A stretch of DNA of 64,000 nucleotides from an uncultured Candidatus Actinomarina sp. (GCA_902610815.1 CACLXG010000001.1:264775-328774); one strand, 5' to 3'; shown: positions 1 through 64,000, numbered from the stretch's first letter. Translations and numbers: made by a program. Notes: generated from the sequence alone by a model not told the origin.

Positions 1-459
<459 letters not shown>

Positions 460-592
460 CTAAGGAGCATAGAACTTCGGTTCTAAGGTCAATCGTCGGT
501 TGTCTACAAGACTGATACTTTACTCAGCTGTGAAAAAGTCAAATTGGCTTTTTGAAAATTGTATAGCAAGCGCAATTGCAAAGTATTCATAT

Positions 593-3654
<3,062 letters not shown>

Positions 3655-3698
3655 AATACCTAGCTTGAGCGCTTGCTATAGAATTTTTAAGAAGTAGA

Positions 3699-3816
<118 letters not shown>

Positions 3817-3827
3817 TTTTAAAGAAG

Positions 3828-3856
3828 AGCCCCTAGGAAACTAGGGGTTTTTCTTT
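3828..3856 (+). terminator. Rho-independent terminator of the rRNA operon
   Basis: Stem agcccctag / ctaggggtt with gaaa loop, followed by tttttctttt. Confidence 0.9.
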
Positions 3857-3870
3857 TATAATTACTTAAT

Positions 3871-4290
3871 ATGCAATACACAAAATTTTTAAATTTATTT
3901 TTGTCATTTTTGCTAATAAACAGTTCATTGTTGATTGTTTATTCAGTTTTTTTTCCTAATTCAACTTTTCTTTTTTTTCAACAAACATATCTAGAAGTCC
4001 TAGCAATTGCTGATACTGGAGGTAATGGACATTTAAATTTATTAACATATCCATTAAGTTTGTATTTAATGTGTACATTCGGTTGTATTCAATATTTACG
4101 AACTCAAGAGATTTTTTACCTTAATTTTTTAACAGTATTGTGGACTATTGTTCTCATATCAAGGATCATTTCTTTACTAATAATAAGAAATGTTGAGATT
4201 GACCTATATTTCTTTTTTGGAATACTTACAGAATTTTTTATTGCTCCAATACATATTTACTTCCGAAGTAAGATAATTAAAGTAAGTTAA
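3871..4290 (+). CDS. Small integral membrane protein of unknown function
   Basis: 139-aa ORF with several hydrophobic segments. Confidence 0.6.
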   Translation: MQYTKFLNLFLSFLLINSSLLIVYSVFFPNSTFLFFQQTYLEVLAIADTGGNGHLNLLTYPLSLYLMCTFGCIQYLRTQEIFYLNFLTVLWTIVLISRIISLLIIRNVEIDLYFFFGILTEFFIAPIHIYFRSKIIKVS

Positions 4291-5201
4291 GTATTTTCTA
4301 AAAAATTTTTAATTCCCTGAATTTGCATTTGTAAATTTCCGTTATCTAAATAATTTTTGATAGTATCTTCATCTACACCAAGAATTCTATAATTGCTACT
4401 TAACCATGTTTGTAGGGATTCAGCAGCTACATCAATCGATAAATTTGGCAATTTTGTTACAAAGTCAATCCAGAGTTCAATACTTTCTTTAGCATTGACT
4501 ATTAATTCATAAGGATTTTTATGTATTCCAAAATGAGCAAGAGCTAAATATTCAAGATCTAGTGTATATAACTTATCTAATGTGTTGAATAGTAATTCTT
4601 TATTAAAATCTGGTGGTGGAAGGTTGGGTTGAACAAAGTCTCCATGAGGATAAATTAATCCTAGTGTATCTCCCATAAATAGTGTTTTAGAATATGCATC
4701 ATAAAATGTATAGTGATGTTTTGCATGTCCGGGTCCATAGATTGCTTCTAATTTTCTTCCATTACCTAAATCGATCAACTCTTTATCTTTGAGTGAATGT
4801 ATATTATTTAATGGTGTTGGTTTAATTTCACCCCAATTAGTAGATAGCCAATCTTCTGTATATACTTCAGAAACTGCTTTCCATAATTTCTCTGGGTTAG
4901 GTAAATGTTTTAGTCCTAATTCATGAATGTATACAAAATGATCTTTAAACTTTTCAACTAAATGTCCGATTCCACCAACATGATCTAGATGTAAATGTGT
5001 TATAGCAGATCTGTTAACTTGATTTATACCTAAACTTTCTAAACTTGAAATCAAATAAGGAAAAGACTTCGATGGACCGACTTCAATTAATATTGGATTA
5101 GATGAATCTATATAGTAACAAGACATTCTTCCTGGTTTATTTTCCATGAAAACATCAATTTGATAAATATGATTATCAAATTTAATTACGTCCTGTTTCA
5201 T
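4287..5201 (-). CDS. MBL-fold metallo-hydrolase
   Basis: THLHLDHVGG motif, GPGHAKHH, FMGDTLG. Confidence 0.9.
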   Translation of the reverse strand: MKQDVIKFDNHIYQIDVFMENKPGRMSCYYIDSSNPILIEVGPSKSFPYLISSLESLGINQVNRSAITHLHLDHVGGIGHLVEKFKDHFVYIHELGLKHLPNPEKLWKAVSEVYTEDWLSTNWGEIKPTPLNNIHSLKDKELIDLGNGRKLEAIYGPGHAKHHYTFYDAYSKTLFMGDTLGLIYPHGDFVQPNLPPPDFNKELLFNTLDKLYTLDLEYLALAHFGIHKNPYELIVNAKESIELWIDFVTKLPNLSIDVAAESLQTWLSSNYRILGVDEDTIKNYLDNGNLQMQIQGIKNFLENT

Positions 5202-5244
5202 ATATATATTTTTGCATATAAAAGTTATAAACTACACTGTTTAA

Positions 5245-6669
5245 ATGAAAGTTTCTTTATCAAGCACTGCGGAATATAGTTCTGAAGCAGCTGAATCTAT
5301 CAAAGACTTAAAACCAAATGCTGCTGATGTAATGATAACAAGTATTGTAACCTCTATGGTTACCGATCTAGGTGTAGTTGCCCCAACATCCTCAGGCCTA
5401 TTAACTCTTTATGATGGTAAAACTAACAAATCACACACAATAGATGGTTATTTTGTTTCACCTAAAAATTTTAAAGGTAATGATCATGAAGAGCATAGGG
5501 TGGTGTTGACTTATGGTGGACATGTGGAAACATGTAAAGGAGCAAATACATTTGCAGTTCCTGGTATATATAAAATTTTGGATTTTTTATATCAGAATTA
5601 TGCATCACTACCTTTAGATAAATTATTAGAATTTCCGAGCAAAATTGCAAAAAATGGATTTAAATTAACTCAGCCAACAAAAGATTATTTCAAACATTCA
5701 TTAGAGCCAATTTTTATGTGGCACGACTATTCAAAAATAATTTTAGAAAATGTTGCAAACAATATAGACAACGGAATTGTTAAGTTAGATAAGTTAAGCG
5801 ATTCACTTAATCATTTAGCAAGTGAGGGTTTTAATGATTTTTATGAAGGAGATGTTTCTAAAGAAATACTTAAAACCATAAAACAAGAGGGTGGACATGT
5901 AACTTCGGAAGATTTTGAAAATTATAAATTAATAGAAGATAGTAAATTCAATTTTAGTTATAAAAATTTAAATCTTACTGGCCATGCTGGACCATCTATT
6001 GGAGGACTAATGGTTTTAAAATATATTGAAGAACTTAATAACGGTAAGAGCATCCAATCTTTAATAGACGTTTATAAAACAAGAAAAAATAATTATGAAT
6101 TTTTTGGTGATAGACAAACAATCGTAAAACAAGAAATCTTAAATCTTTCTCGCTCATCTTCTACGATTCAAGTCAATACCTCAGATGATTTGAATAATCA
6201 TTTCTCAATAACATTTTCAAGTGGCTACGGTTCTGGCGTCCTATGTCCAAATACTGGGATGTATTTCAATAACTCTCTTGGTGAAATTGAGCTTAACCCT
6301 CAAGGTTTCTTAGGAGATACAAAAGGAGATAGATTAATATCGAACATGAGTCCTTTAGTAATTAAAACTGATGATGGTATTACAACTATAGGATCACCAG
6401 GAGCAGATCGAATTAGTTCAGCTATTGCACAAGTCTTAATAAATTATTCTATGCACAATGACTGGAAACAAGCTATTGATGCTCCAAGATTTCATGTAAA
6501 TGGAGATGGTACAGTTAGAGCAGAACCTGGTTCATTGGAGATTGACAAAAATATTACAATTACAGAAGAGTATGATATGTATTTTGGTGGTGTTTGTGTT
6601 TCGGGTTTAAATAATGGTGTTTTTTCACATGGAGACAAGAGAAGAGGAGACACTTCATGGAAAAATTAA
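5245..6669 (+). CDS. Gamma-glutamyltransferase (GGT)-family protein
   Basis: FGSGV/PGTG/LNN-like block (YGSGVLCPNTGMYFNNSLGEIELNP), GSPGADRISSAIAQVLIN, EDFENYK. Confidence 0.85.
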   Translation: MKVSLSSTAEYSSEAAESIKDLKPNAADVMITSIVTSMVTDLGVVAPTSSGLLTLYDGKTNKSHTIDGYFVSPKNFKGNDHEEHRVVLTYGGHVETCKGANTFAVPGIYKILDFLYQNYASLPLDKLLEFPSKIAKNGFKLTQPTKDYFKHSLEPIFMWHDYSKIILENVANNIDNGIVKLDKLSDSLNHLASEGFNDFYEGDVSKEILKTIKQEGGHVTSEDFENYKLIEDSKFNFSYKNLNLTGHAGPSIGGLMVLKYIEELNNGKSIQSLIDVYKTRKNNYEFFGDRQTIVKQEILNLSRSSSTIQVNTSDDLNNHFSITFSSGYGSGVLCPNTGMYFNNSLGEIELNPQGFLGDTKGDRLISNMSPLVIKTDDGITTIGSPGADRISSAIAQVLINYSMHNDWKQAIDAPRFHVNGDGTVRAEPGSLEIDKNITITEEYDMYFGGVCVSGLNNGVFSHGDKRRGDTSWKN

Positions 6670-7349
6670 ACAAAATTCCACATAAATTCCTTTTTTATTT
6701 TGGTTTTTTTATAGTTTTAATATTTTTGAGTCTTTCATACTGGCAATTTATTAGCTTCCAAAATGATAAAATTATGCTAAATGAATTTAAAAATAATAGT
6801 ATATCTTCATCTATTTCAATATCAGATCTTTATTCAAATAATGATGAAAACGTATTTGAATTTAACAAAATTATAATTAAAAATAATAAAAATTTTACAA
6901 AAATAAGAGATTGGTATTTACGCTCAAGAGTAAATAATGGTCAAAATGGCTTTCACTTAATTACCTTGTATAAAGAAAGTAATAATGATAAGTACTTGTT
7001 AGTGAATAATGGTTGGATCCCATTAGATAAGAATGTGAACAAAACTTTTCCGCAGGAGGAGATATTATTTGTTGGTCGACTTATGAAATATGATCAACAA
7101 TCTTTTGGTCAAGATGATATTTCAAATTCTGAGTATTTATTTAGGATAGATAAAGATTTTATTGAATCAGAAACAAATGTAGTACTACCTAATTATTATC
7201 TAACGCTTACTGAAGCTTGTGGGGGTGGAGTAGAGTGTATAAATCTAGAAGAACCATATGATGCACCGCATTTAAGTTACGCTTTACAATGGTTATTTTT
7301 TGCTGCATGTTTAATTATTGTTATATTAAGAAAAAATAGAATTATATGA
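6657..7349 (+). CDS. SURF1-family cytochrome oxidase biogenesis protein
   Basis: Two terminal TM helices, LLVNNGWIPLDKN, VGRL, PHLSYALQWLFFA. Confidence 0.8.
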   Translation: MEKLNKIPHKFLFYFGFFIVLIFLSLSYWQFISFQNDKIMLNEFKNNSISSSISISDLYSNNDENVFEFNKIIIKNNKNFTKIRDWYLRSRVNNGQNGFHLITLYKESNNDKYLLVNNGWIPLDKNVNKTFPQEEILFVGRLMKYDQQSFGQDDISNSEYLFRIDKDFIESETNVVLPNYYLTLTEACGGGVECINLEEPYDAPHLSYALQWLFFAACLIIVILRKNRII

Positions 7350-8233
7350 TAAATAAACTTAAATTAGATGATTTTGAATTATCTTACACTTCTGAAGGAG
7401 AGGGGAGAGATGTACTTTTTTTACATGGATTTCCTTCTAATATGTTCTTTTGGGATGACATAAAAAACGATTTGAAAGATAAATTAAGAGTTACAGTTGT
7501 TGAGCAAAGAGGTTACCCTCTATCATCCATACAAAATTCTATTGTAAGCGACTTTAATATTGAAAACTTATCACTAGATATAGAAAATTTAATAAATAAA
7601 CTAAACCTTTCTAATAATCTAACTGTAGTCGGACATGATTGGGGTTCTATTGTTGCATGGTCCATAGCTTGCAGGGGAAATGTGAAAATAGACAAATTAG
7701 TTTCTATATGTGGTGGTACTGAATTTCCTTCATCAGATATTTATGATAAATTAAACTTTAATAAAGGACAGCACTATATAAGTTCATTTCAAAATCCTGA
7801 AGAAGCAAACAAAATACTTTCAACAAATCTAGATTTATTCTTTAGATCTGCATACAGAGTAACACCAAAAATTGACTACCAATTAATAGATCTATCATTG
7901 AATAATTTATTTACTACACATAATCTAGATAGCAAAATTCATAATATTGATATTGATTCGTTAATTAAGCATTTTAAAAACGGAATGACACAATCTATAT
8001 CATGGTATTCGAACATAGATTATAATCTAGAGCTGTCTAGTCAATGGAGAAGAGTACATGACATTGAAGTAACTTTTTTATTTGGCGAAAATGATGCTGC
8101 TGTAAAATTAAACGAAAAAATGATTAACAGATTAAATTCATCAGGAACGAATGTAACAGTTAAAGAAGTTGAGAATGCAGATCATTGGTTACCATTAACA
8201 CATAAGGAGAGTGTAATACGTGAAATTATATAA
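7346..8233 (+). CDS. Alpha/beta hydrolase
   Basis: LFLHGFPSNMFFWDDI, VVGHDWGSIVAW nucleophile elbow, C-terminal NADHWLP. Confidence 0.9.
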   Translation: MINKLKLDDFELSYTSEGEGRDVLFLHGFPSNMFFWDDIKNDLKDKLRVTVVEQRGYPLSSIQNSIVSDFNIENLSLDIENLINKLNLSNNLTVVGHDWGSIVAWSIACRGNVKIDKLVSICGGTEFPSSDIYDKLNFNKGQHYISSFQNPEEANKILSTNLDLFFRSAYRVTPKIDYQLIDLSLNNLFTTHNLDSKIHNIDIDSLIKHFKNGMTQSISWYSNIDYNLELSSQWRRVHDIEVTFLFGENDAAVKLNEKMINRLNSSGTNVTVKEVENADHWLPLTHKESVIREII

Positions 8234-8271
8234 ACTGCGCATTTGTCCTATAATATATATTATGTTGCGTT

Positions 8272-9213
8272 ATGTATAAACAAGTATTACATGATCACTT
8301 AGATGGAGGTTTAAGGCCTTCTACTGCGAGAGACTTAGCAAAACAGATAGATTATAAACCTATAGTTGAGATTGATAATGTCGCTGACTTTTTTGATCGA
8401 TCCTCTTCAACTTCCTTAGAAAATTATTTAGAAGCCTTCACGCATTCTATTGCTTTAATGCAAACTTTCAGTAATTTAGAACAGATAGCTTATGAAGCAG
8501 CATTAGATATGCATCAAAATAATATTAATTTTTATGAATCTAGATATGCCCCTTTTTACTCTGTAAATGACACCCTATCCCCTAAAGATGTTATCAATGC
8601 CATCAATTCGGGCTTTAAACAGGCTGAAAATGAATGTGGTATTGTTTCTGGCTTAATTCTTTGTGGAATGCGTCATGACCCTGACAATGTTAAAGCTGTT
8701 GCTGAACTAGCTATAGATTACAAAAAGCTAATTATTGGTTTTGACATTGCTGGACCTGAATTAAACTATTTACCTTCAATGTATAAAGATAGTTTTTTAA
8801 AAGTTAAAAATGAAGGAATTAATATAACAATCCATGCAGGTGAAGGTGACGGCGTTAATTCAATTCAAGAAGCTCTTGATAACGGAGCAAAAAGAATAGG
8901 ACACGGTGTTAGGATTATTGAAGATATTAATGAAGATAATGAATTGGGTAATACTGCAGATTACGTATTGCAGAACAATATACCATTAGAAATATGTATT
9001 ACATCTAATTTGCATACAAATATGTATAAAAGTCCTCAAGATCATCCAATATCAAGATTGCATAATTTAGGATTTAATATATCACTTAATACTGACAATA
9101 GATTGATGAGCAATACGAGTATTGATAATGAATTAAAGATAGCAAAAATAGCTGGGATTGAAGATCCTGCTTCCCTTCTGAAATATTCAGCTAGCGACAG
9201 TTTTCTTAATTAG
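8272..9213 (+). CDS. add: Adenosine deaminase
   Basis: HDHLDGGLRPST, ITIHAGEGDG, RIGHGVR, SLNTDN. Confidence 0.9.
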   Translation: MYKQVLHDHLDGGLRPSTARDLAKQIDYKPIVEIDNVADFFDRSSSTSLENYLEAFTHSIALMQTFSNLEQIAYEAALDMHQNNINFYESRYAPFYSVNDTLSPKDVINAINSGFKQAENECGIVSGLILCGMRHDPDNVKAVAELAIDYKKLIIGFDIAGPELNYLPSMYKDSFLKVKNEGINITIHAGEGDGVNSIQEALDNGAKRIGHGVRIIEDINEDNELGNTADYVLQNNIPLEICITSNLHTNMYKSPQDHPISRLHNLGFNISLNTDNRLMSNTSIDNELKIAKIAGIEDPASLLKYSASDSFLN

Positions 9214-9519
9214 TATCTCATTATCATTATTTAAAAAGTTGTAAAATTGTGATTCGTTAATTAATTTAAAATTACAATTCGGATACAATTTTTTAGCTAA
9301 TTTTATCTTTTTTTGTTTTTTTGTTATTAAATTTTGATTCATAGTTGTTATTTCAACATAAACATCTAATTCGGGTAAATAAAAATCTGGTGTAAACATC
9401 ATTTTAATAGCACCTCTACCCCACTTTAGAGGAAAGCTAGTTGGTTCATATATCCATTGAATGTTAAATAAATCTAAATGCTCAGAAAATAGTTTTTCAG
9501 AATAATGTGCAAATTTCAT
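9187..9519 (-). CDS. Small PD-(D/E)XK-like protein of unknown function
   Basis: FTPDFYLPELDVYVEITTMNQ resembles a TPDF..P...vyvE nuclease-fold signature. Confidence 0.5.
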   Translation of the reverse strand: MKFAHYSEKLFSEHLDLFNIQWIYEPTSFPLKWGRGAIKMMFTPDFYLPELDVYVEITTMNQNLITKKQKKIKLAKKLYPNCNFKLINESQFYNFLNNDNEILIKKTVAS

Positions 9520-9959
9520 CTATTTTCAGCAGAAATTTTTTCTGGGAATAGAGAAAATACTTCTGCTTCCGTTTCAGTGTGAACTGGCCCTAGTGAAATA
9601 CCAAATACTGCTTGACCTTTTTTAAGTAAGTCAATCATTTGGTCATTTTCAGTTAATATATAAATGGATGATCCATCAGAAAATATTGATACATCTGTGA
9701 CGTTTTTCTTTTTACCCAGTAATTTTGAAATATTTTCTAAAGCAACTCTGATTTTTTGTAAACTTATACCTGCATCACGCAATTTATTAACAAGCTTAAC
9801 TAAGACAATATCATTAAAAGAATATAATCTATGAAAACCTGAACCTTTAATATTTCTAATAGAAGCATTGATAAGACCTGTTGATGTCCAATGATCTAAT
9901 TGCCTATAAGATATACCAGTTATTTTACAAACTTCTGGTCCTGTGTAACCCTGTTGCAT
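9516..9959 (-). CDS. MerR-family transcriptional regulator (Rv1830-like position)
   Basis: Y-G/TGPEVCKITGISYRQLDHWTSTGLI; adjacent to DUF151 gene. Confidence 0.88.
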   Translation of the reverse strand: MQQGYTGPEVCKITGISYRQLDHWTSTGLINASIRNIKGSGFHRLYSFNDIVLVKLVNKLRDAGISLQKIRVALENISKLLGKKKNVTDVSIFSDGSSIYILTENDQMIDLLKKGQAVFGISLGPVHTETEAEVFSLFPEKISAENR

Positions 9960-9960
9960 A

Positions 9961-9983
9961 GTTTTAATCTACTAGATTAAAAC
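9961..9983. promoter_or_regulatory. Perfect inverted repeat gttttaatct-act-agattaaaac upstream of the merR start
   Basis: 10-bp perfect arms, 3-bp spacer, 1 bp from the ATG of the MerR ORF; candidate operator. Confidence 0.55.
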
Positions 9984-9997
9984 AGTTATTCAAGGAT

Positions 9998-10477
9998 TTA
10001 GAGAAAATCATCAGGTGAAATATCATCAATAAATTCAGCGAATTCTTTAATATCCTGATTATTGTCATCAATTAATATGATTGAATTTTGACTAAATATA
10101 TCATTATTAACTGTAATTTTAGAATTTGATCTTATAGCTAATGCGATAGCATCACTAGGCCTAGATGATAAAGTTACATTTCCTTCAATTGTGTTTAAGG
10201 TAATTTCTGCATAATAAGTTTTATCTTTTATATCTGTAATGGAAACTTCAGTTATCGATGCATTTAGAGATTCAACAATATCAATAAGTAAATCATGGGT
10301 TTGTGGTCTTGGATGTACATAGCCCTCTTGTGCATAAGCAATAGATACTGCTTCAATAGTCCCAATCCATATAGGAAGAAATCTAGAAGTATCAGGATCA
10401 TGTAAAAGCATGATTGGTGTTTCTGAATCTTCTTCTAACCTTATTCCTGAAACTTCAACGACAACATTTTCATTCAT
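9998..10477 (-). CDS. Bifunctional nuclease-family protein (DUF151)
   Basis: LPIWIG..EA..IA, LSSRPSDAIALAIRS. Confidence 0.93.
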   Translation of the reverse strand: MNENVVVEVSGIRLEEDSETPIMLLHDPDTSRFLPIWIGTIEAVSIAYAQEGYVHPRPQTHDLLIDIVESLNASITEVSITDIKDKTYYAEITLNTIEGNVTLSSRPSDAIALAIRSNSKITVNNDIFSQNSIILIDDNNQDIKEFAEFIDDISPDDFL

Positions 10478-10508
10478 AAAAAAAGATTAATATTTATTAA
10501 ATTTTTTT

Positions 10509-11591
10509 CTAGTCAGATAGGACTAATTTAGATATTACATTTGACAGAAGGAAATTATAATTGACAGCTTTTTCTGAAGATATCAAAGGTATTTTCAATA
10601 TTTCATCATCAAAATTATTTGAAAGTTTTATTATTGAATTATTTATTTCTACTAAATACATGGTTGTTGGAATATTTATATTTCCAAATTTAGATACATC
10701 ATATTCCAATAGGTACGACAAAGAATTAAAAGAGTTATTTATCATGTATACATCATCAGAAGATTTTAATAATGAATTGTCATCAAAATTAGATAAGGAT
10801 TCTTGATAAAGTTTTAAAGTATCAAAGAAATGTGACTCTTTATCTTGATCTACAAATGATTTATTAACAATAGTGATTATATTCCTATTGTAATCTTGAT
10901 TGTATCCAATGAACGTTAATCCTGCATCTGTAGTCCAACCAGTTTTTAAGCCTTTAAATCCTTCATCAATAATATTATTTGTATTTATAAATTTTTTAAC
11001 AGTTCCGTTGTGATCAAAGTAAAATTTTGATTTATTTGTTATATCAATAAGTTTTGTATTTTTTAATATATATTTAGATAAAATTAGTAAATCATTAAGT
11101 GTTGTGTAATGATTCGTCTCGTCTAAACCATCAGGGTTTTTAAATTTAGTCTTTGTCATATTTAATTTAGATGCTGTTATATTCATTAATTCAACAAAAT
11201 CTACAACTGAATTTGATATGTGCATTGCAGTTGCATATGCAGAGTCATTTGCAGAATATACTAATAAAAATTCAAGTAACTGTTCTACAGAGACTTGTGT
11301 TCCCTCTTCTAAATACGCTACTTTTCCTTCAAAATCATAACCATCAGGGTAAGAAATAGTTACTATATCATTAAGATCTGTATTTTCGTATAGTAACAGA
11401 GCTGTCATTAGTTTTGTGATTGATGCCGGTGATATTTCTTCATTTATATTACTTTTATATAAAAATAAATCTTTATCAAGATCATATGATAAATAATATT
11501 CAGTTGTTAAAAAGTTATCTTCTAGTTCATCAGCAAAAGAATTAGTTGTAACAAATAATAAAACAAGAAATATTAAGAAGTATCTTTTAAT
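10509..11591 (-). CDS. D-alanyl-D-alanine carboxypeptidase (PBP5/DacA-like); start extended to ATT at 11591..11589
   Basis: Upstream in-frame translation (I)KRYFLIFLVLLFVTTNSFADE...EEISPASITKLMTALL adds a signal peptide and SxxK; SDN-like (YSANDSAYA) and KTG (GLKTGWT) motifs; AGGAG 6 nt before ATT. Track ORF 10509..11408 is truncated. Confidence 0.85.
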   Translation of the reverse strand: MKRYFLIFLVLLFVTTNSFADELEDNFLTTEYYLSYDLDKDLFLYKSNINEEISPASITKLMTALLLYENTDLNDIVTISYPDGYDFEGKVAYLEEGTQVSVEQLLEFLLVYSANDSAYATAMHISNSVVDFVELMNITASKLNMTKTKFKNPDGLDETNHYTTLNDLLILSKYILKNTKLIDITNKSKFYFDHNGTVKKFINTNNIIDEGFKGLKTGWTTDAGLTFIGYNQDYNRNIITIVNKSFVDQDKESHFFDTLKLYQESLSNFDDNSLLKSSDDVYMINNSFNSLSYLLEYDVSKFGNINIPTTMYLVEINNSIIKLSNNFDDEILKIPLISSEKAVNYNFLLSNVISKLVLSD

Positions 11592-12151
11592 AAATAGCTC
11601 CTAATTAAAATAGTATAATTTTCAATAATTAAACTTTCATCTTCTTCAAAATCTGATGATAATAAACTTTTAATGAATTCTATAAAATCATTGGATCTTT
11701 CATTTATAGATTTAAGCACTGAAAAATTTTTAGGCTCTAAACCAAGAGAGTAAAAATATGACCAAGCTTTCAACCTGTTTAAATCTTCGTTCTTGTATAT
11801 TTGTTTTTCAATCTCGAAGTCATAAGATATTAGTTCATTAAATTGTTCAGTAGACAATCCAGATTGTTTAAGAATATCTCTTAATGAGTAATCATTAATC
11901 TTAATACTTTTTGTTTTACTACTTTTTAATAATGACGGATTATTTTTGATTGCCTTTAGACTGTAGAATTGATTTTCTTGAAGATCTATAATTTTTGAAA
12001 TCTTTTCTATATCTTTATTAGTAAATTTCCTTGTACCGCCAGAAGATCTTTTTATATTTATCAATCCTTCTTTTTCTAAAAATCTTATTCTTGATATGGA
12101 AGCTGAAGGATGTTTTATTTGTAAAGCTTTAACAACTTGACCAATATTCAC
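11573..12151 (-). CDS. MerR-family regulator, FtsR/Rv1828-like
   Basis: NIGQVVKALQIKHPSASISRIRFLEKEGLINIKRSSGGTRKF; downstream of FHA gene. Confidence 0.85.
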   Translation of the reverse strand: MNIGQVVKALQIKHPSASISRIRFLEKEGLINIKRSSGGTRKFTNKDIEKISKIIDLQENQFYSLKAIKNNPSLLKSSKTKSIKINDYSLRDILKQSGLSTEQFNELISYDFEIEKQIYKNEDLNRLKAWSYFYSLGLEPKNFSVLKSINERSNDFIEFIKSLLSSDFEEDESLIIENYTILIRSYLLKDTS

Positions 12152-12495
12152 TACGTAACCTCGGTAAGTAATAATATATATTTACCAATTTGAATTTTAT
12201 CTCCGGATTTAAGTAAATAATCATTTTTAATTTCATTGTTAATATAAATTCCATTAGTAGAGTTATTATCTAAAATTTTAATCTCGTTTGTATCTACTGA
12301 CAATAGCGCATGCTTCCGAGACACTGTAATATCATCTAATATTATGTTATTATCTGATGCCCTTCCAATACTGTAGTTTTTAGCCATTAATTTCCATGAT
12401 GATGACATTACTTCGTTGTTTAATAGAGAAAGTATATATAAAGGTTCTTCAGCATTATTGCTTGATGAATCTAAAGGTATTGTTTCGTTATCCAC
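12151..12495 (-). CDS. FHA-domain protein (GarA-like)
   Basis: YSIGRASDNNIILDDITVSRKHALL...DNNSTNGIYINN...LKSGDKIQIG. Confidence 0.9.
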   Translation of the reverse strand: MDNETIPLDSSSNNAEEPLYILSLLNNEVMSSSWKLMAKNYSIGRASDNNIILDDITVSRKHALLSVDTNEIKILDNNSTNGIYINNEIKNDYLLKSGDKIQIGKYILLLTEVT

Positions 12496-13018
12496 TCTTA
12501 TATATTAAGTTGTACAAATATTCAAATGCAACATAAAAGTAAAAAATTATAACAACAATTGAAAGTATATATAAAAGCGGAATTGTAACTGAAGAATTTA
12601 ATACATATAAGCAAATAAGAACAAATAAGAAAACAGTTGCAATCTTTCCTTTTTGTGAAACATTAATACTAGCACCAGTTAACAAAACGTATATAGAGCC
12701 TAACAAAACTAGAACTTCTCTTACTAATACAGCATATAGCAAATATTGAGGAATAATTGATGATAACCAAAATAGTAATATTATAAATACTACCCTATCG
12801 GTTAAAGGATCTAGAATTATTCCTAATTTAGATACTAAGTTAAATTTTCGAGCAACTATTCCATCTAAAGAGTCTGATAACCCTATTAAAGCAATAATAA
12901 AAATTAGAATATATGAATTAAATTCATCTGGAATGAAATTAATAAAGAGATAAATTGCTGAAAAGAAACGTATAAGTGTAATGAGGTTAGGTAAAAGAAA
13001 TATGTCCCTAAAACTCAA
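12488..13018 (-). CDS. CDP-alcohol phosphatidyltransferase (PgsA-like)
   Basis: D-G-x2-A-R-x8-G-x3-D-x3-D motif: DSLDGIVARKFNLVSKLGIILDPLTDR. Confidence 0.92.
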   Translation of the reverse strand: MSFRDIFLLPNLITLIRFFSAIYLFINFIPDEFNSYILIFIIALIGLSDSLDGIVARKFNLVSKLGIILDPLTDRVVFIILLFWLSSIIPQYLLYAVLVREVLVLLGSIYVLLTGASINVSQKGKIATVFLFVLICLYVLNSSVTIPLLYILSIVVIIFYFYVAFEYLYNLIYKSG

Positions 13019-13968
13019 AGAATTCCTTTAACGTCATGAGTAGCTACAAAATGTTCATTTCCTATGTCAACCATACCAATATTTTTAGTGTCTGTGGAAA
13101 TTATGTTTTCAAGTTCTGTAAAGTCAATATCGTATACAACTCTTTCATATGTTGGATCAGGAACTGGTATTGAAGATATTAATCTTTTCGTATATGGATG
13201 AACTGGGTTTTTAAGAAGTTCCTCTGTTTCTGCTATCTCAACTATTTTTCCATTAAACATAACAGCAATCCTATTACACATGTACCTTGCAACTGCTAGA
13301 TCATGTGTAATGTATAAATAAGAGACTTCTAAATCTTTTGCAAGATTTAACATTAAATCCATTATTGAAATTCTTATTGAAACATCAAGCATTGAAGTTG
13401 GTTCATCGCAAACAACAAATTTTGGCTTCATGATAAGTGTTCTAGCTATAGAAACTCTCTGCCGTTGTCCACCTGATAATTCGTGGGGGTATCTTGGTAA
13501 ATAATTTTCAGGAGGTGTTAATCCAACGGTTTTTAAAATTTCAACTACTGCATCCTCCCTTTCATTCAAACTACCAATATTATGTATATTTAAAGGCTCA
13601 AGTATTATATCTTTTATATTCCACCTAGGGTTTAATGACTCATAAGGGTCTTGAAATATCATTTGTATATTTCTTCTAAATGATTTCAATTCTTCATCAT
13701 TGAGATTGTCAATACTCTCCATATTTTTAGTATCAGAATTATAAAAATTTATTTCTCCAGATGTTTTTTCATCTAAAAGGCAAAGGGCACGAGCTGTTGT
13801 TGTTTTTCCACAACCGCTTTGACCAACTAATCCTAAGCTTTCACCAAATGGTATCTCAAAAGATATTCCATCTACAGCTTTTATTGTTGATTTTTTACGA
13901 GAAAAAAGTCCAGCAGAGGTTTCAAAATATTTTTCTAAATTTTTTACTTCGATTAAATTTTTTTTCAT
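13015..13968 (-). CDS. Peptide/nickel-type ABC transporter ATP-binding protein (OppF-like)
   Basis: GQSGCGKTTTARAL Walker A, LSGGQRQRVSIARTL signature, VVCDEPTSMLD. Confidence 0.93.
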   Translation of the reverse strand: MKKNLIEVKNLEKYFETSAGLFSRKKSTIKAVDGISFEIPFGESLGLVGQSGCGKTTTARALCLLDEKTSGEINFYNSDTKNMESIDNLNDEELKSFRRNIQMIFQDPYESLNPRWNIKDIILEPLNIHNIGSLNEREDAVVEILKTVGLTPPENYLPRYPHELSGGQRQRVSIARTLIMKPKFVVCDEPTSMLDVSIRISIMDLMLNLAKDLEVSYLYITHDLAVARYMCNRIAVMFNGKIVEIAETEELLKNPVHPYTKRLISSIPVPDPTYERVVYDIDFTELENIISTDTKNIGMVDIGNEHFVATHDVKGIL

Positions 13969-14943
13969 TTATCCACACTCCACACAACATTTGTCAGCAA
14001 AATGATCTTCAGCGACTTCAATTAAACCCATTTCAGATTTTCCGCTTTTACAGTTTTCTGTGGGATTTGAACATCTTGGTGAAAATGAACATCCAAATTC
14101 TTCATCAATCAAACTAGGTGGTTCACCATCTAAAGAATTTAGTTTTACTTTATCACCAACAACAGAAGGTGTTGACTCAAGCAGTGCTCTAGTGTATGAA
14201 TGCCTAGGATTAGCAAATATATCTTTTGTAGGTCCACTCTCAACAATTCTACCAGCATACATAACTGCCATTCTTTCTGTCATTTCAGCAATAACTGCTA
14301 TATCATGAGATATATAAATTAAGCTCAAACCAAGTAGGTCTTGTACTTTTTTAATCTCATTTAAAATTTGATCTTGAATAACTACATCTAATGCAGTCGT
14401 AGGTTCATCAGCAATCACTAATTTTGGATTACACGATAAAGCTAAGGCAATTACAGCTCTTTGCTTCATTCCGCCAGATAATTCATGGGGAAATCTGTCT
14501 ATAATGGTTTCACTTAGTCCTACCATCTCAAATAATTCTTTTATTTTTTCAATATTTTGTAACTTAGTATTGTTGGGGTAATGTTCACGTATAGCTTCTC
14601 TAATTTGTTCGCCAATTTTAATTACAGGGTTCCAAGCATTCATTGCACCTTGAAAAACTATACTTATTCCATCCCACCTTACTGATCTAAGTTCGTTTTC
14701 AGACAAACCAATTAATTCTTGTCCATCAAGAGTAATACTTCCACTTGAGATTTTTGCATTATCTGCTTGAAGTTGCACTAAAGACATTGCAACAGAAGTC
14801 TTACCGCAACCTGACTCTCCTACTAACCCAAAAGATTCACCTTTTTTAACATGAAATGTAATATCTTTTACTGCAGCAACATCACCACTTATTGTTTCAT
14901 AATGCATATTAAGGTTTTTTACTTCTAGTATATTTTCATCCAT
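13969..14943 (-). CDS. Peptide/nickel-type ABC transporter ATP-binding protein (OppD-like)
   Basis: GESGCGKTSVAMSL, LSGGMKQRAVIALAL, VIADEPTTALD, C-terminal Cys-rich oligopeptide-ABC motif. Confidence 0.93.
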   Translation of the reverse strand: MDENILEVKNLNMHYETISGDVAAVKDITFHVKKGESFGLVGESGCGKTSVAMSLVQLQADNAKISSGSITLDGQELIGLSENELRSVRWDGISIVFQGAMNAWNPVIKIGEQIREAIREHYPNNTKLQNIEKIKELFEMVGLSETIIDRFPHELSGGMKQRAVIALALSCNPKLVIADEPTTALDVVIQDQILNEIKKVQDLLGLSLIYISHDIAVIAEMTERMAVMYAGRIVESGPTKDIFANPRHSYTRALLESTPSVVGDKVKLNSLDGEPPSLIDEEFGCSFSPRCSNPTENCKSGKSEMGLIEVAEDHFADKCCVECG

Positions 14944-14944
14944 T

Positions 14945-16012
14945 TTATCTATCCCTAAGTCTTGGATTAAATACTTCGTCTAATCCTCTACCAACTAGAT
15001 AAAAACCACCAGCTAGAAAAGTAACTGATAGTCCAGCTGGCAAAATTAACCACCAATATTTAAGACCTGAAAATATATATCCATCAGTTTGTGATAAATA
15101 TATCATTAGACCCCAACTCATATCAATATTTAATAAACCTAAGAATGATAATACGGATTCAGATGCAATTGCGCCTGTAACACTAAAGACCATAAAGAGT
15201 AAAGCAAGAGGTGCAACATTGGGTAATATGTGTGAAAATAAGATTCTCATTCTACTTCCACCAGTTATTCTTGCAGAATCAACAAAGGGTTTTACTTTAA
15301 CCTGCAATGCGGCTGATTTAATAGTTATTACTGATCCACCAAGTCCACCAAGTATTCCAAGAACTACAGCTAAATGCCATACTTTCAACTCTACAAAAGC
15401 TGAAATAATAAATAACAAAGGTAGAAAAGGTAGCATTAGGACAAGGTCAGATTGTCTCATTAAATATGCATCGACCCTACCACCAAAGAAAGCAGCAATA
15501 GAACCCAAAATTGTAGAGAGAGCAACACCAACAGTAGCACTAAGTAATCCTAGGAGAAAAGCTACTTGGGAGCCTTCCATCAATTGTGAAAATATATCTC
15601 GACCTAATGAATCTGTTCCTAGGATATGTTTACTTGATGGAGGTGCAGGTTGTAAACTTGTCTCATAATAATCTCCAACCGAAACTGAAGGATCAAATAC
15701 AAGAACCTTGTTTACTTCTCCCCTGGCTGGGCAATCATTTGGTTCTTGATACTTTTCAGTTGGATATTGTTGGGGACACTCTACAACTAATAACTCAAAT
15801 CTTTCAGGCTCATATCCGACTACTGGATCATAAACTCCTTCATTCCATACGCCAGTTAAAAATAGAATAGGTTGTAATACTGCTAAAAATGCAAAAAACA
15901 AAACTATACCAAGACCAACAATTCCTAATCTACTTTGTTTGAAAAGAGTCCAGTTTTTATTAATTGCTGCTCTACGTATTTTTTTTCTTGCTTCCTTTTC
16001 TATGTTTGACAT
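14945..16012 (-). CDS. ABC transporter permease (OppC-like)
   Basis: HILGTDSLGRDIFSQLMEGSQVAF, binding-protein-dependent transport inner-membrane fold. Confidence 0.92.
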   Translation of the reverse strand: MSNIEKEARKKIRRAAINKNWTLFKQSRLGIVGLGIVLFFAFLAVLQPILFLTGVWNEGVYDPVVGYEPERFELLVVECPQQYPTEKYQEPNDCPARGEVNKVLVFDPSVSVGDYYETSLQPAPPSSKHILGTDSLGRDIFSQLMEGSQVAFLLGLLSATVGVALSTILGSIAAFFGGRVDAYLMRQSDLVLMLPFLPLLFIISAFVELKVWHLAVVLGILGGLGGSVITIKSAALQVKVKPFVDSARITGGSRMRILFSHILPNVAPLALLFMVFSVTGAIASESVLSFLGLLNIDMSWGLMIYLSQTDGYIFSGLKYWWLILPAGLSVTFLAGGFYLVGRGLDEVFNPRLRDR

Positions 16013-16015
16013 AAT

Positions 16016-17188
16016 TTATCCTTGTGATTTTATCCTTATTCGTGGATCTAGATAAGCATATGAAATATCTGCTAAAAAGTGTGCAACTAACGCAAAAATT
16101 CCTAGGAAAGAAAATGTAGCCATCGCAACAGGAATATCTTCTCTCAATACAGCTTGGAGTATTAATTGACCCATTCCAGGCCAGGAAAATATCTGTTCAG
16201 TAAGAACTGAACCATCAATAATTGTAACTATTGTAAATATAAATGAAGTAACAACGGGTAATAATGCTGTTCTTGCTGCGTGTCTATCCCTAATTCTTTT
16301 TTGACTCAGTCCTTTAGCTCTAGCAGTTAAAATATAATCTTCTTTTAAAACTTCCATCATTGTTGTTCTTGTTAATAACGCAGTTCCAGCAAAAGCTAAC
16401 AATGTCACTGTAAAGACAGGAAGAATCATGTGATAAGCAATATCTGCAGCATAAGGTCTTCTTACTAGGGCCTCGCCTGTGCCCCAATAAAAATAACTAC
16501 CTATCAGAATTAAAACAAATGAAGTAAATCTAAGATTCCTCCTAATAGAAATTGACTCTATATTTCTTGTTAAAACATAGGCTATAAATTGAACAAGTGT
16601 AATGATTACAGTAAACCATATCATGTTTACAAATATTACATCAGAGTCAAATGGAGCATCGTACCATTTTTCAGGATATAAAAATTTTCCAATGGGCAAC
16701 CATCCAAGCTTTAATCCGAAAAAATATAGCATCAACAATGCAAACCAAGGATAGAAAACTGTATATGAAAAAACAGAAGTTATAGTAATCCAAGTTTCAG
16801 ATTTCGAACCTCTTCTCCAAGCAAGAATCTTACCAACTAAAAATCCTGTATAAAAAGCAAAAATATTAACTATAGAAAACAGCATCAAAGTTCTAGGTAA
16901 TCTTTCAGCAATTAATTCAACAGGTGATTTTGGGAAATAAATATAGGAATATCCAAAATCGCCTTTAAAAAAATTAATAATATAAAGTTGTAAACGTTCA
17001 AACAACGGTTTATCTAAACCATATAGTGCGAGAGTTTTTTCATAAGCATCAGGGGGAAGATTGGGATTCAATAGAAGACTTTGAAATGCATTACCTGGCA
17101 TTGCATTAAATAATAAATATGATGAGGTGAGAAAAATAAAAAATACCAAAAACATTTGAAGAGCTCTATTGATAAGATATTTTGCCAT
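16016..17188 (-). CDS. ABC transporter permease (OppB-like)
   Basis: FFKGDFGYSY, TRTTMMEVLKEDYILTARAKGLSQKRIRDRHAARTALLPVVT. Confidence 0.92.
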   Translation of the reverse strand: MAKYLINRALQMFLVFFIFLTSSYLLFNAMPGNAFQSLLLNPNLPPDAYEKTLALYGLDKPLFERLQLYIINFFKGDFGYSYIYFPKSPVELIAERLPRTLMLFSIVNIFAFYTGFLVGKILAWRRGSKSETWITITSVFSYTVFYPWFALLMLYFFGLKLGWLPIGKFLYPEKWYDAPFDSDVIFVNMIWFTVIITLVQFIAYVLTRNIESISIRRNLRFTSFVLILIGSYFYWGTGEALVRRPYAADIAYHMILPVFTVTLLAFAGTALLTRTTMMEVLKEDYILTARAKGLSQKRIRDRHAARTALLPVVTSFIFTIVTIIDGSVLTEQIFSWPGMGQLILQAVLREDIPVAMATFSFLGIFALVAHFLADISYAYLDPRIRIKSQG

Positions 17189-17219
17189 TTTTTTAAATTA
17201 TAATCCTCTAAAACTAAAT

Positions 17220-17252
17220 ATCAAAGGTGGGTGACCAGCACCCACCTTTGAT
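17220..17252 (-). other. Strong intergenic hairpin between SBP and permease genes
   Basis: 14-bp perfect stem atcaaaggtgggtg / cacccacctttgat, 5-nt loop; no U-tract on the minus-strand transcript. Confidence 0.8.
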
Positions 17253-17265
17253 TAATTTTTTTTAC

Positions 17266-19242
17266 TTACTTGTTAACTTTTACGTTAGAAGGATAACCAG
17301 AACCAGTCTGAGTTAATCCATCAAGTACAGTTGTAAATGGATATTCTACATCTGTTCCTCTATATACCTCAAGAATTGGTGTTGTAACCAATACTATATA
17401 TGGCATATCTTCAAACAACATAGCTTCCATTTCTTTCGATATTGCTTGTGCTTCAGCAACTGTTTTTGCAGCTGCAAACTCATCAGCTTTAGCATCGAAA
17501 GCTGGATTGTTATATCCAGGTGTATTGAATCCACCTTCACATACATCATTTTTAGATGCGAAGAATGCTTCTGGGTGATCTGGGAATGAACCTAGACCCC
17601 AACCTAACATATAAAAATACCAATCTTTACAATTTTCTGGTGTAAAGACTTTATCAACAATTACGCTGAAGCCTGTTGGTCTAGCAACTACATCGAATCC
17701 GAGTTGTTGCATCCAGTCAGCTATAAATAGCGAGAATGTTGATCTAATTGGATCATATCCAGGACCTGGTGCATAAAGCAACATAGTCTCTGATGGAAGA
17801 GCTGTTCCACCAGGACCTTTTAATCCTGTAGGAGCGATAGCTCTATCAGCACCACCTGGGTGACTTCCCCAGTCAGATGCAGTCCAACCACCAGCTTGTA
17901 AAATTTCAACTGATTTATTGAATCTTTCTTCAGCGGATAAACCATCACAATCTGCGAGAACACCGGTAACAGGTGCTACCCATGCAGATAATGCTTCTGG
18001 CATTTGTCCATCCATATTGATTGCAATACCTTGAAGAACATTATTAATAATGAACTCTTTATCAACAATACAACCAACTGCTTGTCTAAATGCTTTATCG
18101 CTACCTGGGAATATTCTCAAGTTGAATGCCATATAACGCATACCATTTGAGAAGTTAGATACTTGTGTAACTCCAGGTTCTCTTGATAATTGTTCCCACT
18201 GATTTCTCTTAACACCTAATGGGTTAAGTACAAAATCTACTTCACCATTTTGGAAAGCAAGATAAGCCGCATCCTGGTCTCCATAAAGTGTAAATTCTAC
18301 TGTTCCTACAAACGGTCCGCTTGTATATGTAAATGAATCACCGGAAGTGTCTCCAAATGATGCATTTACTGCAGGTGCAACTCCATTATCCCAAGCGATT
18401 GATGTACCGCCGTTATAAATTGTTGTTTCACCACCGAACCACATTGTGTTTGGATCATAAGACCATGTGTAGAAAGCTCCTTGTTCAAGTTTCTCATAAA
18501 CAAATGCACTTGCTACTGGTGCTTCTTCAGCTGGAGCTGCTAATAGAGTTTCTCTATCAGTTGCATATTGTCCCCAATAACTTTCTGGTAGTACAGGTGC
18601 TTGAGCAACAGAATATTGCCAACCTGATAAACCAGCATCATAGTTTTGAGTTATAGCTACTGTATAGTCATCTACAGCAACAACACTTGTAACACCTTGT
18701 TGTTCATCGTTACCTAATTTCCATAGGGAAAGAAAGTTTCCGCCTAAACCAAGATCTTTAACAGTATTGTATGTCCATACCCAGTCATTAGCTGTGATTG
18801 GAGTACCATCACTCCATTCATAACCTTCCGCAACTGGAACAGTCCATGTCCATGTACCATCACCATTATCTACGGATGTTTCTACTAACTCAGCTGCCAT
18901 GTTTGCTATAAGTACATAGTTAGGCATTGAGACAGTAAACAAGCTAGTTGCCTGACCGGACATTACATAACCAGTCCAAACATCGTTGTTTGTGTCAAGG
19001 AAATTCCAGTAATTTTGTGTTTGTGGATCTGAGTAGATTGCCATCTTATAAACACCATCAGGTCCTGATGGAGCTGCTTCCTCAGCTGCTGCTGCAGTTG
19101 TAGCTGGTGCAGCTGTAGTTTCAGGTGCTTCTTCAGCAACTTCTTCTTCAGCCGTATCGCCGCCACAGGCGACAACTACAAGTGCAAAAACTGAGAATAG
19201 TAATATAAGGCGCCAACTCTTGGATCCTTTAAATTTACTCAA
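17266..19242 (-). CDS. ABC transporter substrate-binding lipoprotein, family 5 (OppA-like); TTG start proposed
   Basis: Lipobox VVVACGG after hydrophobic segment, Ala/Glu/Thr-rich linker, SBP_bac_5-type sequence; AAGGAG 5 nt before TTG(19242). Track start at 19275 lies in palindromic leader. Confidence 0.9.
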   Translation of the reverse strand: MSKFKGSKSWRLILLFSVFALVVVACGGDTAEEEVAEEAPETTAAPATTAAAAEEAAPSGPDGVYKMAIYSDPQTQNYWNFLDTNNDVWTGYVMSGQATSLFTVSMPNYVLIANMAAELVETSVDNGDGTWTWTVPVAEGYEWSDGTPITANDWVWTYNTVKDLGLGGNFLSLWKLGNDEQQGVTSVVAVDDYTVAITQNYDAGLSGWQYSVAQAPVLPESYWGQYATDRETLLAAPAEEAPVASAFVYEKLEQGAFYTWSYDPNTMWFGGETTIYNGGTSIAWDNGVAPAVNASFGDTSGDSFTYTSGPFVGTVEFTLYGDQDAAYLAFQNGEVDFVLNPLGVKRNQWEQLSREPGVTQVSNFSNGMRYMAFNLRIFPGSDKAFRQAVGCIVDKEFIINNVLQGIAINMDGQMPEALSAWVAPVTGVLADCDGLSAEERFNKSVEILQAGGWTASDWGSHPGGADRAIAPTGLKGPGGTALPSETMLLYAPGPGYDPIRSTFSLFIADWMQQLGFDVVARPTGFSVIVDKVFTPENCKDWYFYMLGWGLGSFPDHPEAFFASKNDVCEGGFNTPGYNNPAFDAKADEFAAAKTVAEAQAISKEMEAMLFEDMPYIVLVTTPILEVYRGTDVEYPFTTVLDGLTQTGSGYPSNVKVNK

Positions 19243-19251
19243 TTTATCTCC

Positions 19252-19267
19252 TTTTTGTATACAAAAA
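19252..19267. promoter_or_regulatory. 16-bp perfect palindrome tttttgtatacaaaaa in the SBP leader
   Basis: Perfect dyad symmetry adjacent to the SBP Shine-Dalgarno. Confidence 0.5.
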
Positions 19268-19285
19268 ATCCACATAAATGTGGAT
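19268..19285. promoter_or_regulatory. Inverted repeat atccacat-aa-atgtggat in the SBP leader
   Basis: 8-bp perfect arms immediately next to the 16-bp palindrome. Confidence 0.5.
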
Positions 19286-19291
19286 GTATTA

Positions 19292-19319
19292 ATAATAGAT
19301 TAAAGTCAACCTAATTCAA
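19292..19319 (-). promoter_or_regulatory. Candidate sigma70-type promoter for the SBP/opp operon
   Basis: Minus strand TTGAAT - 16 bp - TATTAT. Confidence 0.4.
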
Positions 19320-19446
19320 TAAAATATTAAATTTATTTATATATTATTTGTATATTTTCATTCAATTTATTAAATAAAAAAATATTTGAAATATTCTAAT
19401 AATCACGTAAAAACCAGCAGCAAAAACAACTAATTTAAACCCAAAA

Positions 19447-20748
19447 CTATGCATTTATTTTTACTTTAAAGCAAATATTTTTCATATTGTAATTTTGCCT
19501 AATATTGTTTTCTATAAACATCTGATAGTTTTTTGGAATTCTTGAGCTTAGATTAAAGGAAAATTCTGGTGGATAAGATGAATATTGCGTCACATATTTA
19601 AGTTTTGCTCGTTTACCCCTAAAAGGATGTGGCGGATTTTTCATCCACAATTCTCTAAATTTAATGTTTAACTCTGAAGTTCCAATTCTTGTGTGTAGTT
19701 GATCTTCTACATCTTTAATGGTCTTACTAATTAAATTAATATTTTTTTTGCTTAAAGCAGAAATACGTAATACATTTACCCACTGATATTGTTTTAACTC
19801 GTTTTTAATATTGTTATTTATTTCGTCTTTTTCATAAGTGTCTAATTTATCCCATTTATTGAAAACAACTATAGGTGTTACATTTTGCTCTATTGCTTCT
19901 TTTAGAATTCTTTTATCTTCAAAAGATAGCCCAACTTCGCTATCCACAACAATTAATGTTAAAGATGCATTTTCAAGAGATCTTATAGCCAAAGTTGATG
20001 AGTACTTATCAATTTGATTCTTTTGCCTTTTTCTTGGAATTCCAGCTGTGTCAGTAATTTGATACGAAACAGTATTTAAATTAATTTCTTCATTTATTTT
20101 ATCCCTTGTAGTTCCTGGTATATTTGAAACAGTCGATCTATTATTGTTTAATAATGAATTAAACAATGTTGATTTTCCAGCATTAGGTCGACCAACAATA
20201 ACTATGGAAGATTTTTTGTCATTATCCTTAGTACTTTTCTTTGAAAGTTTTTTAAGTATGTTTTCTAAAAGGTCTAAGCCTTTTTTGTGATATGCAGAGA
20301 TAAATAATTCTGAATTGAATATATATTTATACATTCTCTTGTCTAAATTTTCAATTTGGAAATTTTCTGCCTTGTTAAATACTGTTGTAGTTTTGTTTTG
20401 TAGATTGTTATTATTTATTAATTTAAAAATAGAATCCAAACCAGAATAATTTTTTGATTGTACGTCTATTAAGAAAAGTATATGTTCTGCTTTATTTATA
20501 TATCTTAAAATATTGTCTTGATATTTAAAATTAATATCATCTGTATCTTCTAAAAAACCTGGCATGTCTGAAATTAATAGCTTTTTTTTATTATCAAACT
20601 CTAAAGTTGTAGTTACTTTATCTCTTGTTGTGTTGGGCGTAGAACCAATAATAGAAGTTTTTCTTTTCGATAAAGCATTTATTAATGTTGATTTACCAGC
20701 ATTGGGTAATCCAAGTATTAAAACCTCTGGGATTTTATTTTTAGTCAT
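19447..20748 (-). CDS. der: Ribosome biogenesis GTPase Der (EngA)
   Basis: Tandem GTPase domains: GLPNAGKSTLINAL and GRPNAGKSTLFNSLL, KH-like C-terminus. Confidence 0.95.
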   Translation of the reverse strand: MTKNKIPEVLILGLPNAGKSTLINALSKRKTSIIGSTPNTTRDKVTTTLEFDNKKKLLISDMPGFLEDTDDINFKYQDNILRYINKAEHILFLIDVQSKNYSGLDSIFKLINNNNLQNKTTTVFNKAENFQIENLDKRMYKYIFNSELFISAYHKKGLDLLENILKKLSKKSTKDNDKKSSIVIVGRPNAGKSTLFNSLLNNNRSTVSNIPGTTRDKINEEINLNTVSYQITDTAGIPRKRQKNQIDKYSSTLAIRSLENASLTLIVVDSEVGLSFEDKRILKEAIEQNVTPIVVFNKWDKLDTYEKDEINNNIKNELKQYQWVNVLRISALSKKNINLISKTIKDVEDQLHTRIGTSELNIKFRELWMKNPPHPFRGKRAKLKYVTQYSSYPPEFSFNLSSRIPKNYQMFIENNIRQNYNMKNICFKVKINA

Positions 20749-20774
20749 ATTATAAATATAGCTATTCTATTTAT

Positions 20775-21803
20775 ATGGTAAACAAACTATATTTAGTTAC
20801 TCCTAGAGGTTTCTGTGCTGGTGTTGAAATGGCTATAAAGGCTTTACACTGGTTATTAAAAATCTATGATGAAACAATCTATTGTTATCACGAAATAGTG
20901 CACAATAAATGGATTGTAAAAGAATTTGAAAAAAATAATGTTGTTTTTGTAGAAGACACTAAGGAAATCCCGGAAGGTGCAATTGTTATGTTATCTGCAC
21001 ATGGAACTGCACCTGAAATTGAACTTCAATTTAATAATATATCTTCACTAACTATTAATTCTGTATGTCCATTAGTTACAAAAGTTCATCATGAAGCTAA
21101 AAAATTTAGTAAAGAAAACACCCAAATTATTTATGTGGGCCATAAAAATCATGATGAAGCAAAAGGTGCAATTGGTGTTTCACCTGACAACATGCATTTA
21201 GTTGAGAGTATTGAAGATGTTAAATCATTAGAAATTGGGAATGATGTTGCTTTACTCGCACAAACTACTTTAGCTTTATCAGAGTGGGAACCAATTATGA
21301 AATATTCTCAAGATAGATTTAATAGCTTAAAAATGCCTAGAAAAAGCGACTTATGTTATGCGACAACCAATAGACAGGAAGCTATATTAAATATTCTTCC
21401 AGAAGTAAATACAGTTCTTGTTGTAGGTTCTGAAAATTCAAGTAACACAAAAGCTCTAGTTAGTATGGTGAACAATCAGGGTGTTGAAGCCTATCGTGTA
21501 GACAACGTTGATGACATAGAAACTTTAAATTTGAATGGAAATATTGCAATTACAGCGGGTGCGTCTGCACCAGATCATCTTGTTTATGAGATTATAGATA
21601 AAATAAATCCTGATAATCTAGAGAAATTTAGATTAAAAGAAGAAGACGAATATTTTCCACTACCTCAGCAACTTAGATCCAATATTAAAAATATTTCAGA
21701 TTTTTTGAGTATTTTGAATATTTCAGAAACTAATCCTAAGTCAGAATATGGAATTAATAATGATAAGAAATGGACTGCTACTGAAGCTTTAAATTCTCTT
21801 TAA
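20775..21803 (+). CDS. ispH: 4-hydroxy-3-methylbut-2-enyl diphosphate reductase
   Basis: PRGFCAGVEMAI, HEIVHNKWIVKEF, SAHGTAPE, ATTNRQ, TAGASAPDHLV. Confidence 0.96.
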   Translation: MVNKLYLVTPRGFCAGVEMAIKALHWLLKIYDETIYCYHEIVHNKWIVKEFEKNNVVFVEDTKEIPEGAIVMLSAHGTAPEIELQFNNISSLTINSVCPLVTKVHHEAKKFSKENTQIIYVGHKNHDEAKGAIGVSPDNMHLVESIEDVKSLEIGNDVALLAQTTLALSEWEPIMKYSQDRFNSLKMPRKSDLCYATTNRQEAILNILPEVNTVLVVGSENSSNTKALVSMVNNQGVEAYRVDNVDDIETLNLNGNIAITAGASAPDHLVYEIIDKINPDNLEKFRLKEEDEYFPLPQQLRSNIKNISDFLSILNISETNPKSEYGINNDKKWTATEALNSL

Positions 21804-22395
21804 TAATTTCAATTACCTCTTCAATACTTTTATTTTCATTGTTTATAACTATTGCATCATCAGGAATAATAAGTGGAGAAATTTTTCTATTTATATCTCT
21901 TGAATCCCTAGCTCTTATATCTTCAACTGATTCTTTGTTGTCAGATTGAGCTATTCTTCTCTCGCTTCTTGTTGTTTCACTTGCATCTAAATATATTTTT
22001 AAATTAGCATTCTTAAAAACTACACTTCCCATATCTCTTCCTTCAACAACTAACCCAGTATTTGAATTATCAAATAAAAATTTGAGTACATTTGACACAA
22101 CCATTCTAATTTCACTCAACTGAGCTATTTCAGAACTTTTTCTATTAATTTGTGGGGTATATAGGTTTTCTTCTTCGTATACATTTCCGTCAACTTTACA
22201 AACTACTGGATCATTAGATACTATTTCAAATTCATTGAGATTAAAAGAATTGGTTTTTTCATTATGTAATGCAATAACTCTGTAAAGAAGGCCTGATGAA
22301 AAAAATTCAAAGTTTAATTCTAAAGCTAAACGTTTACCTATTGTAGTTTTACCTACACCAGATGGGCCATCTAAGGTTATTAATGTTTTACTCAT
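21778..22395 (-). CDS. cmk: (d)CMP kinase
   Basis: LDGPSGVGKTTIGKRLA, VVEGRDMGSVVF, ARDSRDINR. Confidence 0.94.
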   Translation of the reverse strand: MSKTLITLDGPSGVGKTTIGKRLALELNFEFFSSGLLYRVIALHNEKTNSFNLNEFEIVSNDPVVCKVDGNVYEEENLYTPQINRKSSEIAQLSEIRMVVSNVLKFLFDNSNTGLVVEGRDMGSVVFKNANLKIYLDASETTRSERRIAQSDNKESVEDIRARDSRDINRKISPLIIPDDAIVINNENKSIEEVIEIIKENLKLQ

Positions 22396-23042
22396 AATTC
22401 TATTTTAGACAATTGACCTTTAGACATATTACCTAAAGTGTATTTACCAATTTTTTCACGTTTTAATTCTCTTATATCTAAATCGTTAAATCTAAATATT
22501 TTACGTATTTCATGATTTTTACCAGATAATAATGTTACGTTATACGCATAAGAGTTAATAACTTTTATATTGTGAATTTTTAAAGTTTGACCATCGTAAT
22601 TAATTTTGGTTCTTATTTTTTTATTTTTATTGATTTTATTTTTTAAAGTAACTTTATATTTTTTCTGAACCTTATTCTTTGAGTGAAATATTTCATTTAA
22701 CCATTCACCATCAGTGCTTAACAACATCAAGCCTTCAGAATCTTTATCTAACCTGCCACCAAATTTAAGATAATTTTTCTCGATTATATCATATATCGTT
22801 GGTGCATTTCCTTGTTTGTTATGAGAACATACATATCCTTTTGGTTTGTAAAATTTGTAATACTCATGAGTATTGTTATTTGATAACTTTTTGTTGTTAA
22901 CAGATACTACATCTTTTTGTTTAACTATATACCCAACCTCAGGTACTTTGTCATTAACAATCACTTCACCAGATTGAATTAATTCATCTGCTTTTCTTCG
23001 AGATGTTGGAAGATTTAAAGCGATAAATTTATTTAATCTCAA
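22392..23042 (-). CDS. Pseudouridine synthase, RsuA/RluB family
   Basis: S4-like N-terminus, GGRLDKDSEGLMLLSTDGEWLN, GKNHEIRKIF. Confidence 0.9.
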   Translation of the reverse strand: MRLNKFIALNLPTSRRKADELIQSGEVIVNDKVPEVGYIVKQKDVVSVNNKKLSNNNTHEYYKFYKPKGYVCSHNKQGNAPTIYDIIEKNYLKFGGRLDKDSEGLMLLSTDGEWLNEIFHSKNKVQKKYKVTLKNKINKNKKIRTKINYDGQTLKIHNIKVINSYAYNVTLLSGKNHEIRKIFRFNDLDIRELKREKIGKYTLGNMSKGQLSKIEL

Positions 23043-23048
23043 AGAGAT

Positions 23049-23573
23049 TTACTCTTCCTCTAGATTTGAGAAATATTCACCTAATACGGGAAGATCATCA
23101 ATATATGATATATCCATCTTTTCTAAGAAGAGATTAGTTGTTATATATAAATGAGGATTTCCAGGAACATCTAGATAACCTGATTTTTCAATAAGACCTC
23201 GAGATTCTAAAGTTTTAAGAGATGACTCTGATTCAACTCCTCTTATCTCACTTACTTTGAGTTTTGTGACTGGCTGCTCATAAGCAACAATAGATAATGT
23301 TTCTAGTGCTGGAGTTGATAAGCCTCGTAAAACTGAAGGTGGTTTGAATTCAACTAATTCAGTAGAAATTGAACTCAAAGTTACTAAGTCAGAAGATTTG
23401 CCATCATATTTAATGTAAAAGCCATAATCTTTTTCTTTTAATTCATTGTTTATTTCATCAAAAATATTAATCAAATCTTCATTAGAGATATTAAAATTTT
23501 CTAAAAAATATTTATGATTAACTGAACCATCAGAAACTAACAAAATAGCGGTTATAACTTTTTTATAATTCAT
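23049..23573 (-). CDS. scpB: Segregation and condensation protein B
   Basis: LSTPALETLSIVAYEQPVTKLKVSEIRGVESESSLKTLESRGLIE. Confidence 0.93.
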   Translation of the reverse strand: MNYKKVITAILLVSDGSVNHKYFLENFNISNEDLINIFDEINNELKEKDYGFYIKYDGKSSDLVTLSSISTELVEFKPPSVLRGLSTPALETLSIVAYEQPVTKLKVSEIRGVESESSLKTLESRGLIEKSGYLDVPGNPHLYITTNLFLEKMDISYIDDLPVLGEYFSNLEEE

Positions 23574-24264
23574 AATTTTTTTCTATTTTAATTCCTTCAT
23601 CGTTTTGACTGGCTATAACAAAACCCCATCTTACAGCTTCTAAAAGTGCAAGGAAAAAAGCTATAGCCTCTTTTTCAGAATTTACATCATTTAAGATGCT
23701 TTCGAAAGATATGTTTAATCTTTTATCAACAACTTGTAATAAATCATCAATTGCTTTCTGTAAATCTGGCAAATCTTTGTCTATATGTTTAAAGCCTTCA
23801 ATTGTTTTAAATCTGTCAAAAACTTCAATAGCAACTTCATTAAATTTATCTTTATTTATTTCGTACTCAACATCTGGTTTAGGAAACAAATTTTTAGTTT
23901 GATAATATTTAAATGACTTGATTTCATTTTCGTTATATTTTATTTTTGAAGCTAAAGCAATACCAATTTCAGAAAATGCTTTAAATTGTAAAAGTCTTGC
24001 AAATGCAAGGTCTTTATCCTTAAGAACTTCCACTTCATCCATCCACTCAATTTCTTCTTCTTGAGGTAGCATTCTTTTAGCTTTTAATTCAAATAGAGAA
24101 GAAGCAAGTAATATAAACTCTGCGTAGTTTTCAATTTCATTATTTAGATTTTTTGACTCTAGACTGCTGAATAAGTCATTTAAACTTTCATCAATTTGTG
24201 AATTATTTGACGTATAGTTGATTAATAAAGATTTTAATGCATCTACTAAGAAACTTAATTCCAT
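23563..24264 (-). CDS. scpA: Segregation and condensation protein A
   Basis: YAEFILLASSLFELKAKRMLP; overlaps scpB. Confidence 0.92.
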   Translation of the reverse strand: MELSFLVDALKSLLINYTSNNSQIDESLNDLFSSLESKNLNNEIENYAEFILLASSLFELKAKRMLPQEEEIEWMDEVEVLKDKDLAFARLLQFKAFSEIGIALASKIKYNENEIKSFKYYQTKNLFPKPDVEYEINKDKFNEVAIEVFDRFKTIEGFKHIDKDLPDLQKAIDDLLQVVDKRLNISFESILNDVNSEKEAIAFFLALLEAVRWGFVIASQNDEGIKIEKNYEL

Positions 24265-24704
24265 TAAAAATCAGTCTTATCTAATATTTCATTTTTTTCT
24301 GTAAGTAAATTGTCAAAATAATATTTACTTATATCAGGATCATCTATATTTTCTTTTAATAGATCGTAACCTATGTCTTCATGGTTCAGATAATCAAATG
24401 CTTTTCTGTTTGTTACAAGTTTTAATTCAGCCATTATTCTAAATAACCAGTTATATTCAGATATTGATTTTCCTACGTCATGTAACAAGGACAGCTTTAA
24501 TAAATTTTCATTATTTGAATTTTTCATAGTTCTTTCTAAAACTTCTAGTGAATGATGCCTGTCAGCTTTTGACATTTTCCAAAAAAGTTGTTCTAACTGT
24601 TCATTGTCGAGAATTTTTGAAATTTTAATTTGATCAACAATACTTATATCTTTGTAAAATAAAAATCTAATAGCTCTTTTTGCTTTTAAAAATAGTTCAT
24701 TCAT
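24264..24704 (-). CDS. HD-domain protein
   Basis: RHHSLEVLERTMKN...LLKLSLLHDVGKS. Confidence 0.7.
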   Translation of the reverse strand: MNELFLKAKRAIRFLFYKDISIVDQIKISKILDNEQLEQLFWKMSKADRHHSLEVLERTMKNSNNENLLKLSLLHDVGKSISEYNWLFRIMAELKLVTNRKAFDYLNHEDIGYDLLKENIDDPDISKYYFDNLLTEKNEILDKTDF

Positions 24705-25579
24705 GACCTTGGATGACTTTCTGTAAATGCCTTTTCTAAAAATTCTTTTGTTACTTTAGTATATATCTGCGTGGTTGAAACAGAGCTATGGCCTAAAAAT
24801 TCTTGAACTGTCCTTAAGTCACACCCACCTTCAAGCATATGAGTAGCTGCACTATGTCTTAATGTATGTGGATGAACATCGTCTTGTAAAGAAATATTCA
24901 TAGCAGTTTTTTTTATTATTCTGAATACAGCAGTTCGATCTAATTTATTTTTTGATTTAGATAAAAAGAGTGGTTCTCCCCTGTTTTGTAAAAATGTATT
25001 CCTAACATTTAAATATTCCAAAAGATTTTTATATAACATAGACCCAATGGGAACAATTCTTTGTTTTGAACCTTTTCCTTTCAGTTTTAAATATTTCTCA
25101 TCTAAATCAATATCTGATAAGTTAATGTCACAAAGCTCAGAAACTCTACAACCAGTAGAATAAAGCACATCAATAACAGTTCTGTTCCTAGAATCTAAAT
25201 AAGTTTCGTGATTGTAAAAATTTATCATATTTTCGATATCATTTATAGAAAGTACTTCAGGAAGCTTATTAGAAGATTTAAGTTTTATATCTGAAATATC
25301 TATTGATTCATAGTTTTCAATTTCATTAATATATTTTAGAAAATTTTTTATGCTGGAGTGCATTCGTTTCTTTGTTGATACTGAATAATTAAATTCTGAC
25401 ATATCTATAAAAAAATTATCTATATTTGTTTTTGACAGGTCTTGGTTTTGTAAATAATTTGATAATTTTGTTAAATCAGATGTGTATGAATCAACAGTGT
25501 TTTGAGAAAGCCCTTTTTGATATAAAAGATATTCTGAAAATGAACTTATCGATTGATTAATCTTTGACTTTATGTTCAT
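24701..25579 (-). CDS. Tyrosine recombinase XerC/XerD type
   Basis: STGCRVSELC, HPHTLRHSAATHML, LGHSSVSTTQIYTKV (R..HxxR..H..Y). Confidence 0.92.
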   Translation of the reverse strand: MNIKSKINQSISSFSEYLLYQKGLSQNTVDSYTSDLTKLSNYLQNQDLSKTNIDNFFIDMSEFNYSVSTKKRMHSSIKNFLKYINEIENYESIDISDIKLKSSNKLPEVLSINDIENMINFYNHETYLDSRNRTVIDVLYSTGCRVSELCDINLSDIDLDEKYLKLKGKGSKQRIVPIGSMLYKNLLEYLNVRNTFLQNRGEPLFLSKSKNKLDRTAVFRIIKKTAMNISLQDDVHPHTLRHSAATHMLEGGCDLRTVQEFLGHSSVSTTQIYTKVTKEFLEKAFTESHPRS

Positions 25580-27182
25580 CTTTTACATTTTCATCAAAAA
25601 ATATAATTTCTTTTGATGCAGCTATAAATGAATTGAACATAGGTGCTGGGTCCCATGGCCTTGATTTAAATTCAGGATGAAATTGTGAAGCTACAAAGTA
25701 CGGATGATCTTTAATTTCAATCATTTCAACTAAATCTTCATCAGGTGATAATCCACTAAATACTAATCCTTTAGATTCCAATTCATTTCTGAACTTATTA
25801 TTTACTTCGTACCTATGCCTGTGACGTTCATAAATTATTTCATTGTTATATATGTCTTCAGTCATAGTATTTGGTTGAATTTTACAAGGATAAGTACCAA
25901 GTCTCATAGATGCACCGACATCATCTGCTTCTAAATCTTGATTAGGTAATAAATCTATGACGGGATTTTTTGTAGTTTGAGAAAACTCTGTAGAATTTGC
26001 ATCAGATATACCACACACGTTGCGCGCATACTCAATTACAGCACACTGTAAACCTAAACAAATTCCAAGAAAAGGTATCTTATTTTTTCTTAGATACTCA
26101 ATTGCACCAATTTTTCCTTCAATACCTCTGTAACCAAAACCTCCAGGAACTACTACACCATTTAAATTTTTAAGATCTTCAATCTCATAGTTATCTGCAT
26201 CTATCCACACTAAATCTAAATTTACTTTATTTTGAAGACAAGAATGTTTTAGAGCTTCTACTACTGACATGTAGCTATCTGGTAAGCCAAAATATTTACC
26301 GAGAATTGCTATTTTTACATTTTTGTCAACACCATTTTTTAATGAAAGCATTTCATTCCATCTTGATAAATCGGGGGAATCAGAATTTAATCCTAAACGT
26401 TTATCAACAGCTGAATCTAAACCCTCCTCATACATTTTTATAGGAACATCATAAATATCATCAAGATCTGGTGCGTTAATAACATTTTCAAAATTCACAT
26501 CACAAAAAAGTGAAACTTTACTTTTTATTTCATCAGTTAACTCCTGCTCAGATCTCAGAACTATTAAATCTGGACTAATACCATAACTTCTTAACATTGA
26601 CACTGAGTGTTGTGTTGGTTTTGTTTTTAGTTCTGTACTTGGTCCTATAAACGGTACAAGAGTTACATGAACAAACATAACATTTTCTTGACCAAACTCT
26701 TTTCTAATTTGTCTTGCTGCTTCTAGAAAAGGTAGTATCTCAATATCGCCAACTGTGCCTCCTATTTCAGTAATTTGCACATCTACTTCATTGGATATAC
26801 CTTTAATTCTTCTTTTAATTTCATCTGTAATGTGAGGAATGACTTGGACAGTTGCACCAAGATAGTCACCTTTACGCTCTCTTTCAATCACCTTTCTGTA
26901 AATGCTTCCAGTTGTAACATTTGCATCTTTTCTTAAATTAACTCCAGTGAATCTTTCGTAATGTCCTAAATCTAAATCTGTTGTAGCTCCATCTTCAGTA
27001 ACAAAAACTTCTCCATGCTGAAAAGGATTCATTGTGTCTGGATCAACATTAATATAAGGATCTAATTTTTGATTGACAATTGATAAACCTCTAGCTTTGA
27101 GCAGGTTTCCTAGAGACGCAGAAGTAATCCCTTTGCCAAGACCAGAGACTACACCGCCAGTGACAAATATGTATTTGGTCAC
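25557..27182 (-). CDS. pyrG: CTP synthase
   Basis: FVTGGVVSGLGKGITSASLG, FLGICLGLQCAVIEYARN, SQFHPEFKSRP. Confidence 0.97.
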   Translation of the reverse strand: MTKYIFVTGGVVSGLGKGITSASLGNLLKARGLSIVNQKLDPYINVDPDTMNPFQHGEVFVTEDGATTDLDLGHYERFTGVNLRKDANVTTGSIYRKVIERERKGDYLGATVQVIPHITDEIKRRIKGISNEVDVQITEIGGTVGDIEILPFLEAARQIRKEFGQENVMFVHVTLVPFIGPSTELKTKPTQHSVSMLRSYGISPDLIVLRSEQELTDEIKSKVSLFCDVNFENVINAPDLDDIYDVPIKMYEEGLDSAVDKRLGLNSDSPDLSRWNEMLSLKNGVDKNVKIAILGKYFGLPDSYMSVVEALKHSCLQNKVNLDLVWIDADNYEIEDLKNLNGVVVPGGFGYRGIEGKIGAIEYLRKNKIPFLGICLGLQCAVIEYARNVCGISDANSTEFSQTTKNPVIDLLPNQDLEADDVGASMRLGTYPCKIQPNTMTEDIYNNEIIYERHRHRYEVNNKFRNELESKGLVFSGLSPDEDLVEMIEIKDHPYFVASQFHPEFKSRPWDPAPMFNSFIAASKEIIFFDENVKDEHKVKD

Positions 27183-27219
27183 GTCAAAATAATAACAGGT
27201 TTATTTTTATTGTGAAGAA

Positions 27220-28017
27220 TTATCTAAGTATTTGGTTTAAAAAGTGATCTAGTTTAGGTTTATTGGTTTCCTCTAACACTTTCAGTGAATTATCTGACAA
27301 TTTATAAGTAAAGGGTAAGTCGTTAGGTTCATTACTTTGTTGTAGTTCATTACCGTCGAACTGGATAGAGAAATCTTGATTCTTTAGAACAATAATTTTT
27401 ATCTCAGAATGTTTATCTAAAACAACTGATCTTGGAAACTTTGTAAATGGAGATATTGGAGTAATTATCAATGAATCAATACTGGTTTGTACTATTGGGC
27501 CTCCTGCAGAATAATTGTAAGCAGTAGAACCCATAGAAGTAGAAATTATAATTCCATCAGCTCTCACCTTTACATATTGCTCATATGTTTCTATTTGAAT
27601 ATCTAACATACGTGTTGGAGAATTCTTTATTAAAACTATTTCATTAAATGCTGGTTCTTGTTCATCATTATTTTGAATAATAGGAACTCTTTTTTTAAAG
27701 TTGTTGAAATCATTTTTTACTAATTCGTGTAAATTAATGTTTTCGAAAGAATTTACTAAGTAACCTACTCTGCCAGATCCAAGATTTAAAACAGGTACAG
27801 AGTTATTCCATCCTAGTTTCATAGCTTTTAGAGCAGTACCATCACCCCCTATACTTATTATTAAATTAAAAGTATTTTTAGATGTATTTTCATAACTCTT
27901 GTCTTCAAGAATTAATTTCTCATAATTAATTTTTTGATTATCTAGATACTTTAGAAAATCAACAGCTTGTTTTGATTTAAGATATTTCTTTGAAGAAACA
28001 ATTGCCAACTTAACCAT
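27220..28017 (-). CDS. nadK: NAD kinase
   Basis: SIGGDGTALKA, GSTAYNYSAGGPIV. Confidence 0.92.
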   Translation of the reverse strand: MVKLAIVSSKKYLKSKQAVDFLKYLDNQKINYEKLILEDKSYENTSKNTFNLIISIGGDGTALKAMKLGWNNSVPVLNLGSGRVGYLVNSFENINLHELVKNDFNNFKKRVPIIQNNDEQEPAFNEIVLIKNSPTRMLDIQIETYEQYVKVRADGIIISTSMGSTAYNYSAGGPIVQTSIDSLIITPISPFTKFPRSVVLDKHSEIKIIVLKNQDFSIQFDGNELQQSNEPNDLPFTYKLSDNSLKVLEETNKPKLDHFLNQILR

Positions 28018-28036
28018 AAATACATTATAGGTGACT

Positions 28037-28042
28037 TATAAT
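28037..28042 (+). promoter_or_regulatory. -10 element TATAAT for a leaderless rhomboid transcript
   Basis: TATAAT 9 nt before GTG(28052). Confidence 0.45.
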
Positions 28043-28051
28043 GTTCATAAA

Positions 28052-28759
28052 GTGATACCTATATCAGATATAAATCCTGCAAGAAATACACCTGTTATTT
28101 CCAGAGTATTTATGATTTCAACAGTTTTAATTTTCATATTGATACAACCAAAAAACCAAATTGAATTAATAAATTTCTTCTACCAATACTCAGCGATTCC
28201 ATGTGAACTTGTAAATTTTGCACCATTATCAGAATCACAATTTTATAATAACAGTTGCTTTTACGATCAATTCAAAGTGATATTTCCAAACAAGAATTTA
28301 CTTTTAAGTGTCATATTCGCAAATTTGTTTCATGCAAACTTTTTACATATATTAGGAAATTTATGGAGTTTTTGGATTTTTGGAAATAATGTTGAAGATA
28401 AACTTGGAAAAGTAAAATATGTTTTTTTTCTTTTGTTCATAGGTGTAATAAGTATTGTTTCTCATACTTTCCTCAACCAGGAAAGTTTAGTTCCTATAGT
28501 AGGAGCATCTGGGATAGTTTCCGGATTAATGGGTGCTTACGTTTATATGTTTCCTAATGCAAGGTTATTGGTTCTAGTCCCGTTTGGATTCTTGTTTCCA
28601 ACTACAATCAAAGCGAAATTTTTTATGATTTTTTGGTTTATTTCTCAAATACTTATTGCACTAGGAGATCAAAATATTTCCTGGGAAGCTCATGTAGGTG
28701 GATTTATATTTGGTTATCTTATATTAAGATTGTTTAGTAAGAAAAGATACAACATCTGA
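28052..28759 (+). CDS. Rhomboid-family intramembrane serine protease (GTG start at 28052 proposed)
   Basis: GASGIVSGLMGAY catalytic Ser, HANFLHILGNLWSFWIFG, SWEAHVGGFIFG. Confidence 0.9.
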   Translation: MIPISDINPARNTPVISRVFMISTVLIFILIQPKNQIELINFFYQYSAIPCELVNFAPLSESQFYNNSCFYDQFKVIFPNKNLLLSVIFANLFHANFLHILGNLWSFWIFGNNVEDKLGKVKYVFFLLFIGVISIVSHTFLNQESLVPIVGASGIVSGLMGAYVYMFPNARLLVLVPFGFLFPTTIKAKFFMIFWFISQILIALGDQNISWEAHVGGFIFGYLILRLFSKKRYNI

Positions 28760-29476
28760 AAATTTATTAAGTTGTATATCAGCAATATTGACATCTAAAT
28801 AATTTTTGATACCTGAAGATACTAAAAATGTTTTTGCATTTAAATTCTTTCCGAAAATAATATCTGTATCAACCCTATCTCCTATTACAAAATTTACAGT
28901 AATTTTGTTTTGGATAAAATATGAACTGTAGTGATTTCCAGATTTGCCTAAAGTAGGTATGATAATTGACAATTCATCTTCTATGATCTTGACAACTGCT
29001 CCATTACCAGCCTTTTCACCAAACTCAGTTGGAAATGTAAGATCCTTATTAAGGCACATTATATTTTTACCTGAACTTACATTTTTAATAATCTTATTTA
29101 TTTCTGAATTATTATTTTCTTCTTTACGCCCTATCAAGATTACTTCTGCATTTTCTAGACTTGTAACGTTCATATTTAAATTTTTTATATATTTTTTTAA
29201 ATTATCTGATCCATAAATATAAATATTTAATTTTTTATCTGAATACAAATTTTGAAAAATAACTAATGGTGTAATAACTTTTGAAATATCAATATCTAGT
29301 TGGAGTAAATTTTCAAGCTTATCTTTTATCTCATTAGGAGATTGAGAACTATTATTAGTTGTATAATATATTTCAATACCTTCATTTATAATTTTCAGTA
29401 AACCTTTTTTAACACCATCAATTAGGGTATGCCCTTTATATATGGTTCCATCAAGGTCTGTAGCGATTATGGTCAC
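28724..29476 (-). CDS. HAD-superfamily hydrolase (NagD/phosphoglycolate phosphatase-like)
   Basis: TDLDGTIYKG, TTNNS, GDRVDTDIIFGKN. Confidence 0.9.
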   Translation of the reverse strand: MTIIATDLDGTIYKGHTLIDGVKKGLLKIINEGIEIYYTTNNSSQSPNEIKDKLENLLQLDIDISKVITPLVIFQNLYSDKKLNIYIYGSDNLKKYIKNLNMNVTSLENAEVILIGRKEENNNSEINKIIKNVSSGKNIMCLNKDLTFPTEFGEKAGNGAVVKIIEDELSIIIPTLGKSGNHYSSYFIQNKITVNFVIGDRVDTDIIFGKNLNAKTFLVSSGIKNYLDVNIADIQLNKFSDVVSFLTKQS

Positions 29477-29894
29477 GTTTTTCTTCCATTAATAGCATTC
29501 TTGCTGTTATTCCACTTGCTTCATAAAAATTTTTTGCAACTCTATCGCTTGGGAGAGTAACTGTTCTTAATGAAGATTGTATTGTCTGAACATATTCTCT
29601 AATACAGTTTAAAAGAAATGTACCTAATGAAAGTTCTCTAAATTCTTCTTTTATAAATATTTCTGTCAGAAGTGAATATTCTTTATCTTCAAACAGCTTT
29701 GCGTATCCAATAGGCTCCTTTTCGCAAAAAAGTAAAAAATTTTGGGATTCTATAAATTCTATATTCGTATAGTAAGTCAATAAATTTTCGTCTATATTAG
29801 ACATTGTTTGTAAAAACGATTCAGTCAAATTATTAGGTATTTCTTTATCAGTTTCTACAGTGAATGCGAAGCCAAAATCATTATACTTATGCAC
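29451..29894 (-). CDS. GNAT-family N-acetyltransferase
   Basis: LTEIFIKEEFRELSLGTFLLNCIREY, NFYEASGI. Confidence 0.75.
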   Translation of the reverse strand: MHKYNDFGFAFTVETDKEIPNNLTESFLQTMSNIDENLLTYYTNIEFIESQNFLLFCEKEPIGYAKLFEDKEYSLLTEIFIKEEFRELSLGTFLLNCIREYVQTIQSSLRTVTLPSDRVAKNFYEASGITARMLLMEEKRDHNRYRP

Positions 29895-30246
29895 AATCAG
29901 CGCATACTTTTGATCTCGGTTTTGCTAATTGTGTTTTTCTTAATACTAAAAAACAAATTGAACATGTAAATTCATCATCTTTTTTATCATCAGCAATTTC
30001 ATCTAACTTTAAATCTGAGCTTTTTACATTTCTTTTTTCTGCAGCATCAACTGACATGAACGAACCTTCGGCTTCATCAGTGTCATCTGCTGATTTTTTT
30101 TCAGTTTCTACCCTTGCTTCAAGAGATTCTGTTTCTACTTCCTCTTTTTCTTCTTCTTCTGGAGGAGTTTCTATCTCTTCAATGTCTTCTTCTTCTAAAT
30201 CTTCAAGCGTAGGTTCTTCTATTTCTTCAGTTTCTTTTTTAGCCAT
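29887..30246 (-). CDS. DUF4193-like acidic protein with C-terminal zinc-ribbon
   Basis: Glu-rich N-terminus; DEFTCSICFLVLRKTQLA...VCADCA. Confidence 0.85.
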   Translation of the reverse strand: MAKKETEEIEEPTLEDLEEEDIEEIETPPEEEEKEEVETESLEARVETEKKSADDTDEAEGSFMSVDAAEKRNVKSSDLKLDEIADDKKDDEFTCSICFLVLRKTQLAKPRSKVCADCA

Positions 30247-30273
30247 AAAACTCCTAACTTGCCTTAAATATTA

Positions 30274-31149
30274 CTAAATTTTAAAACGTATAGCTAAATT
30301 TTCTATAAATATATTTGCTGGACCATTTGCAAAATAATCACCATCAATCTCTATCGGATCATTGCTTTTTATTTCTAATTTAGAAGCTTTTCTAAGAATT
30401 ACATCAGATTCTTTAAGGTGTAAACCTTTTTGAGCTAAGAAAAATATTTTCATTGCTTTAAGTTTTGATACTGCGAATATCTGAACGTTGAATTTACCAT
30501 CTTGTAAGCTAGATTTTGGTGAAATATTCCAGCCACCACCAAAATATTGTGCATTGCAAACACATATATTGAATGCATTATTATTAAATTTAAAATTATC
30601 TAGATTTATATTAATTTTTTTAGCTTTTGCAAAAAATATTTTTATCCAAAAACTTATAGGATATCTAAATCTTCGTATAAGTTTAGGCATCTTTTCACTT
30701 ACTTCTACTGAAGAAGCCAAAAATCCAATGTTCAAAACATTTATAAAATACTTTTCTTTATTTTCTGCTACGACTTTTCCAATATCGATTTCATAATAAG
30801 AATCCGTAATTAAATGTTTTATTGTTTCTTCAATATTTTGTGGAAGTGCGAAAGTTCTAATAAAGTCAGAACCGCTTCCAGCTGGCAAGCAAGCAACTTC
30901 AGGTTTCTTAACACCTCTATTCATCAAAGCATTAATCAATGAATTTAAACTTCCATCTCCCCCGATGGCACAATATTGATATTTGTTGCAATCTAAATAT
31001 TCATCTATAACATTATTAAGTTCATCAATTGTTGAAGTTGAAAAGTATTTAAAAGGAATATCATTACTTTTAAATAAATACTCAACATATTCTTGTGAAA
31101 GATTTTTACCTCTTGAATTAAGGTTATGAATTACAATGTATGTTTTCAT
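30274..31149 (-). CDS. Diacylglycerol/lipid kinase
   Basis: NSRGKN, AIGGDGSLNSLINAL, LPAGSGSDFIRTFALP. Confidence 0.9.
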   Translation of the reverse strand: MKTYIVIHNLNSRGKNLSQEYVEYLFKSNDIPFKYFSTSTIDELNNVIDEYLDCNKYQYCAIGGDGSLNSLINALMNRGVKKPEVACLPAGSGSDFIRTFALPQNIEETIKHLITDSYYEIDIGKVVAENKEKYFINVLNIGFLASSVEVSEKMPKLIRRFRYPISFWIKIFFAKAKKININLDNFKFNNNAFNICVCNAQYFGGGWNISPKSSLQDGKFNVQIFAVSKLKAMKIFFLAQKGLHLKESDVILRKASKLEIKSNDPIEIDGDYFANGPANIFIENLAIRFKI

Positions 31150-33011
31150 GACATAGTTTTTTGTATCAAATTATTATCAAAAATTTTATTTATTTCTTCA
31201 AAACTATCATCTTTATAAATAACTGACAACTTTTTAGATATTTCAGATGCTTCTTTTGCAACCTTTATAAAATCGCCAATATTCAAATTAAATTTATTTA
31301 TTACATATTCAATATTCTCAGATTTCATATACTCATAAAATACACTAAACCAAGATAAATTAATTTGTGTAGGTTTTTTAATGGCATTTGAGAATTCAAT
31401 TTTATTTACTTGTTCTGTTGATGAATAAAATTGGTTAAATAAATGATTAAAATCATCCTTTAGTGTAAATTCTAATTTTTCATTACTTATTCCAGATGAA
31501 ACATACATTAATTTCATTTCAACATCCCGACTTTTAACTGTATGGTACAAATGAATTGCTGGAATTAGATTGTCTCTATAAGTTTCGTTTAAAACTTTAC
31601 CTTTTATTGAGTCAATAAAGTCGAGTTCTTTTAAAACATTGTGCTTTGCTTTAAACAATTCTTCTAACTTATCAGTTTTAAACATGTTTTGATAAGCAAA
31701 AAAACTTTTTTGCAATAGCTCGATTGATTCCTCCATGCTGTATATATTTAACAAACTCAATATAGATGAATAACTAATTGAAAATGCAGAATTTAAATTA
31801 CTGGATTTGAGTGTAAATAGATTGCTATACCAATCTTTATTTATACTTCTGTCATATGATAAGAAGGCATAACCTTTATCATCTATACCCCTTCTTCCTG
31901 CTCGTCCACTCAATTGCATAAACTCTGACTGAGTAATAGGTCTAGTTTTGATTCCATCATATTTATGTAACCTATCAATAAATATAGCTTTTGCTGGCAT
32001 ATTAATTCCTAAAGCTAATGTCTCAGTAGCAAAAAGAAATTTTATATATTTATTTAAAAATAGATATTCTACAAATTCTTTAACAATTGGGGCTAGACCA
32101 GCATGGTGATAACCTACACCTCTTGACCACATCCACATATGCTCATCAAGGTTAAGGAGTGTTAACTCTTCAGTTGTTAAATCACCAAATACATCATCAT
32201 ACTTACTTTTAATTTCATTTCTATTTTCAATTAATTTAAAGCTATTCGACAACTGTCTTGCACTTGATTCAACCCTTTCTCTTGAAAAATAAAAAAATAT
32301 GACTGGTAATAAATTTCTAGAATTTAAATATGAGGCTTGTTCTTTTAAACTTGGTTTATTAAATTGTGAATTTTTTTTCTCTATTTTAAATATATTTTTA
32401 TTTTTTTTATCTTTTGTAGATTTAATTATTTTTAAGTCTCTACTCGACTTAGAGCTAGCAACTAAAGATATTTCTAAAGGGATAGGTCTTGTACTTGAGT
32501 GAATTAATGAGGTTGCTCCTCTTAATGAAACTAACCATTCTAAAAATTCATTTTTATTGTTTATGGTTGCTGAAAGAGAAAGAAATTTTATATCTTTGTT
32601 TGCATGAATCAATATTTCTTCCCAGGTAGTTCCTCTTTCTTTATCAGCAAGATAATGTACTTCATCTAAAATTATTAATCCAGTATTGATTAATTTACTG
32701 TCTTTACTAAAAATCATATTTCTTAATATTTCTGTAGTTGCTATTACTAATTCTGCATCTTTATCAATACTTCTATCTCCTGTAAGCAGCCCAGTCCTTA
32801 TGCCTTGCCTATTAAAGTCATTGTATTTTTGATTAGAAAGAGCTTTTATGGGTGTTGTATAAAATATATTTTTTTGTTTTGATAAATAATGATCAATAGA
32901 TCTTTCGGCAATGTATGTTTTTCCTGAACCTGTAGGTGCAACAACTAATACATTGTTACCGTTTTTTACATCATTAACCGCTTCTTCTTGAAATTTGTCA
33001 GGAGTAAACAT
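31146..33011 (-). CDS. Superfamily 2 DEAD/DEAH RNA helicase (HelY/Ski2-like)
   Basis: APTGSGKTYIAE, LDEVHYLAD, SATINN, ATETLALGINMPAKAIF, QLSGRAGRRGID; after tatC. Confidence 0.92.
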   Translation of the reverse strand: MFTPDKFQEEAVNDVKNGNNVLVVAPTGSGKTYIAERSIDHYLSKQKNIFYTTPIKALSNQKYNDFNRQGIRTGLLTGDRSIDKDAELVIATTEILRNMIFSKDSKLINTGLIILDEVHYLADKERGTTWEEILIHANKDIKFLSLSATINNKNEFLEWLVSLRGATSLIHSSTRPIPLEISLVASSKSSRDLKIIKSTKDKKNKNIFKIEKKNSQFNKPSLKEQASYLNSRNLLPVIFFYFSRERVESSARQLSNSFKLIENRNEIKSKYDDVFGDLTTEELTLLNLDEHMWMWSRGVGYHHAGLAPIVKEFVEYLFLNKYIKFLFATETLALGINMPAKAIFIDRLHKYDGIKTRPITQSEFMQLSGRAGRRGIDDKGYAFLSYDRSINKDWYSNLFTLKSSNLNSAFSISYSSILSLLNIYSMEESIELLQKSFFAYQNMFKTDKLEELFKAKHNVLKELDFIDSIKGKVLNETYRDNLIPAIHLYHTVKSRDVEMKLMYVSSGISNEKLEFTLKDDFNHLFNQFYSSTEQVNKIEFSNAIKKPTQINLSWFSVFYEYMKSENIEYVINKFNLNIGDFIKVAKEASEISKKLSVIYKDDSFEEINKIFDNNLIQKTMS

Positions 33012-33017
33012 TATATA

Positions 33018-33740
33018 TTATTTACTCTTACTTAAATACAAAACCAATTCTATGAGCATATATAAGGGTATTGTGAATATAAATAGCGTTATTGGATCTC
33101 CTGTGGGTGTGATAATTGCAGAAAAAATTAATACACCTAAAAATATTTCTTTTCTATTATCTGTAAAAATATTTCGACTTATGATACCTCTTTTAATTAA
33201 AAAATAAATTACTAATGGAGTTTGAAAAGAAATACCAAATAAAATTGATATTCTAGAAATCAATTGGAAATAATTTTGTGTTCTTAAAATAAAATCAGAT
33301 TCATTAAATGATAATAAAAAATCTATACCTATAGGTAGGGTTATATATGCTGAAAATATACCTAGATAAAATAAAATGATAAAAACAATCAAATACAATA
33401 TAAAAAGTTTATGAGATAATTTTTCAAAAGCAGGTTTAAAAAAATATCCAATAATAAATATAACTAGTGGGAGCGATAAGGCTATTGATACAAAAAATGT
33501 ATTTAAAACTTTAACTTGAAATCCTTCATATATTGTAAAAGCAACTAGTTCATCAATTGAATATCCGGCATTCAATAATGGAGAGGTTAGAATTTCATAA
33601 ATTGAGCTGTAGTTTATGTAAACGATAGTGAAAAATATAGAAACTATAAATAGTGAAATTAATATTCTGTAATTTAATTCTTTAAAGTGTTCAAAAAATT
33701 TTTTATTATTCAAAATTATTCCTCTTCTAACCAAACCCAT
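33018..33740 (-). CDS. tatC: Sec-independent translocase TatC (start more likely TTG ~10 codons downstream)
   Basis: FFEHFKELNYRILISL, multi-TM, FGISFQTPLVIYFL, F..II.AIITPTGDPITL. Confidence 0.92.
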   Translation of the reverse strand: MGLVRRGIILNNKKFFEHFKELNYRILISLFIVSIFFTIVYINYSSIYEILTSPLLNAGYSIDELVAFTIYEGFQVKVLNTFFVSIALSLPLVIFIIGYFFKPAFEKLSHKLFILYLIVFIILFYLGIFSAYITLPIGIDFLLSFNESDFILRTQNYFQLISRISILFGISFQTPLVIYFLIKRGIISRNIFTDNRKEIFLGVLIFSAIITPTGDPITLFIFTIPLYMLIELVLYLSKSK

Positions 33741-33886
33741 TTTTGCTTTATTGTTTTATCACCAATAACTTTACGAACTTGATCGGATTCAGAACTATTG
33801 AATACACGAAATAATTTTCTTATTTTTTCTTTATCTAAAATACCCAAGGATAAAAATATTATTATGATAAGTTCTATTAAACTCAT
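33716..33886 (-). CDS. Putative minimal TatA/TatB-like protein (56 aa), absent from ORF track
   Basis: MSLIELIIIIFLSLGILDKEKIRKLFRVFNSSESDQVRKVIGDKTIKQKWVWLEEE; ATGA overlap with the upstream WYL gene; located between pafC-like gene and tatC. Confidence 0.7.
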   Translation of the reverse strand: MSLIELIIIIFLSLGILDKEKIRKLFRVFNSSESDQVRKVIGDKTIKQKWVWLEEE

Positions 33887-34743
33887 ATCTTTAACTTCTT
33901 TTTTAATTTATCGTTTCTTATTTTAAATTCATTTATTAATGATTGTGGGGACATAATTTCTATATATTCATAATTTTTAATAACAAAATTTAATGCGTTT
34001 GATTCGGAATAAAATTTTGCTTCTACATGGTTATTTTTTAATTGATAATCATCTTTGTTTATATCAGTAAGAACCTTTTCATTTGAATATGTGAACTTCA
34101 TAACAGTCTCCATTTTATTAGATTTTTTACTTTCTCTAAAGTCTTCAATAGATAGTGAATCTACGATTCTATTAATTAAAAAAGTTTTTAATTTTTCATC
34201 ATTTAAATCAATAGCTTCTAAAACAATACCATCATTATTAGTTGTCAATAGAACAGGTTGAATTCTATAAAATGTTTCCTTTGTCGATCCAAGTTTTATA
34301 TATGAGATTATGCTTTCTTCAAAAAATGCTAAATTTTCAAAAACACCATCATTATTCTCTTCTAATATTTCTAAATTAAAATATGGACTAACTGCATTAT
34401 AAAATTTTTCAACATCACTATTGTTTTTAACTAACTCTTTATAGATTGAATTTGAAGATAGCAAAAAGATTAAATTAAATAACTCACCATCATTTATTTG
34501 AATTATATTTTTTAATGAAGGATTAATATTGAATAATAATTCTTTATTAGTGTCATCAAATTCATAGTCAATTAATAATTCTCCTTGTTGCGAATAAATG
34601 TCAGTAATTACTGACAAGATATAAAATATTTCTTTCTCATCTATATTTAATTTTTGTGCAAAATTATTTAGATTCCATTTTTGTTGATTTTGTATTAAAG
34701 AAAGAACACTCATTACCAATTGTAGATCAACTTTTTTTGACAT
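33883..34743 (-). CDS. WYL-domain regulator (PafC-like)
   Basis: Helical N-terminus, YRIQPVLL..NDGIVLEAIDL..LKTFLINRI; tandem with second WYL gene before tatC. Confidence 0.8.
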   Translation of the reverse strand: MSKKVDLQLVMSVLSLIQNQQKWNLNNFAQKLNIDEKEIFYILSVITDIYSQQGELLIDYEFDDTNKELLFNINPSLKNIIQINDGELFNLIFLLSSNSIYKELVKNNSDVEKFYNAVSPYFNLEILEENNDGVFENLAFFEESIISYIKLGSTKETFYRIQPVLLTTNNDGIVLEAIDLNDEKLKTFLINRIVDSLSIEDFRESKKSNKMETVMKFTYSNEKVLTDINKDDYQLKNNHVEAKFYSESNALNFVIKNYEYIEIMSPQSLINEFKIRNDKLKKKLKI

Positions 34744-35560
34744 CTAATAACTCCTTAATATTAACTGAAGTGCTTATATTTATAATCTCTATTTCGTCAT
34801 CTAAAAGAAGTAAAAATTTTATAAAACCATAGTTATCATTTGTAGACACTTTGCAATGTAAAATTTTATCTCTGATTTCTAATTGTATTTGATTATGTGC
34901 AAACATATTTTTATTTATGTCGTACAAATCTTTTTTTAATTTAATTGTTGCTTCGATAGAATATTTTTCGTTATCCCATGAAAAAGGAAAATTTATATTT
35001 TCAATTTGAAATAAATCAGCTTTATTACCAATTTTTAAATTATGTATTTGATCTAAATTAAAAGTCTTAAGTGATCCACTGTCTTCTCCAGCTAAATACC
35101 ATTTGTTATCAAAATATTTTAAACCTTGAGGTTTTACCTTTCGATATTTATCAAGGTAGTCAAAACCAACTCTTCTTTTTTCGTTAATAGACTGGAGAAT
35201 TTTTGATATTAATTCGTTTTTATCATTGTCAAAATTGCTTTTTGCTAAATATTTTTTGAGATATAAATAAGTATTTACTAATTTATCACTACTAATTTTT
35301 TTAGATTCAATAATTGAATCATAAATTGAATAACCTGAAAGTGAATAACCTTTATCGTAAGACCATTTATCATTCTCATACTCAATTAAATAACCAAATG
35401 AGCGTAATAAATTTTTATCTCTTTCAAATGAACGTCTAAATGCTTGTTGATTTAAATCTCTATAATCAGAGATGCTGTCCTTAATGTTTTCTGTTGATAG
35501 ATTGTTGTTTTCACTTAATAAATTTAATAACTCTACTGCTCTTCTTAATACATTTTTCAT
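34727..35560 (-). CDS. WYL-domain regulator (PafB-like)
   Basis: HTH-like N-terminus, RKVKPQGLKYFDNKWYLAGEDSGSLKTFNLDQI. Confidence 0.85.
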   Translation of the reverse strand: MKNVLRRAVELLNLLSENNNLSTENIKDSISDYRDLNQQAFRRSFERDKNLLRSFGYLIEYENDKWSYDKGYSLSGYSIYDSIIESKKISSDKLVNTYLYLKKYLAKSNFDNDKNELISKILQSINEKRRVGFDYLDKYRKVKPQGLKYFDNKWYLAGEDSGSLKTFNLDQIHNLKIGNKADLFQIENINFPFSWDNEKYSIEATIKLKKDLYDINKNMFAHNQIQLEIRDKILHCKVSTNDNYGFIKFLLLLDDEIEIINISTSVNIKELLDVKKS

Positions 35561-35671
35561 TAATTAAATCTCTTTTGAAGTGTTGAAAACATAGTCTAAT
35601 TTTACAAATTTTAATAAATAAAATTATTGTTAAAAATTTATATATGTCTGCAGTATTGTAATATATACATT

Positions 35672-35917
35672 ATGAAAGTTTGGATAGATCAAGACTTATG
35701 CACAGGTGACGGACTGTGCGAAGAAATTGCTCCTGACGTTTTTGTTGGTTTAGATGATGGATTATTTTATGTCAAAGAAGGTGATAAAATTTTCTCTGAA
35801 GAAAATGGAAATGTTGGTGGTGCAGAAGGTTTAGCTGTTGTTCCTAAAGGTCAAGAAGAAGCTGTTGTTGAATCAGCTGAAGAATGTCCTGGGGAATGTA
35901 TAATGATAGAGCCTTAA
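35672..35917 (+). CDS. Small ferredoxin
   Basis: MKVWIDQDLCTGDGLCEEIAPDVF...AEECPGECIMIEP. Confidence 0.9.
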   Translation: MKVWIDQDLCTGDGLCEEIAPDVFVGLDDGLFYVKEGDKIFSEENGNVGGAEGLAVVPKGQEEAVVESAEECPGECIMIEP

Positions 35918-36690
35918 TATTCTATATATCTAGCAGTAATTAAAAATCCAGTATGTGAAACTAGTTTGTTTGAAGGCCTTACAATCTTTTCATCAACTAC
36001 CCAATCTCTAAGTATTACCTCTTTTATCTCTATATCCTGAAACTGATTATCCATTAAAATGTTATTCATTCTCATAATTTGAGTCATAGACGGTAAATAC
36101 GAAACCCAGTAAATACTATTTTTTATTTTATTATTTTTGAAAAATTCCCATGGCTCTGGAACATCCGTAATTATTGAATCAATATCTTCATTAAGTAACT
36201 TATAATTAAAATTTACTAATTCTTCATTTAAAAAATTAATATCATTACTTTCTTCAGATAATGTAGATATATATCTGGAAATAGTTTTATCAGCTCTTCT
36301 TTGGTTTTTTTTAGAAGAATCAAGACTGTATAGTTTTCCAGTATTTTTTAAAAGAGTATATAGATATAAAGTTAAAGCTCCTGAGCCAGAACCTATTTCA
36401 AGAATCTTACTCGAATTATGAATATTTGACTCTAAAACTATTTGAGCTACATCTTTTGGATAAATTATCTGAGGACCTCTTTTCATTAAAAGTACAAATT
36501 CTTTATAAGAAGGTTTGTAAATTTTAAAATTAATACCAGTTGAGGTTTTAACCTGGGATGGGATATTTTTAATTTGTGAAAATTTAAATTTTCCTTCATT
36601 GGTAGTAAATTCTTTTTTTAAATCTACTACGGCTAAATATTTATTATTTTTTGGAGTATGTATAACTATTAGTTGATTATCTATATTCAA
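35914..36690 (-). CDS. tRNA (adenine-58-N1)-methyltransferase TrmI-like
   Basis: KRGPQIIYPKDVAQIVLESNIHNSSKILEIGSGSGALTLYLYTLL; DVPEPWEFF. Confidence 0.9.
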   Translation of the reverse strand: MNIDNQLIVIHTPKNNKYLAVVDLKKEFTTNEGKFKFSQIKNIPSQVKTSTGINFKIYKPSYKEFVLLMKRGPQIIYPKDVAQIVLESNIHNSSKILEIGSGSGALTLYLYTLLKNTGKLYSLDSSKKNQRRADKTISRYISTLSEESNDINFLNEELVNFNYKLLNEDIDSIITDVPEPWEFFKNNKIKNSIYWVSYLPSMTQIMRMNNILMDNQFQDIEIKEVILRDWVVDEKIVRPSNKLVSHTGFLITARYIEY

Positions 36691-36692
36691 AT

Positions 36693-36782
36693 CTATAAGA
36701 ATGCGAGAAAAGAAGCTACTGTTGTTAATACCATTCCAACAGAAACTACAATTACTATAATTTTTTGAAGTTTTTTATTCAT
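36693..36782 (-). CDS. 29-aa single-pass membrane microprotein (absent from ORF track)
   Basis: MNKKLQKIIVIVVSVGMVLTTVASFLAFL; ATGA overlap with upstream ORF and stop 2 nt before trmI start. Confidence 0.6.
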   Translation of the reverse strand: MNKKLQKIIVIVVSVGMVLTTVASFLAFL

Positions 36783-36934
36783 TTAAATTTTTTAAAAATT
36801 TTCTTTTTAGTATTATTAAATTTTTCATACAAACGACCAATTATTAGACCTGCGAATAAATATCCAATTAATTTCCCTTTGTCATCATTTAATTGATTTT
36901 TAAGGTTTTCATAATCTTCTGAAAAATTATTCAT
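36779..36934 (-). CDS. Hypothetical small membrane-anchored protein (ATG at 36934 preferred over track start 36976)
   Basis: MNNFSEDYENLKNQLNDDKGKLIGYLFAGLIIGRLYEKF...; ATGA overlap with upstream gene. Confidence 0.6.
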   Translation of the reverse strand: MNNFSEDYENLKNQLNDDKGKLIGYLFAGLIIGRLYEKFNNTKKKIFKKFK

Positions 36935-37215
36935 TTCAATATTCTCCAAGATATCAATGCAAATATCAAAATACATAATAATGCCATAGTAAAATAAATT
37001 AAAGATTGGATAAAATATTGGCCTGTATATATCTGAGAAAGGACAATAGCTAAACCAGTTAATAATAGAAGTGAAGAAATCGCTAAATAATTACCAGCTT
37101 TAAAATTTTTCCTTACATCCTTTATTGAATTCTCAATTGGCTCAAAGGTTTCAGACTCTAGGCGTTCAAGTAAACTATCAAGTGCTTTGATTGCTGAGGA
37201 AGAAAAATTAAACAT
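36931..37215 (-). CDS. Small two-TM membrane protein, phage-holin-like architecture
   Basis: N-terminal amphipathic segment, two hydrophobic helices. Confidence 0.55.
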   Translation of the reverse strand: MFNFSSSAIKALDSLLERLESETFEPIENSIKDVRKNFKAGNYLAISSLLLLTGLAIVLSQIYTGQYFIQSLIYFTMALLCILIFALISWRILK

Positions 37216-38249
37216 TAGGTATCTTTTCTGTTTTTTAATATAGTGCCAATCACACCCTGAACAGTTGCAGCTACTGGGAGTGCTAGTATAGCACCAACTC
37301 CTCCAAGGGTGTAAGCACCAAAAAGTGTAGAAAATACTGCTATAGCTGGATGAATTTCCATCGTTGATTTAGTGACTCGTGGACTTATGAAATAATTTTC
37401 TATAATCTGATAAGCAAGAAGTACAACAACTGTAGCTATCATCGCATTAGTACCTAGTGAAATAGAAGCTATGAATGGTACTAAACCACCTAAAAAAGTT
37501 CCAACAACTGGTATTAATTGTGACAAGATACCAGCAGCAACTCCTAAAGCAATCGGAGATGGTAAACCAATTAATAAAAATGAAACTGACAAAACAATAC
37601 TTGCTAAAACACCTAAGATTACTTTTGCAACAATAAAACCACCTGCTTTAGATACTCCAATTCTCCATACTTGATCAATTGAAGATGAAATGTTATTGGG
37701 TAAGGATTCTTTTAATTTAATTCTCCATCCATCACCTTCGCTAATTAAATAGTAAGTGAAGAAAAATATTATAAATATATGGCCAAGTGTTCTTAACAGA
37801 CCTTGACCAGCAAAAACAACACTGGAGCCAACAGTGCTTCCGTAATCTTTAATTAGTGAGTTGAATTGATTCTCTAAATCCAGCGACTGACTTGAAATTG
37901 CAAACCCCTCAACATTTAGGTAATTTATAAAATTGTCAAAATATGTAGGCATTTGTGAAGACAAGAAATAAATTTCTTGAACCATAATTGGAATTATTGA
38001 AAATAACGTTGCACCAATAACTAAAAGAATTACTGAAACAGCTATCAAAGCCGCACCTTGTCTATTAATTTTTTTAGAAAGCCTGTATACAACTGGCTCA
38101 GCGAGTGCAGATAAAACTATAGCCACAAATAAATCAAATATTAAAGATTTTACTCTTAAAAAAACTAAAACAGAAAAGGCGATGATAAGAACATATAAAA
38201 ATGCCCTATTTAATAGCTCCTGTCGAGTTTCACCTTTTGGAAGATTCAC
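37215..38249 (-). CDS. AI-2E family transporter/permease
   Basis: Multi-TM, LIPVVGTFLGGLVPFIASI, IENYFISPRVTKSTMEIHPAIAVFSTLFGAYTLGGVGAILALPVAATV. Confidence 0.92.
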   Translation of the reverse strand: MNLPKGETRQELLNRAFLYVLIIAFSVLVFLRVKSLIFDLFVAIVLSALAEPVVYRLSKKINRQGAALIAVSVILLVIGATLFSIIPIMVQEIYFLSSQMPTYFDNFINYLNVEGFAISSQSLDLENQFNSLIKDYGSTVGSSVVFAGQGLLRTLGHIFIIFFFTYYLISEGDGWRIKLKESLPNNISSSIDQVWRIGVSKAGGFIVAKVILGVLASIVLSVSFLLIGLPSPIALGVAAGILSQLIPVVGTFLGGLVPFIASISLGTNAMIATVVVLLAYQIIENYFISPRVTKSTMEIHPAIAVFSTLFGAYTLGGVGAILALPVAATVQGVIGTILKNRKDT

Positions 38250-38251
38250 AA

Positions 38252-39814
38252 TTATTTGACCCTTGATGTTGGTTTATAGTTACTATTTTGGATCAATATC
38301 AAAACAAATAAAACTAAATTAAATGTTGAAAAATATATTTCGAAAATTGTAAAGCTTTCATTAATAAGAGGGCGAGTAAATAAAGAAAATAAAACAAAAA
38401 TTATTGACACTGCAAGAATTCTTTTTTTATATTTAAGTCCACGTACTGTAATATTTAAAAGAAGTAATCCAATTAATATCCTGCCTAAGCCCTCGAATGT
38501 ATTGCTTCTTATAAAGTAAAATTCTCTAATAGTAAAAAAACCATCTTGACCAACACCACCTAATGTTAAATGAATTACACCAAGCAAAACTAATAGTGCT
38601 GAAAACCAAGCTAAAGTGAAATTATTAATTGAAAATCTCGCTTTAATTGGTGACGGCCATGGTTGGAGTGGGTTAACTCTTTTAACTAAATTAGAAGATA
38701 ACTTGAACATACTACGTTCATAATTTCCAAAAACGAAAGCAGTTATTAAAAGAAATATTGGAACGAAATATACATTAAATCCAAAAATATAAATAATAAA
38801 AAACACAAACAAATGCCAGAGATAAACTGTATAAATGTTTGAATGAACATGAGAAATTAATAACCATATTTTTTGATTAGACAAAATATTCTCAATTACA
38901 TTTTTTAGTGATAAAAATAAACATATCAATCCTATCGAAGCGATCAAATATGTGGTTGTTGGTGGGTCTTCATTATTAAGTGATGTGAGTCTATAGCTAG
39001 CTAACGATAAGTATGGATTAGAATCTGACATTTGATAAAACAAATATCCATAGGTAAATAAAGTTATATATCGAAATACATTTAAGTTTACTTTTAGAAT
39101 TTTCCCATCAGCATAAAAGTATCCAAGTTGGTGAATTGCTATCCAGAAAAATAAATAATTAAACAATCTTATATAAGATAGATTTAGTGAAAAATCTATA
39201 TTGTCAATCAAAATTGTCATGGTAATCAAACCAAGAACAGTAGCGTAAGGATATTTTTTATGCAGGAAAATCGTAAACGGCGCAAAAATGACCATCACTA
39301 GATAAATTGAAACTAACCATAGAGGCCATAAAATAAACTCAACTGATGGCATAATTCCATCTTGAGAAGTTGTTAAATAATTAGGAAAATTTTCTGACCT
39401 ACTTAAAATATTTAAAACTATTGTACTTGAAAATATCCAAACAATTACTGGTCCCAAAAGCGTATTGATTCTATCTACTAAATAATTCCACTGGCTCCCA
39501 TCCCGACCAACGTTTGAATACCAAGCAATTAAATTATTAAAACCCATAGAGAAGAAAAATAAAGACATTCCTGCAGTGAACCAAGTGAATACCGTTAAGG
39601 ATTGAGAGTTTACTGAAAGGTTTTCCACAAAAAGCTCTCCTCCAGACTCTTGAAATCTTAATAATGAAAATGAATTAGTAATTAAAAAAATTAGTCCAAT
39701 TATTTTGGTGAAATCAATGAACCTCTCTCTAGATATAGAAGTATTTGCGACTTCATTAAATACTAAACGTAAACTTTTTAAATTTGGTAAAAATAAATTT
39801 ATTATTTGTTTCAC
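38252..39814 (-). CDS. Acyltransferase-3-like integral membrane protein
   Basis: ~10+ TM segments, RFIDFTKIIGLIFLI start, HSNIYTVYLWHLFVFF. Confidence 0.7.
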   Translation of the reverse strand: MKQIINLFLPNLKSLRLVFNEVANTSISRERFIDFTKIIGLIFLITNSFSLLRFQESGGELFVENLSVNSQSLTVFTWFTAGMSLFFFSMGFNNLIAWYSNVGRDGSQWNYLVDRINTLLGPVIVWIFSSTIVLNILSRSENFPNYLTTSQDGIMPSVEFILWPLWLVSIYLVMVIFAPFTIFLHKKYPYATVLGLITMTILIDNIDFSLNLSYIRLFNYLFFWIAIHQLGYFYADGKILKVNLNVFRYITLFTYGYLFYQMSDSNPYLSLASYRLTSLNNEDPPTTTYLIASIGLICLFLSLKNVIENILSNQKIWLLISHVHSNIYTVYLWHLFVFFIIYIFGFNVYFVPIFLLITAFVFGNYERSMFKLSSNLVKRVNPLQPWPSPIKARFSINNFTLAWFSALLVLLGVIHLTLGGVGQDGFFTIREFYFIRSNTFEGLGRILIGLLLLNITVRGLKYKKRILAVSIIFVLFSLFTRPLINESFTIFEIYFSTFNLVLFVLILIQNSNYKPTSRVK

Positions 39815-39851
39815 ATAAATATAATACCTGTATCAAGACTGTTTAAAACAA

Positions 39852-39857
39852 TATAAT
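39852..39857 (+). promoter_or_regulatory. -10 element TATAAT, leaderless trmL transcript
   Basis: TATAAT 6 nt upstream of GTG start (39864). Confidence 0.5.
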
Positions 39858-39863
39858 TAGATA

Positions 39864-40307
39864 GTGGAAATTGTTTTGTATCAACCTGAAATAGCAGGAA
39901 ATGTCGGGGCTATAATTAGGCTCGCAGCAAACTCTGGCGTTTCTTTGAATCTTATTAAACCATTTGGTTTTGAACTTCAAGAAAATAAAATAAGAAGGGC
40001 GGGTTTGGATTATCATGATTTATCAAATACTAAAACTTATAACTCATGGGAGGAATTTATAGAAACAAATATTAACAAAAGTATATGCTGCTTATCTTCA
40101 AAAGGTACAGATTCTTATTGGGATACAAATCTGAATCAATATGATTTCTTATTGTTTGGTCCAGAATCAATTGGATTACCAGATGAAATTTTATCAAGTT
40201 ATAAAACAATTACTATACCTATGAAAGAGAACTCTAGAAGCATAAATCTTGCAAACTCAGTTGGTATAGTAGTTTTTGAATCTTTAAGGCAAGCAAGTGT
40301 TCAGTAA
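39864..40307 (+). CDS. trmL: tRNA (cytidine/uridine-34-2'-O)-methyltransferase, SPOUT family
   Basis: LYQPEIAGNVGAIIRLAANSG, FGPESIGLP, RSINLANSVGIVVFE. Confidence 0.93.
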   Translation: MEIVLYQPEIAGNVGAIIRLAANSGVSLNLIKPFGFELQENKIRRAGLDYHDLSNTKTYNSWEEFIETNINKSICCLSSKGTDSYWDTNLNQYDFLLFGPESIGLPDEILSSYKTITIPMKENSRSINLANSVGIVVFESLRQASVQ

Positions 40308-40665
40308 ATTATTCTTTGTTTTTGTTGGAGGTGGTATTGGTTCAGTATTGAGATATGGAACAAATTCCATCCTAAATTTATATGTAATTGGTCAATTAGG
40401 AACTCTGTTTGTAAACGTATTTGGTTCTTTTATATTTGGAATTCTGGTTTCTATTGGAGAAGACAGAAGCGAATATTTTAACTTATTTCTTTTAACTGGA
40501 TTGCTTGGAGGATTTACAACATTTTCACAATTTTCTTTTGATGTAGTGACGTTACAAAATAATGGTAATTTATATTCGATAATTTACATACTCTCTTCTG
40601 TACTACTTTCTATATCTATGGCATTGTTGGGTATATATATAGCAAATAGGTTTATTAATAGTTAA
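40297..40665 (+). CDS. crcB: Fluoride ion channel CrcB/Fluc
   Basis: GGGIGSVLRY, GTLFVNVFGSFIFG, GLLGGFTTFSQFSFD. Confidence 0.93.
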   Translation: MFSKLFFVFVGGGIGSVLRYGTNSILNLYVIGQLGTLFVNVFGSFIFGILVSIGEDRSEYFNLFLLTGLLGGFTTFSQFSFDVVTLQNNGNLYSIIYILSSVLLSISMALLGIYIANRFINS

Positions 40666-40674
40666 TATTTAAAT

Positions 40675-41157
40675 ATGCCAACATTTGACATTACCTCTGA
40701 GTACAACCAGCAAGAAGTTGTAAACGCAGTTGATCAAGCACACAGGGAAATATCAAATAGGTACGATTTTAGAGATACTGCAACATTTATTTCTTATAAC
40801 GAAAACACAATTACGCTAAAAAGTAGCACATCTGAAAGAATGGCGGCGGCAGAGCAGGTTTTGAAAGAAAAATTTGCAAAAAGAAACGTATCCGTAAAGT
40901 TTTTGGGCGATTATAAGGACGAAACAACACCATCAGAAGTTAAAAGGTTTTTTAACTTAAAATCAGGAATTAATCAGGATTCATCAAAAAAAATCATTGG
41001 ACTAATTAAAGAAAATAATAAAAAAATTCAATGTTCCTTCCAAAATGAGCAAATTAGAGTTACAGGAAAAAAAAGAGATGATTTACAAGAAGTTATTCAA
41101 CTTATTAAGGATTCTAAGATTGAGATTCCATTAAATTACGGTAATTTTAGAGATTAA
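40675..41157 (+). CDS. YajQ-family nucleotide-binding protein
   Basis: MPTFDITSEYNQQEVVNAVDQAHREISNRYDFR, IQCSFQNEQIRVTGKKRDDLQEVI. Confidence 0.95.
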   Translation: MPTFDITSEYNQQEVVNAVDQAHREISNRYDFRDTATFISYNENTITLKSSTSERMAAAEQVLKEKFAKRNVSVKFLGDYKDETTPSEVKRFFNLKSGINQDSSKKIIGLIKENNKKIQCSFQNEQIRVTGKKRDDLQEVIQLIKDSKIEIPLNYGNFRD

Positions 41158-41365
41158 ATTTTACTTTCATTTTTTTAAAAATGATTCTAGAAAATACGAC
41201 ACTAATTAATAAAAAAAGAAGCGTATAGTATATGCCATCTTCATATTCTGTTGTAAAAAAATATGAAATAAATAAAACAATAAATCCATAAAAAAATCGA
41301 AATATTGAAAAAATGATAAATGACCTAAAAAGATTACTGTTCTTAATTTTATTTAACATTTTCAT
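41147..41365 (-). CDS. Hypothetical small membrane protein
   Basis: 72-aa ORF with two hydrophobic segments; ATGA-like overlap with upstream gene. Confidence 0.5.
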   Translation of the reverse strand: MKMLNKIKNSNLFRSFIIFSIFRFFYGFIVLFISYFFTTEYEDGIYYTLLFLLISVVFSRIIFKKMKVKFNL

Positions 41366-41661
41366 ATTAAATGCCTATTTTTGGCAAACATCCTATAAAA
41401 GAAATCTCTAATACGTTTTGGAAATAACTTTAAAATATAAATTGATTTATATATACCGCCTAGAGATGCGATTGACATAATTACTGCATCAGAAAAATAG
41501 TAAACCTTTTCTTCATTTTTAAATATTAAAGTATCAAGCAAAATTTCATTTTCTGAAAGATTTTTTTGATCATTTAATGACAACTCATTATTTTTTTTAT
41601 TTATCCAATCTCCGTAAGCTGAACATACTTTGCAATCGCTATCTACGTATATTTCACTCAT
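41362..41661 (-). CDS. DCC-family thiol-disulfide oxidoreductase-like protein (DUF393)
   Basis: [16 protein letters not shown] (DxxCxxC), C-terminal R..FY..FAKNR. Confidence 0.75.
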
Positions 41662-42025
41662 TAGACATAAATTCCATACTCAATGAATTAACACAATATC
41701 TTTCCCCGGTTGGTAATGGTCCATCATTAAATACATGTCCAAGATGAGAATCACAAGATTTACAATTAATTTCTGTTCTAATCATCCCGTGAGAGAAGTC
41801 TCTTTTTCTTGTTACATTATCCGCTATAGAGTCAAAAAAACTTGGCCAACCAGAATTAGAATCATATTTTGTTTCTGAATCAAATAGCACATCTTTGCAT
41901 ACAACACATATGTATGTGCCTTTTCTTTTTTCATTTAAAAGCTCGCCTGAAAAAGGTGGCTCCGTACCACAATTTTGTGTTATTTCTATCTGTTCATCTG
42001 TTAGATGATTTTTTTCTATCACCAT
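41654..42025 (-). CDS. msrB: Peptide-methionine (R)-S-oxide reductase
   Basis: [46 protein letters not shown]. Confidence 0.95.
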
Positions 42026-42033
42026 GATTTTAT

Positions 42034-42933
42034 TTAAGCAGGAATTAGGTATAAGTGTAAAAACCTAGGATCAATTGTTTTTATACTTTTTTCAATTTTT
42101 TTATTCAAATCTATAATTTCTAAATCAGTAAAAGAATCATAATAATCTACTTTTATAATTCCGAGATATTTATCTGTACCAATAGATATTATCTTGATAC
42201 TTTTTACGTCTTTGACTCCATCTTTATTCGATAAAGTACTCTCAACAATTCTATACACATCTACATTTACAGTTTCTCCTGTAATCAAGTGTTTCATTTC
42301 GTAACCTAAAAATATACCTGAAACCATTAAAAGTATTCCAATGGAAATTGAGCTCAAAGCATCATAAATTGAATTATTTGTGAAGTATGTTAGTAATGTG
42401 CCAATTAGAGCAAAAATCAATCCTAATGTGGCAGCAAAATCTTCAACAACTATTGCAATTAGTGGACCATCATTTGATTCTTTAAGTAATTTTAAAATAG
42501 GTTTTTTTTCCTTATTTCCTCTTAGTTTTCTAACAGCTTTAATTAATACATAAGTTTCTAATAGGATTGAGATTGAAAGAATTGATATTGATATATATAG
42601 ATTATCTAACTCCTTTGGATGACTCAAAGCTTCTATACCATGTTCTAGTGAAACCAATCCGCCAACCGTGAAAATTAATACAGCTACAACTAAAGTCCAA
42701 AAATATTCTTCTCGTCCCCTTCCAAGTGGATAAAGTTTAGGATTACTTTTTTTTGTCTGTTTAATACCAAACCAGAGTAAAAATTGATTAAAAGAATCAA
42801 CAAATGAATGTACCGCTTCCGAAAACATAGCGCTTGAGTTAGTAATAAATGCTACAAATGACTTTATAAGGCCAATAAAAAAATTTACAGAAAGAGCTAG
42901 AAAAACAGTTTTTGATGAGTCTTGTTTAGCCAT
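42034..42933 (-). CDS. Cation diffusion facilitator family transporter
   Basis: [33 protein letters not shown]. Confidence 0.9.
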
Positions 42934-43153
42934 TTAACCATTCTCTCAGGTCATGATAGCCACCAATTCTTTTATCATCTATAAAGACTTGTGGCACAGT
43001 TTTTACGTTATCTCCAAGGTTTTCATAAAATTTAATTCTCTCATCATCATTTGAGAGATCGAATTCTTCAAAATAAATTGAGTGAGCATTTAATAATCCT
43101 TTTGCTCTATCGCACCAAATACATTGATCTTTAGTATAAATTTCTACTTTCAA
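42926..43153 (-). CDS. Glutaredoxin
   Basis: YTKDQCIWCDRAKGLL, TVPQVFIDDKRIGGYHDL. Confidence 0.93.
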   Translation of the reverse strand: MKVEIYTKDQCIWCDRAKGLLNAHSIYFEEFDLSNDDERIKFYENLGDNVKTVPQVFIDDKRIGGYHDLREWLNG

Positions 43154-44196
43154 TTATTTTCAAATGTAGTAAAAACTTCATTAGTAGTTTGAGTAACTCT
43201 AATAAAAGTAGTGCATTTTGGAAGATCTTTGAGGGTTTTTGCACCTACATATGAGCATGCTGATCTAACTCCCCCAAGAATTGCCTGTACTGTGTCATCA
43301 AGAGGTCCTTTAAATTTTAATCTAACTTTTTTTCCTTCTGGCGCTCTGTGCTCAGCTAAATCACCATAATAAGTTTGTTGAGCTTTTGTAGAAGACATTC
43401 CATAGAAATCTTTGTACTTAACACCATCATCATCCTCAACCAACTCTCCACCAGATTCTTCATGTCCAGCAAACATTCCACCTAGCATCACAAAATCTGC
43501 TCCAGCACCAAAAGCTTTTGAAACATCTCCTGGAAATTTACACCCTCCATCAGCCATAACGTGACCACCTAGACCATGTGCAGCATCTGAGCATTCAGAG
43601 ATAGATGAAAGTTGTGGGTATCCAACTCCAGCAACACTTCTAGTTGTGCAAACTGAGCCTGGGCCGATACCAATCTTTACAATATCTGCTCCGGCAAGAA
43701 TTAAAGCTTCAGTCATTTCTCTAGTAGCTACGTTACCTGCAATAATTATTTTATCTTTAAAAGTCTCTCTATAGTTTTTTACAGCATTTATAAAATCTTC
43801 TCTATATCCATTAGCTACATCTATGCATAAGAATTTTATGTCATCATTCAATTTAAATATATTTTTTGCAAGTTGCATATCTTCATTAGATTGGCCCACT
43901 GTTACTGCAATATAATTCGGATCTAATTTGTCAATTGTTTGTTTCCAATCTTCAACAGTGTAAAACTTATGAACTGCTGTAATCATTTTATGTTTTTGTA
44001 AAGATATAGCAGTTTCAAAAGTTCCTGTTGTGTCCATATTTGCAGAAACTATAGGTACACCCGACCATGTTAAAGATGTATGTCTAAACTTAAAGTCTCT
44101 ATCAAGCTGTACTTCAGATCTCGATACTAATGTACTTCTTTTAGGTCTGATTAAAACATCATCAAATGTTAATTTTATTTCGTCTTCAATTCTCAT
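43150..44196 (-). CDS. guaC: GMP reductase
   Basis: LTFDDVLIRPKRSTLVSRSEVQL, GIGPGSVCTTRSVAGVGYPQ, MLGGMFAGHEESGGE. Confidence 0.93.
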   Translation of the reverse strand: MRIEDEIKLTFDDVLIRPKRSTLVSRSEVQLDRDFKFRHTSLTWSGVPIVSANMDTTGTFETAISLQKHKMITAVHKFYTVEDWKQTIDKLDPNYIAVTVGQSNEDMQLAKNIFKLNDDIKFLCIDVANGYREDFINAVKNYRETFKDKIIIAGNVATREMTEALILAGADIVKIGIGPGSVCTTRSVAGVGYPQLSSISECSDAAHGLGGHVMADGGCKFPGDVSKAFGAGADFVMLGGMFAGHEESGGELVEDDDGVKYKDFYGMSSTKAQQTYYGDLAEHRAPEGKKVRLKFKGPLDDTVQAILGGVRSACSYVGAKTLKDLPKCTTFIRVTQTTNEVFTTFENN

Positions 44197-44232
44197 TATT
44201 TACAAAAGTATTTTATGCTATTTAACAGGTAA

Positions 44233-44805
44233 ATGTTAGTTGAATTTCCATTTTTTGCTGCTGGTATAAATTATTTCCCTGGTGAAATTTCAGCGTTAAG
44301 AGTTTTTGAACCAAGATATTTATTACTTATTGGTGATTCAATTGTTAATTCAAAGAACTTTTTGGTTGGAAGAAATATGGAAGAACTTGGCCAAGTTGTA
44401 TCTGAAGTAGAAATTTTAGAGCATCAAGACATATCTAATGCTGAACAACTTGTAGTGATCGAATGTAAAAATTTATACAAAGTAAAAGAAATCATAACAG
44501 AAAAAGAATACCCTATTTGTAAGATAAATGATCATAATGATGTGGGTTTACCACCTGATGTAAATGAACTTGATATTTTAGAAAAAAATATTAAAAGAAT
44601 GACGGCAAAACTTATTGAGCAAGGATTGAATACAACTATTCCAGAATTTTTGGTAGATAGCGAAAATAGGATAAATAAACTTTGGGAATTATGTATTTAT
44701 ACACCAATGGACCTAGAAACGAAAAACTACATATTAAATCAAAATGATATTTTTAAAAGATATGAAACTTTGCTTAATTATGTAGAGACTGTTCTCAATT
44801 CTTAA
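44233..44805 (+). CDS. LON substrate-binding (N-terminal) domain protein
   Basis: FPFFAAGINYFPGEISALRVFEPRYLLLIGDS. Confidence 0.8.
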   Translation: MLVEFPFFAAGINYFPGEISALRVFEPRYLLLIGDSIVNSKNFLVGRNMEELGQVVSEVEILEHQDISNAEQLVVIECKNLYKVKEIITEKEYPICKINDHNDVGLPPDVNELDILEKNIKRMTAKLIEQGLNTTIPEFLVDSENRINKLWELCIYTPMDLETKNYILNQNDIFKRYETLLNYVETVLNS

Positions 44806-45451
44806 ACGTAATCCATTTGTTATAAAAGTTATGCATCGTTTTTTCGAGGTGTTGAGAGTTGACTTTTAAATAATTTAATTCAGAATGTACGTCATAATTT
44901 GCTAGTTCTTCTTTAGACAAGTCACTATCATACCAATTTTCAAAAAGATCTAATTTAATCTCAGGGTGAAACTGTAGTGCCAAAGAGTTTTTAATACTAT
45001 AAATTTGTGGATATTCTGTTTTAGCAATCAGAGTTGCTTCTGGTGGGATATTAAAAGTGTCCCTATGCCATGAAAAAACTTTAGTATTTTTAAAATCATC
45101 AAATAAGGAATCAACAATAAGGAATTCTAAATTTTTAAAGCCGAACTCAATATTTTTAGATAAAAACGCAGCTCCACCCATTGCGTCAGCAATTAATTGA
45201 GAACCTAGACAAATTCCTAAAATTTTTGCATTTGAATTTATTGCATATTTTAACCATTCTTTTTCTTCTTGGAGGTAAGTGAACTTTTGATCATCATACG
45301 AACCCATATGACCACCTAGAATTATGTAATTATCGTCTAAAGAAAGATCATCCCAATTAATATCCCAAGCGTTAATTGAAATTATATTATTTGGGAGAGA
45401 TCCAGCAGTAACTTCTGAATCATTAATAATTGCTATTGTACTTTTATTCAT
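44795..45451 (-). CDS. Type 1 glutamine amidotransferase (start ATG 45451; track start lies in tRNA)
   Basis: ILGICLGSQLIADAMGG nucleophile, LQFHPEI. Confidence 0.9.
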   Translation of the reverse strand: MNKSTIAIINDSEVTAGSLPNNIISINAWDINWDDLSLDDNYIILGGHMGSYDDQKFTYLQEEKEWLKYAINSNAKILGICLGSQLIADAMGGAAFLSKNIEFGFKNLEFLIVDSLFDDFKNTKVFSWHRDTFNIPPEATLIAKTEYPQIYSIKNSLALQFHPEIKLDLFENWYDSDLSKEELANYDVHSELNYLKVNSQHLEKTMHNFYNKWITFKN

Positions 45452-45457
45452 TGTTTG

Positions 45458-45541
45458 TGCGCGGAAGAGGACTCGAACCTCCACGGGTTTTACCCCACAG
45501 GATCCTTAATCCTGCGCGTCTACCAGTTCCGCCACCCGCGC
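45458..45541 (-). tRNA. tRNA-Leu, apparent anticodon AAG
   Basis: 7-bp acceptor gcgcggg/ttccgcgc-region, anticodon arm CAGGA-TTAAGGA-TCCTG, T-loop TTCGAGT, variable arm gtggggtaaaacccgtg; CCA not encoded. Confidence 0.9.
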
Positions 45542-45545
45542 AAAC

Positions 45546-45782
45546 CTAATCTAAAAACCAGAATAAAGATAAAGTCGTTGCAGCAAATAATAGTGCAACT
45601 ATTGCAGTGATTCTTCCAAGATTTCTTTCAGCTAATGTTTGACCTATATTTCCAGATGAACCGGGTCCACCAAGCATATCTGACAAACCACCGCCTTTAC
45701 CGCTATTCAACAAAACTAAGGCAATAAGAGATACCGATATAAGAACATGCACACTAATTAAAACTGCTGTAATTGTATCCAT
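45546..45782 (-). CDS. secG: Preprotein translocase subunit SecG
   Basis: LISVSLIALVLLNSGKGGGLSDMLGG. Confidence 0.93.
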   Translation of the reverse strand: MDTITAVLISVHVLISVSLIALVLLNSGKGGGLSDMLGGPGSSGNIGQTLAERNLGRITAIVALLFAATTLSLFWFLD

Positions 45783-45792
45783 ATTATTAACA

Positions 45793-46542
45793 CTAACCTT
45801 TCTTATCAGTTATCTTTGACTGCATTTCAACTTCTTTAGCAAGATTGTTAATTGCTTCTTCGTCACCTAAATAACCAATTTTTTCAATATTATTATCTGA
45901 AATATTATATGCTAGTGGAATTCCAGTCGGAATGTTAACGGCCACTATATCTTTGTCAGATAAATTGTCGAGCAATTTAACCATAGCTCTTATGCTGTTG
46001 CCATGGGCTACAACTAAAACGGACTTTTCTTTAGCTGTTGCTATTATTTGTTCATAGGTTTTTACAACCCGTAAAACAACATCTTTTAAAGATTCACCTA
46101 GTGGTAGCTCTGATTCAATATCATTATATAATTCATGAGTTTTTGGATCATGTTCTGAATTTTGCTCTGCCATAGGAGGTGACGTATCGAAACTTCTTCT
46201 CCATATTTGTACTTGTTCTTGTCCATATTTCTTTGCTGTTTCAATTTTATCTAAGCCTTGTAGAGCTCCGTAATGTCTTTCATTAAGCTCCCACTTTTTC
46301 ACATTTTTAAAAGTAATATTCATTTTTTTATAACTTTCAACGATATGGGCAGCAGTATTAATTGATCGTTTTAAATAAGAGGTAAAACAGATTTCTGGAT
46401 AAAAGTTATTATCAATCAAGGTAACACCAGCAGTTTTTGCTTCAACTTCACCCCTTTCAGACAAATCTATATCAACCCATCCTGTAAATTTATTTTCTAA
46501 ATTCCAGAGGCTCTGTCCGTGTCGTATAAATACAAGATTCAT
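45793..46542 (-). CDS. gpmA: 2,3-bisphosphoglycerate-dependent phosphoglycerate mutase
   Basis: IRHGQSLWNLENKFTGWVDIDLSERG, LNERHYGALQGLDK, VAHGNSIRA. Confidence 0.95.
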   Translation of the reverse strand: MNLVFIRHGQSLWNLENKFTGWVDIDLSERGEVEAKTAGVTLIDNNFYPEICFTSYLKRSINTAAHIVESYKKMNITFKNVKKWELNERHYGALQGLDKIETAKKYGQEQVQIWRRSFDTSPPMAEQNSEHDPKTHELYNDIESELPLGESLKDVVLRVVKTYEQIIATAKEKSVLVVAHGNSIRAMVKLLDNLSDKDIVAVNIPTGIPLAYNISDNNIEKIGYLGDEEAINNLAKEVEMQSKITDKKG

Positions 46543-47309
46543 AAATTAACACTTTTGATAATATCAACGAATTTATCTGCATCTAGAGATGCTCCACCAA
46601 CTAATGCACCGTCTACAATACTGGTGTTTAATATTTCAGAAGAATTATCTGGAGAGACGCTTCCACCATAAATTAATTTTACAGTTTCATCTGAAAAGTA
46701 AGGCTTATCTGAAACTAAGTCCTTAACAAAATCTAATACTTCAACAATATTTTCTATAGATGCAACTTCACCAGTGCCAATTGCCCAGATAGGTTCATAA
46801 GCTAGTACTAACTTATTAACCTTGTCTTTTCTGACACCTTTTAAACCTTCATTTATTTGATTTTTGATAAATTCTAAATATGAACCATCTGATCTTTGTT
46901 CTAGACTTTCACCAAAACATAAAATTGGACTTATTTCATTTTCTAATAATCTGGTTAATTTAATGTTCACATCATTGTCAGTTTCATTAAAGTGAAGTCT
47001 TCTTTCAGAATGACCAATAATTGAATAATCTATATTTAATTTTTTAAGCTGAATAGCAGACACTTCGCCAGTAAATGCTCCATCACTATAGGTAGATACA
47101 TCTTGTGATGAAATTTTAATTTTAAGATTATCTGTAGAAATTACAGTTTGTAAAGATCTCAATGAAGTGTGCGATGGTGATAAGACTATGTCTATTTTTT
47201 CTTCTATATCCTTATCTAATGAATAATTTATTTTCTGTAGTAATTGAATACCTTGTAAATGATCAAGATTTAATTTCCAGTTTCCAATTATTATTTTTTT
47301 CATTATCAA
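46539..47309 (-). CDS. tpiA: Triosephosphate isomerase
   Basis: IGNWKLN, IGHSERR, AYEPIWAIGTG, YGGSVSPDN. Confidence 0.96.
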   Translation of the reverse strand: MIMKKIIIGNWKLNLDHLQGIQLLQKINYSLDKDIEEKIDIVLSPSHTSLRSLQTVISTDNLKIKISSQDVSTYSDGAFTGEVSAIQLKKLNIDYSIIGHSERRLHFNETDNDVNIKLTRLLENEISPILCFGESLEQRSDGSYLEFIKNQINEGLKGVRKDKVNKLVLAYEPIWAIGTGEVASIENIVEVLDFVKDLVSDKPYFSDETVKLIYGGSVSPDNSSEILNTSIVDGALVGGASLDADKFVDIIKSVNL

Positions 47310-48460
47310 ATTATAAGTGATTTGTATTTGTTTACCCCTGGTAATTTTTTTCCTTCAAGATATTCCAAAGATGCTCCGCCACCTGTTGATATATGATTAA
47401 AGTTTTTTTTATCAGAAAATTTATTAATTGCACTTACAGAATCACCACCGCCAATACATGTATATGCAGATGAATTTGAAATAATCTCTGTTATTTCTCT
47501 AGTTCCATAACTAAACTTTTCTTTTTCAAAAATACCCATAGGTCCATTCCAAAAAATATTATTTGATTTTTTTAGTATTTCTCTAAAATTGGAAACAGTT
47601 TGAGGTCCAATATCAACACCTATATGATTGTTTTTAAAATCATCTAACTTTAGATCTTCTCTAACTGAACTATCTATTGAGTCAGAAACACCAAAGTCAA
47701 TAGGTAGAACTATTTTTTTTCCAAATTTTGAATTAAGTAGTTTCTCTGCTTTAGAAATAAATGACTCTTCTAGTAATGACCTCCCTATTTCATGTCCTAA
47801 AGCTTTTAAAAAAGTGAAGCACATTCCTCCCCCAACCATAAGATATTCAACTTTTGGCAAAAGATTTTCAATCAGATTAAGTTTATCTGAAATTTTTGCG
47901 CCACCCAGAAGAACTGCATATCCAGATTCACTATTATTTAATAATTTATCTAGTTCATGTATTTCTTTATCCATTAAAGGACCTTGGAACGATTTTAAGC
48001 TTTCACCAAAGCTAACCACAGATGCATGCTCTCTGTGAGCTGCACCGAATGCATCAAATATATACGAATTAAATGGTTTTGTAATTTGTTTAGAGAAATT
48101 CTTATCATTACCGATCTCCCCTTTTTCAAACCTTAAATTTTCTAAGAGAAATATTTTAGATTCAGATTTTTCAATCTGTTCTTCTACTTTTTCACCAAAT
48201 ACTTCCTCAATAAAGCAAACTTCTTTACCAAGAATATTTGTCATACTTTCAGCTACAGGCCGTAAAGATAAATTTAAATCTTTACCGTTGGGTCTGCCCA
48301 TATGACTTGTAAATGTAATTGTTCTTGACTTGTCTAAAATGCTTTCAAGAATTTCAACTGATTTTAAAATTCTGAAATTATCTGTGATTTCACCATTCTT
48401 AATTGGAACATTTAAATCAGATCTAATTAAAACATTGCCTAAATTGTCTAAATTTGACAA
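47306..48460 (-). CDS. pgk: Phosphoglycerate kinase
   Basis: VLIRSDLNVPIKNGEI, THMGRP-like, LLENLRFEKGE, GGAKISDKLNLIENLL, GGGDSVSAI. Confidence 0.96.
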   Translation of the reverse strand: MSNLDNLGNVLIRSDLNVPIKNGEITDNFRILKSVEILESILDKSRTITFTSHMGRPNGKDLNLSLRPVAESMTNILGKEVCFIEEVFGEKVEEQIEKSESKIFLLENLRFEKGEIGNDKNFSKQITKPFNSYIFDAFGAAHREHASVVSFGESLKSFQGPLMDKEIHELDKLLNNSESGYAVLLGGAKISDKLNLIENLLPKVEYLMVGGGMCFTFLKALGHEIGRSLLEESFISKAEKLLNSKFGKKIVLPIDFGVSDSIDSSVREDLKLDDFKNNHIGVDIGPQTVSNFREILKKSNNIFWNGPMGIFEKEKFSYGTREITEIISNSSAYTCIGGGDSVSAINKFSDKKNFNHISTGGGASLEYLEGKKLPGVNKYKSLII

Positions 48461-48461
48461 A

Positions 48462-49328
48462 TTAAGATTCCTTCATGTCTCTATGTATGACTACGGAGTC
48501 CTTTCCATCATTTTTAAGCCATTTACCTATTTCTTCAGTCATTACAACACTTCTATGCTTTCCTCCAGTGCATCCTATGGCTATTCCAACATATGATTTC
48601 CCTTCAGAAGTAAATCTAGGAAGTAAAAATTCAATCATATCTTTTATTTTATTTAAAAAAACTTGTGCGTCTTCAAAAGAAAGAACATAGTTTCTAACCA
48701 TTGGCGACTGTCCTGTAGAGGCTCTTAGTTCTTCTCTCCAATGTGGGTTTGGTAGAAACCTAACATCAAATACAAGATCGGCATCTCGTGGTGTTCCATT
48801 TTTAAATCCAAATGAAGTGACAGAAATTTTTAAGTCTTGATTAGAAGCTTCACCTTGAAAACCTTCAATTATCCTTTTCCTCAATTCATGAACATTCATA
48901 TCTGTAGTGTCGATTACTTGATCAGCAAGTTCTCTAATTGGTTTCAGTAAATCTCTTTCGGATTTTACAGACTGTGAGATAGAATCCATTCCCATGGGGT
49001 GCGGACGTCGGTTTTCTTCATATCTCTCAATTAGTGTTTCATTATCAGCATCAAGAAAAATTATTCTTGTTAAAACTCCAGATTGACTTAATTTATCTAA
49101 ACTTTTTTTTAATTCTTGTTGGGCGGAACTGTCTTTAGCATCAATTGTTAATACAAGTTGCTTGTTTGTTTCAGTAACATCATTTGATTGGACTACAGAC
49201 TCTACTAGTTCAGAAGGTAAATTTTCAATTACATAATATCCTAAATCTTCAAATACATTTGAGCTTGCAGACCTACCAGCACCGGACATTCCGACTAACA
49301 ACAATACTTCTGGTCTTTTAGATGCCAT
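48462..49328 (-). CDS. rapZ: RNase adapter protein RapZ (YvcJ)
   Basis: LLVGMSGAGRSASSNVFEDLGYYVIENLP, FDVRFLPNPHW, IGCTGGKHRSV. Confidence 0.94.
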   Translation of the reverse strand: MASKRPEVLLLVGMSGAGRSASSNVFEDLGYYVIENLPSELVESVVQSNDVTETNKQLVLTIDAKDSSAQQELKKSLDKLSQSGVLTRIIFLDADNETLIERYEENRRPHPMGMDSISQSVKSERDLLKPIRELADQVIDTTDMNVHELRKRIIEGFQGEASNQDLKISVTSFGFKNGTPRDADLVFDVRFLPNPHWREELRASTGQSPMVRNYVLSFEDAQVFLNKIKDMIEFLLPRFTSEGKSYVGIAIGCTGGKHRSVVMTEEIGKWLKNDGKDSVVIHRDMKES

Positions 49329-49396
49329 TTATTTCCTTTTCAAATTCATATTAGTTCCTATATTTAACGATTGGGAAAATAATTTTTTGTAACGAG

Positions 49397-51202
49397 TTAT
49401 TTGTTGAAGTATTGATAAACTTTTTTTGCTTGTTTTTCGTCAATCAAGCTAGATAACTCGTTATAACTTGCAGACGAAAGTTTATTTAATGTCTTATATT
49501 TCTCTAATAAAATATCGATAGATGATTTTGGGACTCCCTTAATCTCAAATATAGATTCAATATCTAAATCTTTAAGTCTCAATCTTCTGTTTTCTTGTAT
49601 AGCAAACCTGTGTGCTTCATCTCTAATGTTTTGAAGAATAAATAATGCCTCAGAATTAGAATTTAAAAGTATTGAAGACTTCTTATTGGGAGTAAAAAGT
49701 TCTTCTTCTTTTTTAGCAATACCAATTACATCAATATCTAAATTAAAGTGATCAATTACACCCTTTGCTTTTGATAATTGCCCTTTACCTCCATCGATTA
49801 AAATTAAATCTGGATATCTTCGAAAGCTTTGATCTTTTTCTTCATTATTTATTAAACGTTTTACACGTCTGAATATAATTTCTTCCATTGATCTAAAATC
49901 ATCTTGTCCTTTAAAAGACTTGATATGAAATTTCCGATACATGGAAGGTTTGGAGATACCGTCTTCCATTACCACCATAGAGCCAACTCTGAACTTATCT
50001 CCAAGGTTTGAAATGTCATATGCTTCTATTCTGTAAGGTATTTTTTTAAGATTGAGTTTATGCTGTAATTGTTCTAATGAAAGCGATCTAAATTCAAGAT
50101 CAGATCTACGCTTAAGGTCTGCTACCCTTCTTAATTCTTTTGCATCATCAATTGCGGTATTTAATAAATCTTTTTTCCAACCTCTCTTTGGATTGGTAAG
50201 AATTATTTTTTTATCCCATTTTTTTTCAAGTTCTTTTTGAATAATCTCAGATAAAGGAAATTCATGGCTTACTAGTATTTCATTTGATGGCATATTCTTT
50301 TGAAATAAATTTATAATAATTTTTGGAAGATAGTTTTCATAGTCTTGAACATCCATTGGTTCAAAATTATTTTTTACTTCACCTACAATTCTTCCATTTC
50401 TAATAAGTAAACATGATAAGACAACATCAAACCTTCCAATATCAATACCAATCACATCGACATTTTTATCATTTGAAGTCATAAGGGTTTGACTAACTCT
50501 TGCATTTTCCAAATGCGATAAAGTAATCTTTACTTTGTTTGCTTCTTCATATTCTTGATTTTTTGAAAGTGTTTTCATTTCTTTAATTTTTTTATTTATG
50601 TAAGTATCTGAATTTCCTTTATAAAACTCTCTTAAATTACTTAAAAGATTTTGGTAGTCATCTTTGCTAATTAAATCTACACAAGGCCCAGAGCACTTAT
50701 CAATTTCATAAAGTAAGCATGGTTTATTTAATTTTTGGTGTCTATCAAAAGTATTTTTTGTACACGTTCTAACAGGAAAAATATTTATTAAATGATCTAA
50801 AGATCTTTTAGCAGCTCCTATAAATGGAAAAGGGCCAAAGTTTACATTTTGATGATTGATATTTCTTGTAACAAATGCCCTTGGCCATTCTTCATTTGTA
50901 ATTGTGACATAAGGGTAAGATTTATCATCTTTAAACTGAATGTTATATTTGGGTTTAAATTCTTGAATAAATGAATATTCAGCTAGTAAAGCATTTGCTT
51001 CGTTTTGGGATACTACAAATGCAATTGATTTAGCTTCTGATGTAAGCCGTTTAGTTTTCCAAGAAGTATTCTTATTAAAATATGAGGGTACTCTTTTCCT
51101 TAAATTTTTTGCCTTTCCTACATAAATAGGATCGTCATAGTCATCTTTGAAAATATATATACCTGGCTTATTTGGAATTTCATTTAAATTAATTTTTTCC
51201 AT
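49397..51202 (-). CDS. uvrC: Excinuclease ABC subunit C
   Basis: PGIYIFKDDYDDPIYVGKAKNLRKRV, IEAYDISNLG, LILIDGGKGQL. Confidence 0.96.
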   Translation of the reverse strand: MEKINLNEIPNKPGIYIFKDDYDDPIYVGKAKNLRKRVPSYFNKNTSWKTKRLTSEAKSIAFVVSQNEANALLAEYSFIQEFKPKYNIQFKDDKSYPYVTITNEEWPRAFVTRNINHQNVNFGPFPFIGAAKRSLDHLINIFPVRTCTKNTFDRHQKLNKPCLLYEIDKCSGPCVDLISKDDYQNLLSNLREFYKGNSDTYINKKIKEMKTLSKNQEYEEANKVKITLSHLENARVSQTLMTSNDKNVDVIGIDIGRFDVVLSCLLIRNGRIVGEVKNNFEPMDVQDYENYLPKIIINLFQKNMPSNEILVSHEFPLSEIIQKELEKKWDKKIILTNPKRGWKKDLLNTAIDDAKELRRVADLKRRSDLEFRSLSLEQLQHKLNLKKIPYRIEAYDISNLGDKFRVGSMVVMEDGISKPSMYRKFHIKSFKGQDDFRSMEEIIFRRVKRLINNEEKDQSFRRYPDLILIDGGKGQLSKAKGVIDHFNLDIDVIGIAKKEEELFTPNKKSSILLNSNSEALFILQNIRDEAHRFAIQENRRLRLKDLDIESIFEIKGVPKSSIDILLEKYKTLNKLSSASYNELSSLIDEKQAKKVYQYFNK

Positions 51203-54008
51203 TTAAAACTTCTTTCAAATGTTTGCCTGTAAGAGAAAATTTATTTTTAGAAATACTTTCTGGAGTACCTTCACCAATTATAGTGCCGCCATTTTCACCA
51301 CCTTCAGGTCCAAGGTCAATAATCCAATCAGAATTTTTTATTACATCTAAATTATGTTCAATGACTATAACAGTGTTACCTTTATCAACCAACATGTGCA
51401 AGACCTCAAGTAATTTTTGGACATCAGCAAAATGAAGGCCTGTTGTAGGCTCATCCAATATGTAAACAGTCTTGCCAGTAGATCTTTTACTCAGTTCTTT
51501 TGCCAACTTAACTCTTTGTGCTTCACCACCTGATAAAGTTGTAGCAGCCTGACCAAGCTTAATATAAGATAGTCCTACATCATCTAGAGTTTTTATAATC
51601 CTATAAATTGATGGTTGATTTTCAAATATATTTAAAGCATTTTCAACTGTTGAATTTAAAATTTCAGCTATGTTGTAGCCTTTCCACCTAATAGATAAAG
51701 TTTCAGAATTATATCTGGTACCGTTGCACTCATCACATACAACATAAATATCAGGAAGAAAATACATCTCTACTTTGATATTTCCATCACCTTTGCAAAA
51801 TTCACACCTACCACCAGGGACATTGAATGAAAACCTACCAGGTTTATAACCTCTTATTTTGGATTCTTCAGTTAAGGAAAATAAATTTCTTATCTGGTCA
51901 AATACTCCAGAGTACGTGGCAGGATTTGATCTTGGTGTACGTCCAATTGGAGATTGGTCAATTTCAATGAGCTTATCGATATTTTCTAAACCAGAAACAC
52001 TCTTGTGAAGTCCTGGCATTATAAAATTTTTTGAGAATTCATTTTGAATAGACTTTGATAAAATATCTGATATTAATGTAGACTTTCCTGAACCAGATAC
52101 TCCTGTAACTGATATAAATTTACCTAAAGGAAAATTTACAGTTAAGTTTTTTAAATTATTTTCTTTCGCACCTCTAATTACAATATTTTCATTTTTTCCA
52201 TTTCTGCGAACTGAAGGAAAAGGCACGACTTGTTTACCTGACAAATACTGACCAGTAACTGACTTTACATTTGAAGAAACTTTTTCCCAAGATCCTTCAG
52301 CAACAATCTCACCGCCTTGTTCACCCGCTCCCCAGCCAATATCAATAACGTGATCAGAGCTTTTCATCGTCTCCTCATCATGTTCAACTACTAAGACAGT
52401 ATTTCCTAAATCTCTCAAGCGCAATAGTGTATCTATAAGTTTTATATTATCTGCTTGGTGTAAACCAATTGATGGTTCATCTAATACATAAAGTACCCCA
52501 GTGAGTCCTGAACCTATTTGAGTTGCAAGTCTTATACGCTGAGCCTCTCCACCAGAGAGAGTTGCTGCGCCCCTGCTTAACTGAAGGTAGCTTAATCCGA
52601 CTTCATTTAGAAACTTTAATCTTTCCTTAATCTCTCTAATAATTGGAATTGCGATTTCATAATCACTTCCTGTAAGTTTAAAATTTTCTACTACATTTGA
52701 AGCTTCTTTAATAGAAAGGTTATTAAATTGACCTAGAGTTAAATTTTCAACTTGAACCAATCTTGATCTTATGTTTAACCTTTCACCATCGCAATCACCA
52801 CAAGGGAGTTCTCGCATGAACTGCTTGTAGTACTCTCTAGCAGCATCTGAGGAAGTTTCTTCATAATTTTTTTTAAAAGTTGGAACTATACCACGATATG
52901 GTTTGTGCCAAATTCTTGAATTTCCAAATCTGTTGACATATCTAATTACAGTTTTTTCTCCTTTTGAACCGTGTAATAAAATATCTTTTTGTTTTCTTGT
53001 TAAATTTTTGTACGGCTCGTCAACAGGTATATCAAAATGTTCACAAACACCATGAATTTGAGCTCTAAAATATTTTCGTGTTGACATATCAGGAAATACA
53101 TTTTCATTAATAGTTAATTCAAAATTTTTAATCAACAAAGCTTCATCTATTTCGTAACTTACTCCCAACCCGTTACAAGATCCACATGCGCCAAATGGAG
53201 AGTTGAAAGAAAAATCTCTAGGTTCAAGCTTGTCAAAAGATGTACCACATTTCAAACAACCTAAATTTTGACTGTAAGTAGTAATTTTTTCATCAACACT
53301 TATATCAACTAATCCAGATGTTAATTCCAGTGCTGTTTCAACCGATTGTGGAAGTCTTCTTCCAGGTGTTTTTTTAATTTTTATTCTATCAATTACAACT
53401 GAAATATCATGATTAAAATATCTATCCAATCTCTTTGCTTCATCTAATCGAATTATTTCACCATCAACAAGAACTCTAGAAAAACCTTGTGCTTGTAAAT
53501 CTTTAAACAATGTTTCGAATTCTCCTTTACGGGAACGAACTACTGGCGCCAATATATCTATACTTGTTCCTTCTTTTAAATTCATAATTTGTTTCACTAT
53601 GAAACTTACAGATTGTTTCTCTATTTTATTGTTGCAACTTGGACAGTAACTGATTCCAATTCGAGCCCACAAAAGCCTCAAATAATCATGTATTTCCGTC
53701 ACTGTGCCAACTGTAGATCTAGGACTGCGAGATGAAGTTTTTTGATCTATTGCAATTGCAGGAGACAAACCATCAATGCTTTCAACATCTGGTTTTTCCA
53801 TTTGGCCTAAAAATTGCCTAGCATAGGCAGAAAGACTTTCTACATATCTTCTTTGCCCCTCTGCATAGATTGTATCAAAAGCAAGAGAAGATTTTCCTGA
53901 GCCAGATAATCCAGTAATAACCACTAGTTTGTTTTTTGGAATATCAACTGAAACATCTTTTAGGTTGTGTTCCTTTGCACCTCTTACTTTAAGTATTTCT
54001 TCTTTCAT
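51189..54008 (-). CDS. uvrA: Excinuclease ABC subunit A
   Basis: [47 protein letters not shown], two ABC signatures. Confidence 0.98.
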
Positions 54009-56002
54009 TCTGAATAATTATTAATTTCTTTTTTAAGTTCTTTAAGCTCGTCTCTCAATCTAGCAGCAAGCTCAAACTCTAATAAATCGGCAGCTAAATT
54101 CATTTCTTTTTCAATATTTTTGGATAATTTAATTAAATCAGTCTTTGAAGCATCATTTAAATTAAGTTTTGATTTACTAATACTTATATTGCTACTTCCT
54201 CTTGTTTTTTCAACTAACTCTAAAATATCGGTAATTTCTTTTTGAATTGTTTTAGGTGTTATATTATTAACTCGATTGTGTTCCTGTTGGATGCCTCGTC
54301 TTCTTTCAGTTTCATTAATAGCAAATGTCATTGAATCAGTTATTTTATCAGCATACATTATTACATATCCTTCTTGATTTCTAGCAGCTCGACCTACGGT
54401 TTGAATTAAACTAGTTTCAGATCTTAAAAAACCCTCTTTGTCAGCATCTAAAATAGCTACTAGTTGAACTTCAGGTAAATCGAGCCCCTCTCTCAAAAGA
54501 TTTATACCTACTAATACATCGAATTCACCTTTTCTCAAATCTCTAAGTATTTCTATTCTCTCAAGAGTGTCTATGTCTGAGTGAAGATACCTAGTTTTTA
54601 TACCAGCCTTTAGTAAATAATCACTTAAAGCCTCACTCATTTTTTTAGTTAATGTAGTAACCAAAACACGATTTCCGTTATTGACAACTGACTCTATCTC
54701 TACAAGTAAATCCTGTATTTGGTTTTCAGTAGGTTTTACTACTATTTTTGGGTCTATTAGTCCTGTTGGTCTTATGACCTGTTCAACGAATTTTTCTGAG
54801 TTTTCTTTCTCCCATTTACCGGGTGTAGCGGAAACTAATATTGTTTTATCAACTTTATCTTCCCATTCTTCAAACTTAAGAGGTCTATTGTCTAATGCGG
54901 AAGGTAATCTAAAACCGTAATCAACAAGTGTTGTTTTTCTTGATTTATCTCCTTCGTACTGTCCTCTAATTTGCGGTATAGCTATATGGCTTTCATCTAC
55001 AACCATTAGAAATTCAGTTGGGAAAAAATCTAAGAGAGTAAAAGGAGCTTGACCAGGCTTTCTACCATCGAAATATCTTGAATAATTTTCTATTCCCGAG
55101 CAAACACCTAACTCAGAAAGCATCTCTAAATCATATTTGGTTCTTTGTTCAATCCTTTGGGCTTCCAAGAGCTTGTTTTCTGATTTAAATTTTTCAACTT
55201 GTAATAACATATCTTTCTCAATTTGATTTAAAGCGCTCTTTCTTGATTCGTCTGATATCACATAATGTGATGCAGGGAGAATTGCTAGTTCAGTCAGCTT
55301 TTCTAAAATCTCACCAGTAATTGGATCAATTCTTGAAATGTTCTCTATCTCGTCACCAAAAAATTCTATTCTAAAAATAGTTTCTTCATATACAGGAAAT
55401 ATGTCTAAAGTATCTCCTTTCAATCTAAAAGATCCCCTTTGAACTACAAGATCATTTCTTACATATTGTTGTTTTACTAATTGCAAAAGAAGATTGTCAA
55501 CTTCAAACTCCTCACCTTTAATAATTGGAATTAATTTATTTCTATACTCTACAGGAGAACCTAGCCCATAAATACACGAGACAGATGACACAACAATTAC
55601 ATCTTCTCTCAGTAATAATGCGCTTGTCGCAGAATGTCTTAATCTATCTATTTCCTCATTGATATTTGCATCTTTTTCTATAAATGTATCTGTACGAGGA
55701 ACGTATGCTTCAGGTTGGTAATAGTCATAATAAGAAACAAAATACTCAACCCTATTTTTTGGAAAAAACTGTCTAAATTCATTTGCTAGTTGTGCTGCCA
55801 AAGCTTTATTTGGGGCTAATACTAAGGAAGGAAGTTGACACTCCTCTATCAACCATGCAATTGTTGCAGATTTACCTGAGCCAGTAATTCCTTTTAAGGT
55901 CTGATGGGAAATATTTTTATCTAGACCTGCTTTTAATTCTTTTATAGCGTTTGGCTGGTCACCTTTTGGTTGAAATTCAGAAACTACTTCAAACTTATTC
56001 AT
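54005..56002 (-). CDS. uvrB: Excinuclease ABC subunit B
   Basis: [66 protein letters not shown]. Confidence 0.98.
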
Positions 56003-56047
56003 AACAAATTATAACTCTTTTATAAAATGTCAATAAAATTACTAAGC

Positions 56048-56605
56048 CTACGAATTTTGATTTATTATTTTATCTAAATTGAGATGTAAGTCATTCAAAT
56101 TGTCATTTTGTATAACAATGCCTAAATTCTTCCACCAATCATCATCTTTTTGATTTGCTATTCTATTTTGGATATCTTCATAATTCATTCCTCTTTCCTG
56201 AAGTCTTTTTATTCTGGTATCAACTTGTGAATAAATTACAATACAATCAAAATCTTTATATATATTTTTAGGTGCTGAAACTTCTACAAATAATTTGTCT
56301 TCGGTATTTTGTATTATCTCTTGTAAGGCAAGTAGTACTTTTGGATGTAAATAATTTTCAAGAATGGTTAATTTGTGTTTATTTTTAAAAACAATATCTG
56401 CCAAAATTGCTCTGTTTACACCATTTTGATCAAGTGCTTGGGGAAATTCTTCTTTTAAAAAAGCAATAGATTGATCAGAATTTAATATTTCGTTAGAAAC
56501 TTTGTCAAGATCAACTGTACTAAAACCTTTATTTTTTAAATAATTAATTGCAGTTGATTTACCACTGCCTATAGGGCCAGTGATTATATAAACTTTTTTT
56601 GCCAT
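56048..56605 (-). CDS. coaE: Dephospho-CoA kinase
   Basis: ITGPIGSGKSTAINYLKNKGFSTVDLDKV; adjacent to rpsA. Confidence 0.9.
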   Translation of the reverse strand: MAKKVYIITGPIGSGKSTAINYLKNKGFSTVDLDKVSNEILNSDQSIAFLKEEFPQALDQNGVNRAILADIVFKNKHKLTILENYLHPKVLLALQEIIQNTEDKLFVEVSAPKNIYKDFDCIVIYSQVDTRIKRLQERGMNYEDIQNRIANQKDDDWWKNLGIVIQNDNLNDLHLNLDKIINQNS

Positions 56606-56634
56606 AATTAAAGATTAAGCATAAAAAGAATTAA

Positions 56635-57921
56635 TTACGAGTTACCTATTCCTCTTTCTTTTAGCTCTTGAAGGATATTCTCTAAAGACTCATCAACACC
56701 TTCTACTGTTTGACGTTTTGGAGTCTCCTCATCAGATGTTGATGAATGTGTTTTTGGCTTATCTTTATTTTCTTCTACTTCTTTGAAGTTAGGATCAGCT
56801 CTTTTAATTGATAGATTTACTCTTCTTTTCTCAATATCTAATTCTGTAATTTTAATTTTGACTTTTTGACCTAAAGCAAGTGCTAACTCTGGAGAATCTA
56901 CTTTATCTGATGATATTTCAGAAACATGTACTAATCCCTCAACGCCTTTGCCAATAGTAACAAATGCACCAAAAGGAACCACTTTTGAAACTTCTCCATC
57001 TACAATATCTTCTTCTTTATAATGGAGTTCAAAATCTAACCAAGGATCTTCATTGACCTGTTTTATAGATAGAGATATCCTCTCTTTATCATTGTCTATC
57101 TCCAATACTTTAACTGTGACAGGATCGCCTACTTTTACAATTTCATTTGGATTTTCAACATGTCGCCATGAAAGTTCAGATACATGTACTAACCCATCCA
57201 TTCCGCCAATATCAACAAAAGCTCCAAAACTTACAATCGATGAAATTTTACCTTCCTTCACATCTCCAACTTGTAAATCATCGAGAAACCCTTGCCTTTC
57301 CTCTGACATTTCTTCTTCTAAATGTGCTTTTCTTGAAAGAACGATATTATTCCTTTGTCTGTCAAGTTCAAGAATTTTTGCTTCTATTTCTTCACCAATA
57401 TAAGATGTCAATTCTTTAACTCTTCTAACATCAATAAGTGATGCTGGCAAGAATCCTCTAACACCAATATCAACGATTAGTCCACCTTTTACTGATTCAA
57501 TTACAGTTCCTTTTACAGACTTATTGTTATCAGAGATTTCTTGAATGTCTCCCCATGCTTTTTCATATACAGCTCTTTTAACAGATAGAATTAATCTTCC
57601 TTCGTCGTCTTCTTTATCTAATACCAAAGCTTGTATTTTTTCTCCCTCATTAACAATTTCTCTGGGGTTTACGCCTTTTCTTACTGATAGCTCTCTAGAT
57701 GGAATAACGCCTTCCGATTTATATCCAACATCAACCATTACTTCATTACGGTCTACCCTGACAATAGTTCCTTCGATAACATCTCCATTATTAAATGTAA
57801 CTAGGGTTTGCTCTAGAAGTTCTGGAAAATCTTCTGGTTTTATATCTTCAGGTAGTTCGACGACATTTGAAGGAGAGGGTGTCTCTTCATTATTATTTGT
57901 CATATGTATTATTTTTTCCAA
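56635..57921 (-). CDS. rpsA: 30S ribosomal protein S1
   Basis: Four S1 repeats, e.g. GAFVDIGGMDGLVHVSELSW, GAFVTIGKGVEGLVHVSEIS. Confidence 0.96.
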   Translation of the reverse strand: MEKIIHMTNNNEETPSPSNVVELPEDIKPEDFPELLEQTLVTFNNGDVIEGTIVRVDRNEVMVDVGYKSEGVIPSRELSVRKGVNPREIVNEGEKIQALVLDKEDDEGRLILSVKRAVYEKAWGDIQEISDNNKSVKGTVIESVKGGLIVDIGVRGFLPASLIDVRRVKELTSYIGEEIEAKILELDRQRNNIVLSRKAHLEEEMSEERQGFLDDLQVGDVKEGKISSIVSFGAFVDIGGMDGLVHVSELSWRHVENPNEIVKVGDPVTVKVLEIDNDKERISLSIKQVNEDPWLDFELHYKEEDIVDGEVSKVVPFGAFVTIGKGVEGLVHVSEISSDKVDSPELALALGQKVKIKITELDIEKRRVNLSIKRADPNFKEVEENKDKPKTHSSTSDEETPKRQTVEGVDESLENILQELKERGIGNS

Positions 57922-57968
57922 TCATAGTGTTGCGTCAATAAGAATAACATATCTGTGATATTTACAAA

Positions 57969-60467
57969 CTAATTATTAAAATTTGCAAGTGATGTATTTA
58001 TCTTTGTATTTACATACAAAGGAACATCAAGCTTAACTGCATTTTGCATATTTTCAGAAACAACTGATGAAACTTTATCAAGATCTTTATTCTTAGCTTC
58101 TACCACTATTTCATCATGTATTTGGAGTAATAAATTTGCATTATCGAAATTATTAAGTGAAGCACGAACTTTTATCATAGCAATTTTCATAATATCTGAT
58201 GCTGTACCTTGAATTGGTGCATTCATAGCGATGCGCTTACCCATGGCTTTTAATTGAAAATTTGAAGAAGCTAATTCTCTTATGAATCTTTTCCTTCCAA
58301 ACAAGGTTTTTGTATATGTGTTTTTTTCAGCATTAGTTACAACGTCCTCTAAAAATCCTTTTACTTTTGGAAATTGATCAAAATAAGCATCTATTAATTG
58401 CTTAGCTTCTTTTTGAGATATATCTAAACTTTTGGAAAGACCAAATGCTTCCATCCCATAAATTAAGCCAAAATTAACCTCTTTAGCTTTTCTTCTCATT
58501 TCAGAGTTAACATCGTTTAGTGGTTCATTAAATATTCGTGCGGCAGTTTCAGAGTGTATGTCTGAATTTTTTTCATTTAATATTTTTATCATTTCTGAAT
58601 CTTGACTGAGGTGCGCAAGGACCCGCAGCTCTATTTGCGAATAATCTGAAAGGATAAAGTTCATCGAAGGTTTAGAAATAAAGAAATCTCTAATTTGCTG
58701 TCCTAACTCTGTCTTGTTAGGTATGTTTTGTAAATTTGGCTTTTCTGATGATAATCTGCCTGTTGTAGTTCCAAATAAATTGTAATGAGTGTGTATTTTT
58801 GAATCATTACTTACCTCAGGCAATAAACCATCTACATAAGTAGATCTAATTTTTTCTAGTTCCCTATATTTTAAAATATGTTTAGGTAAGTCATAATTTA
58901 TGGCTAATTCTTCCAAAACGCTTGCATCAGTAGAAGGAGCTCCTTTTGGTGTTTTTTTCAAAACTGGATACTTCAGTTCGTTAAAAAATATTTCAGAAAG
59001 TTGTTTTGGTGAATTTAAATTGAACTCTTTTTCAGTAATGTTGTAACACTTATTTTGAAGGTTTGTTAATTTAGAAGATAGACTTTTTGAAAGTTTTTTC
59101 ATTTTTTCTTTTGATACTGAAATTCCTTCATTTTCCATTTCAGACAAAATCTTTAACATTGGAAAATCAACATCTTTATAAAGTTGATGAAGTGAACTTT
59201 CAATTTCGAATTCTTTAATTGATTTATTAATAGAATTAAATTTGGATTGAAAAAATTCTATATATTCATCCACGGGTGACTTCTTGTTTATTTCACTTTG
59301 TTGGTCTAAGTATTTAACAATGTTTAAAAGATTGTCTGGTCTAATACTTGGATCGATTAAAAATAACATACAGTCGTATGCAATAAATTTATCAGGCTTG
59401 TTTATTTGAAATTCGTTAAACAATTTTTGTGATGTAAGAGAAATTATATTGTTGAAATTCAGTAATGACTCAAATTCACCAAACTCATCATTGTTTACAA
59501 AATAGTTTTTGTTTTCAAAATTAAATACAATACTGAGTAAATCAATATTTTTATCTAATAATTTTATTTCTAATTTCTCTTTTTTATTCACATTTTTATT
59601 TAAGTTAGTTCTTTCACCAAGAAATCTATTAAGTTCATATTTAGAAATTTCATTTCCAGAATCTTCCAAAACCTTGTTGTCAAGAAATATAGTTTCACTT
59701 AAATTTGTTGTTGGTATTTCAAGGTCTAAGTCTGTTTTTATTGTTGCCAGGTCTTTGCTCATATTTAATAAATCTTTATGTTCTTCAAAATTTGACTTTA
59801 ATTTTGGTGTTAATTCATCCAAATTTTTATAAATATTTGATATTTTTTTATACTTTATTAGCAACGCTATTGCTGTTTTCTCACCAACACCCGGCAAGCC
59901 AGGAATATTATCTGACTTGTCACCTTTTAATGCTAAGTATTCAATATATTGATTAGTGTTGATTTGATACTTTTCAGTAAAAACATTGCTATCAAATATT
60001 TCAACATCAGATATTCCACGTTTTGTATACATAACATGAGTTTTGGAACTAATTAATTGGAATGAATCTCGATCTCCTGTAACTATTGTTACTTTCTTAT
60101 TCTTTTTATTAAAGTGTTTTGACAAACTACCTAAAACATCATCAGCCTCAAAGCCTTCAAGTGAAACTTGAGGTAAGTTAAATTTAGTAAGCAGACTTTG
60201 AAGTTTACTAATTTGAATTTTAAAGTTATCAGGTGATGAAGTTCTATTAGCTTTATAGTCTTCATATATTTCATTTCTAAAGGTTTTTTTAGAAACATCC
60301 CATGTAATAATAATTTTTTCTACATCGTAATTATTTACAAGCTTAGATAGCATCATAAGAAATCCATGAATTACATTTGTAGGAAAACCATCTTTTGTTT
60401 CTAACGTTTCAGGTAATGCATAAAAGGCTCTAAATGCAATGCTGTGGCCATCAATTAGGAATATCAC
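57969..60467 (-). CDS. polA: DNA polymerase I
   Basis: 5' nuclease start IFLIDGHSIAFRAFYALP, SDYSQIELRVLAHLS, RRKAKEVNFGLIYGM, LLQIHDEIVVEA. Confidence 0.97.
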   Translation of the reverse strand: MIFLIDGHSIAFRAFYALPETLETKDGFPTNVIHGFLMMLSKLVNNYDVEKIIITWDVSKKTFRNEIYEDYKANRTSSPDNFKIQISKLQSLLTKFNLPQVSLEGFEADDVLGSLSKHFNKKNKKVTIVTGDRDSFQLISSKTHVMYTKRGISDVEIFDSNVFTEKYQINTNQYIEYLALKGDKSDNIPGLPGVGEKTAIALLIKYKKISNIYKNLDELTPKLKSNFEEHKDLLNMSKDLATIKTDLDLEIPTTNLSETIFLDNKVLEDSGNEISKYELNRFLGERTNLNKNVNKKEKLEIKLLDKNIDLLSIVFNFENKNYFVNNDEFGEFESLLNFNNIISLTSQKLFNEFQINKPDKFIAYDCMLFLIDPSIRPDNLLNIVKYLDQQSEINKKSPVDEYIEFFQSKFNSINKSIKEFEIESSLHQLYKDVDFPMLKILSEMENEGISVSKEKMKKLSKSLSSKLTNLQNKCYNITEKEFNLNSPKQLSEIFFNELKYPVLKKTPKGAPSTDASVLEELAINYDLPKHILKYRELEKIRSTYVDGLLPEVSNDSKIHTHYNLFGTTTGRLSSEKPNLQNIPNKTELGQQIRDFFISKPSMNFILSDYSQIELRVLAHLSQDSEMIKILNEKNSDIHSETAARIFNEPLNDVNSEMRRKAKEVNFGLIYGMEAFGLSKSLDISQKEAKQLIDAYFDQFPKVKGFLEDVVTNAEKNTYTKTLFGRKRFIRELASSNFQLKAMGKRIAMNAPIQGTASDIMKIAMIKVRASLNNFDNANLLLQIHDEIVVEAKNKDLDKVSSVVSENMQNAVKLDVPLYVNTKINTSLANFNN

Positions 60468-60518
60468 CCTCTTATTTTAAACTTAATAAAATTTTCTCTC
60501 ATTCATCTGCATATCAAA

Positions 60519-60524
60519 TATAAT
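60519..60524 (+). promoter_or_regulatory. -10 element TATAAT for tRNA-Leu(CAA)
   Basis: Consensus TATAAT ending 9 nt before mature tRNA 5' end; -35 not clear. Confidence 0.5.
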
Positions 60525-60533
60525 CTTATTAAA

Positions 60534-60615
60534 GCCCGGATGGCGGAATTGGCAGACGCGCTGGATTCAAAATCCAGTATCTTCGGATGTGGGGGTTCGA
60601 CTCCCCCTCCGGGTA
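60534..60615 (+). tRNA. tRNA-Leu (CAA)
   Basis: gcccgga...tccgggt acceptor, anticodon arm CTGGA-TTCAAAA-TCCAG, T-loop GTTCGACTC. Confidence 0.95.
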
Positions 60616-60666
60616 CATTTGTTGAATACGTTTATATATAAATTCAAAATTACTTAATAATGGAAT

Positions 60667-61044
60667 ATGAATAATAAAACAATTATTGGTGTTACGATTT
60701 TTTTCATCATTTCAATAATTTTCTATATTACGTTTTCCTCATTAAGTACAGATAATTTTGGTGATAGTTTTGTAGAGCAAATTAGAATTGCTGATAGTGA
60801 GGATACTTTAGAAAATTATTCTGATGATACCTTAATACAAGTTGGAAAAGATATATGCAATAGTTCAAATCAATGGATTAATGAGCAAGCATCTTTAAAT
60901 GTTATATTAAATTTACTAAATGATAATCAAATTAAAGTTGATATAAATAATAGAATTATTCCAATACTTCGCTTTCAATCTACTTACGAACTATGTCCGG
61001 AAAACATCTCATTCTTAGAAGGCTTGTTCATAGATGCAAAATAA
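60667..61044 (+). CDS. Hypothetical protein with N-terminal TM helix
   Basis: MNNKTIIGVTIFFIISIIFYITFSS...; overlaps next gene. Confidence 0.6.
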   Translation: MNNKTIIGVTIFFIISIIFYITFSSLSTDNFGDSFVEQIRIADSEDTLENYSDDTLIQVGKDICNSSNQWINEQASLNVILNLLNDNQIKVDINNRIIPILRFQSTYELCPENISFLEGLFIDAK

Positions 61045-61633
61045 ATTAATTATTCAGAGAATTCCTCAACTAATGATTGGACTTTTTTTCTGTGGTTTTG
61101 GATTGGCTTTTACCATTGAGGCTGGCCTTGGATTAAATTCCTGGGATGTGTTTCACGATGGATTTAGTAAACTAATAGGGGTTAAAATTGGTTTTGCTGG
61201 CGTCCTAACAGGTTTTATTTTACTTCTAGGATGGATTCCACTCAGACAAAAACCCTTCATAGGCACTATTTTAAATATTTTAACTATTGGAAATGTGATC
61301 GACCTAACTATGTATTATTTGCCTAGTCCAGAATTCTTGTTCGTAAAAGTAATCTTTCTCATATTTGGAACTGTGGTGTTTGCATTAGGAGTAGGTGTTT
61401 ACGTTGGTTCTGGACTTGGACCAGGTCCCAGAGATGGAATTATGGTTGGCATTGCTAAATTAGGTCCAAGTATAAGAGCTACAAGGATTGGAATCGACTT
61501 TACTGCGTTTGTAGTAGGGGTATTGTTGGGTGGTTCTTATGGACTAGGTACAATCTTCATGGTTGTTACAGTTGGGCCTATTGTTCAATATTCATTGAAA
61601 CGATTTGATAAAGGAGCTATATTTTCACTTTAG
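61034..61633 (+). CDS. YczE/YitT-type integral membrane protein
   Basis: GFGLAFTIEAGLGLNSWDVFHDGFSK, YVGSGLGPGPRDGIMVG. Confidence 0.8.
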   Translation: MQNKLIIQRIPQLMIGLFFCGFGLAFTIEAGLGLNSWDVFHDGFSKLIGVKIGFAGVLTGFILLLGWIPLRQKPFIGTILNILTIGNVIDLTMYYLPSPEFLFVKVIFLIFGTVVFALGVGVYVGSGLGPGPRDGIMVGIAKLGPSIRATRIGIDFTAFVVGVLLGGSYGLGTIFMVVTVGPIVQYSLKRFDKGAIFSL

Positions 61634-61934
61634 ATATGAGTGATTTTTGATTAATTTCTTTTTTTTCCTTGGTTAAAAGCAATCCTTTAAAATAAATTAA
61701 ACGTCTTACAGAAGAAATAAAGTCAAATTTATTTACGTCAACTTTTTTATTTAAATCATCAACTGTAGACCACTTAGAACTGTTAACTCTTAAGACAATA
61801 GAATCAACTGTCTCAATATAGGTATTATTTTTTATCAACCTTTTACATTTTTGAGAACAAACGAAATATTTTTCAGAAACGTGTTTATATAATATTCTTC
61901 CACAATAATTACATCTTGTTTTGTTTTCAGTCAC
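61617..61934 (-). CDS. Hypothetical protein with treble-clef/zinc-ribbon-like N-terminus
   Basis: CNYCGRILYKHVSEKYFVCSQKCKRL. Confidence 0.55.
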   Translation of the reverse strand: MTENKTRCNYCGRILYKHVSEKYFVCSQKCKRLIKNNTYIETVDSIVLRVNSSKWSTVDDLNKKVDVNKFDFISSVRRLIYFKGLLLTKEKKEINQKSLISKVKI

Positions 61935-61940
61935 TATAAG

Positions 61941-62507
61941 TTATTTTTTTACTATTTCTTGAGTAGAATTTGGTAAAGTTTTTAATATTCTTCTGGGATT
62001 ACCCCTAAATTTAACTCTAGAGGCCTGTTCTTGTCCCATAAAACAACCTTTATAAAAGTCAACAAAACTTTCTAGCCATTTAATCTCATTAGGTAATAAG
62101 CCTAGATCAATGATCTTTAATGAAGGAAGCTCATAGGTAATTTCAACTTCAGACCAATCAAGGTGATGTTCAGCTTCATTAGTTGCTTTTACACTAAGAA
62201 TATCCTCTTTCTCATCAATTTCGAAGAATACATCTTCTTTAACAATATTTAATTCACATTTGATACGAATTTTGTACTTTTCTAATACTTTTTTCAATTC
62301 AATCAGATTACTTTCTGATTGATAAATTTTTAATAAATCGTTTTGTCTTGAAAATATAAACCAGAAGTTTACTTTTCCATCTGGACCTAATAAATAGGAG
62401 AACTTATATTCGTTTTCATTTATAGAGTTCGATACAAGTGAATCAATGAAGGTGTAGGCATCACTCCCCTCAACATTTAAAGAATTTAGTGATTTTAAAA
62501 TTTTCAT
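61941..62507 (-). CDS. YgfZ/GcvT-family folate-binding protein
   Basis: YKGCFMGQEQASRVKFRG motif (K-G-C-x2-G-Q-E). Confidence 0.85.
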   Translation of the reverse strand: MKILKSLNSLNVEGSDAYTFIDSLVSNSINENEYKFSYLLGPDGKVNFWFIFSRQNDLLKIYQSESNLIELKKVLEKYKIRIKCELNIVKEDVFFEIDEKEDILSVKATNEAEHHLDWSEVEITYELPSLKIIDLGLLPNEIKWLESFVDFYKGCFMGQEQASRVKFRGNPRRILKTLPNSTQEIVKK

Positions 62508-62511
62508 AATC

Positions 62512-63219
62512 TTAAATAGTACTTAACCAATCTAAATTAAGTATGTAGAGAATTTCTTGAAAAAATGATGCAAGAATATAAACTCTGTCAGTAAATATTA
62601 AATAACCTAATGAAATTAATGTAAGGCCAGAGACATTTGTTGAGTATTTTTGAAAACTAATAAATACTTTATTATTGAAATTAATCCGATCTGAAAGGAT
62701 TGCAATAGTAATAAATGGAACAGCTAGGCCTAATGAAAATAATATTAGGTACAATACTCCAGAATATAATGTTTCAGACTTAGATGAAAGAGTTAACAAT
62801 GCTCCAAGGACTGGTCCGATACAGGGAGTAAACCCAAAGCCGAATGTAAAACCCATTATAAAGTTTTTAGATTTTGAAAAATTGTTGATATCAACATAAT
62901 TTGAACTATAAAAATATTTTTTATTAAGAGATGGTATTAATAAAACCAAACCAAAAATTATTATGATAGCACCGCTGATTTGACCAAGAATTGTTGCGTT
63001 TCTACTAAAAAAAGAACCAACCGAACTTGCTAATGCACCTAACGAAACAAAAACAATAGAAAATCCTAATGCAAATTGAACTGCACCATTAATTTTCGAT
63101 ATTTTTGAATTTTTATTTAAGGAAAATATGGCAAAATACCCTGGGACCAATGGAAGTACACAAGGTGAAAAAAATGATAAAGCTCCAAAAAAGAAAGCTA
63201 TTGATGCATTAATTTCCAT
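62512..63219 (-). CDS. Cytochrome c biogenesis protein CcdA
   Basis: FFSPCVLPLVPGYFAIF, GFTFGFGFTPCIGPVLGALLTLSS. Confidence 0.93.
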   Translation of the reverse strand: MEINASIAFFFGALSFFSPCVLPLVPGYFAIFSLNKNSKISKINGAVQFALGFSIVFVSLGALASSVGSFFSRNATILGQISGAIIIIFGLVLLIPSLNKKYFYSSNYVDINNFSKSKNFIMGFTFGFGFTPCIGPVLGALLTLSSKSETLYSGVLYLILFSLGLAVPFITIAILSDRINFNNKVFISFQKYSTNVSGLTLISLGYLIFTDRVYILASFFQEILYILNLDWLSTI

Positions 63220-63257
63220 AAACTAAATATATACCTTAACTTGATATAAAAAAAATT

Positions 63258-63899
63258 CTACTTAAATCCTTCTTTCCTTCTAAATTTTGAACAAATAATA
63301 CAAACTTCTAAATTATGTCCTCTGGCAGGACAATATTCGCGACCGTAAAAAATAATCTGAAGGTGAAGTTTGTTCCACTTACTTTCTGGAAAAAGTCTTT
63401 TTAAATCTTTTTCTGTTTTTTCTACATTTTTTCCTGTAGACAAGCCCCATCTCCATGCAAGTCTATGAATGTGTGTGTCAACAGGAAAAGCAGGATATCC
63501 AAATGCTTGACTCATAACAACAGATGCAGTCTTATGACCAACACCAGGTAAATTTTCTAGATCTTTAAAGTTTTGAGGCACTTTAGAGTTGTGCTTATTA
63601 ACTATTATTTTTGACAAAGCACTAATTGCTTTTGATTTTTGAGGTGACAAACCACAAGGTCTAATTATCTTTTCAATTTTAGTAACTTGTAATCTGGACA
63701 TCTTAAGAGGTGTATCAGCATTAGCAAATAAAATTGGAGTAATCTGATTTACTCTTTCATCTGTGCACTGAGCAGATAAAACAACTGATACCAAAAGAGT
63801 AAATGGGTCCTTATGTTTTAGTGGAATAGGGGTTTTTGGATATAGTTTCTCTAGGATATTGACAATATCTTTTACTTTTCTTTCTTTACTTATTACCAC
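63258..63899 (-). CDS. nth: Endonuclease III
   Basis: LVSVVLSAQCTDERVNQITP, LENLPGVGHKTASVVMSQAFG HhH, CxxxxxxC..C 4Fe-4S ligands (CPARGHNLEVCIICSKF). Confidence 0.94.
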   Translation of the reverse strand: MVISKERKVKDIVNILEKLYPKTPIPLKHKDPFTLLVSVVLSAQCTDERVNQITPILFANADTPLKMSRLQVTKIEKIIRPCGLSPQKSKAISALSKIIVNKHNSKVPQNFKDLENLPGVGHKTASVVMSQAFGYPAFPVDTHIHRLAWRWGLSTGKNVEKTEKDLKRLFPESKWNKLHLQIIFYGREYCPARGHNLEVCIICSKFRRKEGFK

Positions 63900-63935
63900 T
63901 ATATTATTTTATACAACATATTAAAGTTCTCTCAT

Positions 63936-64000
63936 ATGTTCATTAATGAAAAAAACAAATCACTAATTGCATTATTTTTATCTGCATTATTTTTCGGTTC
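63936..64000 (+). CDS. 5' end of a membrane protein gene, truncated by window end
   Basis: ATG then MFINEKNKSLIALFLSALFFG..., open to window end; DMT/EamA-like start is a guess. Confidence 0.35.
   Translation, partial: MFINEKNKSLIALFLSALFFG

Follow-up and report, generated by a model that had tools for sequence, protein, structure and literature searches.

The Pup-proteasome locus was described in a 2021 review as present in all Actinobacteria, with partial loss known only in the form in which the barrel is lost and tagging is kept (PMC8223512). In the Corynebacterium type, prcBA was lost and both pupylation and the ATPase were retained (PMC3511204), while Propionibacterium acnes has been reported to carry prcBA with neither ARC nor Bpa (PMC4254994). 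In mycobacteria, the Bpa (PafE)-20S pathway works beside Mpa and Pup (PMC4254994, PMC10415612), and a GQYL motif docks Bpa as well as Mpa onto the 20S core (PMC10415612). According to published surveys, Bpa is confined to genomes with a 20S core (PMC4254994, PMC8223512). The locus also encodes PafBC, which in M. smegmatis is an ssDNA-activated sigma adaptor (PMC11804915, PMC6789036).

We analysed a stretch of 64,000 nucleotides (the window) from Candidatus Actinomarina, a very small marine bacterium. The genome to which it belongs comprises 1,100,974 bases (1.1 Mb) with 32.6% GC and is 93.7% complete, and the window's PafB shares 87% identity with PafB from Candidatus Actinomarina records. As in the Rv2118c-Rv2092c region of M. 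tuberculosis and in the Acidimicrobiia loci that we fetched, the flanking genes of the window run in the order trmI, ferredoxin, pafB, pafC, tatC and helY, but mpa, dop, pup, prcB, prcA and pafA are all missing. The upstream border is formed by trmI, encoding a tRNA (adenine-58) methyltransferase (35914..36690, minus strand; Pfam GCD14, E 1.1e-20), which is a border gene also in relatives with an intact locus. A small 4Fe-4S ferredoxin gene (35627..35917, plus strand; Fer4_15, E 3.4e-15; likely start at ATG 35672) is separated by an intergenic stretch (35561..35671) from pafB, which encodes a WYL-domain transcription factor subunit (34727..35560, minus strand; WYL, E 3.4e-10). Next come pafC for the fast-evolving partner subunit (33883..34743, minus strand; assigned by position and by the fold match of an AlphaFold model), a tatA-like ORF of 56 aa (33716..33886, minus strand) and tatC (33018..33740, minus strand; Pfam TatC, E 6e-42). 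The tatA-like ORF has no Pfam match and was assigned by its position, a single transmembrane stretch and its conservation in other loci of the genus. The downstream border is the DEAD/DEAH helicase gene helY (31146..33011, minus strand; Pfam DEAD, E 3e-27), which occupies the equivalent place in relatives. It is followed by a gene for a YegS/BmrU-type lipid kinase (30274..31149, minus strand; TIGR00147 above its cut-off) that is also found in several outgroup loci and in G061, an Actinomarina genome to which we return below.

An earlier note on this DNA had claimed that the genes from trmI to helY, including the tatA-like ORF, are contiguous and that trmI and pafB lie about 350 bp apart with a divergent ferredoxin between them. 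All of these genes are present at the coordinates given above and the distance measures 353 bp; the genus has 29 further loci besides that of G061, in which it ranges over 313-365 bp. The ferredoxin orthologue has an equivalent position in most outgroup loci, where it is divergent from mpa rather than from pafB. Comparison of the loci indicates that the gap between ferredoxin and pafB is the slot that holds mpa-dop-pup-prcB-prcA-pafA in relatives and prcB-prcA in G061.

Could the missing genes have moved elsewhere? Profile searches of the whole window genome gave zero matches for Pup (PF05639), for Pup ligase/Dop (PF03136) and for the 20S subunits PrcA/PrcB (PF00227), and none above the cut-off for Mpa/ARC. 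The sole match of the Mpa profile is to an AAA domain (E 3.1e-45), which we read as FtsH; AAA-domain matches of this kind reach about 156 bits in Actinomarina, far below the profile's cut-off of 504.75 bits. The absence of mpa, dop, pup, prcBA and pafA that had been claimed for the locus holds genome-wide, which rules out relocation and therefore means that the genes were lost. The GTDB order to which the window genome belongs is represented by 42 sampled genomes, all of this one genus, and 30 Actinomarina genomes are in our even sample of the class. Pup ligase was detected in 0 of these 30, and 20S subunits in 1 of the 42 (G061 only). These genomes are incomplete drafts and their proteins are AT-rich in coding and fast-evolving, so it has to be considered that the system was left out of the assemblies or has diverged beyond detection. 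We judge this extremely improbable, because 30 loci are closed and without a break, with the trmI-pafB distances given above, and because the equally AT-rich G061 gives easy matches to PrcA, PrcB and Bpa with identical profiles.

The state of the locus in relatives was determined in 129 evenly drawn genomes of the class, 30 from Actinomarina and 99 from outside the genus. Pup ligase is present in 98 of the 99 non-Actinomarina genomes, and the counts over the class sample for Pup (97 genomes), Mpa above the cut-off (96) and 20S (98, G061 among them) agree with those for the ligase. Each of the 19 loci fetched from other families of the class has a cluster with mpa, dop, prcB, prcA and pafA. In 14 loci this cluster is bordered by trmI and/or ferredoxin and, at its opposite end, by pafB, and most also have tatC and helY placed as in the window; pup maps within the cluster in the class genomes listed for it (e.g. 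G007, G022 and G034). The order typical of the class is thus trmI-ferredoxin-mpa-dop-prcB-prcA-pafA-pafB-pafC-tatC-helY with pup in the cluster. Because genomes of the class as a rule have the locus intact, its loss in Actinomarina is derived, and because the intact loci of relatives share the flanks of the window, these flanks are remnants of a normal locus. The reverse combination is seen in loci L019-L022, in which the Pup-proteasome genes are accompanied by tatC and helY while phmmer gives no match to PafB or PafC. The sole genome of the class outside Actinomarina in which Pup ligase was not detected, G019 (4.4 Mb, rated 100% complete), has Bpa on contig L098 without matches to Pup, Pup ligase, Mpa or 20S; either a contig is missing, or the system was lost independently in a bacterium that is not streamlined.

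At the level of the phylum we used 397 genomes with a completeness of at least 90%, and the lists of PF00227 and ligase matches were compared by eye. A PF00227 match is found in 175 genomes and a Pup ligase match in 180. Ligase without the 20S pair occurs in this sample, as is known for Corynebacterium. PF00227 without ligase is seen in G211, G231, G306 and G358, with one weak match each that is probably HslV. Outside Actinomarina, no prcB+prcA pair without Pup ligase was found among the 397 genomes.

Within Actinomarina, G061 is the genome that has such a pair. It is a single draft genome of 50 contigs and 87% completeness, with the locus order trmI-fdx-prcB-prcA-pafB-pafC-tatA-tatC-helY followed by the lipid kinase gene. 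PrcB (L026 8728-9474) and PrcA (L026 9474-10115) are encoded exactly between ferredoxin and pafB. When G061 PrcB is aligned with solved actinobacterial PrcB, its Thr40 falls on the mature Thr1. Asp17, Arg19 and Lys33 are retained, as are 48 of 59 outgroup-invariant positions in PrcB and 55 of 65 in PrcA. Judged from these residues, including the catalytic Thr1, Asp17 and Lys33, the two genes are intact and their products qualify as 20S subunits. The best Acidimicrobiia matches reach 187 bits for PrcB and 217 bits for PrcA, compared to 165 and 183 bits for the best solved chains from outside the Acidimicrobiia. A phage origin of prcB was rejected, since there was no match among phage records.

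Pup, Pup ligase/Dop and Mpa were not found anywhere in the G061 draft by profile search. The slot between ferredoxin and pafB has no room for pup, dop, pafA or mpa, which are certainly absent there; pupylation genes could sit in the part that this 87%-complete draft is missing, though not at their normal place. There is likewise no sign in G061 of a Cdc48-like Cpa as a second activator, as the sole AAA match of the Mpa profile is read as FtsH.

On the other hand, G061 encodes Bpa, which was found in none of the other 29 Actinomarina genomes tested. The gene (L097 7790-8218, minus strand) encodes 142 aa ending in PGQYL, with a PF10759 domain (E about 1e-44 to 3e-44) and a match to solved Bpa at E 1e-33. 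The BPA domain together with the C-terminal GQYL, the docking motif for the 20S core, marks it as a Bpa. The gene is located between a glutaredoxin gene (grx) and an inositol-monophosphatase-like gene (imp), while in the window genome and in 20 other loci of the genus with readable flanks grx and imp are adjacent with no bpa between them. A gene neighbouring bpa in G061 is 67-76% identical to its counterparts in other Actinomarina, which shows that this contig truly belongs to the genus. The joint absence of Bpa and 20S from the rest of the genus fits the published co-occurrence of the two. Bpa degrades HspR in mycobacteria. The window genome retains an HspR-like MerR gene after dnaK-grpE-dnaJ (C3:130671-131114), though Bpa is gone.

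The combination found in G061 suggests that this free-living lineage probably runs a minimal proteasome of PrcA, PrcB and Bpa without Pup or ATPase, a surviving intermediate in which tag-free and ATP-free degradation outlives pupylation. Compared to mycobacteria, with which G061 shares a GQYL-ending Bpa and a 20S core with the catalytic threonine, the Bpa-20S pathway would be the sole route in G061, whereas both partners are gone in the window species. Like P. acnes as reported, G061 has a 20S core without its ATPase, but it additionally has Bpa and lacks the pupylation genes. The Corynebacterium type is likewise a partial erosion of this locus, and G061 is its reverse, having kept the 20S core but neither pupylation nor the ATPase; the window has none of these.

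According to the earlier note, the module had been cleanly excised as a whole. It is correct that all module genes are gone from the window genome, but excision in one event does not agree with G061, which retains prcB-prcA in place and bpa as well. We therefore consider it highly probable that the loss was stepwise, with tagging and Mpa going first, prcBA and bpa later, and pafBC being kept. In this order of events, pup, dop, pafA and mpa would have been lost before the genus split, leaving an intermediate stage at which 20S was fed by Bpa alone and partly unfolded proteins were broken down without ATP or tag. Later, prcBA and bpa would have been lost jointly, presumably because each is useful only with the other, and this probably happened twice, once in the lineage of the window. 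We suppose that pafBC was retained because, as a transcription factor, it would work apart from proteolysis.

In a tree of five concatenated locus proteins, G061 groups with the window clade (bootstrap 76), and all other members of the genus form a second clade (99). In a topology test, the position of G061 with the window clade obtained an AU value of 0.97, while a basal position (0.047) was marginally rejected and a position with the other clade (0.004) was rejected. Support for the placement within the genus is thus moderate. Because of this, the number of later prcBA and bpa losses, one or two, is the least certain part of the stepwise scheme; taken at face value, the tree implies at least two.

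The nested position of G061, even if moderately supported, would also suit a single ancestral excision of the whole module followed by a regain of prcBA and bpa through horizontal transfer, and so would the location of bpa between grx and the IMPase gene, as its neighbours differ from those of bpa in the two outgroup genomes that were checked. Nevertheless, we regard such a regain as quite improbable: prcB-prcA occupy the exact ancestral slot and have kept the ancestral order, they match Acidimicrobiia best (187/217 bits) and the best solved chains from outside that class less well (165/183), and two unlinked genes would have had to return separately. Under the stepwise loss that we prefer, the order of events would be opposite to that of the reviewed cases, because tagging and the ATPase disappear before the barrel, which persists together with Bpa. 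G061 would then show, as a case from nature, that selection can maintain the Bpa-20S pathway by itself, and it would be a reduced system for asking which proteins Bpa degrades.

What has become of PafBC? For PafB, the profile of the genus matches that of outgroup PafB with an hhalign probability of 99.57 (E 1e-23, 260 columns) and PafC much more weakly, and in the PDB the M. smegmatis PafB chain is matched with E 9e-11. PafC gave no match in a plain sequence search against the PDB, and therefore a fold comparison was used. The best PDB fold for its AlphaFold model (mean pLDDT 80, pTM 0.38) is M. smegmatis PafC (9fnd chain Y, E 2.4e-9), with a low overall TM since the domain packing of the model is uncertain. 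The hhalign match of the PafC profile to PafC is weak (E 0.0036, probability 9), yet better than that to PafB, and the position after pafB is common to other loci of the genus. The claim that the two WYL proteins are PafB and PafC orthologues is therefore secure for PafB and, on fold and position, likely for PafC, for which support at the sequence level is weak. Values of dN/dS between two species (0.10 for pafB, 0.12 for pafC) are similar to those of neighbouring genes, and both genes are under purifying selection. Eleven Actinomarina genomes, G005 and ten others, have no pafB match; overall this is about what incompleteness would lead one to expect, but G005 is rated 94% complete, and pafBC itself may have been lost in some species.

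The recognition helix of PafB, whose arginines are needed in M. smegmatis (PMC6789036), is invariant in all 30 Actinomarina sequences ([AS][FY].RxFERDK, with both essential arginines). Actinomarina PafBC shares with its M. smegmatis counterpart the gene pair, this helix and the WYL triplet of PafB. Unlike there, the arginines of the FRxDR loop in the PafB WYL domain, which bind ssDNA in M. smegmatis (R211/R214; PMC11804915), are replaced: they are present in 13 of 13 outgroup PafB sequences and both lost in 30 of 30 from Actinomarina. In PafC, the second arginine of the ssDNA pair is retained in 28 of 28 sequences and the other one is lost, as are W and Y of WYL. PafBC would accordingly be expected to bind promoter DNA via the unchanged helix, with a remodelled ssDNA sensor; that it still does its mycobacterial job is weakly supported. 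With PafBC retained without a proteasome and without the canonical ssDNA arginines, the window species offers a test case for the long-suspected link between PafBC and the proteasome and for the ssDNA-sensing model.

A streamlining-wide loss of DNA-damage control was ruled out, because LexA and RecA are present and both genes have SOS boxes, a perfect one at recA (TCGAACAAATGTTCGA) and one with a single mismatch at lexA. The mycobacterial RecA-NDp motif (TTGTCRGTG-N8-TANNNT) was rejected as a regulon marker, as it has one strict match in the genome with no gene start nearby. A weight matrix derived from recA and run over the genome returned no repair genes beyond recA. As to PafBC motifs upstream of repair genes, a RecA-NDp-like element was found at recA only, and no regulon was detected in the genome. 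This lack of a RecA-NDp regulon, together with the loss of both ssDNA arginines from PafB and of one, as well as W and Y, from PafC in all sequences examined, could mean that the two WYL genes have ceased to be a PafBC and now form a diverged regulator whose ligand and targets are different. We consider this unlikely, although less so than the alternatives above, because the gene pair, its order and its neighbours are preserved, the recognition helix is invariant, and at recA a conserved TGTC element still follows the SOS box. In the recA promoter of the window genome (C1:186541-186621), the SOS box lies between TTGTAT and TAAAAT; a second conserved TGTC element is located downstream, and the arrangement recurs throughout the genus. 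Across 31 recA upstream regions of the genus (26 extracted by script and five read by eye on the opposite strand), a conserved [TA]TGTC[AT]TA element and a box similar to TTTTAAT come after the SOS box, a layout that resembles RecA-NDp in part only. From this promoter layout, action of a retained PafBC at recA appears plausible, and it may act there with LexA.
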